DNA from: Pedobacter mucosus | GTDB taxonomy: Bacteria; Bacteroidota; Bacteroidia; Sphingobacteriales; Sphingobacteriaceae | Length of the DNA: 64,000 nucleotides | Reading direction: 5' to 3' | Assembly (NCBI RefSeq): GCF_022200785.1 | Contig: NZ_CP087585.1 | Coordinates: 2,294,001 to 2,358,000, forward strand | Part shown: piece by piece, positions 1 to 64,000 of the stretch | How the letters are laid out: every line of letters starts with the position of its first letter | Numbering within the stretch: the first letter of the stretch is position 1 | Notes under the pieces: generated by a model | Database searches by the model: none | The model's input: the letters and a program-made list of their open reading frames with translations, nothing else | What the model was told of the DNA's origin: nothing | Position numbers and translations under genes: made by a program

Positions 1-414
1 CCTGCCTCTTCCCTTGTTGATCATTTGTGGAATGGCCAACATGGTTGTTTCCACAACGGTTTTGAACAAGGTATTAAATGCACTTTCATAGTCGCTTAAC
101 TCAGCATCCAATGCGCTCGTTGCCCTTGGGCCGTTTGTATTATTGATTAATATATCGATTTCATTACGACTAAAAAAATCTTCAATTATCTTTTTGAACG
201 AGAGATAGTCGGAGAAATCTGCTACCAGATAACCATGTTTTTGCCCTTCAGAAGTAATGGGAAGTTTCGCAACTGCGTTAATCAGTTTCTCTTTATTGCG
301 AGCCATCAGAAAAACATTTGCCCCACAATTTGCAAGGCAAACTGCTGTTGCAAACCCTAAACCTTGGGTACTGGCGCCAACTAAGGCAATCTTCGATGAT
401 AAGTCAATATTCAT
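1..414 (-). CDS. Short-chain dehydrogenase/reductase, C-terminus beyond left edge
   Basis: Partial gene starting at the ATG complement at 412-414 and open to base 1. About 138 N-terminal residues are visible. The Rossmann glycine motif is GASTQGLG near residue 13, followed by the basic MARNKEKL stretch that usually favours NADP(H). The NNAG-type strand motif appears as NNTNGP, a form common in FabG-like SDRs. The catalytic Ser-Tyr-Lys part lies outside the window, so substrate cannot be inferred. It is 28 bp from a Crp/Fnr regulator on the same strand, suggesting co-transcription. Confidence 0.85.
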   Translation of the reverse strand, partial: MNIDLSSKIALVGASTQGLGFATAVCLANCGANVFLMARNKEKLINAVAKLPITSEGQKHGYLVADFSDYLSFKKIIEDFFSRNEIDILINNTNGPRATSALDAELSDYESAFNTLFKTVVETTMLAIPQMINKGRGR

Positions 415-442
415 GTTTGATTTTATTGGTTGTAAAAACAAG

Positions 443-1027
443 CTATCGCTCATTCGCCATAGCACCTCTAATTCTACTTAATGATTCAGCGGTAATGCCC
501 AAATAAGAGGCGATATAAAGCAGTGGAATCCGTTTAGCAATATCAGGCTGCTTGGAAATAAGCTCCTTATATCTTTCTTTGGCTGTCGTACTATCCCGCA
601 TATTTACCCGCTTTTGAAGTGCGACATATGCCTTTTGATATAAATGTCGAAAGAATTTTTCCAAAGCAGGAATCTTATCTAATAAAACTTCCAATTCATG
701 ATGGGGAAATAAAAGAACTTCACTTTCTTCAATGGCCTCAATAACAATCTCTCCTGGGGTTTGAGTAATAAAACTGGATAGATCTGAAACCCAATGACCC
801 TCAAAGGCAAACTGAATAATGTGCTCGTTTCCATCCTGACCAACCGTATAAGAACGCAACGCTCCTTTCACTACAAAAAAAAGGTATCTGCTGATCTCGC
901 CATGGTTCAACACCGTCCTTTTCTTTTTTATCCTTCGGCTAGTTAAGACATTTTCAATGATTTCAAATTCCTGTTCTCCAATATGTGTGTACTGGTTTAG
1001 GTTTTGATATAATAACGAATTGTCCAT
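443..1027 (-). CDS. Crp/Fnr-family transcriptional regulator
   Basis: About 194 residues with an N-terminal cyclic-nucleotide-binding-like beta roll (around 25-120) and a C-terminal winged helix whose recognition part reads IASYLGITAESLSRIR. This degenerate HTH is typical of the many Bacteroidota Crp-like regulators, most of which do not bind cAMP. I prefer the ATG at 1027; a TTG nine bases upstream (1036) would add three residues. It lies directly upstream of the SDR at the left edge, a likely target or operon partner. A second regulator of the same family sits at 14425-15036. Confidence 0.85.
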   Translation of the reverse strand: MDNSLLYQNLNQYTHIGEQEFEIIENVLTSRRIKKKRTVLNHGEISRYLFFVVKGALRSYTVGQDGNEHIIQFAFEGHWVSDLSSFITQTPGEIVIEAIEESEVLLFPHHELEVLLDKIPALEKFFRHLYQKAYVALQKRVNMRDSTTAKERYKELISKQPDIAKRIPLLYIASYLGITAESLSRIRGAMANER

Positions 1028-1081
1028 CACTATCAAAGGTAGAAAATAAATAGGTGAGCCTAAAAAACTTAATCAAAACTC

Positions 1082-1762
1082 TTAAAGTACACCCAACCAA
1101 GTTTTAAAATCCTGCAGTTCTTCACCTATAATCGTGTGGGTCATTTCATATTCATGGTATTCTAGTTTTGGCAACATCGGACTTAGATAACCTCGTGCCT
1201 CACGACCATATTCAACAACCAAGGTTTGATCCTGAATTCCGTGAGCGATAAATAATTTAAGGTGCTCCAGCTCTTTTTTATCTTTTATTAACGGTTTAAT
1301 CTCTGCAAGAAGTCTGCTGCTAAACGCAAATATGCCAGTAAACTTTTTTGGATAGGTTAATCCTACGCTATACGACATAATTCCGCCCTGACTAAAACCG
1401 CCAATATAAACCCTATTCTGATCAATATTATATCTTTCAGTTAATTGGTTTACGAAAAGATTTATAACCTGACGGCTTTTCTCCGCCTGCTCCTCGTTTA
1501 TCTTTCTGATCCCATCCGTTATCTCTAAAGCAAACCAGGCATAACGGCCTGGAGCGGTGGTAAAAGGTGCACGAGCAGATACGACAACTACATTTCCCTC
1601 AAATTCATTGGCAAGCCTAAACATATCATCTTCATTGCTGCCAACCCCGTGCATCAGTAATACCAATGCAGGTTTTTCTGGCTGTGCTGAAGGTAATTTA
1701 ACTTTATATTGCAGAACCAGTTCTGATCCTTTTGTTGCCTCGTACTTATTTATATTTTCCAT
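1082..1762 (-). CDS. Alpha/beta hydrolase, carboxylesterase/phospholipase-like
   Basis: 226 residues, cytoplasmic (no signal peptide). Oxyanion/early motif LLMHGVGSNEDDM near residue 35, nucleophile elbow GGFSQGG (GxSxG) near 121, acid region HGIQDQTLVV and a late His in the C-terminal third. This pattern is that of the YpfH/EstB-type small carboxylesterases (Abhydrolase_2). It is 12 bp from the upstream dioxygenase gene on the same strand, so the two are probably one operon. Natural substrate unknown. Confidence 0.85.
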   Translation of the reverse strand: MENINKYEATKGSELVLQYKVKLPSAQPEKPALVLLMHGVGSNEDDMFRLANEFEGNVVVVSARAPFTTAPGRYAWFALEITDGIRKINEEQAEKSRQVINLFVNQLTERYNIDQNRVYIGGFSQGGIMSYSVGLTYPKKFTGIFAFSSRLLAEIKPLIKDKKELEHLKLFIAHGIQDQTLVVEYGREARGYLSPMLPKLEYHEYEMTHTIIGEELQDFKTWLGVL

Positions 1763-1774
1763 TATTCAATTAAA

Positions 1775-2599
1775 TTATCCAATCTTAAAGCACCTCATGC
1801 TCATCGAGCCAAACTGGTAACCTTCGAAAAGATGAGTTATAGATTCATTTTTTTCCACCATGCCAAGACTATAAATCATGGGCAGATAGTGTTCATTGGT
1901 TGGGATGGCCAGCTTTGCGATTTCACCAAACTTTTCGTAATTAACCAGCGCTCCGAAATTCTGGTGATCAAGATGGGTTTTTACCATTTCATCAAACTCT
2001 ATATTCCAATCATAGGGATTTGCATCCATGTTGCCCCAATTCGTCCTGGCCAAATTATGTACGATATTTCCGCTGCAAACCACCAATACTCCTTTTTGCC
2101 TTAAGTAGGCCAATTGTTTGGCAAGTTCAAAATGATAAGCAGCATTTTGTCCATAATCTAAGCTCATTTGCAATACTGGTACATCTGCTTGAGGCCATAA
2201 AAACTTGAGTATTGTCCAAGCTCCATGATCAAAACCCATATTTTCATCTTCTTGAACAGTGGTCAATTTGATGTTTTCCATGATATCATTGGCTAGTTCT
2301 GGCGATCCAGGAGCATTGTAACTAACGTTGTACAGATCATCGTTGAACCTGCCGAAATCATAAATAGTCCTTGGATTCTGGTTGGATGAAATATAAGTTC
2401 CCACAGTTTCCCAATGGGCAGAAATTACCAGAATAGCCTCCGGTTTCTCCATCTCTTTTCCTATCTGGGAAAGCATTTTGGTAAAATCGTTATCTAAAAC
2501 CGCATTAATCGGATGACCATGTCCAATAAAGAGCACGGGCATTCGCCGTGCTCTTTTCTGAAAGTTTTTTGCTAAATTATATAGGTTATTTAAAACCAT
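1775..2599 (-). CDS. DODA-type extradiol aromatic ring-opening dioxygenase
   Basis: 274 residues of the LigB/DODA (YgiD-like) family, which opens catecholic rings with a single metal. Metal-ligand motifs are visible: GHGHP at residues 26-30 (most homologues have GHGSP, so Ser is replaced by His here) and SAHWE around 60-64, plus NIVHNL in the middle. The N-terminal extension before MPVLFIGHG is usual in Bacteroidota members, so I keep the longer start. It precedes the esterase gene on the same strand. Substrate assignment is inference. Confidence 0.88.
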   Translation of the reverse strand: MVLNNLYNLAKNFQKRARRMPVLFIGHGHPINAVLDNDFTKMLSQIGKEMEKPEAILVISAHWETVGTYISSNQNPRTIYDFGRFNDDLYNVSYNAPGSPELANDIMENIKLTTVQEDENMGFDHGAWTILKFLWPQADVPVLQMSLDYGQNAAYHFELAKQLAYLRQKGVLVVCSGNIVHNLARTNWGNMDANPYDWNIEFDEMVKTHLDHQNFGALVNYEKFGEIAKLAIPTNEHYLPMIYSLGMVEKNESITHLFEGYQFGSMSMRCFKIG

Positions 2600-2640
2600 T
2601 TTTTTTTGATTGTAGCAATCCTGCGATTACCATTGTGTGA

Positions 2641-3213
2641 TTATTTACCGATGCCCATTTGGCTCATAAAAGTCTGATTGTCCCAGAACAAATGTTCCTC
2701 AATCATAACTCCATTTTCCCAAACACCAATAGTAGCCATTGGCAATTTGAATTTTTTCCCTGTTGGTTGAATAAATTTACCGTTCCCAATTGGCATTGGC
2801 TTGCTAAAAGTTCCTTCCATTACACCGGTTACCGCCGTCTGGTTACCTGATCCGAATTTGATTAAATGTTGTTTGATTCTGGTATCTGGAGCATAAACAA
2901 ACATGGCTTTCATGTCCTCCAAGTGTTTCGCAAGTCCTACCGCGACGTGTCCATCTGGCCAGTAAACTTTAATATCTTTACCATGGCTTTCATGAAACCT
3001 TGCCCATTGTTGACCAGTAAAAACCGTATAATCCAACGTATCAAAGGTATTAAGGTGTCTAGCAACAAGAACATCCTTTGCGGTAAGGGTTGCAATTATT
3101 TTTTTTAATGAATCTGTTTCTGATTTAGATTGTGCTTTTACACTATTTGTTCCTGTTACTGCAATGATGGAAGGGATCACTGAAGTACGGATCAAGTTTT
3201 GGATTGTTTTCAT
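2641..3213 (-). CDS. Exported SnoaL/NTF2-like protein (ester-cyclase type)
   Basis: 190 residues. The N-terminus is signal-peptide-like, followed by a SnoaL/NTF2 fold pattern: conserved FHESHGKDIKVYWPDG, a central TGVMEGTFSKPMP strand, and a late VWENGVMIEEHLFWDN pair of strands. Proteins of this type are usually annotated as ester cyclase or nuclear transport factor 2 family; the enzymatic role is not established. It lies 41 bp upstream of the DODA-like gene on the same strand and is divergent from an AraC regulator, with an inverted repeat between them. Confidence 0.8.
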   Translation of the reverse strand: MKTIQNLIRTSVIPSIIAVTGTNSVKAQSKSETDSLKKIIATLTAKDVLVARHLNTFDTLDYTVFTGQQWARFHESHGKDIKVYWPDGHVAVGLAKHLEDMKAMFVYAPDTRIKQHLIKFGSGNQTAVTGVMEGTFSKPMPIGNGKFIQPTGKKFKLPMATIGVWENGVMIEEHLFWDNQTFMSQMGIGK

Positions 3214-3282
3214 TTTTATTAAATTAATATGTCGTTATTGACTAAACAAAAATGGAGGGAAAAGGCGCTAAAAGGCTTGACT

Positions 3283-3307
3283 TATGTTAGTAAAAAAGCT
3301 TAACATA
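3283..3307. promoter_or_regulatory. Operator-like inverted repeat between SnoaL and AraC genes
   Basis: Perfect 7-bp arms TATGTTA (3283-3289) and TAACATA (3301-3307) separated by 11 bases, in the divergent intergenic region between the genes starting at 3213 (minus) and 3475 (plus). Placement suggests a regulator binding site, perhaps for the adjacent AraC protein; binding is inference. Confidence 0.4.
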
Positions 3308-3474
3308 GGTTAATGTTTCTGTGATTTTAAGCGGTAATAAATGATATGCTTGTAAAAGTAACAGACAAACATTTATTATCTCTAACATATAAAGATCTCT
3401 GTAGTAATTCGTTTAGATTTGCCAAGGGAAATACTACTAGATCGATACCTTTTTCCGCTAATTGAAATACGCTT

Positions 3475-4341
3475 TTGGAACAAATCAAAACCTTTTCTTT
3501 ATCCAGGCACAGCAGATTGTTTTCCGTTGAAGACCTTAACAGGGATTATTTGTTTGTAAGCGCTACCCGTCACCCTCATCTTGAGCAACCTTATCGGGCG
3601 GAAAGTTATGCCATCGGCTACCTTAGAAAAGGAGAAATACAGTTGCAGGCGGGCTTAATTATTCACAACATTAAGGCTCCGGCGGTCATTACGCTTGCGC
3701 CATCGGTAATTAGAAGCTTTAGCAAATCAAGCGAATCAATTGACCTAGAAATTATTTTTTTTAAAAATTCCTTTCTGCTGGAAAAACATGCCGATTTATT
3801 TTTTCTGCTGAAGCAGGATTTCTTTGAAAACAGCGACCTTACTGTGCTTTCTCAAAAACATGAAATCATGGAAAAGATCGAACATATTTTTAAGCTGATC
3901 AGCCTCACACACCATTCGGCTAATTTCCATGCAGGCAACATTATTCGGAACTACATTTTTGTATTGATCTACGAGATTGATGCGTTTTACCGTCAAAATC
4001 AGTCGAATTCGCCCGTCCAAAGCCTGAATCCCCTCACAGCAAAATTCCGTCAGCTTCTTAAAGCTACCTATCTTCAGGAGCGTAAACTTGAGTTTTATGC
4101 AGATAAATTATCGGTTACCCCAAAGTATCTTTCTGCGGCGGTGAAAAAGCAAACAGGCAGATCTGCCAGCGAATGGATTGCTGAAACCATTGTTTTAGAG
4201 GCAAAAGTACTCCTGCAAAATAAGAGCTTAACGGTATCACAAATCAGTAACCAGCTCAATTTCGTTGATCAATCTGTTTTCGGAAAGTTCTTTCGTGCAA
4301 ATACAGGAGTGGCTCCTGTAGATTATCGCAAGAACCTTTAA
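3475..4341 (+). CDS. AraC-family transcriptional regulator
   Basis: 288 residues beginning at a TTG codon (no ATG fits the conserved N-terminus). N-terminal cupin-like sensing domain (about 1-170) and C-terminal double HTH: first helix region KLEFYADKLSVTPKYLSAAVKKQTGRSASEWI, second LTVSQISNQLNFVDQ followed by SVFGKFFRANTGVAPVDYR, the AraC signature. It is divergently placed to the SnoaL-DODA-esterase group, which it probably controls. Loss of an ATG start suggests low expression. Confidence 0.9.
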   Translation: MEQIKTFSLSRHSRLFSVEDLNRDYLFVSATRHPHLEQPYRAESYAIGYLRKGEIQLQAGLIIHNIKAPAVITLAPSVIRSFSKSSESIDLEIIFFKNSFLLEKHADLFFLLKQDFFENSDLTVLSQKHEIMEKIEHIFKLISLTHHSANFHAGNIIRNYIFVLIYEIDAFYRQNQSNSPVQSLNPLTAKFRQLLKATYLQERKLEFYADKLSVTPKYLSAAVKKQTGRSASEWIAETIVLEAKVLLQNKSLTVSQISNQLNFVDQSVFGKFFRANTGVAPVDYRKNL

Positions 4342-4461
4342 GCTCCGTTAGCAACGAAAACTAAGCATCCGAATCAGCCATTTCGACGAACATTATAGCC
4401 ATCCAATCCTTTATACTGCTATGAAAAAGGGGAATTTTGCTTCTTAGAGCAGATTAAAGCG

Positions 4462-5061
4462 ATGGTTCAAAAGGAACAGAACAAAACAAAGATTTCCTTA
4501 TTAAAAAATGCAGAATTTCTGTTTGCAAATTTTGGATACGAGGGAACTACGATCCGCACCATTGCAGAAAAGTCAGGAACGAATTCTGCAATGATCAATT
4601 ACTATTTTGGTTCAAAGGAAAATCTATACCATGCCCTTTTTGAAAATCATCTTGATAGTATAGTCAACAAGATCAATGATATCAAAAACAAAACCCAAGA
4701 TCCAGCACAAAGATTAACTGCATTTCTAGAATATTACTGTGGACGGATCCAGACCCACCAAGATTATTACAGAATTTTATTCAGCCAATTATTCGGCATG
4801 CAAACTCCTGAAATATTAAGGATTGTATCAACCTTGAGGAAGAATATATTTGAGTTTTTAACAAAAACAATTGCTGAAGGCATTGAAAAAAAACGCTTTG
4901 CTCCTATAGATGAGGAGATGCTGGCGATAAATATTATGACGCTATTACCCGCCTTAAATAGTAGTAATAAAGGATTTTTGAACTTAAGTGAGGAGGTTAA
5001 CCAGGATATTTCGAAGAGGGTGATCGCTTATTTCATGTCCAGCTTAAAGATTACGCAATAG
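4462..5061 (+). CDS. TetR/AcrR-family repressor of the efflux operon
   Basis: 199 residues. N-terminal TetR HTH with the pattern LLKNAEFLFANFGYEGTTIR, then IAEKSGTNSAMINYYFGSKENLYHALF; the rest is an all-helical ligand domain. The gene ends 9 bp before the TolC-like gene, and the four genes run in one direction, so it is almost certainly the local repressor of the pump. Effector unknown, probably a pump substrate. Confidence 0.9.
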   Translation: MVQKEQNKTKISLLKNAEFLFANFGYEGTTIRTIAEKSGTNSAMINYYFGSKENLYHALFENHLDSIVNKINDIKNKTQDPAQRLTAFLEYYCGRIQTHQDYYRILFSQLFGMQTPEILRIVSTLRKNIFEFLTKTIAEGIEKKRFAPIDEEMLAINIMTLLPALNSSNKGFLNLSEEVNQDISKRVIAYFMSSLKITQ

Positions 5062-5070
5062 ATTAAAAAA

Positions 5071-6426
5071 ATGAAAAAACATATTCCCATAGCGGGGAAA
5101 TTATTTAAATTAACCTTATTGATATTTGCTGTACTAAACATTTTTGAGTTGCAAGTATATGCGCAAAAGGAAACAAAGGTCTATCATATTTCGATTGAAG
5201 AGGCCATATCCTTTGCAAAATCACAAAACAAAACGGTACGAGCGGCTCAAATGAGCATCAGTTCATCAGAAAAAGATTTAAAAGATGCTTACAGCGCAGC
5301 ACTTCCCTCTATTAGTATAAACGGATCTTATCAAAGATTTTCTGACCTTACCCTTTACATTGAGGGTTTGAGCAACGCCAGTACCGGACCTAGAAAACCG
5401 ACGCCAAATGCAGCAGCTTTAGGTTTTGAGGCCCTTTTCAATATTTATGGTGGCGGAAGGCAAATGGCATTGGAGCAAGAGCAAGCTTTAAGACTTAGCC
5501 TAACTAAAATTAATGCTGCAGAAGCTGCAGGGAACGTAGCCGTTCAAACGTCGTCTTCCTACCTAAACCTTTTGAGGTTGAAAGACCTCAGCATCCTCAT
5601 TTCTGAGCAAGTGACAAGGGCAAAAACCCGATTAAAAAACATCAATTCGCTTTATAAGAATCAAAAGGTAACCAAAAGCGATGTACTGCGAGCAGAAGTA
5701 AGTTTGGCGAATGCGGCACTATCCCTGGAGCAGAACAACAACGATATGTTCATTGAAAACCAGCGGTTGAATGTACTAATGGATCTTCCAGATTCGATTA
5801 TAATTGCTCCATCAGATTCTTCTTCGATTGCTAAGCCTGATCCTGAAACCCTGCTTCCGCTACTAAAGGAAAAAGGAGAAAATTCTTATTCGACATTGAA
5901 AGCCGAAAAAAATGTTGAGCTGCAAAAAACCAGGCTAGATATGATAAGCAGTGCAGATCGCCCATCGTTAAACTTTTACACTGCATACGGAATGAATTAT
6001 CCAAATAACCTGTTCTTTCCTCCGGTAGATCAGGCTTATTCGATAGGATTTGTGGGTTTGAAAGCACAATACAATATCTCTTCGCTCTATCAGAACAAGA
6101 ATAAAAAAGCTGCCGCAAAAATTAGGGTTTCTGAGCTTGAACTCCAAACACAGGCAATTGTGGACAACAATATATTTGAAACCCGCTCTTATTTAATTAA
6201 GTACACAGAAGCATTAAACCGGATAAAGGTTAATCAGCACTCTGTAGAACAGGCCATGGTCAATTATAAGATTATGAACATTAAGTATATCAATCAGCTC
6301 GCACTGTTAACCGATTTGCTAGATGCCGATAATCTGTTACAGGAATCGCGATCAAACCTGGTAAAGTCGCAAACAGATGCATTATCAACGTATTATAAAA
6401 TCCGCTTTTCAAGTGGGAATCTTTAG
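5071..6426 (+). CDS. TolC-like outer-membrane efflux channel
   Basis: 451 residues with an N-terminal signal peptide ending near VYAQ. Two OEP repeats of long coiled-coil helices are apparent, with ISIEEAISFAKSQNKTVRAAQ at the start of repeat 1 and a similar alternation in the second half. It forms the outer-membrane duct of the tripartite pump encoded by this and the next two genes. The last codons overlap no other gene; the HlyD-like start follows 4 bp after its stop. Confidence 0.9.
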   Translation: MKKHIPIAGKLFKLTLLIFAVLNIFELQVYAQKETKVYHISIEEAISFAKSQNKTVRAAQMSISSSEKDLKDAYSAALPSISINGSYQRFSDLTLYIEGLSNASTGPRKPTPNAAALGFEALFNIYGGGRQMALEQEQALRLSLTKINAAEAAGNVAVQTSSSYLNLLRLKDLSILISEQVTRAKTRLKNINSLYKNQKVTKSDVLRAEVSLANAALSLEQNNNDMFIENQRLNVLMDLPDSIIIAPSDSSSIAKPDPETLLPLLKEKGENSYSTLKAEKNVELQKTRLDMISSADRPSLNFYTAYGMNYPNNLFFPPVDQAYSIGFVGLKAQYNISSLYQNKNKKAAAKIRVSELELQTQAIVDNNIFETRSYLIKYTEALNRIKVNQHSVEQAMVNYKIMNIKYINQLALLTDLLDADNLLQESRSNLVKSQTDALSTYYKIRFSSGNL

Positions 6427-6430
6427 AAAA

Positions 6431-7468
6431 ATGAATAACAAGTCACAAAAGATCAGCACCTCAAATCTGATCATCACCATTATCTCCGTTTTGCTAATTA
6501 TCCTTGGGATGTTCTGGTTTATCCGCTACCTTGTTTTCTCCTCAAAATATGAGGAAACAAATGATGCGCAGGTAGAATCGTACATCAATCCGGTATCAGC
6601 AAGAGCGGGCGGTTTTATTGATGAGGTTTACTTTAAAGACCACCAAGCAGTTAAACAAGGTGATACGCTTGTGCTTTTGGATAACCGCGAATATAGTGCG
6701 CAACTGCTTGTTGCCGAGGCCGCACTTGAAGATGCCAATGCACAGCTAAAGGTATTGGCGGCCGGAATAAGTTCGTCGCAAATTGCCTCATCCATAAACC
6801 GCAATCAAATCCAGGGCGCTGTTGCAAGAAACTGGCAGCAGGAACAGGAAATCAAACGGTATAAAAATCTGATTGCGGAGGAAGCCGCAACTGGTGCTGA
6901 TTTTGATCAGGTTAAGTCTCGCTATGAGGTTTCCGTTAGTGATTTAGATGCCTCAAAAAATGGATTAAAAGCGAGTCAGGCAAAAACGAGTGAATTAGAA
7001 ACCCATCATGCCCTACTTATTGCCGATATTAAAAGAAAAGAGGCTGCCTTATCAATCGCAAAATTAAATCTTTCCTACACGGTAATTCGTGCACCTTACT
7101 CGGGTCAGCTTGGCAAGAAAAGTATTCAGGTAGGGCAACAGATACAACCCGGACAGCCTTTAGTGAGTATAATTGATGAGGGAAACAAATGGATAACCGC
7201 CAATTTCAAGGAAACACAAGTAGCTACAATGCATGTTGGTCAAACTGTTGAGATTAAATCGGATGCTTTTGGCGGAAAAATATACAAAGGAAAGATCACT
7301 GCAATTGCAGGTTCTACCGGCTCCCGTGCATCACTTTTACCACCAGATAACTCTAGCGGCAATTTTGTAAAGATTATTCAGCGTATTCCGGTAAAAATAG
7401 AATTCACAGAAAAGGATACGAGGAACCTGGTTGCAGGGATGAACGTAACGGTATCTGTTAGAAAATAA
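6431..7468 (+). CDS. HlyD/EmrA-like periplasmic adaptor of MFS efflux pump
   Basis: About 345 residues from the ATG at 6431; an in-frame upstream ATG at 6377 lies inside the TolC-like gene and is unlikely. One N-terminal membrane segment (IITIISVLLIILGMFWFIRY), then a split biotinyl-lipoyl motif (SARAGGFIDEVYFKDHQAVKQGD and VIRAPYSGQLGKKSIQVGQQ), a central alpha hairpin and a C-terminal beta barrel. This is the EmrA layout, linking the inner-membrane MFS pump to the outer-membrane channel. Confidence 0.92.
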   Translation: MNNKSQKISTSNLIITIISVLLIILGMFWFIRYLVFSSKYEETNDAQVESYINPVSARAGGFIDEVYFKDHQAVKQGDTLVLLDNREYSAQLLVAEAALEDANAQLKVLAAGISSSQIASSINRNQIQGAVARNWQQEQEIKRYKNLIAEEAATGADFDQVKSRYEVSVSDLDASKNGLKASQAKTSELETHHALLIADIKRKEAALSIAKLNLSYTVIRAPYSGQLGKKSIQVGQQIQPGQPLVSIIDEGNKWITANFKETQVATMHVGQTVEIKSDAFGGKIYKGKITAIAGSTGSRASLLPPDNSSGNFVKIIQRIPVKIEFTEKDTRNLVAGMNVTVSVRK

Positions 7469-7471
7469 ATT

Positions 7472-9079
7472 ATGGCCAAACCGCAGCATTTTAAGTCATG
7501 GATATTGAATTATGAATGGGCCATTAGAATAGGTCTCTTTCTCATTTTGCTATCAGCGCTGGTACAGTTTGGTATGTTCGCCCTTAGCCAGAACTACATG
7601 ATCAGTTATCTTGGTGCCCAACCAGAGGATATTTCCTTTGCGTTGCTGTTAACATATGCAGGCATCATTTCGATATTACCAGTACAGTTTAGGTTTCTTC
7701 GGTTCTTTGAAACCAGAGCTTACCTTTTAACCAACATTATCTTGGCCATCATTTTGAATGCACTTTGTTTGTATTGTGATGACCTGATCTTTTTTTTCAT
7801 CCTCCGTTTTTCGCAGGGAATTCTTGTAGGCAGTACTGCTGCCTGCATCCTAACGCTTATTTTTACCAGACTCCATTCAGAAAGGATGCAAGCCATCGGA
7901 TCGGCTGTTTTTTATGGGACGATTCTGGGCAATACGGTTGCCATAGGCCTTGTTGGTGCACTTGTGGTGAATGTTACAGATTGGCGACAGACGTATATTA
8001 TCCTGATATTATTCCAAACATTTATTCTATTGATTATTTTGGTCATGCTCCGCGGATCCAATGGCGTAAAAAAATATCCGCTCTTTCAAATAGATTGGCA
8101 GGGTGCGGTTATTTTCGGGTTTGCTGCAGTTTCTTTTGCTTATACGCTAATCTATGGATCAAAATATTATTGGCTTGGCGATATGCGGATTCGCTATTCG
8201 CTCCTGATTTTTGTGGTTTCGCTATCGCTTTTCATTTATCGCCAATTATCCTTAAAAAGACCATTAATACATTTAACAATTCTCACCAAAAAAAATGTAC
8301 TGCTCGGATTAACCTTGCTAGCCATATATTATGGAGGAAAGGATACCATAAATCTGGTGTATGGATATACGATAAACGTACTTAAATGGGATAGCCTGCA
8401 GGTGATGTTTTTGGGTTGCTGTAACGTTGGGGCGATGATTTTATCACTAACACTTTCCACCCGATTAATGCTCGCGAAACGCCATTCAGCAAGAATATAT
8501 ATGATTGCTGGATTTTTGGTAATGGGCATCTATAACCTTTGGATTTATCAAATTATCACTCCTGATTTGTCCTTTTTCGACCTTTTATTTCCCATTTGTT
8601 TGCAGGGCATTGCGTCGGGATTATTGTTTGTTCCACTAATTATTTTCATACTTTCTTCTGCACCACCGCAAACTGGTACAACGGGAATAGTGGTTGCCGC
8701 TTATGCCAGATTTATGAGCTCGCTAAATTCGATAGCTGGATTTTATAATCTGCAGCTTTATTACAACCAATATTTTAAGTTAAGTTCGCTCGGCAATTTG
8801 GTTCCAGAAAACTACAAGCTTAGCGAACAGATGAGCCAATACAAACAGCTATATTTGAGTAAGGGTTTTTCCGTAGATCAGGCAGGAACATTGGCCTCAT
8901 CAGCACTGGGACAAAGCATCGGGATCCAATCTCAACTGCTTACTTTTAGGGCAATTTTTATAATTATTGCCATAGTGATGTTGGTTGCTATGAGCCTGGT
9001 TTTATTTGTACCAATGTTAAACAAAACCTACCTGCACTGGAATAGAAAAATGTTTACCCAACCAGAAAAAAGCAAATAA
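7472..9079 (+). CDS. MFS drug transporter, DHA2/EmrB-like
   Basis: 535 residues, hydrophobic throughout, about 14 predicted membrane spans. The segment FFILRFSQGILVGSTAACIL resembles motif B/C regions of DHA2 antiporters, and GTILGNTVAIGLVGALVV the glycine-rich antiporter helix. It starts 3 bp after the adaptor gene. With the TolC-like and EmrA-like proteins it should form a proton-driven tripartite exporter. Substrate not predictable; the neighbourhood of aromatic and quinone enzymes hints at small aromatic toxins. Confidence 0.9.
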   Translation: MAKPQHFKSWILNYEWAIRIGLFLILLSALVQFGMFALSQNYMISYLGAQPEDISFALLLTYAGIISILPVQFRFLRFFETRAYLLTNIILAIILNALCLYCDDLIFFFILRFSQGILVGSTAACILTLIFTRLHSERMQAIGSAVFYGTILGNTVAIGLVGALVVNVTDWRQTYIILILFQTFILLIILVMLRGSNGVKKYPLFQIDWQGAVIFGFAAVSFAYTLIYGSKYYWLGDMRIRYSLLIFVVSLSLFIYRQLSLKRPLIHLTILTKKNVLLGLTLLAIYYGGKDTINLVYGYTINVLKWDSLQVMFLGCCNVGAMILSLTLSTRLMLAKRHSARIYMIAGFLVMGIYNLWIYQIITPDLSFFDLLFPICLQGIASGLLFVPLIIFILSSAPPQTGTTGIVVAAYARFMSSLNSIAGFYNLQLYYNQYFKLSSLGNLVPENYKLSEQMSQYKQLYLSKGFSVDQAGTLASSALGQSIGIQSQLLTFRAIFIIIAIVMLVAMSLVLFVPMLNKTYLHWNRKMFTQPEKSK

Positions 9080-9188
9080 GCTCAGTCCGAAATGACATTC
9101 ACCAAGGTTATAAACTTCAAATATTTGCTAGATGCTTTAATACCGGGAAATGAACGGCCCTACCCTTTGGCGATTTTTAGTCCCGCTC

Positions 9189-9323
9189 CCGCTGCTGCCG
9201 ATAGAAAAAATCGGCATTTAGCTTCGATCGGGTTTAAAAACAAAGTTTGGTGTTTTTGGCGGGATTATTTAGCGCATATTGGTTTGGAAAAATAACCGCT
9301 GTAAGTAATCGAGACAGCAGCGG
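9189..9323. repeat. Nested inverted repeat, possible dispersed intergenic element
   Basis: The space between the pump and the alcohol dehydrogenase (9080-9528) has no convincing gene. It contains 9-bp arms CCGCTGCTG (9189-9197) and CAGCAGCGG (9315-9323), plus two small hairpins, GCCGAT/ATCGGC at 9197-9215 and CCGAT/ATCGG at 9329-9341. It is richer in G+C than its surroundings. This looks like a dispersed, REP-like intergenic repeat; only one copy is in the window, so that is inference. Confidence 0.35.
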
Positions 9324-9432
9324 CCGCCCCGATTTTATCGGACTACAGCGAATGGCGGAACTGAAGAATCTTATGAAATTACCGGACATTCATTTCCAGA
9401 TAATTTGACTTAAACCTCAGTAGCCTTAAAAC

Positions 9433-9462
9433 TCGATAACCTCAATTTGCTGAGGTTATCGA
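9433..9462 (-). terminator. Hairpin terminator of the alcohol dehydrogenase gene
   Basis: Perfect 12-bp stem TCGATAACCTCA / TGAGGTTATCGA with a 6-base loop, 67 bp downstream of the minus-strand gene ending at 9529. On the minus strand it is followed by GTTTTAAGG, a short T tract. Confidence 0.55.
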
Positions 9463-9528
9463 ATAGTTTAATAGGAAAGTACAAATGAAATATGAAGCTT
9501 TTTTGTCAATGAATGCGGTGCTGTTATT

Positions 9529-10647
9529 TTATACAGAAGTTGCATATTTATCAATTAAGAGCACTGCCTTAATTGTTCTGCCTTTTTCAGAATCTTCAAT
9601 AGCTACATTGATATCCTCAAAAGCGTACTGTTTAATCAGTTTATCAAACGGGAACTGACCGTTCTGATACATTTTAATCAGTTTGGGAATAAATTCAGCA
9701 GATACACTATCACCCTGATTTACAAATTTGATTTTATACCCTTTGGTTAAGAAAACATTGGTTTCAAGTTCAAGTGGCTTGGTCGCAACACCGATAATGG
9801 CCAATTCTCCAATTGGAGCAAGGCTTGCCAAGGTATTGTTAATCACCTCGTTTCTGCCTGTTGTATCTACGCCATATTGAACGCCAAGAGGCAGAATCTC
9901 GCGAATTCTTTCTTGCACATTTTCTTTTAGAGAGTTGATGGTATGCGTAGCACCAAGTTCCTTTGAGAAAGCCAATCGTTCTTCGTTGATGTCTACGGCA
10001 ATAATAGTTGTGGCAGAAAGGGCTTTTGCAGCCATAACCGCTGAAAGGCCTACCGCTCCAGTTCCGCTGATTACAACAGAACTACCCGCTTTAACATTTA
10101 GTGTGTTAATAATGGCTCCAGCGCCAGTTTGAATTCCACATCCTAGTGGACCTAAAATTTCTAGAGGAGCATCTTTTGGTACAGCAACTACATTGTTCTT
10201 ATGTGCTATTGAATAAGTTGCAAAAGATGACTGAGAGAAAAAGTTATCGTTGATATCAGTACCATCCAGTTCGTGATGGTGATGATTGCCCTCTATGTCG
10301 GCACCGGAAAAATTACGTCCAAAGAACTCATAACAATAAGCTGGGTGTCCGGTGCGACAGATTTCACATTCTCCACAAAAACCATAAGTTAAAACCACAT
10401 GATCGCCTACTTTAAGGTGATGCACATCTGCCCCTACTTCTTCAATAATACCAGATCCCTCATGACCAAGAATTACGGGAAAGTTTGGTGCGCCCATTAT
10501 AAAATCACGTGCAACCATATCTGTATGGCAAATTCCTGTTGCCACAATTTTAACCAGTACCTCTTCGGCTCCGGGTTTATCCAAATTCACTTTGGTTAGT
10601 TCGAAGTTGCTGCCTTTTTCTTTTACGACAGCTGCTGTAATTTCCAT
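9529..10647 (-). CDS. Zinc-dependent alcohol dehydrogenase (MDR, aryl-alcohol type)
   Basis: 372 residues from the ATG at 10647; an upstream in-frame start at 10701 lacks family support. Catalytic-zinc motif GICHTD and GHEGSG, structural-zinc cysteines in CGECEICRTGHPAYC, and the Rossmann motif GTGAVGLS. The pattern matches NAD(P)-dependent benzyl/aryl-alcohol dehydrogenases. It belongs to a minus-strand series of detoxification genes from 13457 down to 9529, which may be one transcript. Substrate is inference. Confidence 0.9.
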   Translation of the reverse strand: MEITAAVVKEKGSNFELTKVNLDKPGAEEVLVKIVATGICHTDMVARDFIMGAPNFPVILGHEGSGIIEEVGADVHHLKVGDHVVLTYGFCGECEICRTGHPAYCYEFFGRNFSGADIEGNHHHHELDGTDINDNFFSQSSFATYSIAHKNNVVAVPKDAPLEILGPLGCGIQTGAGAIINTLNVKAGSSVVISGTGAVGLSAVMAAKALSATTIIAVDINEERLAFSKELGATHTINSLKENVQERIREILPLGVQYGVDTTGRNEVINNTLASLAPIGELAIIGVATKPLELETNVFLTKGYKIKFVNQGDSVSAEFIPKLIKMYQNGQFPFDKLIKQYAFEDINVAIEDSEKGRTIKAVLLIDKYATSV

Positions 10648-10672
10648 AATATATAAATTTATGTAAGCAATG

Positions 10673-11242
10673 TTATTTGTTTCCCTTGATATCAAAATCA
10701 ATTAAAGCGGCATCATATTCGGGGTCCAGTTTCTTATAAAGAGTTATTGGCTGTGTTGTTAGCACTATTTCAACGGTCGGTCCGGAGATTAATTCTAAAA
10801 GATGGCCACCCTTTACACTTCCATCTTCAATGGCAGCACTTAAATGTGTATGCGCAACCGGTTTTCCTTTAAACCAAGCAATGTGTCCTTTAAGGGAAGT
10901 TATTTCCGCCGTATCAACATTAATAACCTTAAATTTCTTCTCGGTATAATTAAACCATCCAACCTTTATAGCTAATGCATCCCCTAACCCACTATATGAG
11001 GCACTTTTTATATTATTTTTCTTAGCGAATTCGGTAATTCCAGCTACAACCTCATCACCTTTGGCAAACACCAACATGTAAGTTTTGGTATCCTTAGTTT
11101 CGCTTAAAAGTTTAAATTTCAATCCCGGGGCCTTTCCGTCTTGAGGAACCTTAGTAGGGTCAGCATATATTTGAGCATGTAAACTATTGGTCAGGAATAA
11201 GATGGTCAGAATCATCCCTGCACTTTTTAAAAGAGTTTTCAT
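10673..11242 (-). CDS. Exported PPC/DUF296-domain protein
   Basis: 189 residues from the ATG at 11242, with a signal peptide ending near SLHA. The body is a PPC (DUF296) domain: YMLVFAKGDEVVAGITEFAK, SYSGLGDA, then HTHLSAAIEDGSVKGGHL, whose histidines are the likely metal ligands known in this fold. About half of its residues match the next gene (11298-11807), so the two arose by tandem duplication, one copy gaining export. Function unknown. Confidence 0.82.
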   Translation of the reverse strand: MKTLLKSAGMILTILFLTNSLHAQIYADPTKVPQDGKAPGLKFKLLSETKDTKTYMLVFAKGDEVVAGITEFAKKNNIKSASYSGLGDALAIKVGWFNYTEKKFKVINVDTAEITSLKGHIAWFKGKPVAHTHLSAAIEDGSVKGGHLLELISGPTVEIVLTTQPITLYKKLDPEYDAALIDFDIKGNK

Positions 11243-11297
11243 ATGATTATTTTTTTTGATTGTTCGACAATGATTTACATATAGTTTGGAAACCAAA

Positions 11298-11807
11298 TTA
11301 AGAGGCTTCCGTGAGGTTAGTATCGATAAAAACTGCCTTGATATTGGGATCAAGCCTTTTGAAAAGAGAGGTCGGTTCAGCAGTCAGAAAAATTTCTATT
11401 GTCGGACCGGCAATCATGGACAGTAAATGTCCGCCTTTTACCGAGCCATCTTCAAGTGCTACAGTCGCATGTGTATGAGTTACAGGCGAACCTTTATACC
11501 AGGCAATATTACCAATTAATGATGTTACCTCCGTTATACCTACCGGGTTGACAAGATATTGCGAACGGTCAAAGTCAAACCAACCCAACTCTGCACTATA
11601 ACCGCTGCCAATTCCACTATAGTGCGCACTTTTAATATTACAATCCTTGGCAAATCCGGTTAGACCAGAAACGATTTCATCACCCTGTGAAAAGAGGATA
11701 AGGTAAGTTTTTACCCCACCAACTTCACTTAACAATTTCACTTTCATTCCAGGAGCATTACCAGTTTCTACAGTATTTTCTGCAGATCTATATTCTCTTA
11801 AATCCAT
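11298..11807 (-). CDS. Cytoplasmic PPC/DUF296-domain protein
   Basis: 169 residues without a signal peptide. Same PPC domain as its neighbour, with HYSGIGSGYSAELGWF and HTHATVALEDGSVKGGHL. The conserved His-x-His...His pattern suggests a metal site. It precedes the exported copy on the same strand with a 55-bp gap. Single-domain PPC proteins have no settled biochemical role; presence beside an alcohol dehydrogenase and SDR suggests a link to the same pathway (inference). Confidence 0.82.
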   Translation of the reverse strand: MDLREYRSAENTVETGNAPGMKVKLLSEVGGVKTYLILFSQGDEIVSGLTGFAKDCNIKSAHYSGIGSGYSAELGWFDFDRSQYLVNPVGITEVTSLIGNIAWYKGSPVTHTHATVALEDGSVKGGHLLSMIAGPTIEIFLTAEPTSLFKRLDPNIKAVFIDTNLTEAS

Positions 11808-11847
11808 TTTTTTTTAATACGCTTATAATATTCTTACTATAAAATCG

Positions 11848-11864
11848 GGCAGAAAATCTGCCCA
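11848..11864 (-). terminator. Short hairpin after SDR gene
   Basis: Stem GGGCAGA / TCTGCCC with a 3-base loop, just downstream of the SDR stop at 11870 on the minus strand and followed there by GATTTTATAG. Weak U run, so it may only attenuate read-through into the PPC genes. Confidence 0.45.
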
Positions 11865-11869
11865 ATTTA

Positions 11870-12544
11870 TTAATATGCCTCGATTCCAGCGATATCCACA
11901 TTCCAAAACTTACCAGTTTCGGTATTTTCAAGTATAGCTTTGTAAATGCCGTTTACCGAATTCTCAATGGTTACCGGAGCAGTTTCGCCGCCCATTCTAG
12001 TTTGTACCCATCCCGGGTGAAGTGGTGTAACTTTAATATCTTGGCCCGCAAGACGCTCGCTAAGCATTACTACATAAATATTAAGTGCAACTTTTGACAT
12101 GCGATAAGCTGGTGCTGATGGGCCAACATTACGAATTAATGCCATTGCGGTTGAAAGAAATACAACGTGTGCACCATTGTTTAAGTAAGGCAACACGGCC
12201 TCGGTAAATAAAACTGTCCCGATTGTATTGGTATCAAAAGATGCCCTCATTAAATCTGCAGTTGGTACCTCGTCCATAAGATCAACGCCCACACCAGCAT
12301 TGTTTATCAAATAATCCAACTTGATCTCGTGTTTACTTAAGAAATCAGCAACCTCTCCAATACTTGCATCATTACTAATATCACCTTTAATTATGGTAAG
12401 CTTATCGTTGCTCACACCAGTGATTTCACCAGAACGGGTTACCGCGAAAACTTCCATGCCCTCAAGCAAAAGTTTTTTGGTAAGTGCCAAGCCAATTCCA
12501 TTGCTTGCACCTGTTACCATTATTTTTTTTACGTTATTACTCAT
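11870..12544 (-). CDS. Short-chain dehydrogenase/reductase
   Basis: 224 residues, complete. NAD(P) motif TGASNGIG near residue 11, NNAGVG near 87, catalytic Ser in FLSTAMA and YRMSK (Tyr-x-x-x-Lys) around 145-149. The length and the GWVQTRMGG segment fit the carbonyl-reductase-like (CsgA/sniffer) branch of SDRs. It follows the exported hydrolase gene by 10 bp on the same strand, suggesting a shared operon. Confidence 0.88.
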   Translation of the reverse strand: MSNNVKKIMVTGASNGIGLALTKKLLLEGMEVFAVTRSGEITGVSNDKLTIIKGDISNDASIGEVADFLSKHEIKLDYLINNAGVGVDLMDEVPTADLMRASFDTNTIGTVLFTEAVLPYLNNGAHVVFLSTAMALIRNVGPSAPAYRMSKVALNIYVVMLSERLAGQDIKVTPLHPGWVQTRMGGETAPVTIENSVNGIYKAILENTETGKFWNVDIAGIEAY

Positions 12545-12554
12545 TATATTAATT

Positions 12555-13457
12555 TTAATTATTATTTAATTTTTGAAAGCCAATAAAGGGTACAATATCT
12601 GCCCATACGGCATCGAAGTTGACTAAAAATGCAGGATGAGGTGCGTTAGGAATGATACCAAGTTGTACCTTTGGCATCATATGGTATGCATCTAAAACGG
12701 TTTGTAGGGGTGCATTTTGATCCAATTCTCCAGCCATTAGCAACACTGGACATTTGATCTTCTCAAAAAGTTGCTTTCCAACGCCAAACGAATTATAATA
12801 GTTGTTCATGGTAGTGAACCAGTTATCCAACTTTGAAGAATCTGGCATTAAGGAAATTTGTTGCTGCCAGTAAAGGCTATCCAAGCCAAAAGCCATCTTT
12901 CTGTTTAATGCAAAGGGTCTCGAGCCTTTTTTCCATTCGCCTGCGCCAATAGCAATTACTTTTTTAACTTTTGCAGGAAAAGCCGCCGCCAGGAAATAAC
13001 TGGTATAAGCACCATCACTAAAACCCAGAACCGTCGCACTATCCTTTGTTTCAGTGGTGAGTATTGCATTCACATCTATCGCTTTTTGTTCATAGCTTGG
13101 TTCAACTGTACCCATTTCCGATTTCCCATGCCCTCTTGTAGAAACTGCGATAACCTTGTATTTTTTTGAAAGACTATCGATGAACCTGCCCATTTCATAC
13201 GTAGAACCAAATATTCCTCCGTGAAGAATAACAAAAGGCTTTCCTTTCCCGTACACCTCATAATAGATTTTTGCATCACCAGATTGGATATAATGCCCTG
13301 CTTTAGGGTTGTTTCCATAAGGGATGGCATTTTTTGGCGAAGGACCAACTTGCATAAAAGCCCTAAGGGAAGTATTTTTCTGCGAAAAAACTTTTCCATT
13401 TATTAAGAAAACAGCGAAGAAGAGCACTAACAGCCCTTTAAAGTTTGAATATTTCAT
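12555..13457 (-). CDS. Exported alpha/beta hydrolase
   Basis: 300 residues with a signal peptide ending near KVFSQ. Alpha/beta hydrolase landmarks: HGGIFGS oxyanion loop, VLGFSDGAY (GxSxG-type nucleophile elbow), AGELDQNAP acid loop and PNAPHPAF late histidine. Probably periplasmic. It is the first gene of a minus-strand series and is divergent from 13671. Its upstream region contains a motif shared with the 15.8-kb intergenic region. Substrate unknown. Confidence 0.87.
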   Translation of the reverse strand: MKYSNFKGLLVLFFAVFLINGKVFSQKNTSLRAFMQVGPSPKNAIPYGNNPKAGHYIQSGDAKIYYEVYGKGKPFVILHGGIFGSTYEMGRFIDSLSKKYKVIAVSTRGHGKSEMGTVEPSYEQKAIDVNAILTTETKDSATVLGFSDGAYTSYFLAAAFPAKVKKVIAIGAGEWKKGSRPFALNRKMAFGLDSLYWQQQISLMPDSSKLDNWFTTMNNYYNSFGVGKQLFEKIKCPVLLMAGELDQNAPLQTVLDAYHMMPKVQLGIIPNAPHPAFLVNFDAVWADIVPFIGFQKLNNN

Positions 13458-13567
13458 TTTATAAACTTAATTTTTATCTGCCGTCAGGTTTCACAAGTGG
13501 AGGTTGATGGCAAGAATTTCTTGCCGTAAAGATGAGGATAGATCAAGGCTGAAACCTTTGACCAAGG

Positions 13568-13594
13568 TTAAGAAATACCCTTAAACTAGTTTAA
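13568..13594. promoter_or_regulatory. 27-bp operator-like motif, copy 1
   Basis: Begins TTAAGAAATA and continues with CTTAAACTAGTT before AA; 24 of 27 bases match copy 2 at 15775-15801. It sits in the divergent space between the exported hydrolase (13457, minus) and the gene at 13671 (plus), where a shared regulator would be expected to bind. CTTAAACTAGTTTAAG is itself a palindrome. Confidence 0.5.
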
Positions 13595-13610
13595 GCTTTT
13601 TACTTAAACT

Positions 13611-13640
13611 TTGTTATTGCAGAATTTCATTATACTTTAA
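13611..13640 (+). promoter_or_regulatory. Bacteroidota-type promoter for 13671 gene
   Basis: TTG at 13611-13613, 19-base spacer, TACTTTAA at 13633-13640, one mismatch from the TAnnTTTG consensus of the primary Bacteroidota sigma factor. It lies 31 bp upstream of the ATG and just downstream of the operator-like motif, a geometry that would allow control by it. Confidence 0.4.
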
Positions 13641-13670
13641 GAGTTTTGTAATTGATTAGAACAAATCCAT

Positions 13671-14360
13671 ATGTGTAAAACCTCAAAGAGATTTATCAGC
13701 CTTTTACTAGTATCCAGTTCGCTTTTTTTTACCGATGCGAAAGCACAACAGACTGTTTTTTCGAAGGAGAACCTGACGCCACATCTTACTGAAATGTCTA
13801 TTCAGGAACAGAATGGAAAGCGGGTAGTTAGGGTGGTGAAATCTGCGCAGGTGATAAAGGTAGATGAGCCAACCTATGTTAAAATTAATAACATCAAATT
13901 TCAAAACGGCACAATTGAGCTCAAGGTAATGGGCAAATTATTAGCAGATGCGCCTGATAGCGCAAGGGCTTTCATTGGTCTAGCTTTTAGAATTAATGCC
14001 GATGATTCTAGATTTGAAGGGATCTATCTGAGGCCTACAAATGCTGTTTCAACAAATCAACTTAGAAGAAACAGATCAGTTCAGTATTTTTCCTATCCTG
14101 ATTTCAAGTTCTACCAATCCAGAAAAACCAATCCAGGAGAATTTGAAACCTATGCGGATATTGCTCCAGATCAATGGATAAAATTAAGAATAGTGATTAA
14201 GGGTGCAAATGCGAAGCTTTTTATCAACGATAGTAAAAACCCAAGCATGATCGTTAACGATATGAAGATGGGCGCTGATCAAATTGGCGCACTCGGACTT
14301 TGGGTAGATATAGGAACTGAAGGCTACTTTTCTGATTTGGTAGTGACTAAGGATAAATAA
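13671..14360 (+). CDS. Exported LamG-like / DUF1080-type protein of unknown function
   Basis: 229 residues with a signal peptide ending near DAKAQ. The body looks like a concanavalin-A-like beta sandwich: NGTIELKVMGKLL, AFIGLAFRINADDSRFEGIYLRP, WIKLRIVIKGANAKLFINDS and a closing GALGLWVDIGTEGYFSDLVV, the order found in 3-keto-disaccharide hydrolase/LamG folds. No catalytic residues can be assigned; a sugar-binding role is possible. It is transcribed divergently from the exported hydrolase and shares its regulatory region. Confidence 0.75.
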   Translation: MCKTSKRFISLLLVSSSLFFTDAKAQQTVFSKENLTPHLTEMSIQEQNGKRVVRVVKSAQVIKVDEPTYVKINNIKFQNGTIELKVMGKLLADAPDSARAFIGLAFRINADDSRFEGIYLRPTNAVSTNQLRRNRSVQYFSYPDFKFYQSRKTNPGEFETYADIAPDQWIKLRIVIKGANAKLFINDSKNPSMIVNDMKMGADQIGALGLWVDIGTEGYFSDLVVTKDK

Positions 14361-14424
14361 ATTCATTAATAATAGCTTGCAGACTGATACTTAAAACAGC
14401 TTCTAGATTAATCTTTCATTCATA

Positions 14425-15036
14425 CTATTTTTTGCTGATCTTCTTTTTAATCTTGCTCAGGAATTCGGAAGTAATACCCAGATAAGATGCAATCTGCGTA
14501 CCAGGCAACCGCTGAATCAGGTCTGGGTAACGCTGCTGGAAATTGTAATACCGTTCGTCAGCTGTGTAACTGATATTCTGAAGTATCCGTTCCTGAAGCC
14601 TGATAAATTTACGTTCTATTATAATCCTGAAATTACGATCAAAAATTGGAAAATGGGCATACAGGTATAGCAGGTCATCATGCTCAATCTGTAACACCTT
14701 AGCAGGTTCGATCGCCTCAATATAAAGTAGGCTTGCCTTTTGGTCATAAAAGCTTTGAAAATCAGCAATCCATTCGTTTTCTACAGCAAACTGTAAATTA
14801 TGCTCCACACCATTTTGGTCGACTGCATACATTTTAAAGCACCCTGAAACTACAAAAGTATAGAACTTACAAACATCACCCTCTTGCAGCAACAACCCCT
14901 TACGCTTATAATTACGTTCGCTGAAAACCTGCTTTGCAGCCGCCCTTGCATCTGGTGAAAGCGGGAAAACAGCACTAAAAGAATTGATCAACATAGACTG
15001 GGCATCCGTAAGTTGATCGTTGTTATAGGGGTTCAA
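14425..15036 (-). CDS. Crp/Fnr-family transcriptional regulator
   Basis: 203 residues with a cNMP-binding-like N-terminal domain (KGLLLQEGDVCKFYTFVVSGCFKMY around 45-70) and the C-terminal HTH IASYLGITSEFLSKIKKK. It is a paralogue of the regulator at 443-1027. It is placed between two divergent promoter regions bearing the shared 27-bp motif, which makes it a reasonable candidate to bind that motif (inference). Confidence 0.87.
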   Translation of the reverse strand: MNPYNNDQLTDAQSMLINSFSAVFPLSPDARAAAKQVFSERNYKRKGLLLQEGDVCKFYTFVVSGCFKMYAVDQNGVEHNLQFAVENEWIADFQSFYDQKASLLYIEAIEPAKVLQIEHDDLLYLYAHFPIFDRNFRIIIERKFIRLQERILQNISYTADERYYNFQQRYPDLIQRLPGTQIASYLGITSEFLSKIKKKISKK

Positions 15037-15127
15037 TGCAGTTTTTTTAAGATAATTAATGTAAATAAACCCTGATATTTTTAAATTTCCAAATGGAAAT
15101 CTTCAAAATCGAAATATTTTTAATACA

Positions 15128-15159
15128 AATGGGCAAACAGATTCCCCTGTTTGCCCATT
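15128..15159 (-). terminator. Hairpin terminator after DinB gene
   Basis: Perfect 13-bp stem AATGGGCAAACAG / CTGTTTGCCCATT with a 6-base loop, 24 bp past the minus-strand stop at 15183. The minus-strand continuation TGTATTAAAAAT is only moderately T-rich. Confidence 0.5.
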
Positions 15160-15182
15160 ACTTGATCAAATATATATAGTTG

Positions 15183-15713
15183 TTAAAACAATTTCTCAGC
15201 TGGTGGAGTAACTTTTGCTAATCGTAAATATACTGTACTTTGTCCTCGCTGGTGAGTTTGGTGCTCAAAGGCTTTCTCTAATACCTGTTCTTTTGTAAGA
15301 TCAAATTGACCAAATAATTTGATCTTTTCTGGTAGTTGCGCAGCAGTTAGTTTTTTAATGCCAGCAATCGCAAAATCATAACTCACCAATGTTTCCTTAA
15401 TTACTATTGCCTTTGTTTTATTCGTACCTTTCTCAAGTCCGCCCATTGCTGCTGGGCTTTTCTCGCCTGTAGCAGCAGACACAAATGCATAATTGGTATC
15501 AGAAAGGTGCAACATTTGATCTGCGAAAGAGCGCATCTCAGGAGTTGGCTTTAATGAATAAGATGCATCAGGCATCGCATCTAAATATTCCTTGGTGTAG
15601 CTTTTGGGTCTTTCCCAATTTTTAATAATGTCTTCCGTCTTTGTCTGCGCATGAGCACTTGCAAAAAATAAGGTAAAAAGGATTAGGGCTGAAATTCGTT
15701 TAAGTATTTTCAT
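15183..15713 (-). CDS. Exported DinB-family protein
   Basis: 176 residues with a signal peptide ending near AHAQ. Four-helix DinB/YfiT pattern: SFADQMLHLSDTNYAFV in the second helix and EHQTHQRGQSTVYLRLAK at the end, where the histidines are the usual metal ligands. DinB-like proteins include thiol-dependent metalloenzymes; no reaction is assigned here. Divergent from the tautomerase gene at 15889 with the 27-bp motif between them. Confidence 0.82.
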   Translation of the reverse strand: MKILKRISALILFTLFFASAHAQTKTEDIIKNWERPKSYTKEYLDAMPDASYSLKPTPEMRSFADQMLHLSDTNYAFVSAATGEKSPAAMGGLEKGTNKTKAIVIKETLVSYDFAIAGIKKLTAAQLPEKIKLFGQFDLTKEQVLEKAFEHQTHQRGQSTVYLRLAKVTPPAEKLF

Positions 15714-15772
15714 TTTCTTGTTTTAGTGAAGTCCAAAAATAGAACCTAACCCTGAGGGATCTGATTGAAGAA

Positions 15773-15816
15773 GTTTAAGAAATATACTTAAACTAGTTCA
15801 AAGGTATTTCTTAAAC
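15773..15816. promoter_or_regulatory. 27-bp operator-like motif, copy 2, with inverted repeat
   Basis: Bases 15775-15801 match 24 of 27 positions of the motif at 13568-13594. Here it is part of a larger inverted repeat: GTTTAAGAAATA (15773-15784) and TATTTCTTAAAC (15805-15816) are exact reverse complements, 20 bases apart. Located between divergent genes at 15713 and 15889. Confidence 0.5.
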
Positions 15817-15888
15817 TCGTTTATAGATAAATCTCAAACATATCATAGACCTTTATACCTAAATTCTAAACTAAAAATTAAATATAAA

Positions 15889-16110
15889 ATGCCACATATT
15901 ACAATTAAGACTTATCCAGGTGTAACCGAGGAACAAAAACAAAAATTGACACAAGCAATCATTAATGATGTAATTACGATTACCGGAAAGAACGAAGCTG
16001 CTATTTCTATCGATATTATTGAGGTTCCGGAAAACGAATGGATGGAAAAAGTTTACGATCCGAATATTAAACCTAATCTCGATAGACTCTATAAAAAGCC
16101 AGGCTATTAA
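15889..16110 (+). CDS. 4-oxalocrotonate tautomerase-family protein
   Basis: 73 residues. The essential N-terminal proline follows the initiator Met (MPHITIKTYPG), and the single beta-alpha-beta unit with GVTEEQKQKLTQAIINDV is typical of small tautomerases, which work as oligomers on enol-keto pairs. First of three closely spaced plus-strand genes (tautomerase, SnoaL-like, MDR reductase), likely one operon under the inverted repeat upstream. Confidence 0.9.
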   Translation: MPHITIKTYPGVTEEQKQKLTQAIINDVITITGKNEAAISIDIIEVPENEWMEKVYDPNIKPNLDRLYKKPGY

Positions 16111-16144
16111 CATGCTTATTGTATCAGCCAATAATAATTATACT

Positions 16145-16540
16145 ATGATGAATAAACCAAATCAAAAACTTGAGTTAAGCCGAACAGTTGAGGCATTCGC
16201 GGGCGCGTTGAACGCTGCTGATGCAACTTCACTTCAATCTTTTTTTACAGGTGACGGCAAGTTTATGCCTGAGGGAAAAGAGACAATCGAAACGAAACAA
16301 CTGGAAACAAGTGGCGTCAATTATTTAAATACGAATTCGTTCCAAATTGAATATGAAGTGTTAGATATCAGCATTGATGATAATTTCGCATCAGTTATGG
16401 CTATTGGTAAAACTTCAGAAAAAAGGCAAGGTGAGGATGTTAAAACAACAAAAACCAGCAGAGATTTTTTTGTGTTTAAAAAAGTGGATGAAGCATGGAA
16501 AATCCACCGCTATATCTTCAATAATGTTAGCCTTGCTTAG
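16145..16540 (+). CDS. SnoaL/NTF2-like protein
   Basis: About 131 residues. The pattern VEAFAGALNAADATSLQSFFTGDGKFMPEG and the final DEAWKIHRYIFN are typical of SnoaL/NTF2-fold proteins (DUF4440-like). I choose the ATG at 16145 (or 16148), though ATG 16112 also fits; a longer frame upstream overlaps the tautomerase. It ends 2 bp before the next gene, implying translational coupling. Confidence 0.8.
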   Translation: MMNKPNQKLELSRTVEAFAGALNAADATSLQSFFTGDGKFMPEGKETIETKQLETSGVNYLNTNSFQIEYEVLDISIDDNFASVMAIGKTSEKRQGEDVKTTKTSRDFFVFKKVDEAWKIHRYIFNNVSLA

Positions 16541-16542
16541 CT

Positions 16543-17511
16543 ATGAAAGCAGTTGTGTTGCATCAACCGGGGAATGCCGATCAGCTTATATTAGAAGAAC
16601 TGTCAATTCCAATTCCTAATCAAGATCAGGTACTGATAAAAGTGAATGCTTTTGGCTTAAACCGATCGGAGCTGATGACCAGAAAAGGCTTATCGCCCGA
16701 TGTTTCTTTCCCTAGGGTATTGGGCATAGAATGTGTAGGCGAAGTAGAAAATGACCCATCCGGAACTTTTAAGCAAGGACAAAAAGTAGCTGCTTTTATG
16801 GGTAACATGGGGAGGCTTTTTGATGGAAGTTATGCCGAATATACAGTGTTACCAAAAGCTATCCTCTCCTCTTTTGAAAGTACATTATCATGGGAGATTC
16901 TTGGTGCATTGCCTGAAATGTTCCAAACAGCTTATGGTTCGCTACATCTTGCTCTGGACATAAAACCCGGCGAAACTTTGCTTATCAGGGGCGGAACTTC
17001 GTCCGTTGGTTTATTGGCCGCTCAATTAGCGAAAATAGCTGGAGCTAAAGTAATCTCTACCACCAGAGATGAAACAAAAAGGCATTTACTATTAGAAAAT
17101 GGAGCTGATCAGGTGCTGATAGATAATGGCGAATTATTGGAACAATTTACGACCGGGCGAATCCCGAAAGTTGATAAGGTTTTGGAGTTAGTTGGCACTA
17201 CAACCTTAAAAGATTCTTTAGTTTGTACGGCTGCATTCGGTAAAGTTTGCATGACGGGGATGCTTTCTGAGCAATGGTCTGTTCAGGATTTCGATCCAAT
17301 GGGATATATCCCAGCAACGGTTAGTCTGACGGTTTATGATAGCGGTCAGTTCAGGGTTGAAGAAAAGCTGTTTCAAGATTTTATAACTCAGGTAGAGGAG
17401 GGACTAATTACTCCACCAATAAAGAAAGTTTTTAACCTTGAGGAAATTGTGGCAGCCCATCAATTTATGGAAAGCAATGCTGGTGGTGGAAAAATTGTTG
17501 TCCTAACATAA
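16543..17511 (+). CDS. Zinc-independent MDR reductase (quinone oxidoreductase-like)
   Basis: 322 residues. GroES-like N-terminal domain (RVLGIECVGEVENDPSG) without the zinc cysteines of alcohol dehydrogenases, and NADPH-binding part GETLLIRGGTSSVGLLAAQLAK near residue 145. This places it in the quinone oxidoreductase/enoyl reductase branch. Third gene of the tautomerase operon. With the DODA, SDRs and efflux pump, it supports a quinone or aromatic detoxification theme for this region (inference). Confidence 0.9.
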   Translation: MKAVVLHQPGNADQLILEELSIPIPNQDQVLIKVNAFGLNRSELMTRKGLSPDVSFPRVLGIECVGEVENDPSGTFKQGQKVAAFMGNMGRLFDGSYAEYTVLPKAILSSFESTLSWEILGALPEMFQTAYGSLHLALDIKPGETLLIRGGTSSVGLLAAQLAKIAGAKVISTTRDETKRHLLLENGADQVLIDNGELLEQFTTGRIPKVDKVLELVGTTTLKDSLVCTAAFGKVCMTGMLSEQWSVQDFDPMGYIPATVSLTVYDSGQFRVEEKLFQDFITQVEEGLITPPIKKVFNLEEIVAAHQFMESNAGGGKIVVLT

Positions 17512-17637
17512 AAACGATACAAGATACTATTGCACTATTCGTCTCATCTGTTCTTAAAACTTTTTATGAGATTATAGAAGAATCTTGCTCTTGTTAATTT
17601 ATTTTGTATAGCCAAGAGAATAATAGGGTTGAATTAC

Positions 17638-18219
17638 TTATGGTATAACAATACGTGCTAGCACACCTTGCAAAATTTCTTGTGCATTAGATTCAGAAGT
17701 TAATTTATCAATTTGAATAAGTTTATTAACAGGTATTATTCCTAGAATGGATTCCATATTTAGATCCGAAATGGGCATAATAGTATGCCATATAATATAA
17801 TAATGGTAATTACCTATACCTTGTTCAATATGTTCTTGGAGCAGCTTTAAATTTTGAAAGAATAGACGTATTTCCGCGTGAGCAAAGTTAGAAGTTTTGA
17901 GAATTATTTCCTTACATATTGCTGCTCTGTGTTCATCGATGTCTTCTAATAAGATCATGATTCTTAATTTAGAAGATAGTACAGTATTTACATAAAATCC
18001 TTTGCCTGGTGCAGAAGTAATATACCCAAGTTCTTTTAACCTAACATACGCTTTTTCTACTGTGTCTCTTGAAACCCCAGTTTGCTTACTATAATGATTA
18101 ATCGAGCTTAATTTTGAATTTTGCTTGAACAAACCTTTCTCAATATCTTGAATAATATTGTCTGCTATCCAATATTTTAAAGGAAGTTTGCCAGAATATT
18201 TTTGAAGATTTTGCTTCAT
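17638..18219 (-). CDS. GntR-family regulator, unusually short C-terminus
   Basis: 193 residues. N-terminal winged helix (IIQDIEKGLFKQNSKLSSINHYSKQTGVSRDTVEKAYVRLKELGYITSAPGKGFYV) typical of GntR proteins. Bacteroidota relatives continue into a LacI-type sensor domain of about 330-350 residues in total; here the sensor stops after roughly 110 residues at ARIVIP. It could be truncated, or a short natural form. It lies next to a susCD remnant, its probable target. Non-coding bases 17512-17637 show no continuation in frame. Confidence 0.7.
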   Translation of the reverse strand: MKQNLQKYSGKLPLKYWIADNIIQDIEKGLFKQNSKLSSINHYSKQTGVSRDTVEKAYVRLKELGYITSAPGKGFYVNTVLSSKLRIMILLEDIDEHRAAICKEIILKTSNFAHAEIRLFFQNLKLLQEHIEQGIGNYHYYIIWHTIMPISDLNMESILGIIPVNKLIQIDKLTSESNAQEILQGVLARIVIP

Positions 18220-18261
18220 ATATTAGTTATTTGATTAGCCTTCCGCTTTGAAGCATAGCGT

Positions 18262-18296
18262 TTAAACATCGGACATATATCCTGCCCGATGTTTAA
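18262..18296 (-). terminator. Hairpin between SusD and GntR genes
   Basis: 11-bp inverted repeat TTAAACATCGG / CCGATGTTTAA with a 13-base loop, between the SusD 3' end (18428) and the GntR start (18219). On the minus strand it could end the susCD transcript, or serve as a GntR operator. The rest of 18297-18427 shows nothing recognisable. Confidence 0.4.
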
Positions 18297-18427
18297 GTTA
18301 TTTATTTTGTTTCCTTATTAATTAAAACATTCCAATTAGATGTTTTCATGGCACATTAGCATGTCTAGCTTTTGTAATTCAGCAATAATAATTTTAATTA
18401 ATCATTAATATTAAGTCTAGAAATCTT

Positions 18428-20065
18428 TTATTGATAGCCTGGATTTTGTTTAAACTCATCTTTATTACTCACCGCATCAACCTGCGAACGAGGAATTGGT
18501 CTTACAGAATGAAACTCTTGAATGTTCGAAGCCAAATTAGGATTATATAGTTTAACACGCTCAGTAAGCTTACCTGTTCGTTTAAGGTCGAACCATCTAA
18601 TTTGTTCACCAGCAAATTCCCTAGCCCGCTCGTCCAAAATAAGATCTAACGTTACTTGCGCTGGCAAGACCTGCATCGCAGCAAGCTGACCTGTTTTTGC
18701 AGCACGGCTTCTAACCACATTTAAATAACCTGCTGATTGAGCATTATTACCAAGAGAAAATTCGGCCTCTGCTGCAATAAGATAAAGCTCCGAAAAACGA
18801 ATTACATAAACATCTCGAGCACTTTGTGCTTCATTAGCACTTGTCCTGGTGGGATCATCAAATTTATTTAATGAAACATAATGGAGTTGATCTTTAACTG
18901 TACCATTTGTATTGTAAACAGCATTACGATCATAAATCTTATACAACTTTCCAGATGGTGCAAAAACATTTTTGGAAGTGAACACTGCTGTATCGCCAAT
19001 TGCCATACCTGTTGGACGAGAAGCACCGTTGGCAAACCAAGTGGTTTTATAAGATCCTTCATATCTATTATCTGCACTACTATAAAGATCTAAAAGAAAT
19101 CTTGTAGGCATATAGCGGTTAAAAGGGCGCCCGTTGGCAATATCACGAACCATTCCAGGCTGGTCATCATATTTCATTGTATATAGAAGATGACCACTAT
19201 TACTGCCTCTCCCATGGCCTAAAGGATTGAGTATTGGATCTGTCAGATCGTTCAATGCTAAATTTACAGAGTAATTTACGGCGTATACCACCTCTTTATT
19301 TTTTAAATTTGACATTTTCCACAAATCAGCATAATTGGGCAAAAGCACAAAACCATATCCTCCATTAATCACAGCCAGTGCCATATCACGTGCCTGTGCA
19401 TATTTTTTTTGAGTAAGGTACATTCTTGCTAAAAAAGCTTGAGCTGCTGGCTTTGTCACCCTTCCATAATCAGTTGTCGTGTTTGGCAGCCTAGTAATGG
19501 CAAAAAGGAGATCCTCAATTATTTGATTATTAAATGTCGCTACTGGTGTTTTGTTGGCCGTTGTAATGGTTCCCTTTATTTCGTCCAAGGTAAAATGAAC
19601 GCCCCCCCAGGTTTCCACAATATGCCAATAATAAAAAGCTCTAAGAAACTTTAATTCGGCTTCTCTAATAGGGCGTTGTGTAGTTGATAATCCTGCTTCT
19701 TGAATTCTATTTATTCCGGCATTACATAAATTTACCGCTGCGTACAGTTGTTGCCACTCGGTTGTGATGGCTCCATTAGTGGCCTGAAGATTTAAGTATT
19801 GCGTAAGATCAGTGTATGCATCTCCAGCCCCACTCATCCAAAGATCGGTTCCCATTTCAGAAATACCAAACCCCTCTTCCTTTCCATACCACCATCTTTG
19901 ATAAGAATAAGCGGCGTTAACCAAGGTTTCAAATCCTTCTGGTGTCGTGAAAACACTTTCTGCAGTAATTCCCGTTGGATTATATTCATCAAGTGATTTT
20001 TGGCATGAAGTAGAAAGGGCTAGTAGGCTAACCAAGACAAACCCTTTTGATATAAAATTTTTCAT
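18428..20065 (-). CDS. RagB/SusD-family nutrient-uptake lipoprotein
   Basis: 545 residues. Lipoprotein signal with cysteine at about 21 (LLALSTSCQKSLDEY), then the SusD N-terminal TPR-like region (INRIQEAGL, RAFYYWHIVETWGGVHFTLDE) and the C-terminal SusD/RagB domain (IRFSELYLIAAEAEFSLGN, RAREFAGEQIRWFDLKRTGKL). SusD caps a TonB-dependent SusC transporter and binds glycans or other polymers. The gene is intact but its SusC partner, 18 bp upstream in transcription order, is truncated, so the system is probably dead here. Confidence 0.95.
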   Translation of the reverse strand: MKNFISKGFVLVSLLALSTSCQKSLDEYNPTGITAESVFTTPEGFETLVNAAYSYQRWWYGKEEGFGISEMGTDLWMSGAGDAYTDLTQYLNLQATNGAITTEWQQLYAAVNLCNAGINRIQEAGLSTTQRPIREAELKFLRAFYYWHIVETWGGVHFTLDEIKGTITTANKTPVATFNNQIIEDLLFAITRLPNTTTDYGRVTKPAAQAFLARMYLTQKKYAQARDMALAVINGGYGFVLLPNYADLWKMSNLKNKEVVYAVNYSVNLALNDLTDPILNPLGHGRGSNSGHLLYTMKYDDQPGMVRDIANGRPFNRYMPTRFLLDLYSSADNRYEGSYKTTWFANGASRPTGMAIGDTAVFTSKNVFAPSGKLYKIYDRNAVYNTNGTVKDQLHYVSLNKFDDPTRTSANEAQSARDVYVIRFSELYLIAAEAEFSLGNNAQSAGYLNVVRSRAAKTGQLAAMQVLPAQVTLDLILDERAREFAGEQIRWFDLKRTGKLTERVKLYNPNLASNIQEFHSVRPIPRSQVDAVSNKDEFKQNPGYQ

Positions 20066-20083
20066 AATTTCTCTGATTGGTAT

Positions 20084-21219
20084 TTAAAAAGTTGCATTTA
20101 TTCCAAAGGTATAAAGCTTGGTCATTGGCGAATTTTCTGAGCCGCCGCGTTCTGGATCATATTCCTTTAAAAGGTCTGATTTTGTATAAGTGAAAGGATT
20201 TCTAGCTGTTGCGTAAAGACGTAAAGACTTGACGAAGGACTTCTTCAATATATTTTCAGAAAATTTATATCCCAAAGTTATATTTCTAAGTCTTACATAT
20301 GAACCATCGACATATCCTAAGCTACTCGAATAAAGCGTTGAGGCAAGCGATACATTTTTATTTGGCCTAGGGTAATCATTACTAGCATTTTCTGGAGTCC
20401 AGTAATTAATGACTGTAGTACTATTTCCAACACCTTGTGTATCGTAACGCCTTAAAAAATCTGGGTAAATGGTTTGGCCTATTCTGGCAAAAACATAAAC
20501 GTTAAGATCCCAAGATTTGTATGAGAAAGTATTTTCAAAACCTCCGCTCCATTTTGGTCGATTACTTCCAATGATCTTGCGGTCATTTGTAGCATCGATT
20601 TTTCCATCACCGTTTAAATCAGTAACATGAATATCACCTGGTTTCTGACCAAACTTCGCAGCTTCTACTTCTTCTCCAAGTTGCCAGATGCCCTTTTTTT
20701 CATAATCGTAAAAGGCTTGAATGGGTGAGCCCACAAACCAAGAGTTAATCACATCAGACTGTGCACCTCCAGCTAATTCAACAATACGTTCTACATTCCT
20801 ACTGAAGGTGAGGTTGGTTGACCATTTAAAATCTTTTCCATCCAAATTTTTGGAAGATATATAGATCTCGAACCCTTTATTTTTAGTTTTTGCAATATTC
20901 TGTGTTACTGTAGTAGCTCCGCTTGAGGGAGGTAAACTTCTGTTTAATAGCAGATCATATGTGTCAGAGTTATAATAATCGAAAGTGGCTGTGATCCTAT
21001 TTTTAAACAGGCCCATTTCTATACCAAAATCTCCCGTGCGGGTTTTTTCCCATGTAAGATCAATGTTGCCAATTTTTGGTGAGAAAGCATAGGCGGGAAC
21101 AGCGGTTTCATCGAAGCCAAAAGCAATTCTCGATAGGCTACTTTGTGTTGAGTAAGAACTGATGTTATCACTTCCGGCAATACCATAACTAAATTTCACC
21201 TTCAGATCACTAATTGTAT
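20084..21219 (-). pseudogene. SusC/RagA TonB-dependent receptor, 3' fragment
   Basis: About 378 residues forming the C-terminal beta barrel of a SusC protein: DLKVKFSYGIAGSDNI, LTWEKTRTGDFGIEMGLFKNRITATFDYYN, GWIN-like transition regions, DLNGDGKIDATNDRKIIGSNRPKWSGGFENTFSYK, and the terminal YTFGINATF. Full SusC proteins are about 1000 residues; the plug and first strands are missing. The frame is open into the IS21 end at 21220, so the insertion defines the break. The missing part is not on the other side of the IS. Confidence 0.9.
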
Positions 21220-21228
21220 ATTTCGGAG

Positions 21229-21264
21229 AAACTGACCATGTGATTCCGTGGCAAACTGACCACC
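21229..21264 (+). repeat. IS21 right-end transposase-binding repeats
   Basis: Two copies of the AAACTGACCA motif, at 21229-21238 and 21253-21264 (the second AAACTGACCACC), 24 bp apart. They are inverted relative to the copies at the other IS end. Confidence 0.7.
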
Positions 21265-21335
21265 TGAATTGCTGGCGAACGAGTGCAGCAGATGCTATAG
21301 GTATGATGTCAAAAGTAATGATTTAAAAGTAATTT

Positions 21336-22085
21336 TTACAGATAGGTATTTTCGGGAGCAACGGTTCTTTTCTTGCGCATCGATTCGCCCTTGAGTTCTA
21401 TCCTGTGGGCATCGTGAACAATCCTGTCCAAGATTGCATCTGCAATCGTTTTTTCTCCAATTACCTCATGCCATTTACTTACCGGCAGCTGTGATGTTAT
21501 AATAAGAGATGTCTTACCATGCCTATCCTCAATGATCTCCATAAGGGCAGCCCTACTTTGTGAGTCAAATGGCTGTATCCCGAAATCGTCCAGTATCAGA
21601 AGCTGTTGTTTTTCAATACGTGAGACCTCTTTGATATAGGATCCGTCAGCCTTTGCCATCTTTAACTTTGCGAACAGCTTTGGTGTACTTCCATACAGAA
21701 CCCTGTAACCGAGCATACATGCCTGATAACCGATTGCTGAGGCAAGATAACTTTTTCCTATCCCAGTACTTCCTGTTATGAGTAGGTTTTCAAACCTGTC
21801 GATGAAGGTACAGTCCGCCAATCTCATAATCTGGTTCCTGTCAATACTTCTTTCTACATGATAATGCAGATCCTCGATAGATGCCTTGTAACGGAACCTG
21901 GCATAAAGGATCTGGCGTTCAATCTTTCGGTTTTGCCTGTCATCCCATTCAGCCTCTATTAGATGGGCCAACAGCTCATCAGCGGTATACTCTGTGGTCT
22001 GCCCGGTTTCAATACTGCTCTTGAAGGCATGGAACATTCCGTAGAACTTCAGCCTTCGCATTTTGTCAAGTGTATTCGTATTCAT
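21336..22085 (-). CDS. istB: IS21 helper ATPase IstB
   Basis: 249 residues of the DnaC-like AAA+ family. Walker A is GSTGIGKS around 106-113, Walker B LLILDDFGIQ around 171-180, followed by sensor-1-type SLIITSQLP. IstB stimulates strand transfer by IstA and gives target immunity. It follows istA by 18 bp on the same strand. Length and motifs are complete, so the element may still be active. Confidence 0.95.
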   Translation of the reverse strand: MNTNTLDKMRRLKFYGMFHAFKSSIETGQTTEYTADELLAHLIEAEWDDRQNRKIERQILYARFRYKASIEDLHYHVERSIDRNQIMRLADCTFIDRFENLLITGSTGIGKSYLASAIGYQACMLGYRVLYGSTPKLFAKLKMAKADGSYIKEVSRIEKQQLLILDDFGIQPFDSQSRAALMEIIEDRHGKTSLIITSQLPVSKWHEVIGEKTIADAILDRIVHDAHRIELKGESMRKKRTVAPENTYL

Positions 22086-22103
22086 CTTTATATGGTTTTA
22101 AGG

Positions 22104-23654
22104 TTATTTGTAGTAATCGCCCCCACGGATGTTGTCATGGGATGGCATTGGCAGTTCATCGGCGAACAGGCTTTCCTCATACTGGTCAAGGTTGCGCTCA
22201 AGTATGGTCTGTATGGTTTTATAACTGTATATCCCAAAGCCAAGGGCCCGTCTGCAGGCATTGATCAGCCGCTGGTTCCCAGCCTTCTTCGCAAAGCTTA
22301 ATATGCCCACGCATGATTTATAAGCCTGCTCAGGATGTTGTTTTCTGTCGAGTATCTTGAGGATATAAAGCCTGACGTCCTCATCTATGCTGGATGCCCA
22401 CTCCAGAAAACGGTCCGGTGTCCAGTCCGTCACGAACTTATGGGTAGTGGCCATATGGTCCTTATCGGTGGTGTAACTATAGGGGCTTTTAATCCGCTTA
22501 TGCATCGCTATGCGCTCATAGTGATAGAAGATCTCCACATTTGACCGGGAGTAGAGTATCTTGACCTTTTTACCTATAAAACGAAAAGGGACGCTATAAT
22601 AATGCTTGTCGGGACCAAGATTGACGTGTCCGTTCTTCATCACCGTTGCATGGTGCTGTTTCTTGAACTCGTATTTCAGTACTGGCAAGGGATTGAGTGC
22701 CTCCCGCTCAATTTCCTCGAACTGGAGGCGCCTGCTATAGTTTCTTCCCTTAAGTGGCTGGCTATTGTGCACCTCAAGCGCCACAAGTATCGCGGCGTTC
22801 AATTCTGTAAGGGAGTGGAAGACATGTTTTCTCAACGGCGCATAGATCCGGCTATAGGCGATCTTGACAGCCCCTTCTACAAGCGCCTTGTCCCTTGGGC
22901 GGTATGCCCGTGCCGGCAGAATAGTTGTTCCGTAATGGTCGGCAAAATCCGCAAAGGTCTCGTTCAGGGTAGGCTCGTATTTGTTGCTCTTGGTTACCGC
23001 TGCCTTGAGGTTATCGGGAACAATGGCCGCTGAGACCCCACTAATATAATGGAATGTATTCTCGCACGCAGATATAAAGTCTTCTTTCTGTTGTGTGAGT
23101 ACGGCCTCCACATAGGTAAGCTGGCTGGCACCAAGGATGGCAACGAATACCTCGACATCAATCACCTCACCGGTTTCCTGGTCAACAATGGAGAGTTTCT
23201 GTCCGGCAAAATCAACAAAGAGTTTATCGCCCGCCTTGTGGTCAAGGTGCATCACCGGGTTCACACGGGACTTCCACTGGTTATAATAGAAGCAGAACTG
23301 CGTGTAATGAAAGCCATTGGGAAATTCCTTTAGATAAGCTTCCCAGAGCATCACACGGGTTACCCCAGTGCGTTTAAGTTCTTTGTCAATACCAGGAAAA
23401 CAACGTTGTAAAGTTAAAAGACGGCTATCGGGTGCCCGTTCCCGGCTCTTTCCAAAAAAATCCTCAAGCTCCTTGTCATTAAGTGCATTTATCTGTTCAA
23501 ATGTACACCCACCGGAATCAAACGCACTGAAGTATCTTTTTGCTGTATTGCGGGAAACACCGACCTGGGTCGCTATGGAAAGCTTGCTTCGCCCCTGGCT
23601 GTACATTCTGAGAATCTGTCTTATCTTGCTCATGCTAATAGTCGTATTTGCCAT
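22104..23654 (-). CDS. istA: IS21 transposase IstA
   Basis: 516 residues. N-terminal HTH (SKIRQILRMYSQGRSKLSIATQVGVSRNTAKRYF), then an RNase-H-like DDE catalytic core: DHKAGDKLFVDFAGQ (first Asp), IVPDNLKAAVTKSN (second Asp) and KALVEGAVKIAYSRIY (Glu). C-terminal region binds DNA and IstB. Intact frame. Promoter elements are presumably in the left-end repeat region at 23655-23808. Confidence 0.95.
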   Translation of the reverse strand: MANTTISMSKIRQILRMYSQGRSKLSIATQVGVSRNTAKRYFSAFDSGGCTFEQINALNDKELEDFFGKSRERAPDSRLLTLQRCFPGIDKELKRTGVTRVMLWEAYLKEFPNGFHYTQFCFYYNQWKSRVNPVMHLDHKAGDKLFVDFAGQKLSIVDQETGEVIDVEVFVAILGASQLTYVEAVLTQQKEDFISACENTFHYISGVSAAIVPDNLKAAVTKSNKYEPTLNETFADFADHYGTTILPARAYRPRDKALVEGAVKIAYSRIYAPLRKHVFHSLTELNAAILVALEVHNSQPLKGRNYSRRLQFEEIEREALNPLPVLKYEFKKQHHATVMKNGHVNLGPDKHYYSVPFRFIGKKVKILYSRSNVEIFYHYERIAMHKRIKSPYSYTTDKDHMATTHKFVTDWTPDRFLEWASSIDEDVRLYILKILDRKQHPEQAYKSCVGILSFAKKAGNQRLINACRRALGFGIYSYKTIQTILERNLDQYEESLFADELPMPSHDNIRGGDYYK

Positions 23655-23718
23655 CTTCGGGAATTATATATATCCCAAAAATAGACTTGTATCTATAGCA
23701 TTTGCCGATCGTTCGGAC

Positions 23719-23799
23719 TGGTCAATTTGGTCCGAAATCCGGTGGTCAGTTTCCCGCGGAACAGGTGGTCAGTTTAAACCGAAACGGGGTGGTCAATTT
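23719..23799 (-). repeat. IS21 left-end transposase-binding repeats
   Basis: Four copies of a TGGTCA(A/G)TTT motif at 23719, 23741, 23764 and 23788, spaced about 23 bp (three have the full GGTGGTCA form). About two helical turns separate them, consistent with co-operative IstA binding. Confidence 0.7.
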
Positions 23800-23808
23800 C
23801 AGCGAAAT

Positions 23809-24012
23809 CTCCAATCAGATTATATAAACATTGAGAAGTCAGAAGAAAATTATCAGTTCTATTTAAACTACACAAATGATGAATCTTCGGTAGCAGTATA
23901 TATAAATGGTTCAAGGCTGTTTCTCAATAAAGATTATACCATCCTCAATAGAACCATAACATTCAATGTTGGCGTTGAGCCAGATGATCAACTTATCATT
24001 TCTCATAGTTGA
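23809..24012 (+). pseudogene. C-terminal fragment of a surface or phage-tail-type protein
   Basis: 67 codons open from the IS end to a stop at 24010-24012. The pattern VAVYINGSRLFLNKDYTI, then NRTITFNVGVEPDDQLII, matches the repeated beta module seen in phage tail and appendage proteins (vNG.rl...DYt...titF...p..gD.i). The rest of the gene is missing, replaced by the IS. It is on the opposite strand to the SusC fragment at the other IS border, so the two are not halves of one gene. Module identity is from memory of the pattern. Confidence 0.55.
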
Positions 24013-24307
24013 GATAATTTATAGATGAAAGTCTTACTCAATATAAATAGCATTGCAATAAGCTTAGAACGCCCAGTTAGCAAAATATTGTTGACACAAT
24101 TTTTAAAACCATCCATTATCTTAGAAAAGGAAAGGTATTTAAAATATCATATTTATAATTTATGCGACATCAGGTAACTGAATGAACGAATTGAGAGACT
24201 AATGATTTGAATACATATAAAGTGTTCCAAAAACATCCCTAACCAATAGAATGAAAGATTTTTAGAACACCAAAATTTTAGGTTTTCTTAAGATTTTCAA
24301 CGTCTTC
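24013..24307. other. Intergenic stretch, no gene seen
   Basis: A+T-rich, with many stops in all frames. An in-frame extension of the next relic reaches back to about 24266 without any usable start codon. No hairpin or promoter stands out. Confidence 0.5.
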
Positions 24308-24519
24308 TTGCAGTTCTTTTATTCAAAATCCTTTCTAAAACCTCTAAAACAAGATGGTCGTGATGATTCCAAAGTAGATCTAAACGATCCAAGTGAGGTA
24401 ACATATGCAGCCAAGCAGGTTGGAGCAGGTGAATTGCATATAAAGACTTTGCAATGAAAAGCGGAAGCACATCTCGAGAGGAGATTGCAGAATATATAAA
24501 ATCACATAAAAAGGCATAG
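24308..24519 (+). pseudogene. DUF3606-like small protein gene, frameshifted
   Basis: Two overlapping frames together give a DUF3606-type protein. Frame 1 (to a TGA near 24457) reads DGRDDSKVDLNDPSEVTYAA, then KQVGAGELHIK; frame 2 (ATG at 24454 to TAG at 24519) reads MKSGSTSREEIAEYIKSHKK. DUF3606 proteins have exactly this order: DRS+I..N..YEV.YW, then L..A....GTS...V..Y. A one-base shift near 24450 breaks it. No ATG starts frame 1; TTG 24308 is only a guess. The short second frame could still be translated with the next gene, 2 bp away. Confidence 0.55.
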
Positions 24520-24521
24520 TT

Positions 24522-24896
24522 ATGCCTGGGGGTAAACATATAGCCATTCAACTTGATGGACTTGCAAAGGATTTTGGAGCGGAAGTGTACAGTGAATCGC
24601 CTCGGTTCCTATGTTTACTTTCTATTAATGTGCACCAAAGTGTTGTTGGTAAAGGCGCTAGTGTTGCTGAAGCGGTAAATAATTGGGACACCAAGTTGGA
24701 AGCCCATTTACGTAATGCAAAGGATGATGATCCGGTCGTCGTCTTTGTTCGTTCCCATTTGGTAAAGAAAGCATTTACTAAACCAAGTAATGCGGGATTA
24801 GGTAGAAGGAATGTCACGACTTACCGAGAAGATAATAAACCGCAACATGTCATTAATTTTGAGAATCAATTTTATCCTAAACGCAGAAAGGATTAA
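24522..24896 (+). CDS. Hypothetical protein
   Basis: 124 residues, no signal or membrane segment. The first part (HIAIQLDGLAKDFGAEVYSESPRFLCLLSINVHQSVVGKGASVAEAVNNWDTKLEAHL) looks like a compact alpha/beta fold, the tail is basic (YPKRRKD). I do not recognise a family. It starts 2 bp after the DUF3606 relic, on the same strand, so it may once have been co-translated with it. Confidence 0.55.
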   Translation: MPGGKHIAIQLDGLAKDFGAEVYSESPRFLCLLSINVHQSVVGKGASVAEAVNNWDTKLEAHLRNAKDDDPVVVFVRSHLVKKAFTKPSNAGLGRRNVTTYREDNKPQHVINFENQFYPKRRKD

Positions 24897-24904
24897 CTGA
24901 TTAT

Positions 24905-25372
24905 TTATTTGTAGTTATTTAGTAAATAGTCTAAATTATTAAGTTTTACATCAATTGTCTTTAGATACTTTCTATATGCAATTAGATCAGTGTTCTCTTT
25001 GATTATTTTAAACTCGTATCCAAAAGGCTCTAGATCCTTACATTTAATCTTCTTCGCCTTAAGCAATGCTCCAACGAAATCTAAATACTTTAAAAGCTTG
25101 TCAGTCTCCATCTCCAAACTAGCAACATTATATTTGTCAGTAATCTGTTTGGCTGCTAATTCATTTAGTCCAATTCGCTTGTCAATGGCATAAAGTGCCT
25201 TTGCAATATCTGGATCGTTATAAAGCTTATTAAAGATACTCAATAGATGTGTAAGTCTTTTGTCTTGATTACTTTTATTCAAAAGCAGCAATGCAAACAG
25301 GCCGCCAATAACTGTGGCAAGCAACTGTAATAGCTGAATATCCACTTCGGTTAGATTTAAGAAGGTTGCCAT
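24905..25372 (-). CDS. Membrane-anchored hypothetical protein
   Basis: 155 residues. One N-terminal transmembrane helix (LLQLLATVIGGLFALLLLNK, about 14-33) followed by a mostly helical soluble domain rich in Lys and Leu. The layout resembles DUF4760-like Bacteroidota proteins, which have a short helix and cytoplasmic helical part, but I cannot assign it. Convergent with 24522-24896, 8 bp apart. Confidence 0.6.
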   Translation of the reverse strand: MATFLNLTEVDIQLLQLLATVIGGLFALLLLNKSNQDKRLTHLLSIFNKLYNDPDIAKALYAIDKRIGLNELAAKQITDKYNVASLEMETDKLLKYLDFVGALLKAKKIKCKDLEPFGYEFKIIKENTDLIAYRKYLKTIDVKLNNLDYLLNNYK

Positions 25373-25573
25373 AAGGTATCGTTTGAATCAGTTTCTTAAA
25401 GCTAGAGAATATTTATTATTAATGGAAGATGCTTGTCATTTTAGGGCAGCAATAAAACCTTAATTCCTAACATAACACAAGGGCAACTTACAACATGATT
25501 TTATTCACGTTGTTCATTCATTACATCTGTAAAAGTTATTCCCGAAATTGTAATCTAAACTCAACGACAGATT

Positions 25574-25951
25574 ATGGTTAAGATATTCCCAATTTTAATA
25601 ATTGTACTTTCATTTATGTCCAGTTATTTGAAAGCACAACCAATCCTGAGAGGTTGTTTAATTGGAACTCCATCAGCAGGAACGTTATATGTAGATCAAG
25701 ATATTCTTCAATATTATCAAATGGGCGGAATGCAATATCAAACTTCGCCCCCAGCTTGTCCAAGAGCACTAATAGGCATTAGGGATGGCGATTGTTATTT
25801 CGCTTTTCTGGGGACACGCCATGATCGCTATAGATATACTATCATCACAACATCGTCCTCGCCTACTGCTTGTGACATAGATCACTATGCTCTTTTTGCT
25901 CTTGTGTTAATTGGAGGATACGGAATTAAAAGAATGGTGAGTAACACATAA
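25574..25951 (+). CDS. Small exported protein with C-terminal Cys-x-x-Asp-x-Tyr membrane tail
   Basis: 125 residues. Signal peptide (IFPILIIVLSFMSSYLKAQ), a short extracytoplasmic region with four cysteines before the tail (GCLIG, PACPRA, GDCYF), then CDIDHYALFALVLIGGYGIKRM at the end: a cysteine, an acidic-Tyr motif, a hydrophobic span and basic residues. The protein at 42792-43229 has the same design with CPIDDY. Neither resembles a family I know. The tail looks like a membrane-retention or sorting signal (inference). Confidence 0.6.
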   Translation: MVKIFPILIIVLSFMSSYLKAQPILRGCLIGTPSAGTLYVDQDILQYYQMGGMQYQTSPPACPRALIGIRDGDCYFAFLGTRHDRYRYTIITTSSSPTACDIDHYALFALVLIGGYGIKRMVSNT

Positions 25952-26734
25952 TAAAATCCTTAAGTTGATAATGCTTACGGATCTACTGCTCAAAACTAGG
26001 TTTATAGACTATCATTGAGGATACATTTTCTGGACGATGTATAAATATTTAACATTCAAAATGTGACTCACCGTTTGAAAGGTAGAAGATGTATGTGAAC
26101 TGGCTAGTATTTACAGTTTATTGGATGCGTGCTGACGTGTGTATGGAGCGAGGGTCGTTTCAGTAAAGTTCGTAGAACGATGCAACGTTATGTTTCATGT
26201 AATAAGACACAAGGCTTGGCTGTATTGTTGAACTGTAAATTCATGTATGGCAAGTGATCAACAATGATGACAAGTGGAAGTCTGAGCGACCACGCAGGTA
26301 AGCTGAACTGAGAAAGCGGTTAGATTTATCCAAGATGTAGGTAAAGTGAATTTATGAGCGAAACAATCCTAGATAAAAATAAGCGAGCTTTCATGAAGCA
26401 CTCCGCTTGCTCAACAGGGAAATAATGACAGAATGCAATAGCGGCGTGCTGTTTTTCGTTGTTTAGTCATTGCGGAATACTGATCTTCCTAACCATGTAA
26501 GCACTGCCCTGAGCTAAGAATTACAATCTAAAGTAACGGAAGAAGCTTAAAAGAACCATCACCACTGCCAAACCACATAAATTAAGACTAAACTACCCCA
26601 TTCCCGCTTAAGCCACCCCTTTGGGAATGGGATTGATCATATGATTAATTTATATGCCTAATTAATTATTAAGCGATTTACTCTCTATTAGCGTATAAGT
26701 ACGTCCTTTAACAAACTTATGATTACCTTGAGAC
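25952..26734. other. 783-bp gene-free region, possible structured RNA
   Basis: No open frame of note. From about 26050 to 26640 base composition is more even than in neighbours and helices recur: ATTGTTGA (26224-26231) with TCAACAAT (26258-26265); AGCGAGC with GCTTGCT near 26380-26410 (one G-U pair); AATGAC near 26423 with GTCATT near 26465; and CCCATTCCC (26597-26605) with GGGAATGGG (26623-26631). These could be parts of a long non-coding RNA or a decayed ribozyme-like element. I cannot assign strand or family and see no group II intron domain V. Confidence 0.35.
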
Positions 26735-26926
26735 ATGTTAGTTAATAATGAAAGTTCACAACTTAGTTTAGATGCTATTAAGGTAGGTGATTTTCTATAT
26801 GATGGTAATGGCATCTCAGGAACTGTAGTTAAAATTGATGTAAGTAAGTTCCGTTCATTTATCCAATATTATTTTAGGCTTTCTGGAAGTACAAAGAAAA
26901 TAAGCATCTTACTAAATCAAAAGTAG
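26735..26926 (+). CDS. Small hypothetical protein
   Basis: 63 residues starting with ATG. The pattern AIKVGDFLYDGNGISGTVVKIDVSKFRSFIQYYFRLSG suggests a small beta-barrel (SH3- or OB-like), but no family is recognised. Stand-alone; convergent with the receiver gene at 26945, 18 bp away. Supported only by length and plausible amino-acid pattern. Confidence 0.4.
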   Translation: MLVNNESSQLSLDAIKVGDFLYDGNGISGTVVKIDVSKFRSFIQYYFRLSGSTKKISILLNQK

Positions 26927-26944
26927 CAACCACTCATTGACAAC

Positions 26945-27307
26945 TTATTTACCTAGGTGATAAGACACTGTTTTAACCATATAATCAATATCAAATGGCT
27001 TTGTAATAAATTCCTGAGCCTTACATGTATAGCCATTCATTTCAAGTATGTTTGTCTTTGCAGACATCATAACAATTGGTATATCCCTAGTTTGCTCAAT
27101 TACTTTTAGATGTTCGCAAAGTGCTCTTCCATCGTATCTTCCCAATTGTATGTCCATAATTATAAGCTCAGGTTTGAAATCAATAACTAATGGCATCAAA
27201 TTCAGGGCATCCTCAATGCACTTAACTTCATAGCCCTCTTCCTCCAAAAGTAGCTGAAGGATAAATAATATATCAGTACTATCATCCAAAACCAATATTC
27301 TCCTCAT
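26945..27307 (-). CDS. Single-domain response regulator (CheY-like)
   Basis: 120 residues, receiver domain only. Acidic pocket LVLDDS, phospho-acceptor in ELIIMDIQLG (Asp around 52), Ser in VMMSAK and the conserved Lys in ITKPFD. The insert DGRALCEHLK recurs as DGRLVC and DGRTVC in the receivers at 28676 and 29126, so the three are recent paralogues. No kinase gene is close; a partner must be encoded elsewhere. Confidence 0.9.
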   Translation of the reverse strand: MRRILVLDDSTDILFILQLLLEEEGYEVKCIEDALNLMPLVIDFKPELIIMDIQLGRYDGRALCEHLKVIEQTRDIPIVMMSAKTNILEMNGYTCKAQEFITKPFDIDYMVKTVSYHLGK

Positions 27308-27525
27308 AACATCATAACCCTCTCAAGTATAATCCATAAACAGGGGATATTGTTTGGTATAAATACGCAATTGTAAAAGAATCTTAGTGTGTAAAGTGAA
27401 TGAGTTACACTTAACTACCTCTCGCTAGGAGCAGCGATCGGATGCAAGGAATCAAGTTAGGAGATCAATTAGTAAACTTCAAATGTAAATGCTAAAAGAA
27501 AGGTGGAATTGATTCTCAAAAAGAA

Positions 27526-27768
27526 TTAATTCACAATTTTATTTTTTGGATTGAAGCTATATTCTTTACCGTATTCAGCTATCACCAAATTTAAATTGAC
27601 TGCAAATAAACCAGATTCTATAACGTATATTTCATAGGATACCAAGTCGTGAACAAAAAAGGGTGTGTCAGCAGATTCAACATGAAACCTTATCTTACCA
27701 CCATTAAGATCCTTGATGATTCCAATACCAATAGTTTTATTTAGTGAAATGATGATCCCAAGCCTCAT
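27526..27768 (-). CDS. Small cold-shock-like (OB-fold) protein
   Basis: 80 residues. The start MRLGIIISLNKTIGIGIIKDLNGGKIRFHVES follows the G.I..y....G.G.I......i.F.. plan of cold-shock domains, with aromatic RNA-binding positions largely replaced by Ile. Clearly related to the 62-residue protein at 43226-43414 (FRLGNIVEYDKKTGNGIIRD). Probably a nucleic-acid-binding or structural OB protein; function unknown. The 218 bp before it (27308-27525) show nothing. Confidence 0.6.
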   Translation of the reverse strand: MRLGIIISLNKTIGIGIIKDLNGGKIRFHVESADTPFFVHDLVSYEIYVIESGLFAVNLNLVIAEYGKEYSFNPKNKIVN

Positions 27769-27900
27769 GATAATAATAACCGCACATAAATTAGAAGAGC
27801 AATATACTCACTTGAATTTGATTTATAGCCATTTAAGATATATTTAAGCGTCCTGGGTTTATATCATTATTTAGGTGGCCTTGACGCTAGATCATTTAAC

Positions 27901-28134
27901 TTGGATTCGCCATCTGTATCAGATGATCCCTCTCATATCCACTTATCTAAGATGCAGCAGGAAGTATTAAATAATATTGCAGACGGACTTACAAACTCGG
28001 TGATTGGTGAAAAGCTCTTTATAAGCAAGCGTACCGTTGAAGGGGTTAGGGCAGCGTTATTAATTAAAACTAAAACGTTGAATACTGCTTCGTTGATAAC
28101 TTATGCATTCCGTAACGGCCATTTGGTATCTTGA
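27901..28134 (+). CDS. LuxR-type HTH-only regulator
   Basis: 77 residues from a TTG codon. The HTH reads LSKMQQEVLNNIADGLTNSV, then IGEKLFISKRTVEGVRAALLIKT and NTASLITYAFRNGHL, the GerE/LuxR DNA-binding domain as found at the end of NarL-type regulators, here alone. An ATG at 27949 would cut into the domain, so an upstream non-ATG start is needed. Lying amid three receiver-only genes, it looks like a split two-component output (inference). Confidence 0.75.
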   Translation: MDSPSVSDDPSHIHLSKMQQEVLNNIADGLTNSVIGEKLFISKRTVEGVRAALLIKTKTLNTASLITYAFRNGHLVS

Positions 28135-28211
28135 ACTCTAAAATATAACCGTGCCCTCGTTCGATTCTCCAATCATTTATAGTGCGATTGCAGTCAATCT
28201 TCGTTTAACCA

Positions 28212-28496
28212 TTACTTTCCTGAATTTAATTTAAAGTCTTCCCAATGCTTAAATCCAAGAAATTGAGATAGGCTGTTTAGTACAAAAGGTGAGGTTTCCC
28301 CTTCTTTAGGTAACAGCCCGAAGAACTTCTTAATATTGTACTCAGATATGTAGTTCTTGTCTTTCTCAAAAATATCAACTGAAATAACCTTACAATCATG
28401 CGCAGTGACATTATCTAGATTATAGCGTGATAATATCTGTTCTTTGAGGTGGTTCTGCAGTGTAGAATCTTTCATGTGGGAGATTATGGTTAGCAA
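28212..28496 (-). CDS. Small hypothetical protein with Bacteroidota ISxxTIxRFFG-like motif
   Basis: 94 residues. The second half, YISEYNIKKFFGLLP followed by SPFVLNSLSQFLGFKHWEDF, matches a motif common in Bacteroidota proteins (IS..Ti.RfFG......S.ftL..la.yLGy..W.dF), thought to be a small helical, HTH-like N-terminal domain. Here it stands alone at the C-terminus. Convergent with the LuxR HTH gene. Function unknown. Confidence 0.6.
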   Translation of the reverse strand: MLTIISHMKDSTLQNHLKEQILSRYNLDNVTAHDCKVISVDIFEKDKNYISEYNIKKFFGLLPKEGETSPFVLNSLSQFLGFKHWEDFKLNSGK

Positions 28497-28618
28497 AGAT
28501 TAAACGCTGATGGTTAAATTGACTCTAATACTTTGTAACAAATGATTTAGATATAGGTTTAGCTATAAATGTTACAGAATTGTTGAATCCATCTTCGTTT
28601 ACTCCATTTTGTTGATCG

Positions 28619-28626
28619 TATATTTG
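28619..28626 (+). promoter_or_regulatory. TAnnTTTG element upstream of receiver gene
   Basis: TATATTTG is a perfect match to the Bacteroidota -7 consensus, 50 bp upstream of the ATG at 28676. No well-spaced -33 TTG is present, so the assignment is tentative. Confidence 0.35.
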
Positions 28627-28675
28627 AAAGTTAAACGATCGACGCTGAATGAAGTTGGTTAGTTAAATATTAATT

Positions 28676-29041
28676 ATGATCAAAAGAAAGATTCTTGTTG
28701 TTGATGACGATAATACACATCTTGCTATAATTAGAACATTCTTAGTTAAACATCAGTTTGATGTTCAAGTGCTCATTAGCCCCTTATTTATTACAGAGTT
28801 CATAAAAATCTATGGTCCTGATTTGATTATCATGGATATTAATTTAGGCGACTTTGATGGTAGGCTAGTCTGTGATAAAATAAAAGCAGATGTAGAAACC
28901 GCCAACATTCCTATTATTCTCCTCACTAGTTTAAGTCATAGTGAGATTGCTAGGATTGAATGTTTAGCTGATGCTATTATGGGCAATCCGTTTGAAGGCA
29001 AGTTTTTGTTATCTAACATAACGGACCTCATTATAAATTAG
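28676..29041 (+). CDS. Single-domain response regulator lacking the conserved lysine
   Basis: 121 residues, receiver only. Acidic pocket LVVDDD, phospho-acceptor DLIIMDINLG, Thr in ILLTSL, but the usual K-P pair is N-P (IMGNPFE), so the key Lys that senses phosphorylation is replaced by Asn. Loss of this Lys often uncouples phosphorylation from output. Otherwise close to the receivers at 26945 and 29126 (shared DGRLVCDKIK). Convergent with 29126. Confidence 0.88.
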   Translation: MIKRKILVVDDDNTHLAIIRTFLVKHQFDVQVLISPLFITEFIKIYGPDLIIMDINLGDFDGRLVCDKIKADVETANIPIILLTSLSHSEIARIECLADAIMGNPFEGKFLLSNITDLIIN

Positions 29042-29125
29042 GTATAGCATTACATGCTGATGTTCTATCTTAAAAGCTTCCAGATGCTAAAGTCTGTAAA
29101 TGCCACTATATTATGGAGTAGTTAT

Positions 29126-29503
29126 CTAAATAATAGTCATTCTGGATCTGTTTAATAAATATTCAACTTTGCTTAACATTAGTTCTAAATCAAACGGCTT
29201 ATTGATAAAATCATCTGAACATAACGGTATAAATGTATTCTCTTGAAAGCTACTGACTACTGACATTAAAATCACTGGAATGTGTATATTGTATAAACTC
29301 TTCAATTCCTTACAAACGGTCCGACCATCGACTGTACCCAATATTACATCCATTAGAATAATATCTGGTTCAAAAGCCGCCAAGACCTTGAGTAAGTCAG
29401 TACAACTGTCTAAAGCAATCACATCATAATTCTCCATTTCAAACAGCAACTTGATGGCATCAAGTGTTGGGGGATCATCATCAATTACTAGAATCTTGTT
29501 CAT
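29126..29503 (-). CDS. Single-domain response regulator (CheY-like)
   Basis: 125 residues, receiver only: LVIDDD pocket, DIILMDVILG acceptor, LMSVV, and intact INKPFD lysine. DGRTVCKELK links it to the other two receivers. It is divergent from the ECF sigma gene at 29727 with 223 bp between. Confidence 0.9.
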   Translation of the reverse strand: MNKILVIDDDPPTLDAIKLLFEMENYDVIALDSCTDLLKVLAAFEPDIILMDVILGTVDGRTVCKELKSLYNIHIPVILMSVVSSFQENTFIPLCSDDFINKPFDLELMLSKVEYLLNRSRMTII

Positions 29504-29726
29504 AATATGATCTATAAGAGGTTAAAAACGATATCATTAAGTAGTTTAGAGAAGTGTTGGTATTAATACACACTAAGATATGTATAAATACTAGAATTTA
29601 TAAAATTAATTAGTCAAAATATACTTTAGGAAACTATTTATGCAGAGGCAATATAAATGTTACTCAAGGCGTAAACTTAATGGTAGAATTATTGCTGTTA
29701 AATATTGAACCCTAATCTATCATCCT

Positions 29727-30242
29727 ATGACTATCAATCAATTTACCACTTACGCATCAAAATATGATCATGAACTGCGTAATTTTGCGATGAAGTTTAC
29801 CCGTGACTTAGACGATGCCGATGATCTTATGCAGGATACAATGGTTAAAGCGATTCGATTCTTCGATCGTTTTGAAGAAGGAACAAACCTAAAAGGTTGG
29901 CTATTTACTATAATGCGTAACACATTCATAAATTCATACCGCAAAGGCACTAAAGTTCGTGATTTAATAACACAATCTGAAGAAATCTCAAATGAGAATC
30001 TTGCATATAGTTCAACATCCAATAAGGCTGTAAGTGATTTTGTAATGGGTGATATAAAAGGTGCTTTAGCAAAGTTGCCTCAGCATTTATCAATTCCTTT
30101 TGTAAAGTATGTTGAAGGTTATAAATATCATGAGATAGCAGAAGAATTGGGCATTCCATTAGGAACTGTTAAAACAAGAATACATGAAGCTCGTAAACAC
30201 CTCTCCAAGACGTTGAAGGTTTACAAAGATAGCGTTAATTAG
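29727..30242 (+). CDS. ECF RNA polymerase sigma factor without adjacent anti-sigma
   Basis: 171 residues. Sigma-70 region 2 (HELRNFAMKFTRDLDDADDLMQDTMVKAIRFFDRFE, then NLKGWLFTIMRNTFINSYRK) and region 4 (ALAKLPQHLSIPFVKYVEGYKYHEIAEELGIPLGTVKTRIHEARKHL). This is the short form common in Bacteroidota, often lacking a membrane anti-sigma; none is encoded nearby. A decayed copy of its 3' end plus terminator lies at 39484-39607. Confidence 0.93.
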   Translation: MTINQFTTYASKYDHELRNFAMKFTRDLDDADDLMQDTMVKAIRFFDRFEEGTNLKGWLFTIMRNTFINSYRKGTKVRDLITQSEEISNENLAYSSTSNKAVSDFVMGDIKGALAKLPQHLSIPFVKYVEGYKYHEIAEELGIPLGTVKTRIHEARKHLSKTLKVYKDSVN

Positions 30243-30255
30243 TTTATATAAATAA

Positions 30256-30279
30256 AAGAGCCACATATGAGTGGCTCTT
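30256..30279 (+). terminator. Terminator of the ECF sigma gene
   Basis: Stem AAGAGCCAC / GTGGCTCTT, loop ATATGA, 13 bp past the stop; followed by ATTGTATAAT. The same hairpin, with loop ACATGA, is found at 39584-39607. Confidence 0.6.
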
Positions 30280-30301
30280 ATTGTATAATGTTTATTGGTA
30301 A

Positions 30302-30406
30302 TCAATAATTATCCCTCATCAACATTCCATCCATATATTCATCGTAGTTTTGATTAATATAGCAATAAATAGCTAGTGATGCTATCTCTAGATCAATGTC
30401 CAACTG
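30302..30406 (-). pseudogene. Possible relic of a small protein gene
   Basis: A minus-strand open stretch reads LDIDLEIASLAIYCYINQNY followed by DEYMDGMLMRDNY and a stop. Just upstream, another frame begins MLIAAPFEDVSHYIAV, and the two would join by a single shift. Protein-like composition, no recognised family. The rest of 30407-30641 shows no feature. Confidence 0.25.
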
Positions 30407-30641
30407 CTATGTAATGGGAAACATCTTCAAAAGGTGCAGCGATTAACATAAAGGGTATTTATTGTTCTGGCAAATCTTCGTAACTTAAAGGATTTGTGAT
30501 AGAAAAGAACAGCTAAAAGGTTATAGCTTTGACAAAAAAATCCATAGCAACAATGGATGCTTTCATCTTATACTATGGGATGTATCTAATGTCATCACAA
30601 ATAGCTAATCTTTTTTTCTAAGCAAAATCAATCGCATTAAT

Positions 30642-31181
30642 TTAAACCGGTTCTATCTTCAATAATCTTCGGATCCTGCCAAAGCGTTTTTCAAGCTTAA
30701 TTGCTTTATCTCCCAATGGAACAGCCATAAGCTTACCTCCCTTTAGTGTTGCACCGATAACTATTCCACCCGAGATGAGTATAAAATTCTTGATGATGTA
30801 TTGTCCAAGCAGTGTTGGCACAAAGACAGAATGATTAAAAGTCTCATGTGGAAAGAAAACAAGTGGAAGAAAGGTTCCTGCCATCTGAAGGTATAAAAGA
30901 ATAAGAACGAGCCTAAGCCAGGCTTTTGTGATAAGACCTAAACCAATAATGCATTCCCAGATGCCTAATATGGGCATCGAAACTGATGGTTTTAATGCTC
31001 CAAAAGTCAGCTTTAGTATGGTTCTTCCGGCAATTTCCTCAGCTGAACTAAGACCCGGAAAAAATTTTAGTATACCAAACCAGATGAAGATTATGCCAAG
31101 GCATACACGTAAAATGTTCATGCCATTTCGGGCTTTCCAAGCCACAATACGACTTTCGGTAAAGTTTTTAATTAGGAACAT
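30642..31181 (-). CDS. DoxX/DoxD-like membrane protein
   Basis: 179 residues with about four membrane spans: ILRVCLGIIFIWFGILKFFPG, MPILGIWECIIGLGLITKAW, LVLILLYLQMAGTFLPLVFF and FILISGGIVIGATL. The opening R..lG..f...G..K....... pattern is that of DoxX/DUF417 proteins, often linked to thiol or oxidative stress; no role is assigned here. It is monocistronic. An inverted repeat (TTAGCG / CGCTAA, near 31217-31238) lies upstream. Confidence 0.75.
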   Translation of the reverse strand: MFLIKNFTESRIVAWKARNGMNILRVCLGIIFIWFGILKFFPGLSSAEEIAGRTILKLTFGALKPSVSMPILGIWECIIGLGLITKAWLRLVLILLYLQMAGTFLPLVFFPHETFNHSVFVPTLLGQYIIKNFILISGGIVIGATLKGGKLMAVPLGDKAIKLEKRFGRIRRLLKIEPV

Positions 31182-31568
31182 ATTGTTGATCTTTATATAA
31201 TCTATATACGCTAACCGTTAGCGAGCGGTTTAGTCGCTAAAGGAGTTATTGATATGACAACAAAATTCTGAAACTGGTTTGGCAGGGTATAGCAATCAAA
31301 AAATTGATCACTGGAGATCCTGCCAAATGTTCATCCGATAATCTAACCTTCCTGAAAATAATCCAGTACAACCCCTAAAAACTCGTGGTATTATTCAAGC
31401 TATCTTAAGAAGTACAAGCTTGAGAAGCAGCAGTTGGTATCTATCCTAAAAACAGGTCAGGTAGAACTGCGGTTATTATATAGAAGCAGTCTCTAAACTA
31501 AATTCCTTAAATAACCGATATAAATCTATGAATTTCAAGATGCTTGGAATCAACACTGAAGACAGTAG
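31182..31568. other. Intergenic, no gene seen
   Basis: A+T-rich with frequent stops. Apart from the small inverted repeat upstream of the DoxX-like gene nothing is recognised. It precedes a thioredoxin-fold relic, so part may be decayed coding sequence. Confidence 0.5.
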
Positions 31569-31763
31569 AAATGCAATTGTTCTATTATAAATACAAATGA
31601 TGAGAAATACTCGATCCTGTGGGATAATAATGTAGATGTAAACAAAAACCATTGTGCTGGCTCATTCCCACAAGTAGTTCTAATAGCTAAAGCTGGAATG
31701 GTAATCTATTCTGGTCACTTAGATACGCCAAAGATATCAGAACTAATCGATAAAAGTATTTAG
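31569..31763 (+). pseudogene. Thioredoxin-fold (TlpA/AhpC-like) gene, C-terminal relic
   Basis: 64 codons to a TAG at 31761-31763, with no start codon in frame after the previous stop. The segment YSILWDNNVDVNKNHCAGSF, then PQVVLIAKAGMVIYSGHL and ISELIDKSI, follows the end of thioredoxin-like proteins (cis-Pro-type FPQ, strand VLIAKAGMVIYSG, final helix). The catalytic N-terminal half is gone. The remaining 31764-32038 holds nothing evident. Confidence 0.45.
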
Positions 31764-32038
31764 ACATCTGACTGAAATTCAAGGTAGTCGGCTATTAGGT
31801 CACTTTATTAAAAAACCATGAAATAGTAAGACACTGGATTGAGCATTATTAAATAACCAAGGAATAGTGATAAGCAGTTTCCGTTCCCATAAATATTATT
31901 TATTACGCTGACTTGAAAACATGTTGTAACATCATTTTAGAATTAGAGTCTATTACTAAGTCAACTTTTCAATCAGCGTTAAGACTACTACTCTAATTGA
32001 TAATTTCAACAAAATAAAGAATTAAAACGTCGGAACTT

Positions 32039-32788
32039 ATGAATCATGAATTAACAAAAATGAAAAACGATTTAAGGCTGCTTAAATGCTATGCGGTCAC
32101 AATGACATCAATTTTTGTAATTACAGGAATTTTGGTTTTTTCAAGCGCCAATATGCTGCATTTTAAAGAAATATCAGTTGAACGCATTAACATAGTGGAA
32201 AAAGACGGAAACTTAAGAATGGTTATTTCAAACAGAAGTCGCTCACCAGAGGTGCTCGCTTATGGTAAAGGTTTAATACCCGCTATTCCAGGTGGCGGAC
32301 GACCAGGATTAATCTTCTTTAATGATGAAGGCACTGAAAACGGTGGCCTAGTATTTAGCGGAGGGAAAGACAGTTCGGGCGTTTATAATGCGTCCGGCCA
32401 CTTTTCTTTTGATCAATACAATCAAAATCAGGTGATTTATATGCAATATACAGATAATAATGGTTCCCAAAACACAGGACTTCATATCGATGACTGGCAA
32501 ACTTCGCCGGATTTCAAGGATTGGCGAGCTGAATATAAAAAAACTCAACAACTTCCGGATGGAATCGGAAAAGAGGCATTGCTAAAGAAATTAATGGAGC
32601 CTAAAGAAGGTCAAAAGGCATATGCACAAAGAGTCTTTGTCGGTAAAGACACTGAAAAAGCAGCAATGGTAACGCTTGCCGATCGTATGGGAAAACCACG
32701 CCTACAGCTGATGGTCGATTCCAATGGCATAGCGAGATTAAACTTTTTGGATCAGAAAGGCAATATAACCTACAGTTTACCCAAATAA
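32039..32788 (+). CDS. Membrane-anchored hypothetical protein
   Basis: 249 residues. An N-terminal membrane helix (CYAVTMTSIFVITGILVFSS) is followed by a beta-rich domain with internally similar segments: ERINIVEKDGNLRMVISN, GLIFFNDEGTENGGLVFSGG and RLQLMVDSNGIARLNFLDQKGNI, each a strand-turn-strand with D/N-G turns. Probably extracytoplasmic. This is a recurrent Bacteroidota hypothetical, with no known role. Free-standing. Confidence 0.7.
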   Translation: MNHELTKMKNDLRLLKCYAVTMTSIFVITGILVFSSANMLHFKEISVERINIVEKDGNLRMVISNRSRSPEVLAYGKGLIPAIPGGGRPGLIFFNDEGTENGGLVFSGGKDSSGVYNASGHFSFDQYNQNQVIYMQYTDNNGSQNTGLHIDDWQTSPDFKDWRAEYKKTQQLPDGIGKEALLKKLMEPKEGQKAYAQRVFVGKDTEKAAMVTLADRMGKPRLQLMVDSNGIARLNFLDQKGNITYSLPK

Positions 32789-33436
32789 CAAAAGGTGATT
32801 CTAGCTATTACCATTTTATTATCTTGATTACAGTAAAAGTAAAAGGCAATCTTCTTTAATATTCATTTAATTAACTATCAAAAAGTGGTGGAATCGTGAT
32901 AATAGTTTCTGTGAGTAGCTAAGCTTTCATGCAATCCACAATACTAAAATAAAAAGTAATCTAAAAAATGGAGTTTGATCTAAAAACAAATTGGGATCCC
33001 TAAGAAAAAGTGCACCGATCAGTGAGATTACTTCCAATGTTTAAAAGCCTTTCTATTGCTTATTGAACCCATATTGGACGATTTAAAAGTTAAACGATTC
33101 ATATGATTGAGTCTAAAATTTAGTATTAATACTCTCAATAAATCATTAACCGGGAAACTTTGAACCAAAAAAATTGACATTGTGAGAGGTATTGGTAAAT
33201 GTAAAGCAAGAAGAAATTTATAACTCGTCCTGGATTTAATTGTCATTTTTGAATTATAATACTAGAATAAGTCTACGTTTTTAAGTGGTTATACTTTAAC
33301 AAGTTTACATAAGATTTTTGTTAATTCTGATATTACCTTAAAAGTGTACAATTCGTGTTTAATTATTAAAAGAAGAGCCTAGCCATTTTTCTTTGTTGTA
33401 TCAAAAGCGACCCTTTATTCCTTGAAACGCACAAAA
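32789..33436. other. Intergenic, no gene seen
   Basis: 648 bp, A+T-rich. A 72-codon minus-strand frame at 33028-33246 has no recognisable domain and unusual composition, so I leave it out. No strong hairpin or promoter. Confidence 0.5.
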
Positions 33437-34018
33437 TTAAAGCGCTTTCAACAAAACATTTATGGAAGCTCTTTTTTGATAATTCGGGTCGAAGTGTACA
33501 AACTTTATCTTTCCAGAACGATTAATAATATAGGTTGCGGGTACAGGAAGCGTATGGCGGGTGTTACCGTTATTAGCCTCCAAATCAATTCTATAGCCTT
33601 TATATTTTGAAAAAGTCGCATCGTCCATCATAAAGTTGACACCGTAAGCTTTCATAATATCATCGTCCTTATCCTGTATAATGGAAAAACCTGCATTAGT
33701 TCTCTTTATTGTTTTTGCTATGTTTTCATTGGTTTCTGGAGTAATGCCAATAACATAAGCATCTTTACTTGTAAGTAACTGCAAGGAATCCTGAAGTTCT
33801 TTGATGTGCTTGTTGCAATAAGGGCACCATTGGCCACGGTAGAAAAAAAGTACAACCGATTTATGTCCTTTTAACAAAGTTTGCAAACTTATTTTTTTTC
33901 CATTTTGGTCTATCCCACTAAAAGCTGGGGCATTTGCTCCTACAGATAATCCTTTTTGAGCTTTCGCGTTTGAAATTACCGCAATAAACAGTGCAATAAA
34001 TAGTATAATTCTTTTCAT
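33437..34018 (-). CDS. Exported AhpC/TSA-type peroxiredoxin
   Basis: 193 residues with a signal peptide ending near SNAKAQ. Thioredoxin fold with VVLFFYRGQWCPYCNKHIKEL: the peroxidatic position and a nearby second Cys (CPYC) as in PrxQ/BCP-like atypical 2-Cys enzymes. Later LPVPATYIINRSGKIKFVHFDPNYQKR supplies the cis-Pro region and final strands. Likely a periplasmic peroxide or thiol reductase. It follows the Lys-Met protein by 48 bp on the same strand and probably shares its promoter at 34327-34353. Confidence 0.88.
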   Translation of the reverse strand: MKRIILFIALFIAVISNAKAQKGLSVGANAPAFSGIDQNGKKISLQTLLKGHKSVVLFFYRGQWCPYCNKHIKELQDSLQLLTSKDAYVIGITPETNENIAKTIKRTNAGFSIIQDKDDDIMKAYGVNFMMDDATFSKYKGYRIDLEANNGNTRHTLPVPATYIINRSGKIKFVHFDPNYQKRASINVLLKAL

Positions 34019-34066
34019 AGTATATTAAATTTTGGCAGGAGAAGTAAAAACGACCCCTGCCTTTTT

Positions 34067-34300
34067 TTACATTTTGCTTTTTGACATTTTTCCTTTTGCC
34101 ATTTTGGATTTCTCCATTTTGATTTTTTTAGTCGAATCTGCCTTCATTTTCGACATTTTGCTTTTCTCCATCTTATCTATTTTCTTTGTGCTCATTTTAT
34201 CCTGTTGTGGACCATTTGCAAAGCTTGATGCAGAAATACTTAAAGTAACTAAGGCAGTAAGAACAAGTTTTGCAGCAGATTTTAAAAATTGATTTTTCAT
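34067..34300 (-). CDS. Small exported Lys-Met-repeat protein
   Basis: 77 residues. Signal peptide (KLVLTALVTLSISASSFA) then a mature part of about 49 residues with 8 Met and 17 Lys; every mature Met is preceded by Lys (DKM, SKM, IKM, GKM). No Cys. Such low-complexity Met-rich secreted peptides can act as sacrificial methionine scavengers of oxidants, as MrpX does in the Azospira SigF/YedY1 reactive-chlorine system, or bind soft metals. Its own ECF-type promoter matches that of the sigma and molybdoenzyme operons. Function is inference. Confidence 0.8.
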   Translation of the reverse strand: MKNQFLKSAAKLVLTALVTLSISASSFANGPQQDKMSTKKIDKMEKSKMSKMKADSTKKIKMEKSKMAKGKMSKSKM

Positions 34301-34326
34301 ATTGTTGTGTTTTTGTTTCCCTCTTT

Positions 34327-34353
34327 GTCGTTACCTATTTGAAATCCTTACAA
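34327..34353 (-). promoter_or_regulatory. ECF-type promoter, copy 1 (Lys-Met protein)
   Basis: On the minus strand TTGTAAGGA (34345-34353), 14-base spacer, CGAC (34327-34330), 27 bp before the ATG at 34300. Same -35 and -10 words and spacing as the promoter at 35305-35331. It lies just after the anti-sigma stop, giving the Lys-Met protein and peroxiredoxin their own transcription start. Confidence 0.75.
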
Positions 34354-34359
34354 TCAAAA

Positions 34360-34626
34360 TCAATTTTTATTCATTTCTTTTTCAATTGCTTGTTTTAAGT
34401 TCAATTTGAATTCATCATCAAGCTTTAACTCTTCAGTTTTAAAACCAGTAAATAAGCGATTAATAAGTAGGCTTTGCTGCTGAAAAGTTCTGCATACGGA
34501 ACAACCTTCGAGATGTATTTTTAGTTGCAAGGTTTCTGCGGCTGTAATCTTTCCCAAGGTTTTTTTCTCAATTAGAAAAGTTGCCTGCCTGCAATTGTAT
34601 ATTATATTTTTAAAAGCTCCTGTCAT
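34360..34626 (-). CDS. Putative zinc-finger anti-sigma factor
   Basis: 88 residues, cytoplasmic. The zf-HC2/ZAS motif appears as HLEGCSVC (His-x3-Cys-x2-Cys), which in anti-sigma factors binds zinc and can sense thiol oxidation. There is no transmembrane helix, so a redox-sensitive soluble anti-sigma of the RsrA type is plausible. It starts 1 bp after the sigma stop, so the two are translationally coupled. Confidence 0.82.
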   Translation of the reverse strand: MTGAFKNIIYNCRQATFLIEKKTLGKITAAETLQLKIHLEGCSVCRTFQQQSLLINRLFTGFKTEELKLDDEFKLNLKQAIEKEMNKN

Positions 34627-34627
34627 A

Positions 34628-35221
34628 TCAATTCCAATGTTTTTGAAGGCAAGCCCTCAAGTTTAGTTTTGTGCGATGCATAATTACCCAAAAGTTAGCA
34701 TCAGTAAGTTTTAGTTCAATACAAATTTTTTCTGAAGCAGAATCATCCATGTGTTTCATCGAAAATACAGAAAACCAAAGCGGAGGTAATTTTTTTAAGC
34801 AGCCTGTTAGAATGTTACCCAGCTCTTTAATTAGCAGCGGGTTATCAGTTTCTAAGCCAAATGCTTGGGGTGCATATATAGCGTTCCAGTGTCCGTTTTC
34901 TGCATCAAAAAATTCCAATTGTTCAGATTCCGATTGCCTGATTTCCTTTAATCCTCTTGATGCCTGTTTTCTGTAGAAATCAGCAATCTTGTTTTTCAGA
35001 ATTGCAGCAAGCCAGGTTTTTTCGCTACTATTTCCATTAAAACGAGCTAATTGCTGCAATGCAGCCAAAAAAGTATCCTGTACTAAATCTTTTGCTATTT
35101 CCTCATCTCTTAATCTCGAAACGGCAAAACGATAAAGATAATCAGCATATTTTTCAACCCAGGTTACAGGGTCGCTATAAAAGTGATTGGTTACCAATAA
35201 ACCTTGCTTTTCTTCATTCAT
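34628..35221 (-). CDS. ECF RNA polymerase sigma factor
   Basis: 197 residues. Region 2: YADYLYRFAVSRLRDEEIAKDLVQDTFLAALQQL, then WLAAILKNKIADFYRK; region 4: LPPLWFSVFSMKHMDDSASEKICIELKLTDANFWVIMHRTKLNLRACLQ. The pattern resembles the RpoE-like ECF group with soluble zinc-finger anti-sigma partners. Its promoter at 35264-35289 carries the same motif as the two flanking transcription units, so it probably controls itself and both units. Confidence 0.93.
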   Translation of the reverse strand: MNEEKQGLLVTNHFYSDPVTWVEKYADYLYRFAVSRLRDEEIAKDLVQDTFLAALQQLARFNGNSSEKTWLAAILKNKIADFYRKQASRGLKEIRQSESEQLEFFDAENGHWNAIYAPQAFGLETDNPLLIKELGNILTGCLKKLPPLWFSVFSMKHMDDSASEKICIELKLTDANFWVIMHRTKLNLRACLQKHWN

Positions 35222-35263
35222 CTTTTTACGTACATGATATAAATATAGTGCTTAACCGAATTA

Positions 35264-35289
35264 GTCGTACCAAATTAAATTCCTTACAA
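35264..35289 (-). promoter_or_regulatory. ECF-type promoter, copy 2 (sigma operon)
   Basis: On the minus strand TTGTAAGGA (35281-35289), 13-base spacer, CGAC (35264-35267), 42 bp before the sigma start. The spacer is one base shorter than in the other two copies. It predicts autoregulation. Confidence 0.7.
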
Positions 35290-35304
35290 ATTATTTTAAT
35301 TTTT

Positions 35305-35331
35305 TTGTAAGGAATACTTTAAACCAACGAC
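35305..35331 (+). promoter_or_regulatory. ECF-type promoter, copy 3 (DUF1223 / cytochrome / MsrP operon)
   Basis: TTGTAAGGA (35305-35313), 14-base spacer, CGAC (35328-35331). Back to back with the sigma promoter, 15 bp between -35 elements. The first in-frame ATG (35343) is only 11 bp after the -10, so transcripts would be nearly leaderless or start translation at the next ATG (35352). Confidence 0.75.
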
Positions 35332-35351
35332 TACGCCTTAAAATGATTGTT

Positions 35352-36107
35352 ATGGTTAAAAAATTAGCATTTCTACTTATAACGTTTTCTACAGTAAGCT
35401 TAGCCTTTACTTCAAAACAAGATAAACCCGCAGCGGAAGGTTTTGCGGTGATCGAATTATTTACTTCTGAAGGTTGCTCTAGTTGCCCACCTGCGGATGC
35501 ATTGATCGCAAAAATAGAAAAAGAAAACTCAGACAGACCTGTTTACATCCTTGCTTACCATGTAGATTATTGGGATAGATTAGGCTGGAAAGATAGCTTC
35601 AGCAATGCCATAAACTCGAAAAGACAGAGGCAGTATGCAAATTGGCTACGCCTTAGTAGCGTTTACACTCCTCAAATTGTTGTAAACGGAAGTCAGGAAT
35701 TTATTGGTTCTGAAGAGAAGACGCTTCGCAATGCCGTTCAAAATGCATTATCGCAAACTAGCCTAAATCATTTAGAAATTAATATTGAGGAACAGACTGC
35801 TACAAATATTTCTTTAAGCTACCAAAGAAACCAACGAGTGCAGGGCGATAACCTTGTTATAGCAATTGTAAGTCCAAGTGCAACAAATAAAGTTGAACGC
35901 GGTGAAAACAAAGGTAGAATACTTCATCATGTACAAATTGTAAACAACTTCGAAACCTTTAACCTTAATGGTAAAGAAAAGGGCTTGGTCAATTTAGCTT
36001 TAGGGAGTATGAAAAATGATTTTGAACTAATTGCTTTCCTGCAAAATGCTAATAGCGGACAAATTATGGCAGCTACAAAATTGCCATTAAAGCGCACAAT
36101 TAAATAA
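35352..36107 (+). CDS. DUF1223 thioredoxin-like exported protein
   Basis: 251 residues from ATG 35352 (ATG 35343 adds three residues but lies very near the predicted transcription start). Signal peptide, then the DUF1223 signature IELFTSEGCSSCPPADALI with a CxxC, HVDYWDRLGWKDSFS and RQRQYANWLRLSSVYTPQIVVNG. DUF1223 proteins are secreted thioredoxin-fold proteins of unknown activity. First gene of a three-gene operon with the cytochrome and molybdoenzyme; a disulfide or oxidant-related role fits (inference). Confidence 0.88.
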   Translation: MVKKLAFLLITFSTVSLAFTSKQDKPAAEGFAVIELFTSEGCSSCPPADALIAKIEKENSDRPVYILAYHVDYWDRLGWKDSFSNAINSKRQRQYANWLRLSSVYTPQIVVNGSQEFIGSEEKTLRNAVQNALSQTSLNHLEINIEEQTATNISLSYQRNQRVQGDNLVIAIVSPSATNKVERGENKGRILHHVQIVNNFETFNLNGKEKGLVNLALGSMKNDFELIAFLQNANSGQIMAATKLPLKRTIK

Positions 36108-36151
36108 ATCTTAGACAAACGAAATAGCCCTAACGTTATATATAAAGCCTG

Positions 36152-36865
36152 ATGAAAGAGATAAAGGAAAAACACTCCTTTTTAATGCGTTGGACACATT
36201 GGGTAAATTTTCCGGTGCTTGCAGTTATGATTTGGAGTGGATTATTTATTTATTGGGCAAATGATGCTTACGGAATCTCCATATTTGGGATTAGCTATAT
36301 CAAATTTTTCCCTGAATGGTTTTATAATTACTTTCATATTCCACAACGCCTTGCCGAAGGAATGGCCTACCACTTTTTATTCATGTGGTTCTTTTTTATA
36401 AATGGATTGCTTTACATCATTTACACTATTTTTTCTGGTGCTTGGCGAGAGCTTATCCCTCAAAAAAATTCATTTAAGGAAGCATGGTTTGTTTTACTTC
36501 ACGATTTACATATCAGACAATCTATTCCTCCACAAAAAAAATATAATGCTGCTCAACGAATTGCTTACACGGCAATTATATTAATGGGTTTTGGTTCTGT
36601 AATTACTGGACTTGCCATTTACAAACCAGTTCAATTTTATTGGCTTTGCTGGCTTTGTGGCGGTTATCATTTTGCCAGGATAATTCATTTTGCACTCACT
36701 ATTGGCTACGTATTTTTCTTCTTAATACATGTTATTCAGGTTGCCCTTGCGGGATGGAATAATTTCAGGTCAGTTGTATCAGGTTTTGAGGTTATAGAAA
36801 ATACAGAGAAAGTTAACGAAGAAAAAACAGAAAAAAATGGAACAGCCGATAAAAAAGAAAGTTAA
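36152..36865 (+). CDS. Membrane cytochrome b561-like subunit (MsrQ-analogue)
   Basis: 237 residues with about four to five membrane spans. Histidines in the first and later helices (RWTHWVNFPVLAVMIWSGLF, AYHFLFMWFFFIN, HFARIIHFALTIGYVFFFLIHVIQV) match di-haem cytochrome b561/thiosulfate reductase cytochrome b. It overlaps the molybdoenzyme gene by 29 bp, so it is almost certainly its electron donor from the quinone pool, analogous to but not homologous in sequence to MsrQ/YedZ. Confidence 0.87.
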   Translation: MKEIKEKHSFLMRWTHWVNFPVLAVMIWSGLFIYWANDAYGISIFGISYIKFFPEWFYNYFHIPQRLAEGMAYHFLFMWFFFINGLLYIIYTIFSGAWRELIPQKNSFKEAWFVLLHDLHIRQSIPPQKKYNAAQRIAYTAIILMGFGSVITGLAIYKPVQFYWLCWLCGGYHFARIIHFALTIGYVFFFLIHVIQVALAGWNNFRSVVSGFEVIENTEKVNEEKTEKNGTADKKES

Positions 36866-37628
36866 AGCGCCGCTCAGTATAGAGCATAAAATAAAACGCC
36901 GAAATTTTATTTCGTTCGGTGCATTTTTTGCTTTGGGTGGTAGCGCCATTGTAGGTTGGAAATGGTTACTCGATGCACCTGAAGAAACACCCGGAATTAC
37001 CGCCGGCGCAAAAGCACCTTTAAGAAAAGCCTTGAATAAAACCGAACTTTTATTCCGTAATTTCTTTAGCAATAATCACTTGGTTAAAACCTATCCGAAT
37101 GAACTTGCTGCAAAAAGCGTTCGTGTAAACAGCTTGATTGGTCTTGAAGATGATGAGGATTTTGACGAAAAAAATTGGAAGCTTGAGGTAAAAACCGGTA
37201 CAATGCAATCGTTACGCATCGGCATTGAAGAAATTAAAGCATTACCTAAAACAGAAATTGTTTTCGATTTTAAATGTGTAGAAGGCTGGGACCAAATTCA
37301 ACATTGGGGTGGTGTTAAGCTCAGTGATTTTTTATCGCACTTTAAACTTGATAAGCTGTCCGAGAAAAATTACATGGGACTTGAAACGCCAAATGGCAAA
37401 TACTATGTTGGTTTGGAAAGAGATAGTGTTTTGCATCCGCAAACCATTTTAGCCTACGAAATGAACGGTAAGCCTATTACAAACGAACACGGAGCACCGC
37501 TTAGGTTGATTATTCCTGTTAAATATGGAATTAAAAATCTTAAAAGAATCGGCTTGATGTCTTTTAGCGACAGCCGACCAAAGGACTATTGGTCGGAACA
37601 GGGCTATGATTATTATTCAGGTCTATAA
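36837..37628 (+). CDS. Tat-exported molybdopterin oxidoreductase (MsrP/YedY-like)
   Basis: 263 residues. Twin-Arg signal IKRRNFISFGAFFALGG, then the sulfite-oxidase fold: the molybdenum-ligand Cys147 in FDFKCVEGWDQIQHWGGV, GLERDSVLHPQTILAYEMNGKPI and EHGAPLRLIIPVKYGIKNLKRI, ending DYWSEQGYDYYSG. MsrP reduces methionine sulfoxide in periplasmic proteins. Pairing with a Met-rich secreted peptide under one sigma factor makes that substrate likely (inference); other oxyanion or sulfoxide substrates remain possible. Confidence 0.9.
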   Translation: MEQPIKKKVKAPLSIEHKIKRRNFISFGAFFALGGSAIVGWKWLLDAPEETPGITAGAKAPLRKALNKTELLFRNFFSNNHLVKTYPNELAAKSVRVNSLIGLEDDEDFDEKNWKLEVKTGTMQSLRIGIEEIKALPKTEIVFDFKCVEGWDQIQHWGGVKLSDFLSHFKLDKLSEKNYMGLETPNGKYYVGLERDSVLHPQTILAYEMNGKPITNEHGAPLRLIIPVKYGIKNLKRIGLMSFSDSRPKDYWSEQGYDYYSGL

Positions 37629-37657
37629 AAAAGTCGGAAAAAACAATTCCCGGCTAA

Positions 37658-37819
37658 TCAGCTTTTATCTTTAAACTCTGGTTTAATCAGTGCATTCATA
37701 CTTTTCCTGAGCGTAAGTACCTTGAGTCTGGAAACGCCCTTAATATAACCACTATTCGGATTTAGCTTATAATAGTCCTCATGGTAATTTTCTGCCGTAT
37801 AGAATACTTTTACGGGCAC
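37658..37819 (-). pseudogene. msrA: Peptide-methionine sulfoxide reductase A, 3' relic
   Basis: 54 codons: VPVKVFYTAENYHEDYYKLN, then PNSGYIKGVSRLKVLTLRKS and a stop. This is the MsrA C-terminus (F..AE.YHQDY..KNP..GY). The catalytic GCFW region is missing; the fragment breaks near 37820 where an unrelated plus-strand fragment begins. It lies directly convergent to the MsrP-like gene, 30 bp away. Confidence 0.7.
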
Positions 37820-37827
37820 CGACTAGG

Positions 37828-37932
37828 GGAAATGTCCTATTTGATAAGAAAAAGCGCAATGACAAGGTAATAGGACTAAGAATTAGCCAATCAAGGGCAC
37901 TTGACGTTAAATACCTGAAAAAACTTAAGTAA
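37828..37932 (+). pseudogene. C-terminal gene fragment of unknown family
   Basis: 34 codons with no start: GNVLFDKKKRNDKVIGLRIS, then QSRALDVKYLKKLK and a TAA. Protein-like and basic, joined abruptly to the msrA relic near 37826. Possibly the tail of a DNA-associated protein; no family recognised. The rest of 37933-38143 shows nothing. Confidence 0.3.
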
Positions 37933-38143
37933 GATTGTTCTTGAAAGAACCTTCAAAGAAATCTGTTCATCAAAAAACGGTCGATTTTGGTAGACCTAGG
38001 AATTTACTTATCAGTTAGTACCTCAGAAGAACGTATTTCATACCACTCCTATTTCTATCAGTTATGAATTTAGCAATAGTTTGGGCAAATTGAAATGAAA
38101 CATCTAAAAAAACTGAAGCTTAAATTTTCGAAGAAATACTAAG

Positions 38144-39211
38144 TCAATTGTTTGAATCTTTCTGCATTACGGAGATAACTTCTACACCTGGCATTGCTTC
38201 AAACATATCCTGCATAAATTTTCGGTGGTTAGCGCCTACCATCACAACGACCCGCTTTGCTTTCTGCAGGCGCGATCGTTTCAAAACGTTATTACACATT
38301 TCTTTATTTCGCTTTAGCCACCAATGAATCTGAGATAACATTTCTTCTTTAGGAAAATCTTTAAAGTTATAAAGTTCTGGAAAGAAAAAGTCACCTGAGG
38401 CTAATATGCTTGCTGCCTCATCGGTGTTTAACCACTCGGTAAAATTCTCCAGGCCCCTCTCGTTCTGAGCATATTTTTTAAAACCACTTTCTCTCTTCTT
38501 TAAGATAGTTTCTTTTAATTGATGATCTGCTTTAAGCGTATCCGTTCTAAATACCTCAAATTTATCATGAAAAGAAACTGCGGACGCAGTCCAATTCAAA
38601 TCATAGTCTTGGCAATCCATTGACAACATATGTTTTAGCTTGAGTTCTTTCATTATTGGGAAGGCGATTAAGGCATACTCGGAGGTAATTAACCGCTTCA
38701 TACTCCTTCCATTAACATCTTCCTTTGGACTAAGTAGATTATCTACATAGCGTTCTAGCTTTCGGTCCGAGGACTTTGTCAAGAAATCATATACTTGCCA
38801 ATAATAAAGATGCCCATTTGCAACATCTTGTTTAAGGTAATACGCATGTGCAAGATCTGCCTTTACATAAATATTTCCCGTGTCTGAAGCCAATACGGTG
38901 TTTAGACTATCAATCAGTCTAGGAAGCGTGAATGCCGGAATATTTCTATTAAACCTTAATCTTTCCAATCTTTTAAGGTTGTCGGATTTACACCAATAAT
39001 CCATCAAACTTTGCTCATCTTCCGAACTAAGGAATTCGCCAAAAAAAGCAGTTGGTTTAAACTCCAGTATTTTCTCATGGATGTAAGATAAATTTTGAGG
39101 TTGGGATTTACTATAATCATGTGAGGCGCCAACGAGAAGAATCTTTATATTTTGGCAATATCCCCTTACAGACGAAAGGAATAATATAGATATAATGATA
39201 TAAAATTTCAT
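38144..39211 (-). CDS. Exported DUF5694-like protein (TraB/TIKI/EreA-type fold)
   Basis: 355 residues with a signal peptide ending near GYCQ. Motifs of the erythromycin-esterase/TIKI-like superfamily: ILLVGASHDYS at the start, FFGEFLSSED (conserved Glu), and VVVMVGANHRKFMQDMF at the end, the two late and early G-x-x-H sites thought to coordinate metal. DUF5694 proteins are widespread in Bacteroidota and may be hydrolases or proteases; no substrate is known. Free-standing, on the strand opposite the MsrP operon. Confidence 0.75.
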   Translation of the reverse strand: MKFYIIISILFLSSVRGYCQNIKILLVGASHDYSKSQPQNLSYIHEKILEFKPTAFFGEFLSSEDEQSLMDYWCKSDNLKRLERLRFNRNIPAFTLPRLIDSLNTVLASDTGNIYVKADLAHAYYLKQDVANGHLYYWQVYDFLTKSSDRKLERYVDNLLSPKEDVNGRSMKRLITSEYALIAFPIMKELKLKHMLSMDCQDYDLNWTASAVSFHDKFEVFRTDTLKADHQLKETILKKRESGFKKYAQNERGLENFTEWLNTDEAASILASGDFFFPELYNFKDFPKEEMLSQIHWWLKRNKEMCNNVLKRSRLQKAKRVVVMVGANHRKFMQDMFEAMPGVEVISVMQKDSNN

Positions 39212-39355
39212 AAGGTCATGATTAATTTCCTATGGTATGCTATGCAGTTTTTAAATTCGCTGTGTAGTGAATAAAGCGACAACGTTGTAAAAATATAAAA
39301 AAATTACAAAAACGTTTTTTTTAATACATAGAACCATAAGCTTCAGTTATGTAGA
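39212..39355. other. Upstream region of the DUF5694-like gene
   Basis: A+T-rich, with long A and T tracts (near 39295-39325). No clear promoter match. Confidence 0.3.
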
Positions 39356-39413
39356 GCAAACGCACTGCGTCTCACAAAGCGAAGCTTTCTAATTGCGAAC
39401 GCAGTGCGTTTGC
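39356..39413. repeat. 58-bp hairpin with perfect 15-bp arms
   Basis: Arms GCAAACGCACTGCGT (39356-39370) and ACGCAGTGCGTTTGC (39399-39413) are exact reverse complements. Between them AAAGC-GAA-GCTTT forms a second small hairpin. G+C-rich arms in A+T-rich DNA suggest a selected structure: a folded single-stranded recombination substrate, a tiny transposable-element relic, or an RNA element. Confidence 0.6.
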
Positions 39414-39483
39414 AATTTCTCAAGAACAATTGCTATCTTTTGGTGCAGTATTAGCCGGTTAGAAATCTTAAATATTGAAATTT

Positions 39484-39566
39484 GAAGAATAGGTAAAGTT
39501 AAAACTAGAATCCATGAAGCCCGTAAACATCTTTCTAAATGTTGGCGGTCTATAAATACAGAATAA
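39484..39566 (+). pseudogene. Decayed 3' copy of the ECF sigma factor gene
   Basis: Reads GKVKTRIHEARKHLSK in one frame, almost identical to the end of the sigma factor at 29727-30242 (GTVKTRIHEARKHLSK), with a deletion of about 13 bp before it and frame decay after. The same terminator hairpin follows at 39584-39607. The upstream part of the gene is absent. Confidence 0.75.
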
Positions 39567-39583
39567 ACTAATGATTGTAAACG

Positions 39584-39607
39584 AAGAGCCACACATGAGT
39601 GGCTCTT
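39584..39607 (+). terminator. Terminator copy after the sigma relic
   Basis: Stem AAGAGCCAC / GTGGCTCTT, loop ACATGA, differing in one loop base from the terminator at 30256-30279. Confirms that the duplicated segment included the terminator. Confidence 0.65.
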
Positions 39608-39654
39608 CTACCATAAATCAATGGCTTTTCTTCTAAGTTAGGTCTTAGTAGTAT

Positions 39655-39700
39655 TTTAATGCTATCAAGGTGTTTAATTTAATGCTATCAAGGTGTTTAA
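39655..39700. repeat. Exact 23-bp tandem duplication
   Basis: The unit TTTAATGCTATCAAGGTGTT plus TAA occurs twice head to tail (39655-39677 and 39678-39700) with no differences, so it is recent, probably replication slippage. Confidence 0.8.
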
Positions 39701-40308
39701 ATTGTATCTTGTTAAGCATGTAAGATCCATTTCATGAGTATATGCTGTGCTAAATAAATATTGTACCTGTTAACTTCTTCTGTTACAGAATACACTTCTT
39801 GAAATCTTATTTACCAGCAGGAATCGTTTAAGGCAGTTACATGCCATTTTTGCTAATGTTATTAATTAATATTAAATATTCTTTTTAAGCTAATTTTTTG
39901 CATCATTTATTATTTAAAAAAATGCTTTATTCATCGAGTGTATAACTGAGTTGAATATTACACATAGCCATGATCTTCTCTATATAATCAAGATATTTTT
40001 TAAGATACTTATCTCAGATCGAACCTTCATCAGTTTTCTTGTGATAGCAACGGATAGAGAAAAATAGTTCCATGAAACACTTGACAAGGCTTACCAGATG
40101 TCTTAAACATTTAGAGATTTTATCATTGAAAGAGCCAAAATAAACTTTAAACGATCAATCTTCAAATGAGATTTCTCAACTAAATATCGCTTGGCTTAAC
40201 CTGATCAATATTTACTCATAAGCATAATCATTTTTGAATTCAGAATCAGCTCTACTCTTCACCAATTTTGAACGCAAACTTATTTGTATTATGCTCAATA
40301 ATGTTAGA
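39701..40308. other. Intergenic, no gene seen
   Basis: 608 bp of A+T-rich sequence with stops in all frames. No hairpin, promoter or homology to other parts of the window noticed. Likely decayed mobile or accessory DNA. Confidence 0.4.
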
Positions 40309-40503
40309 TTATGCACCTTGGTATTCGTTTTTTTTATTTCTTGTTTTGGTTGTTAATATTTCGGAATGGATAACTTTAACCATTGGGGTATCGGTCATGA
40401 GAAAGCGGGAGATTCTTTCCATTTCTTCTAAGGTTTCATCAATGTGCCCGTGCTGGGTGTTGACCTCGACACGAACAATAAAAAATAGCTCTTCTGTTTT
40501 CAT
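40309..40503 (-). CDS. Small hypothetical protein of the accessory region
   Basis: 64 residues: ELFFIVRVEVNTQHGHIDET, then LEEMERISRFLMTDTPMVKVIHSEILTTK. Composition and the strand-helix-strand alternation look real, like a ferredoxin-like fragment, but no family is recognised. It follows, on the same strand, the 194-residue protein at 40683 and the RadC-like gene, with which it may travel on an integrative element. The 179 bp between (40504-40682) hold no convincing gene. Confidence 0.5.
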   Translation of the reverse strand: MKTEELFFIVRVEVNTQHGHIDETLEEMERISRFLMTDTPMVKVIHSEILTTKTRNKKNEYQGA

Positions 40504-40682
40504 GGTATTAAATTTTTAAATGAGGGTAAGAATGATATAATGGGAGTTTAACCTTTTTAGATCTCACCCTCAAGGTTTTTGTAATATCCTTTCCAATACA
40601 TCTGCTTGCGGCGTTCGTAATATGGGTTGCGTAATCATGGTGTTTGGTATGCCCTACCCAAACTTGAGCAGGGGCAAGCGTG

Positions 40683-41267
40683 TTAGTTAGGAAGTGTAAT
40701 CTCCGCCTCAATCTCACCAAGGCGATTGGTACACAGCTCACGTACAAAAATGGCTACGGCCTTGATAATTACGGGATTTTTGGTAGAAAATTTGTTTCGC
40801 TTATCATCTGTAATCTGCAGCTCACAGCCTTGGTAATAATTGGAGGCCGTATCCTCGGCTTCTTCCTTTTGCTCAATCTCGAACTGATCAAGATTGTTGA
40901 TGGTATAGACCAATCGCCCTCTTTGAACCATTCTGCGGTGCAGCTCCTCAACAAGTTTTAGGGTACTTTCAAGGTTTAAAGCAGGTCTTCCGCTTTTCAG
41001 CTCAACCCTCATAAGTTCTATATTTTCTGTTTCGGACGCTTCGGCTTGAGCAGTTGCGGCAATTGGTTTTGGCGCCTGTATGGTGTTCACGGTTTCAATT
41101 TTTGAAATCGGTTCGTTTTCCTTTTGAGAATTGCTCATGATCAGTGCCCTGTTTTCCGAGCCTAAACTTAGCTTTCCTGCCAGTGGCTGATAGATTGGGT
41201 TTTTTGCAGTTTTGATGTCTAGGAAATCTGCTTTTACGTTTACTGTACTGATGCCTTGATCTTTCAT
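40683..41267 (-). CDS. Hypothetical accessory protein
   Basis: 194 residues from ATG 41267; a longer frame to 41486 is open but has unlike composition. A disordered, Ala/Glu-rich middle (PKPIAATAQAEASETENIEL) is followed by a helical domain (NLESTLKLVEELHRRMVQRGRLVYTINNLDQFEIEQKEE) and a C-terminal part ending NRLGEIEAEITLPN. Family not recognised; similar proteins accompany RadC-like genes on Bacteroidota mobile elements in my experience (uncertain). Confidence 0.55.
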   Translation of the reverse strand: MKDQGISTVNVKADFLDIKTAKNPIYQPLAGKLSLGSENRALIMSNSQKENEPISKIETVNTIQAPKPIAATAQAEASETENIELMRVELKSGRPALNLESTLKLVEELHRRMVQRGRLVYTINNLDQFEIEQKEEAEDTASNYYQGCELQITDDKRNKFSTKNPVIIKAVAIFVRELCTNRLGEIEAEITLPN

Positions 41268-41676
41268 GGTTTGTTTTCTTAAATGTTTTATAAAATAATT
41301 ATCAATGATACTCCCAAGAGTGCAATGTTTCCGATACGTTTGGTATAGTGGAGGGTCTGGATTGGAGGACTTCTTTCTTTTCATGGGTTCATGGCTTAAA
41401 TATTTAATGTTCAAGGTCAGTCGGCAGCAGCCTTCTGGCTTTTTGTTAAGCCACCTCACCTTGATACAATCCAACATGCGAGGCAAGACTTTGCGAAAAA
41501 AAATACGCTCCGAAGGAGGAAGATTTTATTTCAGCAAACCCTTTAGGGCATGGTCTTTCCGGCAAGTGGATTGTTCAGACATTTGCTACCCAAAAAGCCT
41601 ACAGGTAATTGATTGTGTTAAAAAAAGGGAAATGAAGAACAGAATTAAGGAAAGAGAAAAAGAATGAACAAAAAAT
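41268..41676. other. Intergenic, no gene seen
   Basis: About 410 bp. A plus-strand frame (41305-41667) has a composition I cannot support as protein. No motif except the terminator at the right end. Confidence 0.4.
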
Positions 41677-41705
41677 AAGCTCCTGAATGGGATTTTCAGG
41701 AGCTT
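41677..41705 (-). terminator. Terminator of the RadC-like gene
   Basis: 10-bp stem AAGCTCCTGA / TCAGGAGCTT with a 9-base loop, 6 bp after the minus-strand stop. On the minus strand ATTTTTTG follows, giving a proper U run. Confidence 0.75.
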
Positions 41706-41711
41706 CAATTA

Positions 41712-42167
41712 TTATAAAACGCAATCATCCTTAAAGCTATAGTAGCGGTCGGGACTAATGATGAGGTGGTCCAGTATACTTATATCAAGCAGTTTACCAG
41801 TTTCGAAGAGTTTTCTGGTCAGGCTTAGGTCAGCCTCGCTTGGGTTACATTCTCCCGAGGGATGGTTATGGGTAAGGATGATTCCACTTGCACAGGCCTT
41901 CAGGGCAGCGGCAAAGATGATCTTGGGATCAACGAACGTTCCCGCAATGCCTCCTGCTGATATCTTAACAATTCCTAATACCCGACTTCTGCGATTTAAC
42001 AGCACGATCTTGAATTCTTCAAGAAGCTCGATCTGGTCCTTGTTCCAGCTATCCAGAATGATCTCATAGGCTTCAACTGAGCTGCTAATCTGTGGCCTGT
42101 CGGCTGCCTTAAATTTTGGTTTGTAGCTGATTTCAATTTCTGCAACCTGATAATGTACATTTTCCAT
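41712..42167 (-). CDS. RadC/JAB-domain protein, mobile-element type
   Basis: 151 residues. JAMM/JAB metal site: ILTHNHPSGECNPSEAD (HxHPSG...D), preceded by an upstream Glu region and followed by ILDHLIISPDRYYSF, the usual end of RadC proteins. The N-terminal helix-hairpin-helix domain of chromosomal RadC is missing, as in copies carried on Bacteroidota integrative elements. Function of such proteins is unknown; not required for DNA repair in tested bacteria. Confidence 0.88.
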   Translation of the reverse strand: MENVHYQVAEIEISYKPKFKAADRPQISSSVEAYEIILDSWNKDQIELLEEFKIVLLNRRSRVLGIVKISAGGIAGTFVDPKIIFAAALKACASGIILTHNHPSGECNPSEADLSLTRKLFETGKLLDISILDHLIISPDRYYSFKDDCVL

Positions 42168-42791
42168 AATATTTTTGATTTAATTATGGTGCAGTACTGG
42201 TTCTGATGGCTGCCAAAGCAAAAGAAGCAACGGAATAAATGGGAAAGAGCGCAAAAGCCACAGGTGGGTTTATGCCGGAATTTCTTCTTGCATGCCAGCC
42301 TCAGGAACCTAAATTCGCATCAGATTAAATGAACCCCTTTGCTCTTTTTAACACTGAGCAAACCAAAAAAATAGCCTTGAATACATTGTGATCTCAATAC
42401 ACTATAAACACATTTTGAAAATTATTACTTGATTAAAACATAAAAAAATCATTAACTAAAATCATATTAACATTTTATGCAGCGGCTTTGAATCAAAGTA
42501 CTGCTTATACATTACGGAATTTACAGCTGCTTGTCAGCTCAGGTGTCTAAGTCAATAAATAATGGATGCCAAGTACCAAACAACTTGCTACAAATCCGGC
42601 TGCTCTATCAGCTGTTAAAGTAGATTTACTACCAAGTCCCTCGCAATTCCATATTTTTAAATATTTTAATCGAAAAATAGTTGCATTGGATGCGCGTAAC
42701 AAGCCTATTTTTTGATGTGGATGAATAACTTTATGTATTATTCATAATACAAGTAGGTATCATAAATCGATAAACCGCATCTTTACAGCTT
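42168..42791. other. Intergenic, no gene seen
   Basis: 624 bp. It includes the upstream region of the RadC-like gene and of the exported protein at 42792. No motif or hairpin stands out. Confidence 0.4.
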
Positions 42792-43229
42792 ATGTTATTG
42801 TCTGTTTCTAGAATACTTACCATAGCCATAGGATTACTATGTCTATCATCTTATGCATTTACTGCTGAAGGTTGTTATGTTGACAATGGCCCGCCAAGAA
42901 TATATTATAGGCAGCAAAGCGGATCCGATCCAAATCCAAGAATTCATTTCTTTACAAGTGCTAACTATAGCGTTGCTTGTCCAACTGGAGCATCTTCCAC
43001 TACAACACATGCATCGGTTAGTGGTGACGCTACAAATCCTAGGACTATTTGCTGGGCAGATTACAAATCTACCGGTACGAACGTTAATAATGCAGGAGAG
43101 TATAACTATAATGGTCGTTTAGTTATTTATACACTAATTCAATGCCCAATTGATGATTATATTCCTATATTCATATTGTTAATGGCATTTATAGGTGCTG
43201 TAAAATTGAGGTTATCTTTTGGCTCTTGA
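42792..43229 (+). CDS. Small exported protein with C-terminal CPIDDY membrane tail
   Basis: 145 residues. Signal peptide (ILTIAIGLLCLSSYAFTA), an extracytoplasmic region rich in Ser/Thr/Tyr/Asn with cysteines (EGCYV, VACPTG, ICWAD), then CPIDDYIPIFILLMAFIGAVKLR. The final hydrophobic span with a preceding Cys-Pro-Ile-Asp-Asp-Tyr matches in plan the protein at 25574. It overlaps the next gene by 4 bp (TTGA), so the two are co-translated. Confidence 0.65.
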   Translation: MLLSVSRILTIAIGLLCLSSYAFTAEGCYVDNGPPRIYYRQQSGSDPNPRIHFFTSANYSVACPTGASSTTTHASVSGDATNPRTICWADYKSTGTNVNNAGEYNYNGRLVIYTLIQCPIDDYIPIFILLMAFIGAVKLRLSFGS

Positions 43230-43414
43230 CATTCAGGCTGGGAAATATCGTGGAATATGATAAAAAAACTGGTAATGGTATTATCAGAGATGCAAATAAT
43301 CAAAAGATCAAATTTAAAGATTTTTCAATTGCTAAAACCAAAAAACTAACGGATCAAGTATGTTTTAAAATTATCTTAACCCAAAACGGCTTAATTGCTA
43401 CAGAACTTTGTTAA
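43226..43414 (+). CDS. Small cold-shock-like (OB-fold) protein
   Basis: 62 residues from TTG 43226, which overlaps the previous stop as TTGA. GNIVEYDKKTGNGIIRDANN, then QKIKFKDFSIA, follows the cold-shock plan and aligns with the protein at 27526-27768. The start is fixed by that alignment and by the absence of an ATG. Coupling to an exported membrane protein is unusual for an OB-fold protein. Confidence 0.6.
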   Translation: MTFRLGNIVEYDKKTGNGIIRDANNQKIKFKDFSIAKTKKLTDQVCFKIILTQNGLIATELC

Positions 43415-43422
43415 ACTAAAAA

Positions 43423-43444
43423 AACCCCATATTCCTATAGGGTT
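43423..43444 (+). terminator. Terminator of the exported/OB-fold pair
   Basis: Stem AACCC..ATA / TAT..GGGTT with one mismatch and a TTCC loop, 8 bp past the stop, followed by GATTTGTTTCTC. Confidence 0.5.
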
Positions 43445-43631
43445 GATTTGTTTCTCATTCTATAAACATCCATCTATAAAAATAAACCATAGTATTGTCC
43501 TACTATATTAATGGTTTATAACCCATTCGTCAAGTAATTGTTTTATTTACAAAAAAAGTTATTAAAAAATAATGTTTTGTAGGCTTAGTTAAGCTAAATA
43601 GTTAATAAGATTACACATCCCAAGTACATCA

Positions 43632-43661
43632 GCCCTGACAGAAATGCAGGGCATTTTTTTT
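43632..43661 (+). terminator. Orphan plus-strand terminator
   Basis: Stem GCCCTG / CAGGGC with a 9-base loop and then A plus eight T residues: a textbook intrinsic terminator. No plus-strand gene ends before it (nearest is 43414, which has its own hairpin), so a small RNA between about 43445 and 43661 is possible. Confidence 0.65.
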
Positions 43662-44089
43662 ATCACATCTATCAATAATATTTTAACAATAACCTACTAT
43701 CTAATCAAGCTAGGCTCGCAAAGTATATCAACCCATCCTATATATTTCTTTTGATCATTCAAGAAGAAGAAGGACAAATCTATTTTTGCCTCTCTGGCGA
43801 ACTGATACTAATTCAGTGTTCTTGCTGTTCAGAGTTTTACTGATCACAAATTCTTTGGTTATGTTAATTATAGATAGATGAACCCTTTGGAATCTTAATG
43901 ACTGTGTTGGCTCATCTAAAAAGTAAATGTTCCATTTCGCGTCACAAATAATTTCATATATTCATTAGCAGTCTATCTTTTTTAACAGATAAATTATAAT
44001 ACAATGATATTCATAATTCTTAATCTGATAACTCATTATTGCAATAAAATTTTATGGTTACTTTGTGATGGTATAGTTATAGGTTGATA
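43662..44089. other. Intergenic, no gene seen
   Basis: 428 bp, A+T-rich, between the orphan terminator and the recombinase 3' end. Nothing recognised. Confidence 0.4.
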
Positions 44090-45313
44090 CTATTTGTTTG
44101 ACTTCCCTTCAGAGAGTTTAATAGTGAGTTTTGCCATATCACTATCTACTTTCTTATCCATTATTTTTGCATAGTGCTGTGTGGTCCTAATATTTTTGTG
44201 ACCAAGCATTTTGCTCACCGTTTCAATTGGTACATCATTCATTAGAGTAATTGTAGTTGCAAAGGTATGTCTTGCCAAATGAAATGTGAGGATAGTCGAG
44301 ATTCCACATACATCTGCAATTTCTTTCAGATAGGCATTCATTTTTTGATTTGAGCTAACTGGAAAGAGTTTTTCGGAATTACAACAAAGGGTGTGATTTG
44401 CATACTTTTCCAAAAGCACTACTGCTCTAGGTAATAAAGGAATTCTGGTAGGCGTCCCTGTTTTTTGTCTATTTGATATAATCCAGCGTTCATCTTGCCT
44501 TCCAAGTACAACCTCGGTTTTTTTCAACTGGTAGATATCGATATAAGCCAGTCCCGTATAACAACTAAATAGAAATATATCTTTCACTCGTTGGAGACGT
44601 TCGTTAGCAAAATCTGTTTGTTCAAGAGTACTTACTTCATGATCAGTAAGGCAAACCCTATCTATTTCTTTTACTGTTGCTTTGAAATTTGCAAAGGGAT
44701 CCTTGATAATCCAGCCATTTGCCAGGCATATTTTGATTATCTTCTTTAAGTTTTTGATGTATTTTACCGCAGAATTGTTTGCACATTTTCGCACTGATCT
44801 AAGAAAAAAATCATAATCTGTTAGAAATTTATGATCAATTTTTTTAATATCAATATCTGATAATTTGTATTTTTCTCTCATAAATTGGCTAACATGACGT
44901 AGTGCAGTCTGGTACCTTAAAAGAGTCATTTTTGAGAAGTCGCTTCCTACGAGTGCTTCCATTTCCTTATTATGATTCTCGAATACTTGCTTTAAAGTTC
45001 TTTCTTCTTCAGCTTTTCCTAGGAATTCATTTGCCAAAGAATCAGCTGTAATATCCTTGCCTAAAGCTAAAATCTTCCTGTGAGCGTCATGTACTTGTAA
45101 TTCAATTTGTCTTAAGTAAGCATTCATAGCTTTAGCCTTATAAGAATTGCCTTTAAATTTTCCACTTTCCCATTCTTCCTCTAAGCACTCTTTTCCACAT
45201 GTAATTTCCACTCGCTTTTTTGATACAGTTATTCTTAAATAAATTGGAAAGCTTTCGCTAGAGTTCTTTTTTCCTTTTTTCTGAAAGAAAATAAGACTGA
45301 ATTTGTTTTTCAT
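44090..45313 (-). CDS. Tyrosine recombinase (integrase), phage/ICE type
   Basis: 407 residues. N-terminal arm-binding domain, SAM-like core-binding domain (about 100-200) and catalytic domain with KTGTPTRIPL, HLARHTFAT (H-x-x-R), LGHKNIRTTQHYAKI (His and nucleophilic Tyr). The first catalytic Arg position reads CYTGLAYIDI, as in many Bacteroidota integrases where it is replaced. The gene starts 260 bp from the 3' end of ssrA, a frequent integration target, so it probably marks one end of an integrative element. Confidence 0.92.
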   Translation of the reverse strand: MKNKFSLIFFQKKGKKNSSESFPIYLRITVSKKRVEITCGKECLEEEWESGKFKGNSYKAKAMNAYLRQIELQVHDAHRKILALGKDITADSLANEFLGKAEEERTLKQVFENHNKEMEALVGSDFSKMTLLRYQTALRHVSQFMREKYKLSDIDIKKIDHKFLTDYDFFLRSVRKCANNSAVKYIKNLKKIIKICLANGWIIKDPFANFKATVKEIDRVCLTDHEVSTLEQTDFANERLQRVKDIFLFSCYTGLAYIDIYQLKKTEVVLGRQDERWIISNRQKTGTPTRIPLLPRAVVLLEKYANHTLCCNSEKLFPVSSNQKMNAYLKEIADVCGISTILTFHLARHTFATTITLMNDVPIETVSKMLGHKNIRTTQHYAKIMDKKVDSDMAKLTIKLSEGKSNK

Positions 45314-45413
45314 AAATTGCTCTTAAATTGTGAATAAATTTAAGATTTGCATTAAAATACATCAAGATGTTTAGTTATTGAACATGCTGTTTATCAATGA
45401 GTTAAACCCCTAA

Positions 45414-45459
45414 AAGGTGAGTCGATTTAATTTTTGTGTTGACTCACCTTTTTACTCAC
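45414..45459. repeat. GGTGAGT repeats between integrase and ssrA
   Basis: AAGGTGAGTC and, inverted, GACTCACCTT about 17 bases apart, then a further ACTCACC. Three copies of one heptamer between the integrase start and ssrA suggest recombinase arm-type sites; a hairpin role is also possible. Coordinates good to within about 2 bp. Confidence 0.4.
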
Positions 45460-45506
45460 CTCGCATATGCGATATTTAGGCAAAAACGCCACTAATCGCA
45501 AAAACA

Positions 45507-45539
45507 AAAGCCCCGCAAATCGCTGATTTGCAGGGCTTT
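45507..45539 (-). terminator. Terminator of ssrA
   Basis: Stem AAAGCCC-x-GCAAATC / GATTTGC-x-GGGCTTT (one mismatch), loop GCT. On the minus strand it is followed by TTTTGTTTTT. It lies 35 bp beyond the ssrA 3' end. Confidence 0.85.
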
Positions 45540-45573
45540 AGTGTTTATTGTTGAATCTTGATACTGATTCCAG

Positions 45574-45936
45574 TGGAGCCGAAGGGAGTCGAACCCTTGT
45601 CCAGTTGTGAGATAAATTATACCTTCTACATGCTTATTTTTCAATTGATTTTCGGGAAATAAACGGGCTGAAAACCGACCTTATTTAAATCCTTAGATAC
45701 TTTATCTCACTCAAAGTCATATCTCCTTTAAGCCAGCTTTGTTATTTCGATGCCCCAGATTCTAACCTAACAATGCAGCAGTTAGAGGGACAAAAGCTAA
45801 TTAGTTCTAAACTAAGCAGCTAAGGCGTAAGTATTTTCGCCAACTAAAATGTGATCGTTCACTTTAAGTGCTCTCCGAACAACGCACTGCATGCTAACAT
45901 AACCCTCGCCACCCCGTCAAATCCAAGAACGGCCCC
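45574..45936 (-). ncRNA. ssrA: Transfer-messenger RNA (tmRNA)
   Basis: The minus strand begins GGGGCCG and ends CGGCTCC plus a discriminator A, forming a 7-bp acceptor stem with one G-U pair. The T-arm reads GGGTTCGACTCCC and the D-like region TTGGATTTGACGGGG, both universal in tmRNA. The tag frame at 45812-45841 is GGC GAA AAT ACT TAC GCC TTA GCT GCT TAG, giving GENTYALAA, one residue from the Bacteroidota norm GENNYALAA. CCA is not encoded. It rescues stalled ribosomes and marks the product for proteolysis. Confidence 0.97.
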
Positions 45937-45978
45937 AATTATTCGTAAGGAAGGTGTTTAAACTTCCTTTTAGAACCA

Positions 45979-45986
45979 CAAATATA
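45979..45986 (-). promoter_or_regulatory. ssrA promoter -7 element
   Basis: TATATTTG on the minus strand, a perfect TAnnTTTG match, 42 bp before the mature 5' end; the leader contains a 7-bp hairpin (AAGGAAG / CTTCCTT, 45947-45969) and would be removed by RNase P. Confidence 0.6.
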
Positions 45987-46045
45987 ATAATTTTTACTGG
46001 AGGAGAATTTAAAAAATGAATTAAAACACAGGAACAACATTAAAT

Positions 46046-46078
46046 AAAAAAGCCCTTCAATCCTGAAAGGGCTTTTTT
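46046..46078. terminator. Bidirectional terminator
   Basis: AAAAAAGCCCTT and AAAGGGCTTTTTT form a symmetrical hairpin with A and T tracts. It lies 108 bp past the minus-strand NIPSNAP stop and isolates that gene from ssrA. Confidence 0.8.
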
Positions 46079-46185
46079 GTTGTTGTCTATCCCTATAATT
46101 AGGAATCACAAATCTAAACATTGACAATAATAATTCTGCTGTCTGAATAAAGTGAACAGAAAAATCTTTAACTGCTTTATAAAAT

Positions 46186-46959
46186 TTAAATATCTGAATA
46201 ATCTGTTGGGTAAATGAACAACGTTACATTTTTCGAAACATTATGCTGATACTGAGGCAAATCACTTATCTTTTTATATTCAGCGCCAAAGGCTCCCCAA
46301 TGTTGATCACGATCTGCTTTGTTATTAAATGTAGTTAAGTACATCAGATTAGGCATTTTACTGCCTGAAATTACTTCACCATAAAACACTGCGTTAAAGT
46401 TAAGCTTTGTAAATATCTCTAATTCAGCATCGTTAAACATTCCTATCTTATTGGTAGATAAATGTTCTGTTGCAGCTTCATAACTCCTGAGTTCATAAAC
46501 CCTTTCACTTTTCGGCGTGGTTAACTTTGGCAATGCAAATTCTGGCATCGCCGAAAAAGCTTTCAATAAATTCGATTCTATGCGGGTATACGGGGCTGCG
46601 TCGAATGCTGCATTAATGTAGCCCGCTCCTGCTTCGAGGTATTGTTTATCTTTTGCTAATGTTTCATTCAGTTTTAAAAAATCATCCATCTTTTTAAATG
46701 GAATAAAAACATAAATTAATTGCTCTGCCGTATCTTTTGCAATGGGCTTAAATACCCCAACGCTGTTAATGCCTGCTCGATGTAAGGCCGGTAAAAAAGC
46801 ATCTTTCAAATAAGCATCAACAACTGCTTCCTGAGCCGGCGTTTTTAAATGATAAACTTTCAGCTGATAATAATAAGCAGATTTTGCAGCAAATACGGAT
46901 GTATTCGCGGTTATTAAAACGACCACTAAAAATAGCAATCTGGTTAGATTGGTTTTCAA
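46186..46959 (-). CDS. Exported NIPSNAP-family protein
   Basis: 257 residues with a signal peptide ending near NTSVFAA. Two ferredoxin-like NIPSNAP repeats: YYQLKVYHLKTPAQEAVVDAYLKDAFLPALHRAGI and, later, RVYELRSYEAATEHLSTNKIGMFNDAELEIFTKLNFNAVFYGEV followed by NLMYLTTFNNKADRDQHWGAF. The fold resembles Dabb/EthD domains. Secreted versions are common in Bacteroidota; role unknown. It is 20 bp downstream of the DUF4159 gene on the same strand. Confidence 0.87.
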   Translation of the reverse strand: MKTNLTRLLFLVVVLITANTSVFAAKSAYYYQLKVYHLKTPAQEAVVDAYLKDAFLPALHRAGINSVGVFKPIAKDTAEQLIYVFIPFKKMDDFLKLNETLAKDKQYLEAGAGYINAAFDAAPYTRIESNLLKAFSAMPEFALPKLTTPKSERVYELRSYEAATEHLSTNKIGMFNDAELEIFTKLNFNAVFYGEVISGSKMPNLMYLTTFNNKADRDQHWGAFGAEYKKISDLPQYQHNVSKNVTLFIYPTDYSDI

Positions 46960-46979
46960 AATATTTGGTTTTAGTTTAT

Positions 46980-47609
46980 TTAACTGTTTACGCCCATTGC
47001 GTACAAAATAATGTTGACTCCGAATTTTGTATTGTCTTCTGCCAGGAATCGCTTGTTTCTAAAATCATAATCCCATTCACAGCCATAATCTTTATTGCTA
47101 TACAATACCCCAATCCTATTATTTATGGTTATCGCCTTTAGGTAATGATGTACCAAATCATCTCCCCAGCCATTTAATTCAAATGAAGTTGTTGGCGGGC
47201 CTTTCTCAAATTTAAAGAAAGCATTATAAATACCATGATTATTTGGAATTTTTTTTAATGCCGTTGCCCCGAATAAATTACTCATCTGTGTTTCAAAAGA
47301 TCTGGCGAATAACCCATCAATATCATGATTGCAATCATCAACAAAAACAAAACCACCATTATGCACATAAGTTTTAAAAATCAGTGCTTCCTGTTGGGTA
47401 AACTGTACCAGCTTATGTCCGCTTAAATAGCAAAATGGATATTTATATAAATCTGTACTATTCAATTCTACAATCTTCTCTTCTTCATCCAGCGGGATGG
47501 TTGTATATTCTAATAAGGAGTTTAATATATTAGAAGGCATACGCTGATCGGTTTCCCAATCGCCCGAATTGTATTTTAACCTCGCAAACGTAAATTTAGA
47601 TCTTTGCAT
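46980..47609 (-). CDS. DUF4159 protein
   Basis: 209 residues, no signal peptide. FTFARLKYNSGDWETDQRMPSNILN, DLYKYPFCYLSGHKLVQFT, VHNGGFVFVDDCNHDIDG and GIYNAFFKFEKGPP are the DUF4159 landmarks. The fold is glutamine-amidotransferase-like without an evident catalytic Cys. These proteins usually accompany MoxR/DUF58/BatA operons, as here where it is divergent from moxR with 150 bp between. Confidence 0.85.
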   Translation of the reverse strand: MQRSKFTFARLKYNSGDWETDQRMPSNILNSLLEYTTIPLDEEEKIVELNSTDLYKYPFCYLSGHKLVQFTQQEALIFKTYVHNGGFVFVDDCNHDIDGLFARSFETQMSNLFGATALKKIPNNHGIYNAFFKFEKGPPTTSFELNGWGDDLVHHYLKAITINNRIGVLYSNKDYGCEWDYDFRNKRFLAEDNTKFGVNIILYAMGVNS

Positions 47610-47759
47610 CGTCCTAAATTACCGTCATTTTTTATTAATTCAGATTTTTATCTCTTTTATCTTGTAAATTTTTTGATATTCTTTACATCAGGTAAAGAAT
47701 ATATGCCATTATACCCTATATTGAGGGACAATATCTCATATAAATAAAAATCAACCGTT

Positions 47760-48758
47760 TTGGAGCGTTCAGAAAGTAGCCTAAAAATATTGATCAATAA
47801 GATCTCCCTTTTAAAAAGCGAAATACAGAAAGTAATTGTCGGGCAAGATGTAATCATCGAGGAAATGTTAATCGCCTTAATGGCCGGTGGCCATTGTCTG
47901 TTAGAAGGCGTACCTGGTTTAGCGAAAACATTAATGGTAAAAACCATGTCGCAAGCTTTGGATCTTTCTTTTAGGAGAATACAGTTTACGCCCGATTTAA
48001 TGCCGACAGATATTGTAGGAACCGAAATTTTAGAAGAAGATCACGTAACCGGAAAGCGTTTCTTTAAATTTAATAAAGGCCCTTTATTCGCCAATATTAT
48101 TTTAGCAGATGAGGTAAACAGAACCCCGCCAAAAACGCAATCGGCACTTTTAGAAGCCATGCAGGAATTTGAGGTAACTTATGGCGGACAAACCTATCCA
48201 TTAGATAGACCATTTTTTATTCTTGCTACACAAAACCCAATAGAACAAGCCGGCACTTACCCTCTTCCTGAAGCACAACTGGATCGTTTTCTATTATATA
48301 TAAAAATTGGTTATCCAACAGCAGCCGAAGAAACACAAATATTAACCAGTACCACAGGAAGTAAAAAAGCCGAGGTCAACCCAATAATCGGTGCTGAAGA
48401 AATTAAGGAACTACAAGCCATTACCAGAGAGATCAGCATTAGTGATGACCTCGTTACTTACGTAAGCGAAATTATTCGTGCAACCAGACCCGATACCACT
48501 TCGGTTCCATTTGTAAAAGAATGGGTGCGTTGGGGTGCCGGACCAAGAGCCGGGCAAGCATTAATCCTGACCGCAAAGGCAAGAGCTTTATTTAAAGGCC
48601 GTTACGCAGTGATTATGGAAGATTTGCAAACCATGGCTTACCCAGTTCTTCGCCACAGGGTTTTAATGAACTTTAAAGCAGAGGCAGAAAACGTATCATC
48701 AGATAAAGTAACCGATGAATTGATTAAAGCCATTTCGAAACCAAAATCGAATATTTAA
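47760..48758 (+). CDS. moxR: MoxR-family AAA+ ATPase
   Basis: 332 residues from a TTG codon; no suitable ATG exists before the conserved domain. Walker A GVPGLAKT (residues 50-57), Walker B ANIILADEVNR, sensor 1 FILATQNPIEQAGTYPLPEAQLDRFL (signature of MoxR), sensor 2 and lid helices near the end. MoxR ATPases act as chaperones for VWA-domain partners; the next gene encodes one. Its stop overlaps the next start by one base. Confidence 0.92.
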   Translation: MERSESSLKILINKISLLKSEIQKVIVGQDVIIEEMLIALMAGGHCLLEGVPGLAKTLMVKTMSQALDLSFRRIQFTPDLMPTDIVGTEILEEDHVTGKRFFKFNKGPLFANIILADEVNRTPPKTQSALLEAMQEFEVTYGGQTYPLDRPFFILATQNPIEQAGTYPLPEAQLDRFLLYIKIGYPTAAEETQILTSTTGSKKAEVNPIIGAEEIKELQAITREISISDDLVTYVSEIIRATRPDTTSVPFVKEWVRWGAGPRAGQALILTAKARALFKGRYAVIMEDLQTMAYPVLRHRVLMNFKAEAENVSSDKVTDELIKAISKPKSNI

Positions 48759-49645
48759 TGAGTAAACTGCTAGATCCGAAATTATTAATGGCGATTAAAG
48801 ACCTGAGTTTGTCGGCTAAAATGACAATTGATGGTTTTATGAACGGTATTAATAAAAGTACGGTTAAAGGCCCCGGGCTAGAGTTTAGTCAATATAGAAG
48901 TTACCAGCCCGGTGATGATTTGCGTTCGCTGGATTGGAAAATGTTCGCCCGTTCAGATCGGTACTACATTCGGGAATCGGAAGTGGAAACCAATATTTCT
49001 GTTCGAATTTTAATTGATGCAAGCGCCTCTATGAACCATAGTGATGGCGATTTCACTAAAATAGATTATGCAAAATACTTGGGCGCATCAATGGCTTACT
49101 TGGCAAACTTACAAGGCGACGCCATTGGATTGTATGTATTAAAAAATTCAGGAATTTTCTCGATGACACCTAAACAAGATTTCCAGCATTTGGCCAGGTT
49201 ATTTTACCAGTTGGAAAGTATTAATCCTGATGGAGAATTTACCAAACCCATTTATTATAAAGAGCTTTTTGCAGGCGCTCAAAAACGTGAATTGCTAATT
49301 TTCGTTACCGATCTATATCAAACCAATAATGAAATTATAAACCTGCTGGATACCTTAAATACATTAAGGCATGAAATTGTAGTTTTCCATGTGGTTTCGA
49401 GAAACGAACTGGATTTAGATTTTAAAGGATACACTACTTTCGAAGATTTAGAAACAGGTGAAACTATACAAATCGATCAAGCAAAAGCCAGATTGGAATA
49501 TAAAACCAAGCTGACAACTTATTTAGAAGAAACAAGGATTAAAATGTTGGACAGAAGGATTTTTTACAGAACCATTTGCACAGACGAACCTTTAGACCAA
49601 GCATTGAGAGATTTTTTAAAACAACGTAGTAAACTTAGAATTTAA
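48758..49645 (+). CDS. DUF58 (VWA-like) protein
   Basis: 295 residues. DUF58 signature near residue 45-75: GLEFSQYRSYQPGDDLRSLDWKMFARSDRYYIRESEVET, then a VWA-like fold with ILIDASASMNH (DxSxS metal site). Cytosolic partner of MoxR. Start overlaps the moxR stop (TAATG), so the two are coupled. Confidence 0.92.
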   Translation: MSKLLDPKLLMAIKDLSLSAKMTIDGFMNGINKSTVKGPGLEFSQYRSYQPGDDLRSLDWKMFARSDRYYIRESEVETNISVRILIDASASMNHSDGDFTKIDYAKYLGASMAYLANLQGDAIGLYVLKNSGIFSMTPKQDFQHLARLFYQLESINPDGEFTKPIYYKELFAGAQKRELLIFVTDLYQTNNEIINLLDTLNTLRHEIVVFHVVSRNELDLDFKGYTTFEDLETGETIQIDQAKARLEYKTKLTTYLEETRIKMLDRRIFYRTICTDEPLDQALRDFLKQRSKLRI

Positions 49646-49648
49646 GCT

Positions 49649-51016
49649 GTGCAATTTTTATATCCCATAGGTTTATTGGCGCTTGCAGGTTTGATTATCC
49701 CACTGATTATACATTTGTGGAATGTTAAACAGGGCAAAACTTTAAAAATTGGAAGCATTGCGCTTTTGGGAGAAAGTTCTCGTGCGAGCTCCAAAAGTTT
49801 CAAAATTAACGATTGGCTCTTGTTGCTATTGCGTTGTTTACTTTTAATCCTGCTTTCATTTATTCTTGCTCAACCTTTTATAAAAAAAACGTTATCAGGT
49901 AAAAACCTGGGTTGGGTATTAGTCGAAAAATCAAACTTCCCGAAGGTTTATAAAGACAATAGAAAAACGGTAGATTCTTTAACGAAGCTTGGTTTTGAAA
50001 TTCATGATTTCAATGTTGGCTTTGCTCCGCTTAGTTTAAAAGACACCTTGAATACGGATACAACAAAATTAGTTTCAGTAAATACTACAAGTCTTCTCAA
50101 CCAACTCAACCAAATCATTCCGGCAGGAAATTCTGTCTATCTTTTTGCAAAGCATCGTTTAAATACTATTGGAACTACATTACCTCAAATTAATTATAAG
50201 CTTAACTGGAAACCTTTAAATGAAGCGGATACATTAAGCAGTTGGATTACCGATTATGCAGGAAAGAAATATGAAGCAAAATCTACGCCTACAAATACGG
50301 TTTATACTGCCGTTAACAATAACGATGCAGCTTCGATTAAAATCGCCATTTATGAGCCATCGGGCAATGCCGATAAAAAATATTTAATTGCAGCGCTAAA
50401 TGCTATTGGGAGTTTTAGCGGAAGACGGATAGAAATTAATCCGACAGAAAAAGCTGATATTGGTTTTTGGCTGGCTGATATACCGGTTACGTCTACCTTC
50501 AAATCTGCCATTAACGCTAACGGAACTTTATTTCAATATGAAAAAGGAAAAGTAGTTACTGAGACTTCTTTCATTAACCTAGAAGGTACAACTGTTAATT
50601 TGTCAAAAAGGATCGATTCAAAAGATGCCTTAAATAAAGTATGGGAAGATGGTTTTGGCAATGCAGTGCTATCCACTGAAAAAGTTGCAGCATTAAATAT
50701 TTATTTTTTTTATAACCGTTTCAATCCTCAATGGAATCAATTAGTTTGGAACGACATATTTGTTAAGGCTTTAATGCCAATCGTTATTCGCAATGAAAAA
50801 GCACAAGCTTTTGGCTTTGAAGATCATGAAGCCGATCAAAGGCAGTTAGCAGCCAATCAAAAAGAAATTATACAAATTAACAAAGCAACATCAACAAGTA
50901 AAACTACTAAAAACGAGTCTATCGCTAACATGTTGTGGATCGCAGCTTTATTAATTCTTCTTATTGAGCGTATTTTATCATTCAGCAATAAAACCAATGT
51001 TTATGTTAAAAACTGA
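49649..51016 (+). CDS. BatA-N-terminal-domain membrane protein
   Basis: 455 residues from a GTG codon 3 bp past the DUF58 stop. N-terminal BatA/TIGR02226 domain: FLYPIGLLALAGLIIPLIIHLWNVKQGKTLKIGSIALL, then LLLLLRCLLLILLSFILAQPF; a large extracytoplasmic part and a final membrane helix (SIANMLWIAALLILLIERIL). Third gene of the MoxR operon. No VWA metal site, so it may be a scaffold for the complex (inference). Confidence 0.87.
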   Translation: MQFLYPIGLLALAGLIIPLIIHLWNVKQGKTLKIGSIALLGESSRASSKSFKINDWLLLLLRCLLLILLSFILAQPFIKKTLSGKNLGWVLVEKSNFPKVYKDNRKTVDSLTKLGFEIHDFNVGFAPLSLKDTLNTDTTKLVSVNTTSLLNQLNQIIPAGNSVYLFAKHRLNTIGTTLPQINYKLNWKPLNEADTLSSWITDYAGKKYEAKSTPTNTVYTAVNNNDAASIKIAIYEPSGNADKKYLIAALNAIGSFSGRRIEINPTEKADIGFWLADIPVTSTFKSAINANGTLFQYEKGKVVTETSFINLEGTTVNLSKRIDSKDALNKVWEDGFGNAVLSTEKVAALNIYFFYNRFNPQWNQLVWNDIFVKALMPIVIRNEKAQAFGFEDHEADQRQLAANQKEIIQINKATSTSKTTKNESIANMLWIAALLILLIERILSFSNKTNVYVKN

Positions 51017-53120
51017 AGGACAAAATTGGATTTATAATTTAAGGATAAAGTGGATCACGCTTTATTTGATTCGTATTTTGGCAATCACATTAGCCATTGC
51101 ATTGGTGTTAACAGCACTTTTCGTTTACGGCTTTCATTTGCAGCTGTGGGTTTTTGCAATTGTTTTTCCATTGCTATTTGCAATCGCCTTATTTATTAAA
51201 CCCATCTGGAAAAGCACTGATAAAGATTTTTCAAGGTATGTAAATAATAAATATCCAGAGCTGGAAGAAAGCGCTGATTTGCTATTGCAAGATCCAGCAG
51301 AATTATCAATAATGCAACGCTTGCAACAGCATAGAATTGAAACTATTATTTCAACACTTCCACAACCAAAAGAGCCTGTAAAAAGACTTTATATTGGTTT
51401 AGCCATTTTGCTAGCCGCTTTATTAATGAGTTTTGGCATAACCAAAATCCCACAGATACAAAAAACAGTTCAATCTGCTCAAACCAATCAAGCCGATGCT
51501 CCTGCAATTAAAGAAAACATTCCGGCGGAAATAGCTGACTTTAGCGCAACCATTATTCCGCCCGCTTATACGGGTAAAGCTGAACGTAAGCAAAAACAAT
51601 TTACCATTAAAGCAGAAACTGGCGCTAATGTAAACTGGAAAATAGAAACCAACATTGGTATTAAACAACTAAAAATCATTTTTAATGATAAAGAAACAGT
51701 TTTATTAAAACCGATAAATGCAACCAATTGGGTTTATTCAAAGGTTATAGAAAAATCGGGTTTCTATCAAATTGTATTAGATGGCAAGAAATCGGATTTA
51801 TATCAAATGGAAGTAATTCCGGATTTGCCGGTTACCATCAAAATCTCGCAGCCAAAACAACATACGACAATTGATGTTGGTCGGCCACAAAAATTTAACC
51901 TCAACGTATCTTTAAATGATGATTACGGTATAAACGATGCATTTATTTCTGCTACGATGGCCAGCGGGAAAGGTGAAGGGGTAAGTTTCACTGAGAAAAA
52001 ACTATCGTTCAATAGCAGCTTCAACAACCAAAAAAGTTTGAACTTAAGTAAACAGATTGACCTAAAAAGCTTGGGCATGAAGCCTGGAGATGAACTCTAC
52101 TTTTTCATTAAAGCGATGGATAATCATGGTCAGTCAAGCCGTTCTGATGTTTATTTTGTTTCAATTGTAGATACAACAGAGTTGATGAGCATGGCCGGAA
52201 TGACGAATGGTGTTAATTTAGTACCAGAATATTTCCGAAGTCAGCGGCAGATTATTATTGATACCGAGAAATTATTAAAAGAACAACCTACCCTGTCTGC
52301 CGAAGCCTTTAAAACACGAAGTAATGAATTGGGTATCGACCAAAAACTGTTAAGGTTACGTTACGGTCAATTTTTAGGTGAAGAAAGTGAAACGGAAATT
52401 GGTGGAGATCATGACGACCATACCGAGCACAAAGGTGAAGAAGAGAAATTTGGCGATGTATCTGCGATAATGGATAAGTATGCGCACAAACATGATATAG
52501 CAGAAGATGCTACATTTTTTGAACCTGAAATGAAAGCGCAGTTGAAAGCAGTTTTAACCGAAATGTGGACTTCTGAATTGCGTTTGAGGACTTACAAACC
52601 TCAAGAAGCATTGCCTTTTGAATACAAAGCGCTAAGGTTATTGAAAGATTTACAACAAAAATCAAGAGCTTATGTTGCCAAGACCACTATTAAAACGGCT
52701 TCGTTAAAACCAGAAAAGCGTTTAAGTGGCGAACTGGACAAGATTACTCAACCCGTTCAAAAAATGACTTTCGAGCAGAAGGAACAAAGAATTGCACATT
52801 TAAAAACTTCGTTAGCGCTCTTGGAAAGTAGAAAAACAGGAAAAAAGTTTAATGATGTCGATCGGTTCTTGTTAAGCAACACTGAAAAATATATTATTGG
52901 TGCCGCGGCAGATAATCCTGCAACTTATTTAAATGCCTTAACAAGTTTAAGAAGGTTGGTAGCCGGAAATAAATTAATGAATAAAGACATTGATTTGGTT
53001 CAACAAGCCATACAAAAAATGATAAAAGGAGAATCTTCAACGCCGCAGCTGCAAAACACACAACCTGCTTCAGCATTATATCAAAACTATTTTAATAACC
53101 TAAATAAAGCAGGCAGATAG
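51003..53120 (+). CDS. DUF4175-like membrane protein
   Basis: About 705 residues. Starts at ATG 51003 (or 50997), overlapping the previous gene by 14-20 bp. Two N-terminal membrane helices (LIRILAITLAIALVLTALFV and WVFAIVFPLLFAIALFI), one near residue 140, then a long periplasmic part with beta domain (TIIPPAYTGKAERKQKQFTIKAETGANVNWKIE) and helical tail with a His/Asp-rich patch (GDHDDHTEHKGEE), possibly metal-binding. Matches the large membrane member of Bacteroidota MoxR loci. Confidence 0.82.
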   Translation: MLKTEGQNWIYNLRIKWITLYLIRILAITLAIALVLTALFVYGFHLQLWVFAIVFPLLFAIALFIKPIWKSTDKDFSRYVNNKYPELEESADLLLQDPAELSIMQRLQQHRIETIISTLPQPKEPVKRLYIGLAILLAALLMSFGITKIPQIQKTVQSAQTNQADAPAIKENIPAEIADFSATIIPPAYTGKAERKQKQFTIKAETGANVNWKIETNIGIKQLKIIFNDKETVLLKPINATNWVYSKVIEKSGFYQIVLDGKKSDLYQMEVIPDLPVTIKISQPKQHTTIDVGRPQKFNLNVSLNDDYGINDAFISATMASGKGEGVSFTEKKLSFNSSFNNQKSLNLSKQIDLKSLGMKPGDELYFFIKAMDNHGQSSRSDVYFVSIVDTTELMSMAGMTNGVNLVPEYFRSQRQIIIDTEKLLKEQPTLSAEAFKTRSNELGIDQKLLRLRYGQFLGEESETEIGGDHDDHTEHKGEEEKFGDVSAIMDKYAHKHDIAEDATFFEPEMKAQLKAVLTEMWTSELRLRTYKPQEALPFEYKALRLLKDLQQKSRAYVAKTTIKTASLKPEKRLSGELDKITQPVQKMTFEQKEQRIAHLKTSLALLESRKTGKKFNDVDRFLLSNTEKYIIGAAADNPATYLNALTSLRRLVAGNKLMNKDIDLVQQAIQKMIKGESSTPQLQNTQPASALYQNYFNNLNKAGR

Positions 53121-53122
53121 AT

Positions 53123-54910
53123 ATGGAATTCAAATACATCGCTATTATTTTATGCTTGCTTTTATTTATTTTTTTGTTGTACAAAGAAATAAGCAGAGCA
53201 GATAAGGCCAGATTAATATGGAGGATACTAGCCAGTGCAGTAGCCGTAGCCTGTTTTGCATTGCTCATCACTCCAATTAAATATGATACGCATTTAAAGC
53301 AAAATGCAAATGAAATTATATTGCTAACTAAAGGAACAAATCCTGATTCAATTTCTAAAATAGCAGGACAGAAATATGCTTTGACTTCTGCGGAATTAAA
53401 AAACGTGAAAGCAACTTTAATACCCGACCTTCCCTATTTCCTTGCAACGCATAAAGACATCCACAAGTTAAATATATATGGTTACGGTTTAACCAATGAA
53501 GAATTAAAAACTTTAAAAGGTTATGAAATTAGTTTTCATCCTACGGCAAAACCAAGCGGTATCATTTCGGCTAATTGGCAACACAGAATAAAAACAAGTG
53601 AGTCTTTACAAATCCAAGGGATATATCAAAATACAGACAATAAAGCAATAAAGCTTGTACTTAAAGGTTTAGGAAATTCGGTAGATTCTATTTTAATCGC
53701 AGCAAAATCGACTAAAAGCTTCTCATTTAATAGTCGGCCGAAACAGCTTGGTAAGGCTATCTTTCAATTGATTTCGATTGATGGAGCTGATACTGTAGCA
53801 AAAGAACCTATTCCTTTTATTGTTGGCGAACAAAGCCCAATGAGCGTTTTAATCCTGGCTTCTTTTCCTGATTTTGAATATAAATTTTTAAAGAAATGGC
53901 TTTATGAAAATCAATATCCATTAGCCTTTAGAAGTCAGATCAGTAAAAATAAATACAGTGCTGATTTTCTTAATCTGGATAGCTTAAATATCAACAGCAT
54001 CAACGCTTCAACATTAAAAAAATTCGATGTTTTAATCATTGACGAGGAGGAATTGGTATCAATTTCTGCAGAGGAGCGAACAGCGATTGATTTTGCTGTG
54101 AATAATGGTATGGGTTTATTAATTAGAATCTCCAATCCAAAAGCTTCAACTCCGCTTAGCGCCAGGTTCGGAAGATATGAATTGCCAGCTGTAAAAGATA
54201 AACAGCTTAGTTTATTGATGAATGATCGAAGTCTTAAATTCAGTAATCTGCCCTTAGAGCAAAAGTTGTTTCTGCGACCAAATCAAAGTGATCAACCGTT
54301 GATTACTGATGCAAGTGGAAAAACATTGGTTAATAGCAGCATTAAAGGCGCTGGTAAAATCTTGATCTCATCCATTTCCTCCACGTTTAATTGGATGCTT
54401 TCTGGTAAAACAACTGACTACAGCAAATATTGGTCTGAAGTTTTGTCAAAATCAGCAAGAAAGAAAAATGATATTCAGTCTTTTAAAATAGTTCCTGAGT
54501 TCCCATCAGTAAATGAAAAAACTCAACTGGTTGTAGATTTAGCAGCGTCAGGAAAAATTCCTAAACTAAATATTAATAGCATTAATTTAGCACCAAGGCA
54601 AAACATGGAACTGCCTTTTCAGTGGGATGCAATGTATTGGCCAACAATTAGTGGCTGGAATAATTTAGCTATCAATCAATCGACAGAATCTCTCTATATC
54701 TATAATAAAGATGACTGGCAAACTTTAAAAAATCAAGAAACAATAAATTCAACGCAGCAATTTTCGGATGATATTACTTTATCACAAATAAAATCGACAA
54801 AAATTGATACCGTTATCACTAAAGAAGTATCAATGTGGTGGTTTTTTATTGGATTTTTAATTGCTTCGGGCTTTCTTTGGTACGAATCTAGAATTTTGCA
54901 GGCTAAATAA
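53123..54910 (+). CDS. MoxR-operon membrane protein, amidotransferase-like
   Basis: 595 residues. Two N-terminal helices (IAIILCLLLFIFLLYKEI and WRILASAVAVACFALLITPI), a large extracytoplasmic domain containing LILASFPDFEYKFLKKWLYE and DVLIIDEEELVSISAEERTAIDFAVNNGMGLLIRIS, the strand-helix pattern of class-I glutamine-amidotransferase-like folds in such operons, and a C-terminal helix (MWWFFIGFLIASGFLWYESRI). Last gene of the operon, 2 bp after the previous. Function unknown. Confidence 0.8.
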   Translation: MEFKYIAIILCLLLFIFLLYKEISRADKARLIWRILASAVAVACFALLITPIKYDTHLKQNANEIILLTKGTNPDSISKIAGQKYALTSAELKNVKATLIPDLPYFLATHKDIHKLNIYGYGLTNEELKTLKGYEISFHPTAKPSGIISANWQHRIKTSESLQIQGIYQNTDNKAIKLVLKGLGNSVDSILIAAKSTKSFSFNSRPKQLGKAIFQLISIDGADTVAKEPIPFIVGEQSPMSVLILASFPDFEYKFLKKWLYENQYPLAFRSQISKNKYSADFLNLDSLNINSINASTLKKFDVLIIDEEELVSISAEERTAIDFAVNNGMGLLIRISNPKASTPLSARFGRYELPAVKDKQLSLLMNDRSLKFSNLPLEQKLFLRPNQSDQPLITDASGKTLVNSSIKGAGKILISSISSTFNWMLSGKTTDYSKYWSEVLSKSARKKNDIQSFKIVPEFPSVNEKTQLVVDLAASGKIPKLNINSINLAPRQNMELPFQWDAMYWPTISGWNNLAINQSTESLYIYNKDDWQTLKNQETINSTQQFSDDITLSQIKSTKIDTVITKEVSMWWFFIGFLIASGFLWYESRILQAK

Positions 54911-54998
54911 CCATTGAAACTAAAATGTTATATTAAACCACAAGTATTAACCTCATAATTTTCTACCTTAGAATTATAAACTACCTAAACTAAACCAA

Positions 54999-56633
54999 TT
55001 GAAAAGAAAAGACTTCCTCTATTTATCCGGAATGGGTATGGGTGCTTTGATGCTTCCAAACCTCTCCGCATTCGGAACTCCAATAGATCCTTTACAGGCG
55101 CTGGATGGAGTTGACGTTAGAATTAAAAAAGAACTGGCCGATGTTGCACTTAACGCAGCAAAATCAAAAGGTGCAAGTTATGCAGATATCCGTATCGGCC
55201 GTTACTTAAATCAGTTTGTGGCCACCCGCGAAAAACAAGTTCAAGGTGTTGCAAACACAGAATCTTACGGTGTAGGTATTCGTGTTTTGGCAGACGGGTG
55301 TTGGGGTTTCGCCGCCACCAATAATGTAACTAAAGATGCCATTGCTAAAGCTGCAGAACAAGCAGTCGCCGTTGCAAAAGCAAATGCTAAAATTCAGGGC
55401 GAACCCGTGCAGTTAGCACCACAAAAGGGTTATGGAGAAGTTAGCTGGAAAACACCAATCGAAATAAATTCTTTTGAAGTTCCTGTTAAAGAGAAGGTAG
55501 ATTTGCTTCTGAATGTAAATGATATCGCTTTACAAAATGGCGCTAACTTTGTTAATTCGGTAATTTTTGCGGTAAATGAGCAGAAATATTTTGCTTCTAC
55601 TGATGGCTCATATATTGATCAGGATGTTCACCGTATCTATCCAAACTTCAATGTAACGAAAATCGATAGAGCATCCGGACAGTTTAAAACCCGCAACTCT
55701 TTAAGTTCGCCAATGGGTAAAGGTTACGAATACATGCATGCTCGTCCGGAGGATAAAGTGAGCGGCATTGTTACCCGTTACAAAGGCCGTTATGATATGC
55801 TTGAAGATGTTAAAGAAGCGGCTCGTGTGGCTTCAGAAAAGATCAAGGCAAAATCGGTGGAGCCAGGTAAATATGATTTAGTTTTAGATCCATCTCACCT
55901 TTGGTTAACTATTCACGAGTCTGTTGGTCACCCAACAGAATTAGACCGTGTTTTAGGTTACGAAGCGAATTATGCTGGTACCAGCTTTTTAACTTTAGAT
56001 AAGTGGGAATCGAAAAAATTTAAATTTGGAAGCGATAAAGTAAATATTGTTGCTGATAAAACTCAGGTTGGATCATTAGGTGCGGTTGGTTATGATGATG
56101 AAGGTGTAAAATGTAAAAAATGGGATTTGATTAAGGATGGTGTTTTAGTAAATTACCAAGCCATTCGAGATCAGGCGCACATTATCGGCTTAACCGAATC
56201 TCAGGGTTGCTGCTATTCTCAAGGTTGGGATGATGTTCAGTTTCAACGCATGGCGAATGTTTCTCTTCAACCAGGAAAAGAAAAATTAAGTGTTGATGAT
56301 ATGATTAAGAATGTAGAAAAAGGCATTTATATCATTGGTGATGGAAGCTTTTCTATCGATCAGCAACGTTACAATTTCCAGTTCGGTGGACAAATTTTCT
56401 ACGAGATTAAAGAAGGAAAAATTGTTGGCATGCTTAACGATGTTTCATACCAAGCCAATACACAAGAATTTTGGAATTCTTGTAACGCAGTTTGCGATGA
56501 AAGTGATTACCGTTTAGGTGGTTCATTTAACGATGGAAAAGGTCAGCCTTCTCAAAGCAGTGCCGTTTCTCATGGTAGTTCTACTGCCAGATTCAATGGA
56601 GTTAATGTTATAAATACAGCAAGAAAAATATAA
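54999..56633 (+). CDS. Exported TldD-family metalloprotease
   Basis: 544 residues from TTG 54999; the start is fixed by the homologous TTG of the second copy (58448). A KRKDFLYLSGMGMGALML export signal (Tat-like, K-R in place of R-R) precedes a TldD body: RYLNQFVATREKQVQGVANTESYGVGIRVL, and the catalytic TIHESVGHPTELDR (HExxxH) followed by YEANYAGTSFLTLDKWE. TldD/TldE form a protease that trims unfolded peptides; the classical pair is cytosolic, so export is unusual. Partner TldE-like gene follows by 2 bp. Confidence 0.9.
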   Translation: MKRKDFLYLSGMGMGALMLPNLSAFGTPIDPLQALDGVDVRIKKELADVALNAAKSKGASYADIRIGRYLNQFVATREKQVQGVANTESYGVGIRVLADGCWGFAATNNVTKDAIAKAAEQAVAVAKANAKIQGEPVQLAPQKGYGEVSWKTPIEINSFEVPVKEKVDLLLNVNDIALQNGANFVNSVIFAVNEQKYFASTDGSYIDQDVHRIYPNFNVTKIDRASGQFKTRNSLSSPMGKGYEYMHARPEDKVSGIVTRYKGRYDMLEDVKEAARVASEKIKAKSVEPGKYDLVLDPSHLWLTIHESVGHPTELDRVLGYEANYAGTSFLTLDKWESKKFKFGSDKVNIVADKTQVGSLGAVGYDDEGVKCKKWDLIKDGVLVNYQAIRDQAHIIGLTESQGCCYSQGWDDVQFQRMANVSLQPGKEKLSVDDMIKNVEKGIYIIGDGSFSIDQQRYNFQFGGQIFYEIKEGKIVGMLNDVSYQANTQEFWNSCNAVCDESDYRLGGSFNDGKGQPSQSSAVSHGSSTARFNGVNVINTARKI

Positions 56634-56635
56634 TT

Positions 56636-57952
56636 ATGGCTATATTAAGTAAAGAAGAAGCCCAGGCGATATTAAAAAAAGTAGTCGGTTTTTCTAAAGC
56701 AGATTTCTGCGAAGTAAGTTTAAGAGGTTCTGATGGTGGAAACATCCGTTACGCCCGAAATGCGGTTTCTACTGCAGGACAAATTAGTACGATGAGTTTG
56801 GGTGTTAGCTCAACTTATGGAAAAAAAACAGGCTCAGCAACCATAAACGAATTTGATGACGCATCATTAGAAAAAGTAGTAAGAAGAGCTGAAGAATTGG
56901 CGATGCTTGCGCCGGAGAATCCTGAGTTTATGCCGCTTTTAGGTCCGCAAACCTTCCCAGAATCTAAAACTTTTAACGCAAATACTGCAGCCATGACGCC
57001 TGATACCAGAGCAGAAATGGTTGGTAAAAGCTTAGGCGTATCAAAAGCAGCTGGATTAGATGCTGCAGGGTTTTTAGAAAACTCGACAAACTTTAACTCG
57101 ATAATGAACTCAAAAGGTTTATTTGCTTATAATAAAGGTACAAACGTATCTTTCTCGGTAACGGTTAGAAATAAACAAGGAACAGGTTCTGGTTATATTG
57201 AACAAGATTTTAATGATCTTGCTAAAATGGATACGCTTGCACTCAGTAAAATTGCGGCAAGTAAAGCCAATGGTTCTGCTGGTGCAAAAGCAATTGAACC
57301 AGGAAAATATACGGTTATATTAGAACCACTTGCTGCAAGTGATATTCTAGGAAACATGTTTAGAGGATTTGATGCCCGTAGTGCAGATGAAGGCCGAAGT
57401 TTCATGAGCAAAAAAGGTGGTGGAACGCGTTTAGGCGAACAATTATTCTCTGAAAACGTAAATATTTATTCAGACCCAATGAATGCTGAAATTCCATCTT
57501 CTACTTGGAGCGGTGATGGTTTGCCAGTTAAAAGAACACAATGGGTAGAGAAAGGTGTGGTTAAAAATCTTGCTTATTCTAGATTTTGGGCATCTAAAAA
57601 AGGTGTTGAACCACTTCCATTTAGCCGTGGTGTAATTATCGAAGGGGGAACTCAATCCCTTGCAGAACTAATTAAAAGTACTGAAAAAGGAATTCTAGTT
57701 ACTCGTTTCTGGTATATCCGTTCAGTGGATCCTCAAACTTTATTATTAACCGGTTTAACCCGTGATGGTACTTTTTACATTGAGAATGGCGAAATAAAAT
57801 TCCCGATTAAGAACTTTAGGTTTAACGAAAGTCCGGTAATTATGCTAAACAATGTTGAAGCGTTAGGTAAACCTGTAAGAACAGGAAGCGGATTAATTCC
57901 GCCGATGAAGATTCGTGATTTTACTTTTACATCGTTGTCAGATGCCATTTAA
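56636..57952 (+). CDS. TldE/PmbA-like subunit
   Basis: 438 residues, no signal peptide visible and no HExxxH site. N-terminal SKEEAQAILKKVVGFSKADFCEVSLRG, the conserved RYARNAVSTAGQISTMSLGV and C-terminal GLTRDGTFYIENGEIKFPIKNFRFNESPVIMLNNVEALG are typical of the metal-free partner. It would pair with the TldD proteins on either side, yet lacks the export signal they carry, a puzzle unless it is carried along with its partner by Tat. Confidence 0.9.
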   Translation: MAILSKEEAQAILKKVVGFSKADFCEVSLRGSDGGNIRYARNAVSTAGQISTMSLGVSSTYGKKTGSATINEFDDASLEKVVRRAEELAMLAPENPEFMPLLGPQTFPESKTFNANTAAMTPDTRAEMVGKSLGVSKAAGLDAAGFLENSTNFNSIMNSKGLFAYNKGTNVSFSVTVRNKQGTGSGYIEQDFNDLAKMDTLALSKIAASKANGSAGAKAIEPGKYTVILEPLAASDILGNMFRGFDARSADEGRSFMSKKGGGTRLGEQLFSENVNIYSDPMNAEIPSSTWSGDGLPVKRTQWVEKGVVKNLAYSRFWASKKGVEPLPFSRGVIIEGGTQSLAELIKSTEKGILVTRFWYIRSVDPQTLLLTGLTRDGTFYIENGEIKFPIKNFRFNESPVIMLNNVEALGKPVRTGSGLIPPMKIRDFTFTSLSDAI

Positions 57953-57961
57953 TTATATCCT

Positions 57962-58400
57962 CGGGCTGTGTTACCACAGACCGAAATTAAAAATTGAAAC
58001 TATAGTTTGTGAAAACACATACCATGGACTAGATTATTGTGAAGCTTGACAAAATCCTCGGTCTGTGTCCTCACAGACTGAAATTAAAAATTGAAACTAA
58101 AGTCTGTGAAAACACATACCATGGACTTGATTATTACGTAGCTCGAAAGAACCCTCGGTCTGTGTCCTCACAGACCGAAATTAAAAAATTGAACTAGAAC
58201 ATAGACCATGGAGTAGATTACTATGTAGCTCAGCAAAATTTCGGTCTGTTTTCTCACAGACCGAGATTAAAAATTGAAACTATAGTCTGTGAACACACAT
58301 ACCATGGACTAGATTATTATGTAGCTTGACAAAACCCTCGGTCTGTGTCCTCACAGACCGAAATTAAAAATTGAATTATATTCTGCGAGGACACAGACCA
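57962..58400. repeat. Five tandem hairpin-forming repeats, about 97 bp each
   Basis: The hairpin CGGTCTGTG-TCCT-CACAGACCG or close variants occurs at 57962, 58059, 58156, 58242 and 58339 (spacing 97, 97, 86, 97). Each unit continues with AAATTAAAAATTGAA, then AGTCTGTGAAAACACA and ACCATGGACT, an imperfect second palindrome. The last unit is shortened and runs into the second tldD. Variation among copies mostly preserves the first stem. Not a CRISPR: unit too long and no unique spacers. Confidence 0.9.
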
Positions 58401-58447
58401 TGGAATTGGAGATAGCCATTTTTTTTACCATTCAAACTTTAAAAAAA

Positions 58448-60088
58448 TTGAGAAGAAGAGATTTTCTATACATGACCGGCGTGGGCCTTGGTGCAACCAT
58501 GATGCCTAATATGCCTGCCTTTGGCAAAATAATTTCTGTTGAAGAATCTTTAACGCCAGTTGATGTTGCTTTAAAGAAAAAAATGGCTGACATAGCCCTT
58601 AATGCAGCCAAAAGTAAAGGCGCTACCTACGCTGATGTGCGTATTGGAAGGTATCTAAATCAAGTAGTTGCAACCAGAGAAACCAGGGTAGAAAACATTT
58701 CCAATGCAGAATCATACGGCCTGGGCGTTCGTGTTATTGCCAATGGAAGTTGGGGTTTTGCCGCTACAAATAATATGGATGATGCAAGTATTGCCAAAGC
58801 CGCCGAAGCTGCAGTCGCCATTGCAAAAGGAAATTCTAAGTTAATGGAAGAACCAGTTCAGTTGGCTCCACAAAAAGGATTTGGAGAAGTAAGCTGGAAA
58901 ACGCCTATTGAAATTAATGCTTTTGAAGTTCCGATAAAAGATAAAGTAGACCTGCTTTTAAAAGTAAATAGTGAAGCTATGAAAGGTGGTGCAAAGTTTA
59001 TTAGCTCAAATTTATTTATGATTAATGAGCAGAAATATTTTGCTTCAACAGATGGTTCTTACATTGATCAGGATATCCATAGAATCTGGCCGAACTTTAC
59101 CTTAACTAAAACCGATTCGGCAAGTGGTAAGTTCGAAACAAGAAGTGCTTTAAGTGCGCCAATGGGAATGGGATTTGAATATTTAAGTCCGAAAGATGAT
59201 GAGAAAATTAAAGGCGGACCAGTAACTATGTACAAAAAGCGTTACGATATTCTGGAAGATGTTCGAGAAGCAGCGGTACATGTCGATGAAAAGTTGAAGG
59301 CTAAACCAATTGCACCAGGCAAGTATGATTTGGTTTTAGATCCCTCTCACCTATTTTTAACCATTCATGAATCTGTCGGTCACCCGACAGAATTAGACCG
59401 GGTTTTAGGTTATGAAGCAAACTACGCTGGAACAAGTTTTTTAACGCTAGACAAATGGGAATCGAAGAAATTCAATTTTGGAAGTAAGGAAGTTAATATC
59501 CTTGCTGATAAAACGGAAGCAGGCTCTTTGGGTGCTGTTGGCTATGACGATGAAGGCGTAAAATGTGGTAATTGGGATATTATTAAAGATGGTATTTTAG
59601 TTAACTATCAAACCATTCGTGATCAGGCTCATATATTAGGCTTAAAAGCGTCGCAAGGTTGTTGTTATGCAGATAGTTGGGATAGTATTCAATTTCAAAG
59701 AATGCCAAATGTTTCACTGGCGCCAGGAAATGCGGCGTTAAGTGCAGCAGATATGGTTAAAAACGTTGAGAAAGGTATTTATATGTTTGGTAGAAATTCT
59801 TATTCTATCGATCAACAACGCTATAACTTTCAATTCAGTGCACAATTGGCATATGAAATAAAAGAAGGTAAAATTGTTGGCATGTTGAAAGATGCCGCTT
59901 ACCAGGCAAATACACAAGAGTTTTGGAATTCTTGCGTTCAGCGTTGCGATAAAAATGATTACCGTCTAGGTGGCACTTTTTCAGATGGAAAAGGTCAGCC
60001 CGGACAAGTAAGTGCTGTTTCTCATGGCAGTGCTACTTCACGTTTTAATGGTGTTAATGTGATTAACACAGGAAGAAAATTAGGATAA
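58448..60088 (+). CDS. Tat-exported TldD-family metalloprotease, second copy
   Basis: 546 residues from TTG 58448, aligned with the TTG start of the first copy. A frame-extending ATG at 58400 lies inside the last tandem repeat and is unlikely to be used. LRRRDFLYMTGVGLGATMM is a true twin-Arg signal. Catalytic TIHESVGHPTELDR is intact and most of the sequence matches the copy at 54999. Divergence of ends and middle shows an old duplication. No second TldE follows. Confidence 0.9.
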   Translation: MRRRDFLYMTGVGLGATMMPNMPAFGKIISVEESLTPVDVALKKKMADIALNAAKSKGATYADVRIGRYLNQVVATRETRVENISNAESYGLGVRVIANGSWGFAATNNMDDASIAKAAEAAVAIAKGNSKLMEEPVQLAPQKGFGEVSWKTPIEINAFEVPIKDKVDLLLKVNSEAMKGGAKFISSNLFMINEQKYFASTDGSYIDQDIHRIWPNFTLTKTDSASGKFETRSALSAPMGMGFEYLSPKDDEKIKGGPVTMYKKRYDILEDVREAAVHVDEKLKAKPIAPGKYDLVLDPSHLFLTIHESVGHPTELDRVLGYEANYAGTSFLTLDKWESKKFNFGSKEVNILADKTEAGSLGAVGYDDEGVKCGNWDIIKDGILVNYQTIRDQAHILGLKASQGCCYADSWDSIQFQRMPNVSLAPGNAALSAADMVKNVEKGIYMFGRNSYSIDQQRYNFQFSAQLAYEIKEGKIVGMLKDAAYQANTQEFWNSCVQRCDKNDYRLGGTFSDGKGQPGQVSAVSHGSATSRFNGVNVINTGRKLG

Positions 60089-60341
60089 GATTAGTTGCGG
60101 AGAATGAATATTTTTCCGTAACTACTTTAAATGCCAATTATTCCAATCTGCTAGTCAAGCAAATCCTTCATCGCTTTTCTAGAGTTTAATTAGCTATTAG
60201 GTTATACCATGAGCAAGAAGCAATATTATTCCTAATTGTAGTAGCAATGTAATTAATACGTATTATTTATAGTATTAATCATAATTATTATAGTTAACGA
60301 ATTAAATACGTACTTTTCAAGTATAAACGCTACTCTCTCTC
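60089..60341. other. Intergenic region before the histidine kinase
   Basis: 253 bp, strongly A+T-rich with near-palindromes around TACGTATTA (60258-60266) and AATACGTACTT (60304-60314). May hold the kinase promoter; no consensus match is convincing. Confidence 0.35.
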
Positions 60342-61475
60342 ATGCTAAAAAATAGAAATTCATTCTTTCTATTATGTGTAATTTTATTTTCATGTAATTA
60401 TTTCAGTAAGAATGAAAAATATCCTGATGTTAAAAATCATGTAAATGATCCTGTAAAATACATTGATCATTCAAATCCTTTCCTTATTCAAGAACAAGAA
60501 ACAGTTGCAAAAAAGAATACTCTTGTTAAGATTGCAAAACCTCAATTAGCGAAACGAAAAAATTTAAATGGCTTAAATACTTTACAACAAAACTATAAGC
60601 TTAACCTATTAAAAAAGGAAAATCAACTTCATAATTTATATTTAATCATTGCATCTATTTTCGTTTCAATGTCGATACTGATTCTTTATCAACTATTGCA
60701 GGATCGTAAAATATCTAAAAAAAACAACGCTTACTTAACTTTGCTAAATGAGCAAATAATTGATCAAAATTTACGCTTGCAAAAAACTTTAAACGCTTTA
60801 GAACAAAGCGAAAAAGAAAATAGACGAGTGATGAAAATTGTTGCTCATGATTTAAGAACACCCATTGGCGCTATTGAAAGTGTTGCAGGACTTATGCTCG
60901 ATGAAAAAAGATTAAATAGTGAAGATGAACACCTCATAAATTTAATAAAACAATCTGCTTCGGATTCACTCAAATTTGTTAATGAGTTACTTCAAATAGA
61001 TTATTTATCAGATAAGTTAGAAAAAGAATCGTCTGATTTGAATGCGCTATTGGATTATTGTGTAAACTTATTACAATATAAAGCGCTTGAGAAACGCCAA
61101 ATTATCATTTTAAAAAGTGTTCCGTTAATCTTCAAGTTCAACAAAGAAAAAGTTTGGAGAGTGATTAGCAATCTAGTTACCAATGCAATTAAATTCAGTC
61201 CAAATAATTCAACAATCGAAGTGGAGATGAAAGTTGAAGCAAACAATGCAATTATATCCATTAAGGATTATGGTATCGGAATTCCGGAAGAGATGAAGGA
61301 AAAGATGTTCAACATTAACAAAGAAACCATGCGGCAAGGTACCGAGGGAGAAAAAACATACGGAATGGGCTTGGTAATTTCTAAACAAATTATAGAAGCT
61401 CACGGTGGAAAAATATGGTTTGATAGCCTCGAAAGTAAGGGAACAACCTTTTTTGCTCAATTCCCCATCACTTAA
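60342..61475 (+). CDS. Sensor histidine kinase with lipobox-like N-terminus
   Basis: 377 residues. Signal with a cysteine after LFS (VILFSCNYF, possible lipobox), a short extracytoplasmic stretch, one membrane helix (LYLIIASIFVSMSILILYQLL), coiled coil, HisKA with His169 in VAHDLRTPIGAI, and HATPase_c motifs VISNLVTNAIKFSP (N), DYGIGIP (G1) and TYGMGLVISKQIIEAHGGKI (G2). Relatives often carry TPR sensors in front; here this part is only about 80 residues, so it may be shortened. No response-regulator gene is adjacent; the receiver-only proteins at 26-29 kb are possible partners. Confidence 0.9.
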   Translation: MLKNRNSFFLLCVILFSCNYFSKNEKYPDVKNHVNDPVKYIDHSNPFLIQEQETVAKKNTLVKIAKPQLAKRKNLNGLNTLQQNYKLNLLKKENQLHNLYLIIASIFVSMSILILYQLLQDRKISKKNNAYLTLLNEQIIDQNLRLQKTLNALEQSEKENRRVMKIVAHDLRTPIGAIESVAGLMLDEKRLNSEDEHLINLIKQSASDSLKFVNELLQIDYLSDKLEKESSDLNALLDYCVNLLQYKALEKRQIIILKSVPLIFKFNKEKVWRVISNLVTNAIKFSPNNSTIEVEMKVEANNAIISIKDYGIGIPEEMKEKMFNINKETMRQGTEGEKTYGMGLVISKQIIEAHGGKIWFDSLESKGTTFFAQFPIT

Positions 61476-61476
61476 C

Positions 61477-62364
61477 CTATTCTACACCTTTCGCATTGGT
61501 AGGTAACATATAAAGTGATTTAGAAGCAGTTATAAATAATATATTTCTATTCTTTCCACCAAAACAAATATTCCCACACCAATCTTCAGGGACATTCAAG
61601 TGCGCTATTTTTTCACCCGATGGTTTATAAACGTCTACACCTTTTCCGGTAATATAAATATTGCCTTTATTATCCAAAGTCATTCCATCCGAGCCTTGAT
61701 TAAAAACTAATGTGCGGTTTATTAATGAAGCATCATCCTTTATATCATATCGATAAGTCACATCCGCTTTCCGATCTGCAACATATAAAAATTTTCCATC
61801 TGGTGTACCTACAATCCCATTTGGTTTAACAATATCTGCAGCAACAATTCTAGCTTTTCTTTTTCCCTTGGGAAGATAAAAAACATTCTCTTTTAAAATT
61901 TCTGGTGATTTTCGAGTCCAATAATCCCGTTGATAGTAAGGGTCTGTGAAATAGATTCCCCCTTTAGCATCCAGCCAGATATCATTCGGACCATTCACTT
62001 TTTTACCTTCATAATCAGTAAATAAAACCGTCGGTTTCTTATTTTTATCGATAGACCATATTTGATTATTTTCATCAGCACAAACAATTAAGTTGCCTTT
62101 TTGATCAAAATAAGTACCGTTTGCCCTACCCGATTTATCCATATACAGGCTTAATTTCCCATTAATATCATATTTCCAAATCTTATCGTTTGGTTGATCT
62201 GTAAAAAAGACATTCCCTTGTTTATCAACTGAAGCACCCTCTGTAAACTTGAATTGTGAAGAAATTAGTTTTAAACTATCCTGATCAAATATTGGATTTT
62301 TAGATTGTGCAATCGAGTTAAAAAAAAGAAAAGATAGAATTGAGAATAATACATACTTCATCAT
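61477..62364 (-). CDS. Exported SMP-30/gluconolactonase-like protein
   Basis: 295 residues with a signal peptide ending near NSIAQ. Six-bladed propeller motifs: FTEGASVDKQGNVFFTDQPNDKIWKYD, KKVNGPNDIWLDAKGGIYFTDPYYQ (metal-binding N..D), VKPNGIVGTPDGKFLYVADR and VFNQGSDGMTLDNKGNIYITG. Metal ligands Glu, Asn and Asp are present, so a lactonase activity is plausible. Tail to tail with the kinase gene, 1 bp apart. Confidence 0.9.
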   Translation of the reverse strand: MMKYVLFSILSFLFFNSIAQSKNPIFDQDSLKLISSQFKFTEGASVDKQGNVFFTDQPNDKIWKYDINGKLSLYMDKSGRANGTYFDQKGNLIVCADENNQIWSIDKNKKPTVLFTDYEGKKVNGPNDIWLDAKGGIYFTDPYYQRDYWTRKSPEILKENVFYLPKGKRKARIVAADIVKPNGIVGTPDGKFLYVADRKADVTYRYDIKDDASLINRTLVFNQGSDGMTLDNKGNIYITGKGVDVYKPSGEKIAHLNVPEDWCGNICFGGKNRNILFITASKSLYMLPTNAKGVE

Positions 62365-62463
62365 AGGTTGATCGTAAATTTAAAGTTGTAAGTAATTATT
62401 TAATCGCAAATAAAAATGGTTTAAACCAATGTTTTCAAACAAAAGAGGAAATGACAGATCAAT

Positions 62464-64000
62464 TTAACTCACCCTTTTTCCTTTAAGTAACATATCCAAC
62501 GCATCATTTAATGTACCAGCTTTTTGCATTTCGCCTTCATTAACAAAATAAATTTCATCCGCACTTTCTATGGTATTGAGTCGATGCGCAATAATAACCA
62601 AAGTGGTTTCTTTTGGTAATTTTTTCAGAATACTACTTAACAATTGTTCCGTTATCGTATCGATATTTGCGGTTGCTTCATCCAAAATTAACAATTCTGG
62701 ATTACGCAAAACGGCTCTCATAAAAGCAATCAGTTGTTTCTGACCTAAACTTAAGCTTTCTGCTCCAGAAGATATTTGAGTATTTAAGCCTTCATCAAAT
62801 ATGGCTAAAAGTGCATTTAAGTTTGCTTCTTCAATTATTTTTTCGAGTTCTACGTCACTTACATCTCTATATTTACTATTGCCATATAGTATATTTTCTT
62901 TTACGGTGCCCGAAAATAAAAATGGTTCTTGTAAAATAAAGCCTATTTTCTGTGTCCGTTCTTCTGCACTAAAAGACCGGATATCTTTCCCATGCAACAA
63001 AATGGTCCCTTTTGTGGCATCATATAATCTTGAAATTAAAGAAGCTGTAGTTGTTTTGCCCCCACCCGTCGGACCAATCAAAGCATAGGTTTTTCCCTTT
63101 TCAAATTTCAAGTTTATGTTATGCAAAATTTCTTTCGAATCGCCATAAGAGAAATGAACGTTTTTAAACTCTATTAATGCATCAGAAGATTTATCATCCG
63201 TAGTTTCAATTTGACTTAAATTGGTATCTAGAAGTAGTATTTGAGAGATCCTATCCCAGCTGGCCATAGCAACTTGGAAACTTGTCCAAAGTGCTGCCAA
63301 TTGTCTTAATGGATTGTAAAAATTTGTTGCGTATGAAATATAACTTACTAATAAACCCAATGTAAAATTGCCAATAATAATTAAATGGATGCCAAATAAC
63401 AGCACGATCAATTGTGCAACGCTAGATAGCAACCCATATACTGGCACGAAGATATTGTTGGCTAATCCTGCGCCTATAGCTGTTTTGTAATTTTCTTTAT
63501 TGGCCTCGTCAAAGCGTTTTCTAAAATAATCTCTCCTGTTAAAAGCAATAATTACCTTAAAATTATTTAAGCTTTCTTGTATTTCGGCACTCATTCCGCC
63601 AACACTTTTTAAGTTTTTAGCATTCTTTTTCTTCACCCATGGGGATAAAATAGCCGTGAAAAGAACAATGATTATTGCTGGAGATAAGGCTGCAGCACCC
63701 AAATTTATATTAATAGAAAGCAAGAATATACCAGCACCTAACATGGTTACGATGCTGCCAATAAATTGCATTAAAGACTGCGAAAAAAACTGATTTAATT
63801 TATCGGTATCATTATTTACTCTTGAAATTAAATCTCCGGCTTTATTCTGATTAAAAAATGAAACGGGTAATTCTTGTAACTTGTTGAAAATCGCGTTGCG
63901 CAAAGTATACAACATCCTTTGACCAACGCCGCCCATTAATTTAGTTTGCGTGTAGCCTGTAACCATCGCCACTAAATAAATAACTAAGAGAATTCCACTA
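62464..64000 (-). CDS. ABC exporter, fused permease-ATPase, N-terminus beyond right edge
   Basis: About 512 residues visible; the frame stays open to base 64000, so the first membrane helix or so is missing. Half-transporter of the MsbA/lipid or peptide exporter type: coupling-helix segment SFFNQNKAGDLISRVNNDTD, several membrane spans, then ATPase with Walker A GPTGGGKTT, Q-loop FILQEPFLF, signature LSLGQKQ (LSxGQ) and Walker B LLILDEATANID, H-loop IIAHRL. Substrate unknown. Confidence 0.93.
   Translation of the reverse strand, partial: SGILLVIYLVAMVTGYTQTKLMGGVGQRMLYTLRNAIFNKLQELPVSFFNQNKAGDLISRVNNDTDKLNQFFSQSLMQFIGSIVTMLGAGIFLLSININLGAAALSPAIIIVLFTAILSPWVKKKNAKNLKSVGGMSAEIQESLNNFKVIIAFNRRDYFRKRFDEANKENYKTAIGAGLANNIFVPVYGLLSSVAQLIVLLFGIHLIIIGNFTLGLLVSYISYATNFYNPLRQLAALWTSFQVAMASWDRISQILLLDTNLSQIETTDDKSSDALIEFKNVHFSYGDSKEILHNINLKFEKGKTYALIGPTGGGKTTTASLISRLYDATKGTILLHGKDIRSFSAEERTQKIGFILQEPFLFSGTVKENILYGNSKYRDVSDVELEKIIEEANLNALLAIFDEGLNTQISSGAESLSLGQKQLIAFMRAVLRNPELLILDEATANIDTITEQLLSSILKKLPKETTLVIIAHRLNTIESADEIYFVNEGEMQKAGTLNDALDMLLKGKRVS

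Follow-up and report, generated by a model that had tools for sequence, protein, structure and literature searches.

A 64,000-nucleotide stretch of the genome of Pedobacter mucosus, which we call the window, contains every gene of the set claimed in the initial annotation, as determined from open reading frames and profile matches: a sigma factor, an anti-sigma factor, a Lys-Met-repeat peptide and a peroxiredoxin, together with a divergent operon encoding a DUF1223 protein, a cytochrome b and an MsrP-like molybdoenzyme (Table 1). The host of this regulon is a soil bacterium. The peroxiredoxin gene, which falls just outside the originally given span of 34067-37628, is co-directional with the peptide gene and lies 48 bp behind it. 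One feature was absent from the initial annotation, namely a remnant of msrA (81% identical to a relative's MsrA, E 1e-23) that is about 30 bp from the molybdoenzyme gene and convergent with it.

Table 1. Genes and promoters of the Pedobacter mucosus locus, in coordinates of the window
Feature	Position	Strand	Evidence or remarks
AhpC/TSA-type peroxiredoxin-like protein, exported	33437-34018	-	PF00578 102.1 bits; WCPYC motif
Lys-Met-repeat peptide, exported	34067-34300	-	77 aa, mature about 49 aa
ECF-type promoter GTAAGGA-N14-CGAC, peptide-peroxiredoxin unit	34327-34351	-	pattern scan
Soluble ZAS-type anti-sigma factor	34360-34626	-	C12-X25-H38-X3-C42-X2-C45
ECF sigma factor	34628-35221	-	PF04542 58.8 bits
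Promoter GTAAGGA-N13-CGAC, sigma/anti-sigma unit	35264-35287	-	pattern scan
Promoter GTAAGGA-N14-CGAC, DUF1223-cytochrome b-MsrP-like operon	35307-35331	+	pattern scan
DUF1223 thioredoxin-fold protein, exported, CSSC motif	35343-36107	+	PF06764 195.8 bits
Cytochrome b (Ni_hydr_CYTB), predicted membrane electron donor	36152-36865	+	PF01292 59.1 bits
YedY/MsrP-like molybdopterin oxidoreductase (Oxidored_molyb)	36837-37628	+	PF00174
Truncated msrA remnant, last 53 residues	37661-37819	-	tblastn vs relative's MsrA

The three transcription units had been said to carry the same promoter, and we do find GTAAGGA-N13/14-CGAC before each of them; at this locus, the peroxiredoxin gene lacks such a site of its own. 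A chance origin of these sites was rejected, as the window contains three where 0.01 would be expected. Across the whole 4.93-Mb genome, GTAAGGR-N13-15-CGAC matches these three sites only, while a reversed-pattern control gives 17 matches (5 for a stricter pattern). When any base is allowed after GTAAGG, three more sites appear in the genome, all of them GTAAGGT, against 11 for the reversed control. We rejected these extra sites as members of the regulon, because all are inside long reading frames (of 709, 715 and 288 aa) and they are therefore probably due to chance. Genome-wide counts of the pattern thus do not exceed those of the reversed patterns. Because the reversed controls match at least as often, our argument for the promoter is one of position and conservation, not of genome-wide count.

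The same promoter motif also precedes sigma genes of relatives. A promoter model trained on the sites upstream of the relatives' sigma and DUF1223 genes finds a scoring site in 33 of 37 peptide upstream regions, where the 37 include two peptide calls that are false by eye (L115 and L123), and in 12 of 15 MsrB upstream regions. The numbers for the training genes themselves (47/57 for sigma, 27/41 for DUF1223) are circular. The upstream lengths were 260 bp for sigma, DUF1223, peptide and MsrB genes, 240 bp for other genes and 200 bp for background, and this inequality slightly favors promoter matches.

Among the 25 families listed of 77 NCBIfam families matched, the sigma factor's best match is TIGR02943, at 137.4 bits and thus below the curated cut-off of 162.2. 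The 88-aa anti-sigma factor likewise scores below the cut-offs of NF052368 (40.2 bits, cut-off 50) and zf-HC2 (19.6 bits, cut-off 22.2). It has the ZAS pattern C/H-X23-26-H-X3-C-X2-C of the RsrA/MseR/HrsE type, with a spacing of 25. The form C-X25-H-X3-C-X2-C is present in all 104 related anti-sigma ORFs (88 distinct), with Cys as the first residue in all 104, and this zinc motif is invariant in 13/13 aligned proteins. A profile scan of the anti-sigma factor gave no match to DUF1109, the six-helix type of ECF16 SigF/NrsF systems. The earlier proposal of a soluble, zinc-type anti-sigma factor is borne out by this conservation.

With the signal cut placed by eye, the mature peptide has 49 residues, including 17 Lys, 8 Met and no Cys. 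The claim that each Met is preceded by Lys holds, and this arrangement was reproduced in 6 of 200000 composition shuffles. In 61 distinct related peptides, which were called by composition, 591 of 627 Met residues follow a Lys; the peptide sequences drift among relatives, and the Lys-Met dyad is what stays. Membership in the MXKDX family was rejected, as the window peptide scores 24.1 bits against TIGR02953, where the curated cut-off is 41, and none of the 296 genomes in a sample of the phylum has a match over this cut-off. We class the peptide as a predicted MrpX-like protein, in that it is a short, exported, Met-rich repeat that shares its promoter and co-occurs with a YedY-type enzyme.

PF00174 (Oxidored_molyb) is the sole Pfam domain matched in the molybdoenzyme, whose N-terminus carries the twin-arginine motif KRRNF. 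Its CVEGW motif aligns with CVEAW of YedY, and C[VI]EGW is kept in 122 of 124 distinct related ORFs; we take the Cys in this CVE-W context to be the Mo ligand. Of the PDB entries, YedY (1xdq) is the best match by sequence, with E 3.9e-14 compared to 3.9e-9 for sulfite oxidase. However, the enzyme scores 86.8 bits against NCBIfam NF003767 (MsrP, the E. coli YedY equivalog), for which the curated cut-off is 207, and we therefore keep the label "MsrP-like". The missed cut-off would fit a sulfite dehydrogenase or other enzyme of the sulfite-oxidase family, with a peptide that shares the stress regulon but is unrelated to the enzyme, as would a fold search with the enzyme's model (pLDDT 77), in which sulfite oxidase ranks first and sulfite oxidases and YedY are intermixed. 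We consider this improbable in view of the missing second domain, the closer sequence match to YedY, the aligned motif, and the occurrence of MsrA/MsrB as neighbors or regulon partners (see below).

The cytochrome b matches PF01292 only and has no match to PF01794, which we take to be the ferric-reductase-like membrane partner MsrQ/YedZ of MsrPQ systems; the suggestion of a different electron donor is thereby upheld. It has no matches in the PDB by sequence, and its model (pLDDT 71) is weakly closest to the gamma subunit of formate dehydrogenase-N (E 2.1e-3), with hydrogenase-1 cytochrome b also found. DUF1223 is assigned to the thioredoxin clan, with structure 2axo, in the excerpted text of PMC3091736. 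A GCxxC motif is kept in 76/81 distinct related DUF1223 ORFs, and WCPYC in 50/53 distinct related peroxiredoxin ORFs of over 50% identity.

The gene set is found again in Pedobacter, Mucilaginibacter and Chitinophaga. The initial annotation proposed a check of whether the peptide and molybdoenzyme occur together in related genomes, and they do: 30 of 57 related sigma loci have both, 18 neither, 8 the enzyme only and 1 the peptide only (Fisher p 7.7e-8, without tree control). A tree-controlled test on supported branches has 6 independent pairs, of which 3-5 point in the same direction and none in the opposite one (median p 0.125). This tally of sigma loci covers family loci, which are 82 of the 90 regions L034-L123; the rest are six other-family loci (L038-L043), the second locus of the window's genome (L035) and a 100-base dummy (L083), and the window's own locus is not counted. 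The loci examined represent 63 MsrP loci (64 with L035) of 125 MsrP family genomes, and 57 sigma loci of 153 sigma family genomes. A profile of the peptide matched 0 of the 18 sigma-only genomes. A recognised peptide is missing in 8 of 38 sigma-MsrP loci, and 21 of 25 MsrP loci that have no linked sigma also lack the peptide (sigma-less loci gave five peptide calls, of which L115 is false by eye).

In ten same-genus loci, the sigma factor, anti-sigma factor and peroxiredoxin are kept without the peptide and MsrP. This could mean that the regulon's trigger is a thiol/disulfide or peroxide signal of a general kind, and that the peptide is a structural or antimicrobial polycation whose Met content is secondary; ZAS proteins of such spacing can respond to thiol oxidants, according to excerpts of PMC7907618 and PMC2893595. 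However, the dyad is retained while the remainder of the peptide drifts, and the peptide tracks MsrP, not sigma or peroxiredoxin, so we regard this explanation as unlikely. A plasmid search returned 690 records, all below 60% identity (the ten listed are at 28-31%), and thus no close plasmid copy is present in that collection; two Rhizobiales plasmid stretches have a cytochrome b/b6-molybdopterin pair with no annotated sigma factor.

The association of MsrP with predicted Msr enzymes in relatives, together with the msrA remnant, is new relative to the initial annotation. In relatives, exported MsrB/MsrA are found beside MsrP, either under the regulon promoter or co-directional with MsrP, and they are co-directional with the cytochrome b-MsrP pair in Chitinophaga, Dyadobacter and Ferruginibacter. 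ORFs with MsrA or MsrB motifs (called by the short motifs GCFW and RYCxN) occur at most 5 kb from MsrP in 18 of 78 loci of one set and 15 of 64 of another, where 24 loci of the former share their MsrP with the latter. We checked 16 MsrA/MsrB ORFs with Pfam, one of which (L124) did not come from the motif call. Four sampled genomes each have 2-4 MsrB and 4-5 MsrA domains. The methionine-sulfoxide reading is strengthened because exported MsrA/MsrB share the regulon in relatives.

Melnyk 2015 is reportedly the primary paper on the Azospira SigF/NrsF-YedYZ-MrpX system. Excerpts of PMC4623255 describe this system, found in perchlorate islands of Azospira and others, as a periplasmic defence against hypochlorite that works by cycling methionine, and add that exported MsrA and MsrB are encoded on some of the islands too. 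Like the system in these excerpts, the Pedobacter locus combines an ECF sigma factor, a Met-rich peptide and a putative Met-sulfoxide reductase. Unlike it, Pedobacter has a soluble ZAS anti-sigma factor, a PF01292 cytochrome b in place of YedZ, another promoter, an added DUF1223 protein and peroxiredoxin, and Lys-Met repeats that are below the MXKDX model's cut-off. In Brucella, the BcrS/AbcS-BcrXQP operon is driven by an ECF sigma factor and can be induced by HOCl; it encodes homologues of MsrQ and MsrP along with a Met-rich MXKDX peptide, and its promoters (GTAACC...CGAA) recall the Pedobacter GTAAGGA-N14-CGAC; however, the excerpted source (PMC8315932) gives it an ECF16 sigma with a six-helix DUF1109 anti-sigma factor, an MsrQ-type partner and a peptide within the enzyme's operon. 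Haemophilus RpoE2/HrsE and Neisseria SigmaE/MseR control exported MsrAB and share the small ZAS anti-sigma factor (C/H-X23-26-H-X3-C-X2-C), but the excerpts of these sources mention no Met-rich peptide or Mo enzyme (PMC7907618, PMC2893595). By the same excerpts, both HOCl and H2O2 induce the ZAS relative of Haemophilus (PMC7907618). For Neisseria sigmaE, one source saw no induction with the oxidants it tried (PMC2893595), and the other cites H2O2 as the inducer (PMC7907618).

Among the matches listed (titles and abstract openings), the open-licence literature has no Bacteroidota system built in this way. Met-rich peptides can bind Cu(I), and Met spacings of 3 and 5 predominate in the related peptides, but we find it quite improbable that the peptide sequesters copper or silver in a regulon for a metal stress that also oxidises methionine, given 1.0% His, 0.1% Cys and 32% Lys in the 61 peptides, no metal-transport family in ten window proteins scanned, and MsrP, MsrA/B and peroxiredoxin as the peptide's travelling partners. 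Some support for such a role comes from Caulobacter SigF, likewise a small ECF regulon with a YedY-like gene, which answers chromate and cadmium; as excerpted, it differs in its DUF2282, DUF692, DUF2063 and DoxX genes, DUF1109 anti-sigma factor and metal stress (PMC3511200).

The gene set, shared promoters, co-occurrence, Msr linkage and zinc motif are evident at the sequence level. They probably reflect a methionine-sulfoxide cycle of the cell envelope under ECF sigma control, which resembles Azospira MrpX/YedY and Brucella BcrXQP but has a ZAS regulator of the Neisseria/Haemophilus type and, in place of MsrQ, a cytochrome b of the hydrogenase/formate-dehydrogenase type. The idea of a Bacteroidota analogue of Azospira SigF/MrpX with different parts draws support from the co-occurrence, the PF01292 donor, the ZAS motif and the Msr linkage. 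We infer the inducer, the catalysis, the peptide's role as a sink and the electron path. The cytoplasmic ZAS anti-sigma factor, with its redox-type zinc site, would hold the sigma factor until oxidant stress oxidises its cysteines; the freed sigma would then fire the GTAAGGA-N13/14-CGAC promoters. One output would be the exported Lys-Met peptide, as a sacrificial sink for hypochlorite/chloramine-type oxidants. A second would be the Mo enzyme, which would receive quinone-pool electrons via the b-type cytochrome and may reduce Met-sulfoxide in the peptide and in other envelope proteins. A third would consist of two thiol proteins, the DUF1223 protein with its thioredoxin fold and the exported peroxiredoxin; in relatives, exported MsrB/MsrA lipoproteins would be a fourth output.

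A more specific version of this cycle is possible, and we put it forward tentatively. The Lys-Met dyad might be the conserved unit, with HOCl trapped as chloramine on the Lys amine and the oxidant then passed to the adjoining Met. The peptide would then be a composition-conserved, nearly sequence-free trap for reactive chlorine, recharged from menaquinol via a dedicated cytochrome b-MsrP and exported MsrA/MsrB, with a zinc-thiol sensor in the cytoplasm as the switch; the MrpX-type sink would then have arisen in Bacteroidota independently of that in Proteobacteria.

These considerations offer a testable account of a protein in which the Lys-Met dyad is the chief conserved property, and propose a role for DUF1223, for the cytochrome b-MsrP pair and for the Pedobacter proteins that carry the automatic name "pentapeptide MXKDX repeat". 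They also supply a promoter motif with which further genomes can be scanned. The Pedobacter regulon would be a known proteobacterial idea built from different parts in another phylum, suggesting that sacrificial-methionine defence, known from Proteobacteria in the papers cited, may be a wider strategy that uses different regulators and electron donors.

All seven genes of the initial annotation were recovered in the window by sequence and family searches, and the promoter it had proposed before each of the three units was found there: the ECF-type pattern GTAAGGA-N13/14-CGAC matches at three window positions, compared to 0.01 expected. The form GTAAGGR-N13-15-CGAC occurs in the whole 4.93-Mb genome only at these sites, and its reversed control has 17 matches. 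With TGTAAGGA-N12-16-CGAC there are 3 matches genome-wide versus 5 for the control, and allowing any base after GTAAGG adds 3 genome sites, each within a reading frame. The match count alone is no proof; we make the promoter claim because of the placement before three adjacent units and the conservation.

Features of the window and of the same genome's second copy
Feature	Position	Strand	Basis or remark
Promoter pattern match	34327-34351	-	pattern scan of window
Promoter pattern match	35264-35287	-	pattern scan of window
Promoter pattern match	35307-35331	+	pattern scan of window
Truncated C-terminal msrA remnant	37661-37819	-	last 53 residues, 81% identity; convergent with MsrP-like gene
Second cytochrome b-MsrP copy	L035 9082-11757 = C1:2621082-2623757		72% identity
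DUF417/DoxX membrane protein	30642-31181	-	weak match to RclC, 20.2 bits versus cut-off 275

The peptide and the molybdoenzyme do co-occur in relatives, as had been anticipated. Among 57 sigma loci, both are present at 30 and neither at 18, while 8 have MsrP without peptide and 1 (in G678, whose MsrP sits elsewhere in the genome) has the reverse; Fisher p is 7.7e-8 over rows that are related to each other. Supported branches of a quick tree gave 6 independent pairs, 3-5 in the same direction and 0 in the opposite one (median p 0.125). A peptide profile recovered 13/13 of the peptide-positive genomes given to it and matched 0/18 genomes with neither gene and 0/8 with MsrP only; it is Pedobacter-weighted and less sensitive elsewhere, the G585 peptide reaching just E = 1.9e-8. 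Of 25 MsrP loci without linked sigma, four have the peptide (L049, L051, L052, L053) and 20 were called peptide-free; a fifth peptide call, at L115, was false by eye. Many sigma-less, peptide-less loci hold more distant paralogues (49-57% identity) with cytochrome b only.

In a sample of 399 family genomes, the MsrP-like gene is present in 125 (E<=1e-40) and sigma in 153 (E<=1e-30); 63 MsrP and 57 sigma loci were examined. A species-named set has the MsrP reading frame at 78/80 loci and overlaps this sample, 24 of its loci having MsrP in common with a family-sample locus. Within 5 kb of these 78 frames lie cytochrome b (76), DUF1223 (55), sigma (47), peptide (38) and peroxiredoxin (33), counts that include 16 loci shorter than 10.7 kb. 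The recurrent layout is peroxiredoxin, peptide, anti-sigma and sigma on one side and DUF1223, cytochrome b and MsrP on the other. At L117-L119, peptide, peroxiredoxin, sigma, anti-sigma, cytochrome b and MsrP all run in the same direction; the L117 run is headed by a large exported protein (1470-2774) that follows a promoter copy and has no Pfam match, and L087 also has a large exported protein after a promoter copy (5317-6624). DUF1223 and peroxiredoxin are missing from two Chitinophaga loci that carry sigma and peptide, and at two Dyadobacter loci sigma is present with no peptide recognised. The best species-named relatives of the enzyme, and some near relatives of the peptide, are from Pedobacter. 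Ten same-genus loci (L064-L073) keep sigma, anti-sigma and peroxiredoxin, with peptide, DUF1223 and MsrP not found within the 13 kb examined; this output module seems to have been lost or gained as a block. Rhizobium and Methylobacterium plasmids (L234, L235) carry cytochrome b/b6-molybdopterin protein pairs, with ~30% identity to the window enzyme; an annotated sigma factor was not found within these stretches.

In relatives the regulon extends to genes for exported methionine sulfoxide reductases, SelR (MsrB) and PMSR (MsrA) by Pfam. At nine loci a promoter copy near the locus lies 9-11 bp upstream of MsrB, followed in several by MsrA; far from the sigma locus, copies lie 34 bp before MsrB in G642 and 147 bp before the MsrB domain in G585. 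We scored upstream regions, whose lengths are slightly unequal between gene classes, with a matrix derived solely from the promoters of sigma and DUF1223 (threshold: 99th percentile of 465 background ORFs): peptide (33/37) and MsrB (12/15) often exceed it. Fewer regions exceed it before MsrP (0/63), anti-sigma (0/56), MsrA (1/12), peroxiredoxin (14/44) and cytochrome b (7/63), which fits genes inside an operon. In Chitinophaga (L183), Dyadobacter (L192, L208, L226) and Ferruginibacter (L223, L229), cytochrome b-MsrP is co-directional with MsrB, alone or together with MsrA; most of these MsrA/B proteins start, by eye, with lipoprotein-like or other signals. At the G308 sigma locus (L075), a promoter copy is instead followed by a DUF417 gene and a fused MsrAB. 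L115 (G461 C1:440500-454500) holds shortened second MsrP, cytochrome b and DUF1223 pieces beside MsrB and MsrA frames, MsrB being under the promoter.

The window's msrA remnant stands where several relatives have an msrB-msrA pair. The second copy (L035) adjoins convergent full-length exported MsrA and MsrB frames; neither a linked sigma nor a peptide was found at that locus, nor a GTAAG-type promoter upstream of its MsrB. The window DUF417/DoxX gene weakly resembles that of RclC, a reactive-chlorine membrane protein; unlike the G308 gene, no promoter copy was found before it.

The mature window peptide (signal cut by eye) contains 8 Met, each preceded by Lys, as first described. Lys directly precedes 591 of 627 Met in a set of 61 distinct peptides, and their tails, delimited by a simple rule without a signal-peptide predictor, are 32.2% Lys and 18.5% Met. 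Apart from Lys-Met, the sequence drifts from genus to genus; the C-terminus of the G138 peptide (L034 8035-8262) departs from the repeat.

The enzyme's sole domain is PF00174, its best solved relative is YedY, and it scores under the MsrP cut-off; C[VI]EGW occurs in 122/124 distinct ORFs. Its AlphaFold model (pLDDT 76.9, 12 sequences) matched sulfite oxidases and YedY alike. The cytochrome b assignment of the proposed partner is borne out by a match to PF01292 and to no other Pfam family. In the structure search with its model (pLDDT 70.8), the formate dehydrogenase-N gamma subunit (E = 2.1e-3) and the cytochrome b of hydrogenase-1 came nearest, though the resemblance is weak. Quinol would be the electron donor to this pair.

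The zinc-finger assignment of the anti-sigma factor also holds by sequence: C-X25-H-X3-C-X2-C is present in 104/104 ORFs (88 distinct), and Cys12, His38, Cys42 and Cys45 are invariant in 13/13 aligned. According to two papers, Haemophilus HrsE, Neisseria MseR and Streptomyces RsrA have C/H-X23-26-H-X3-C-X2-C, and msr genes are under the control of these systems (PMC7907618, PMC2893595). The same papers report that HOCl and H2O2 induce Haemophilus rpoE2 (PMC7907618), and that none of the oxidants applied in one study changed Neisseria sigmaE (PMC2893595), with H2O2 cited elsewhere as its inducer (PMC7907618).

Membership in MsrPQ, TIGR02953 or ECF16 was ruled out by the tests run. According to PMC4623255, perchlorate islands combine sigF/nrsF, yedYZ and mrpX, with exported MsrA/B added in some; according to PMC8315932, Brucella BcrS controls the HOCl-induced BcrXQP, with promoters reading GTAACC...CGAA and an anti-sigma of the six-helix class. 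The Pedobacter system is real, conserved and coherent. Judging from its genes, it would work like these two systems, from which it differs in sensor class and electron donor, and to which it adds peroxiredoxin and DUF1223, a thioredoxin fold according to PMC3091736.
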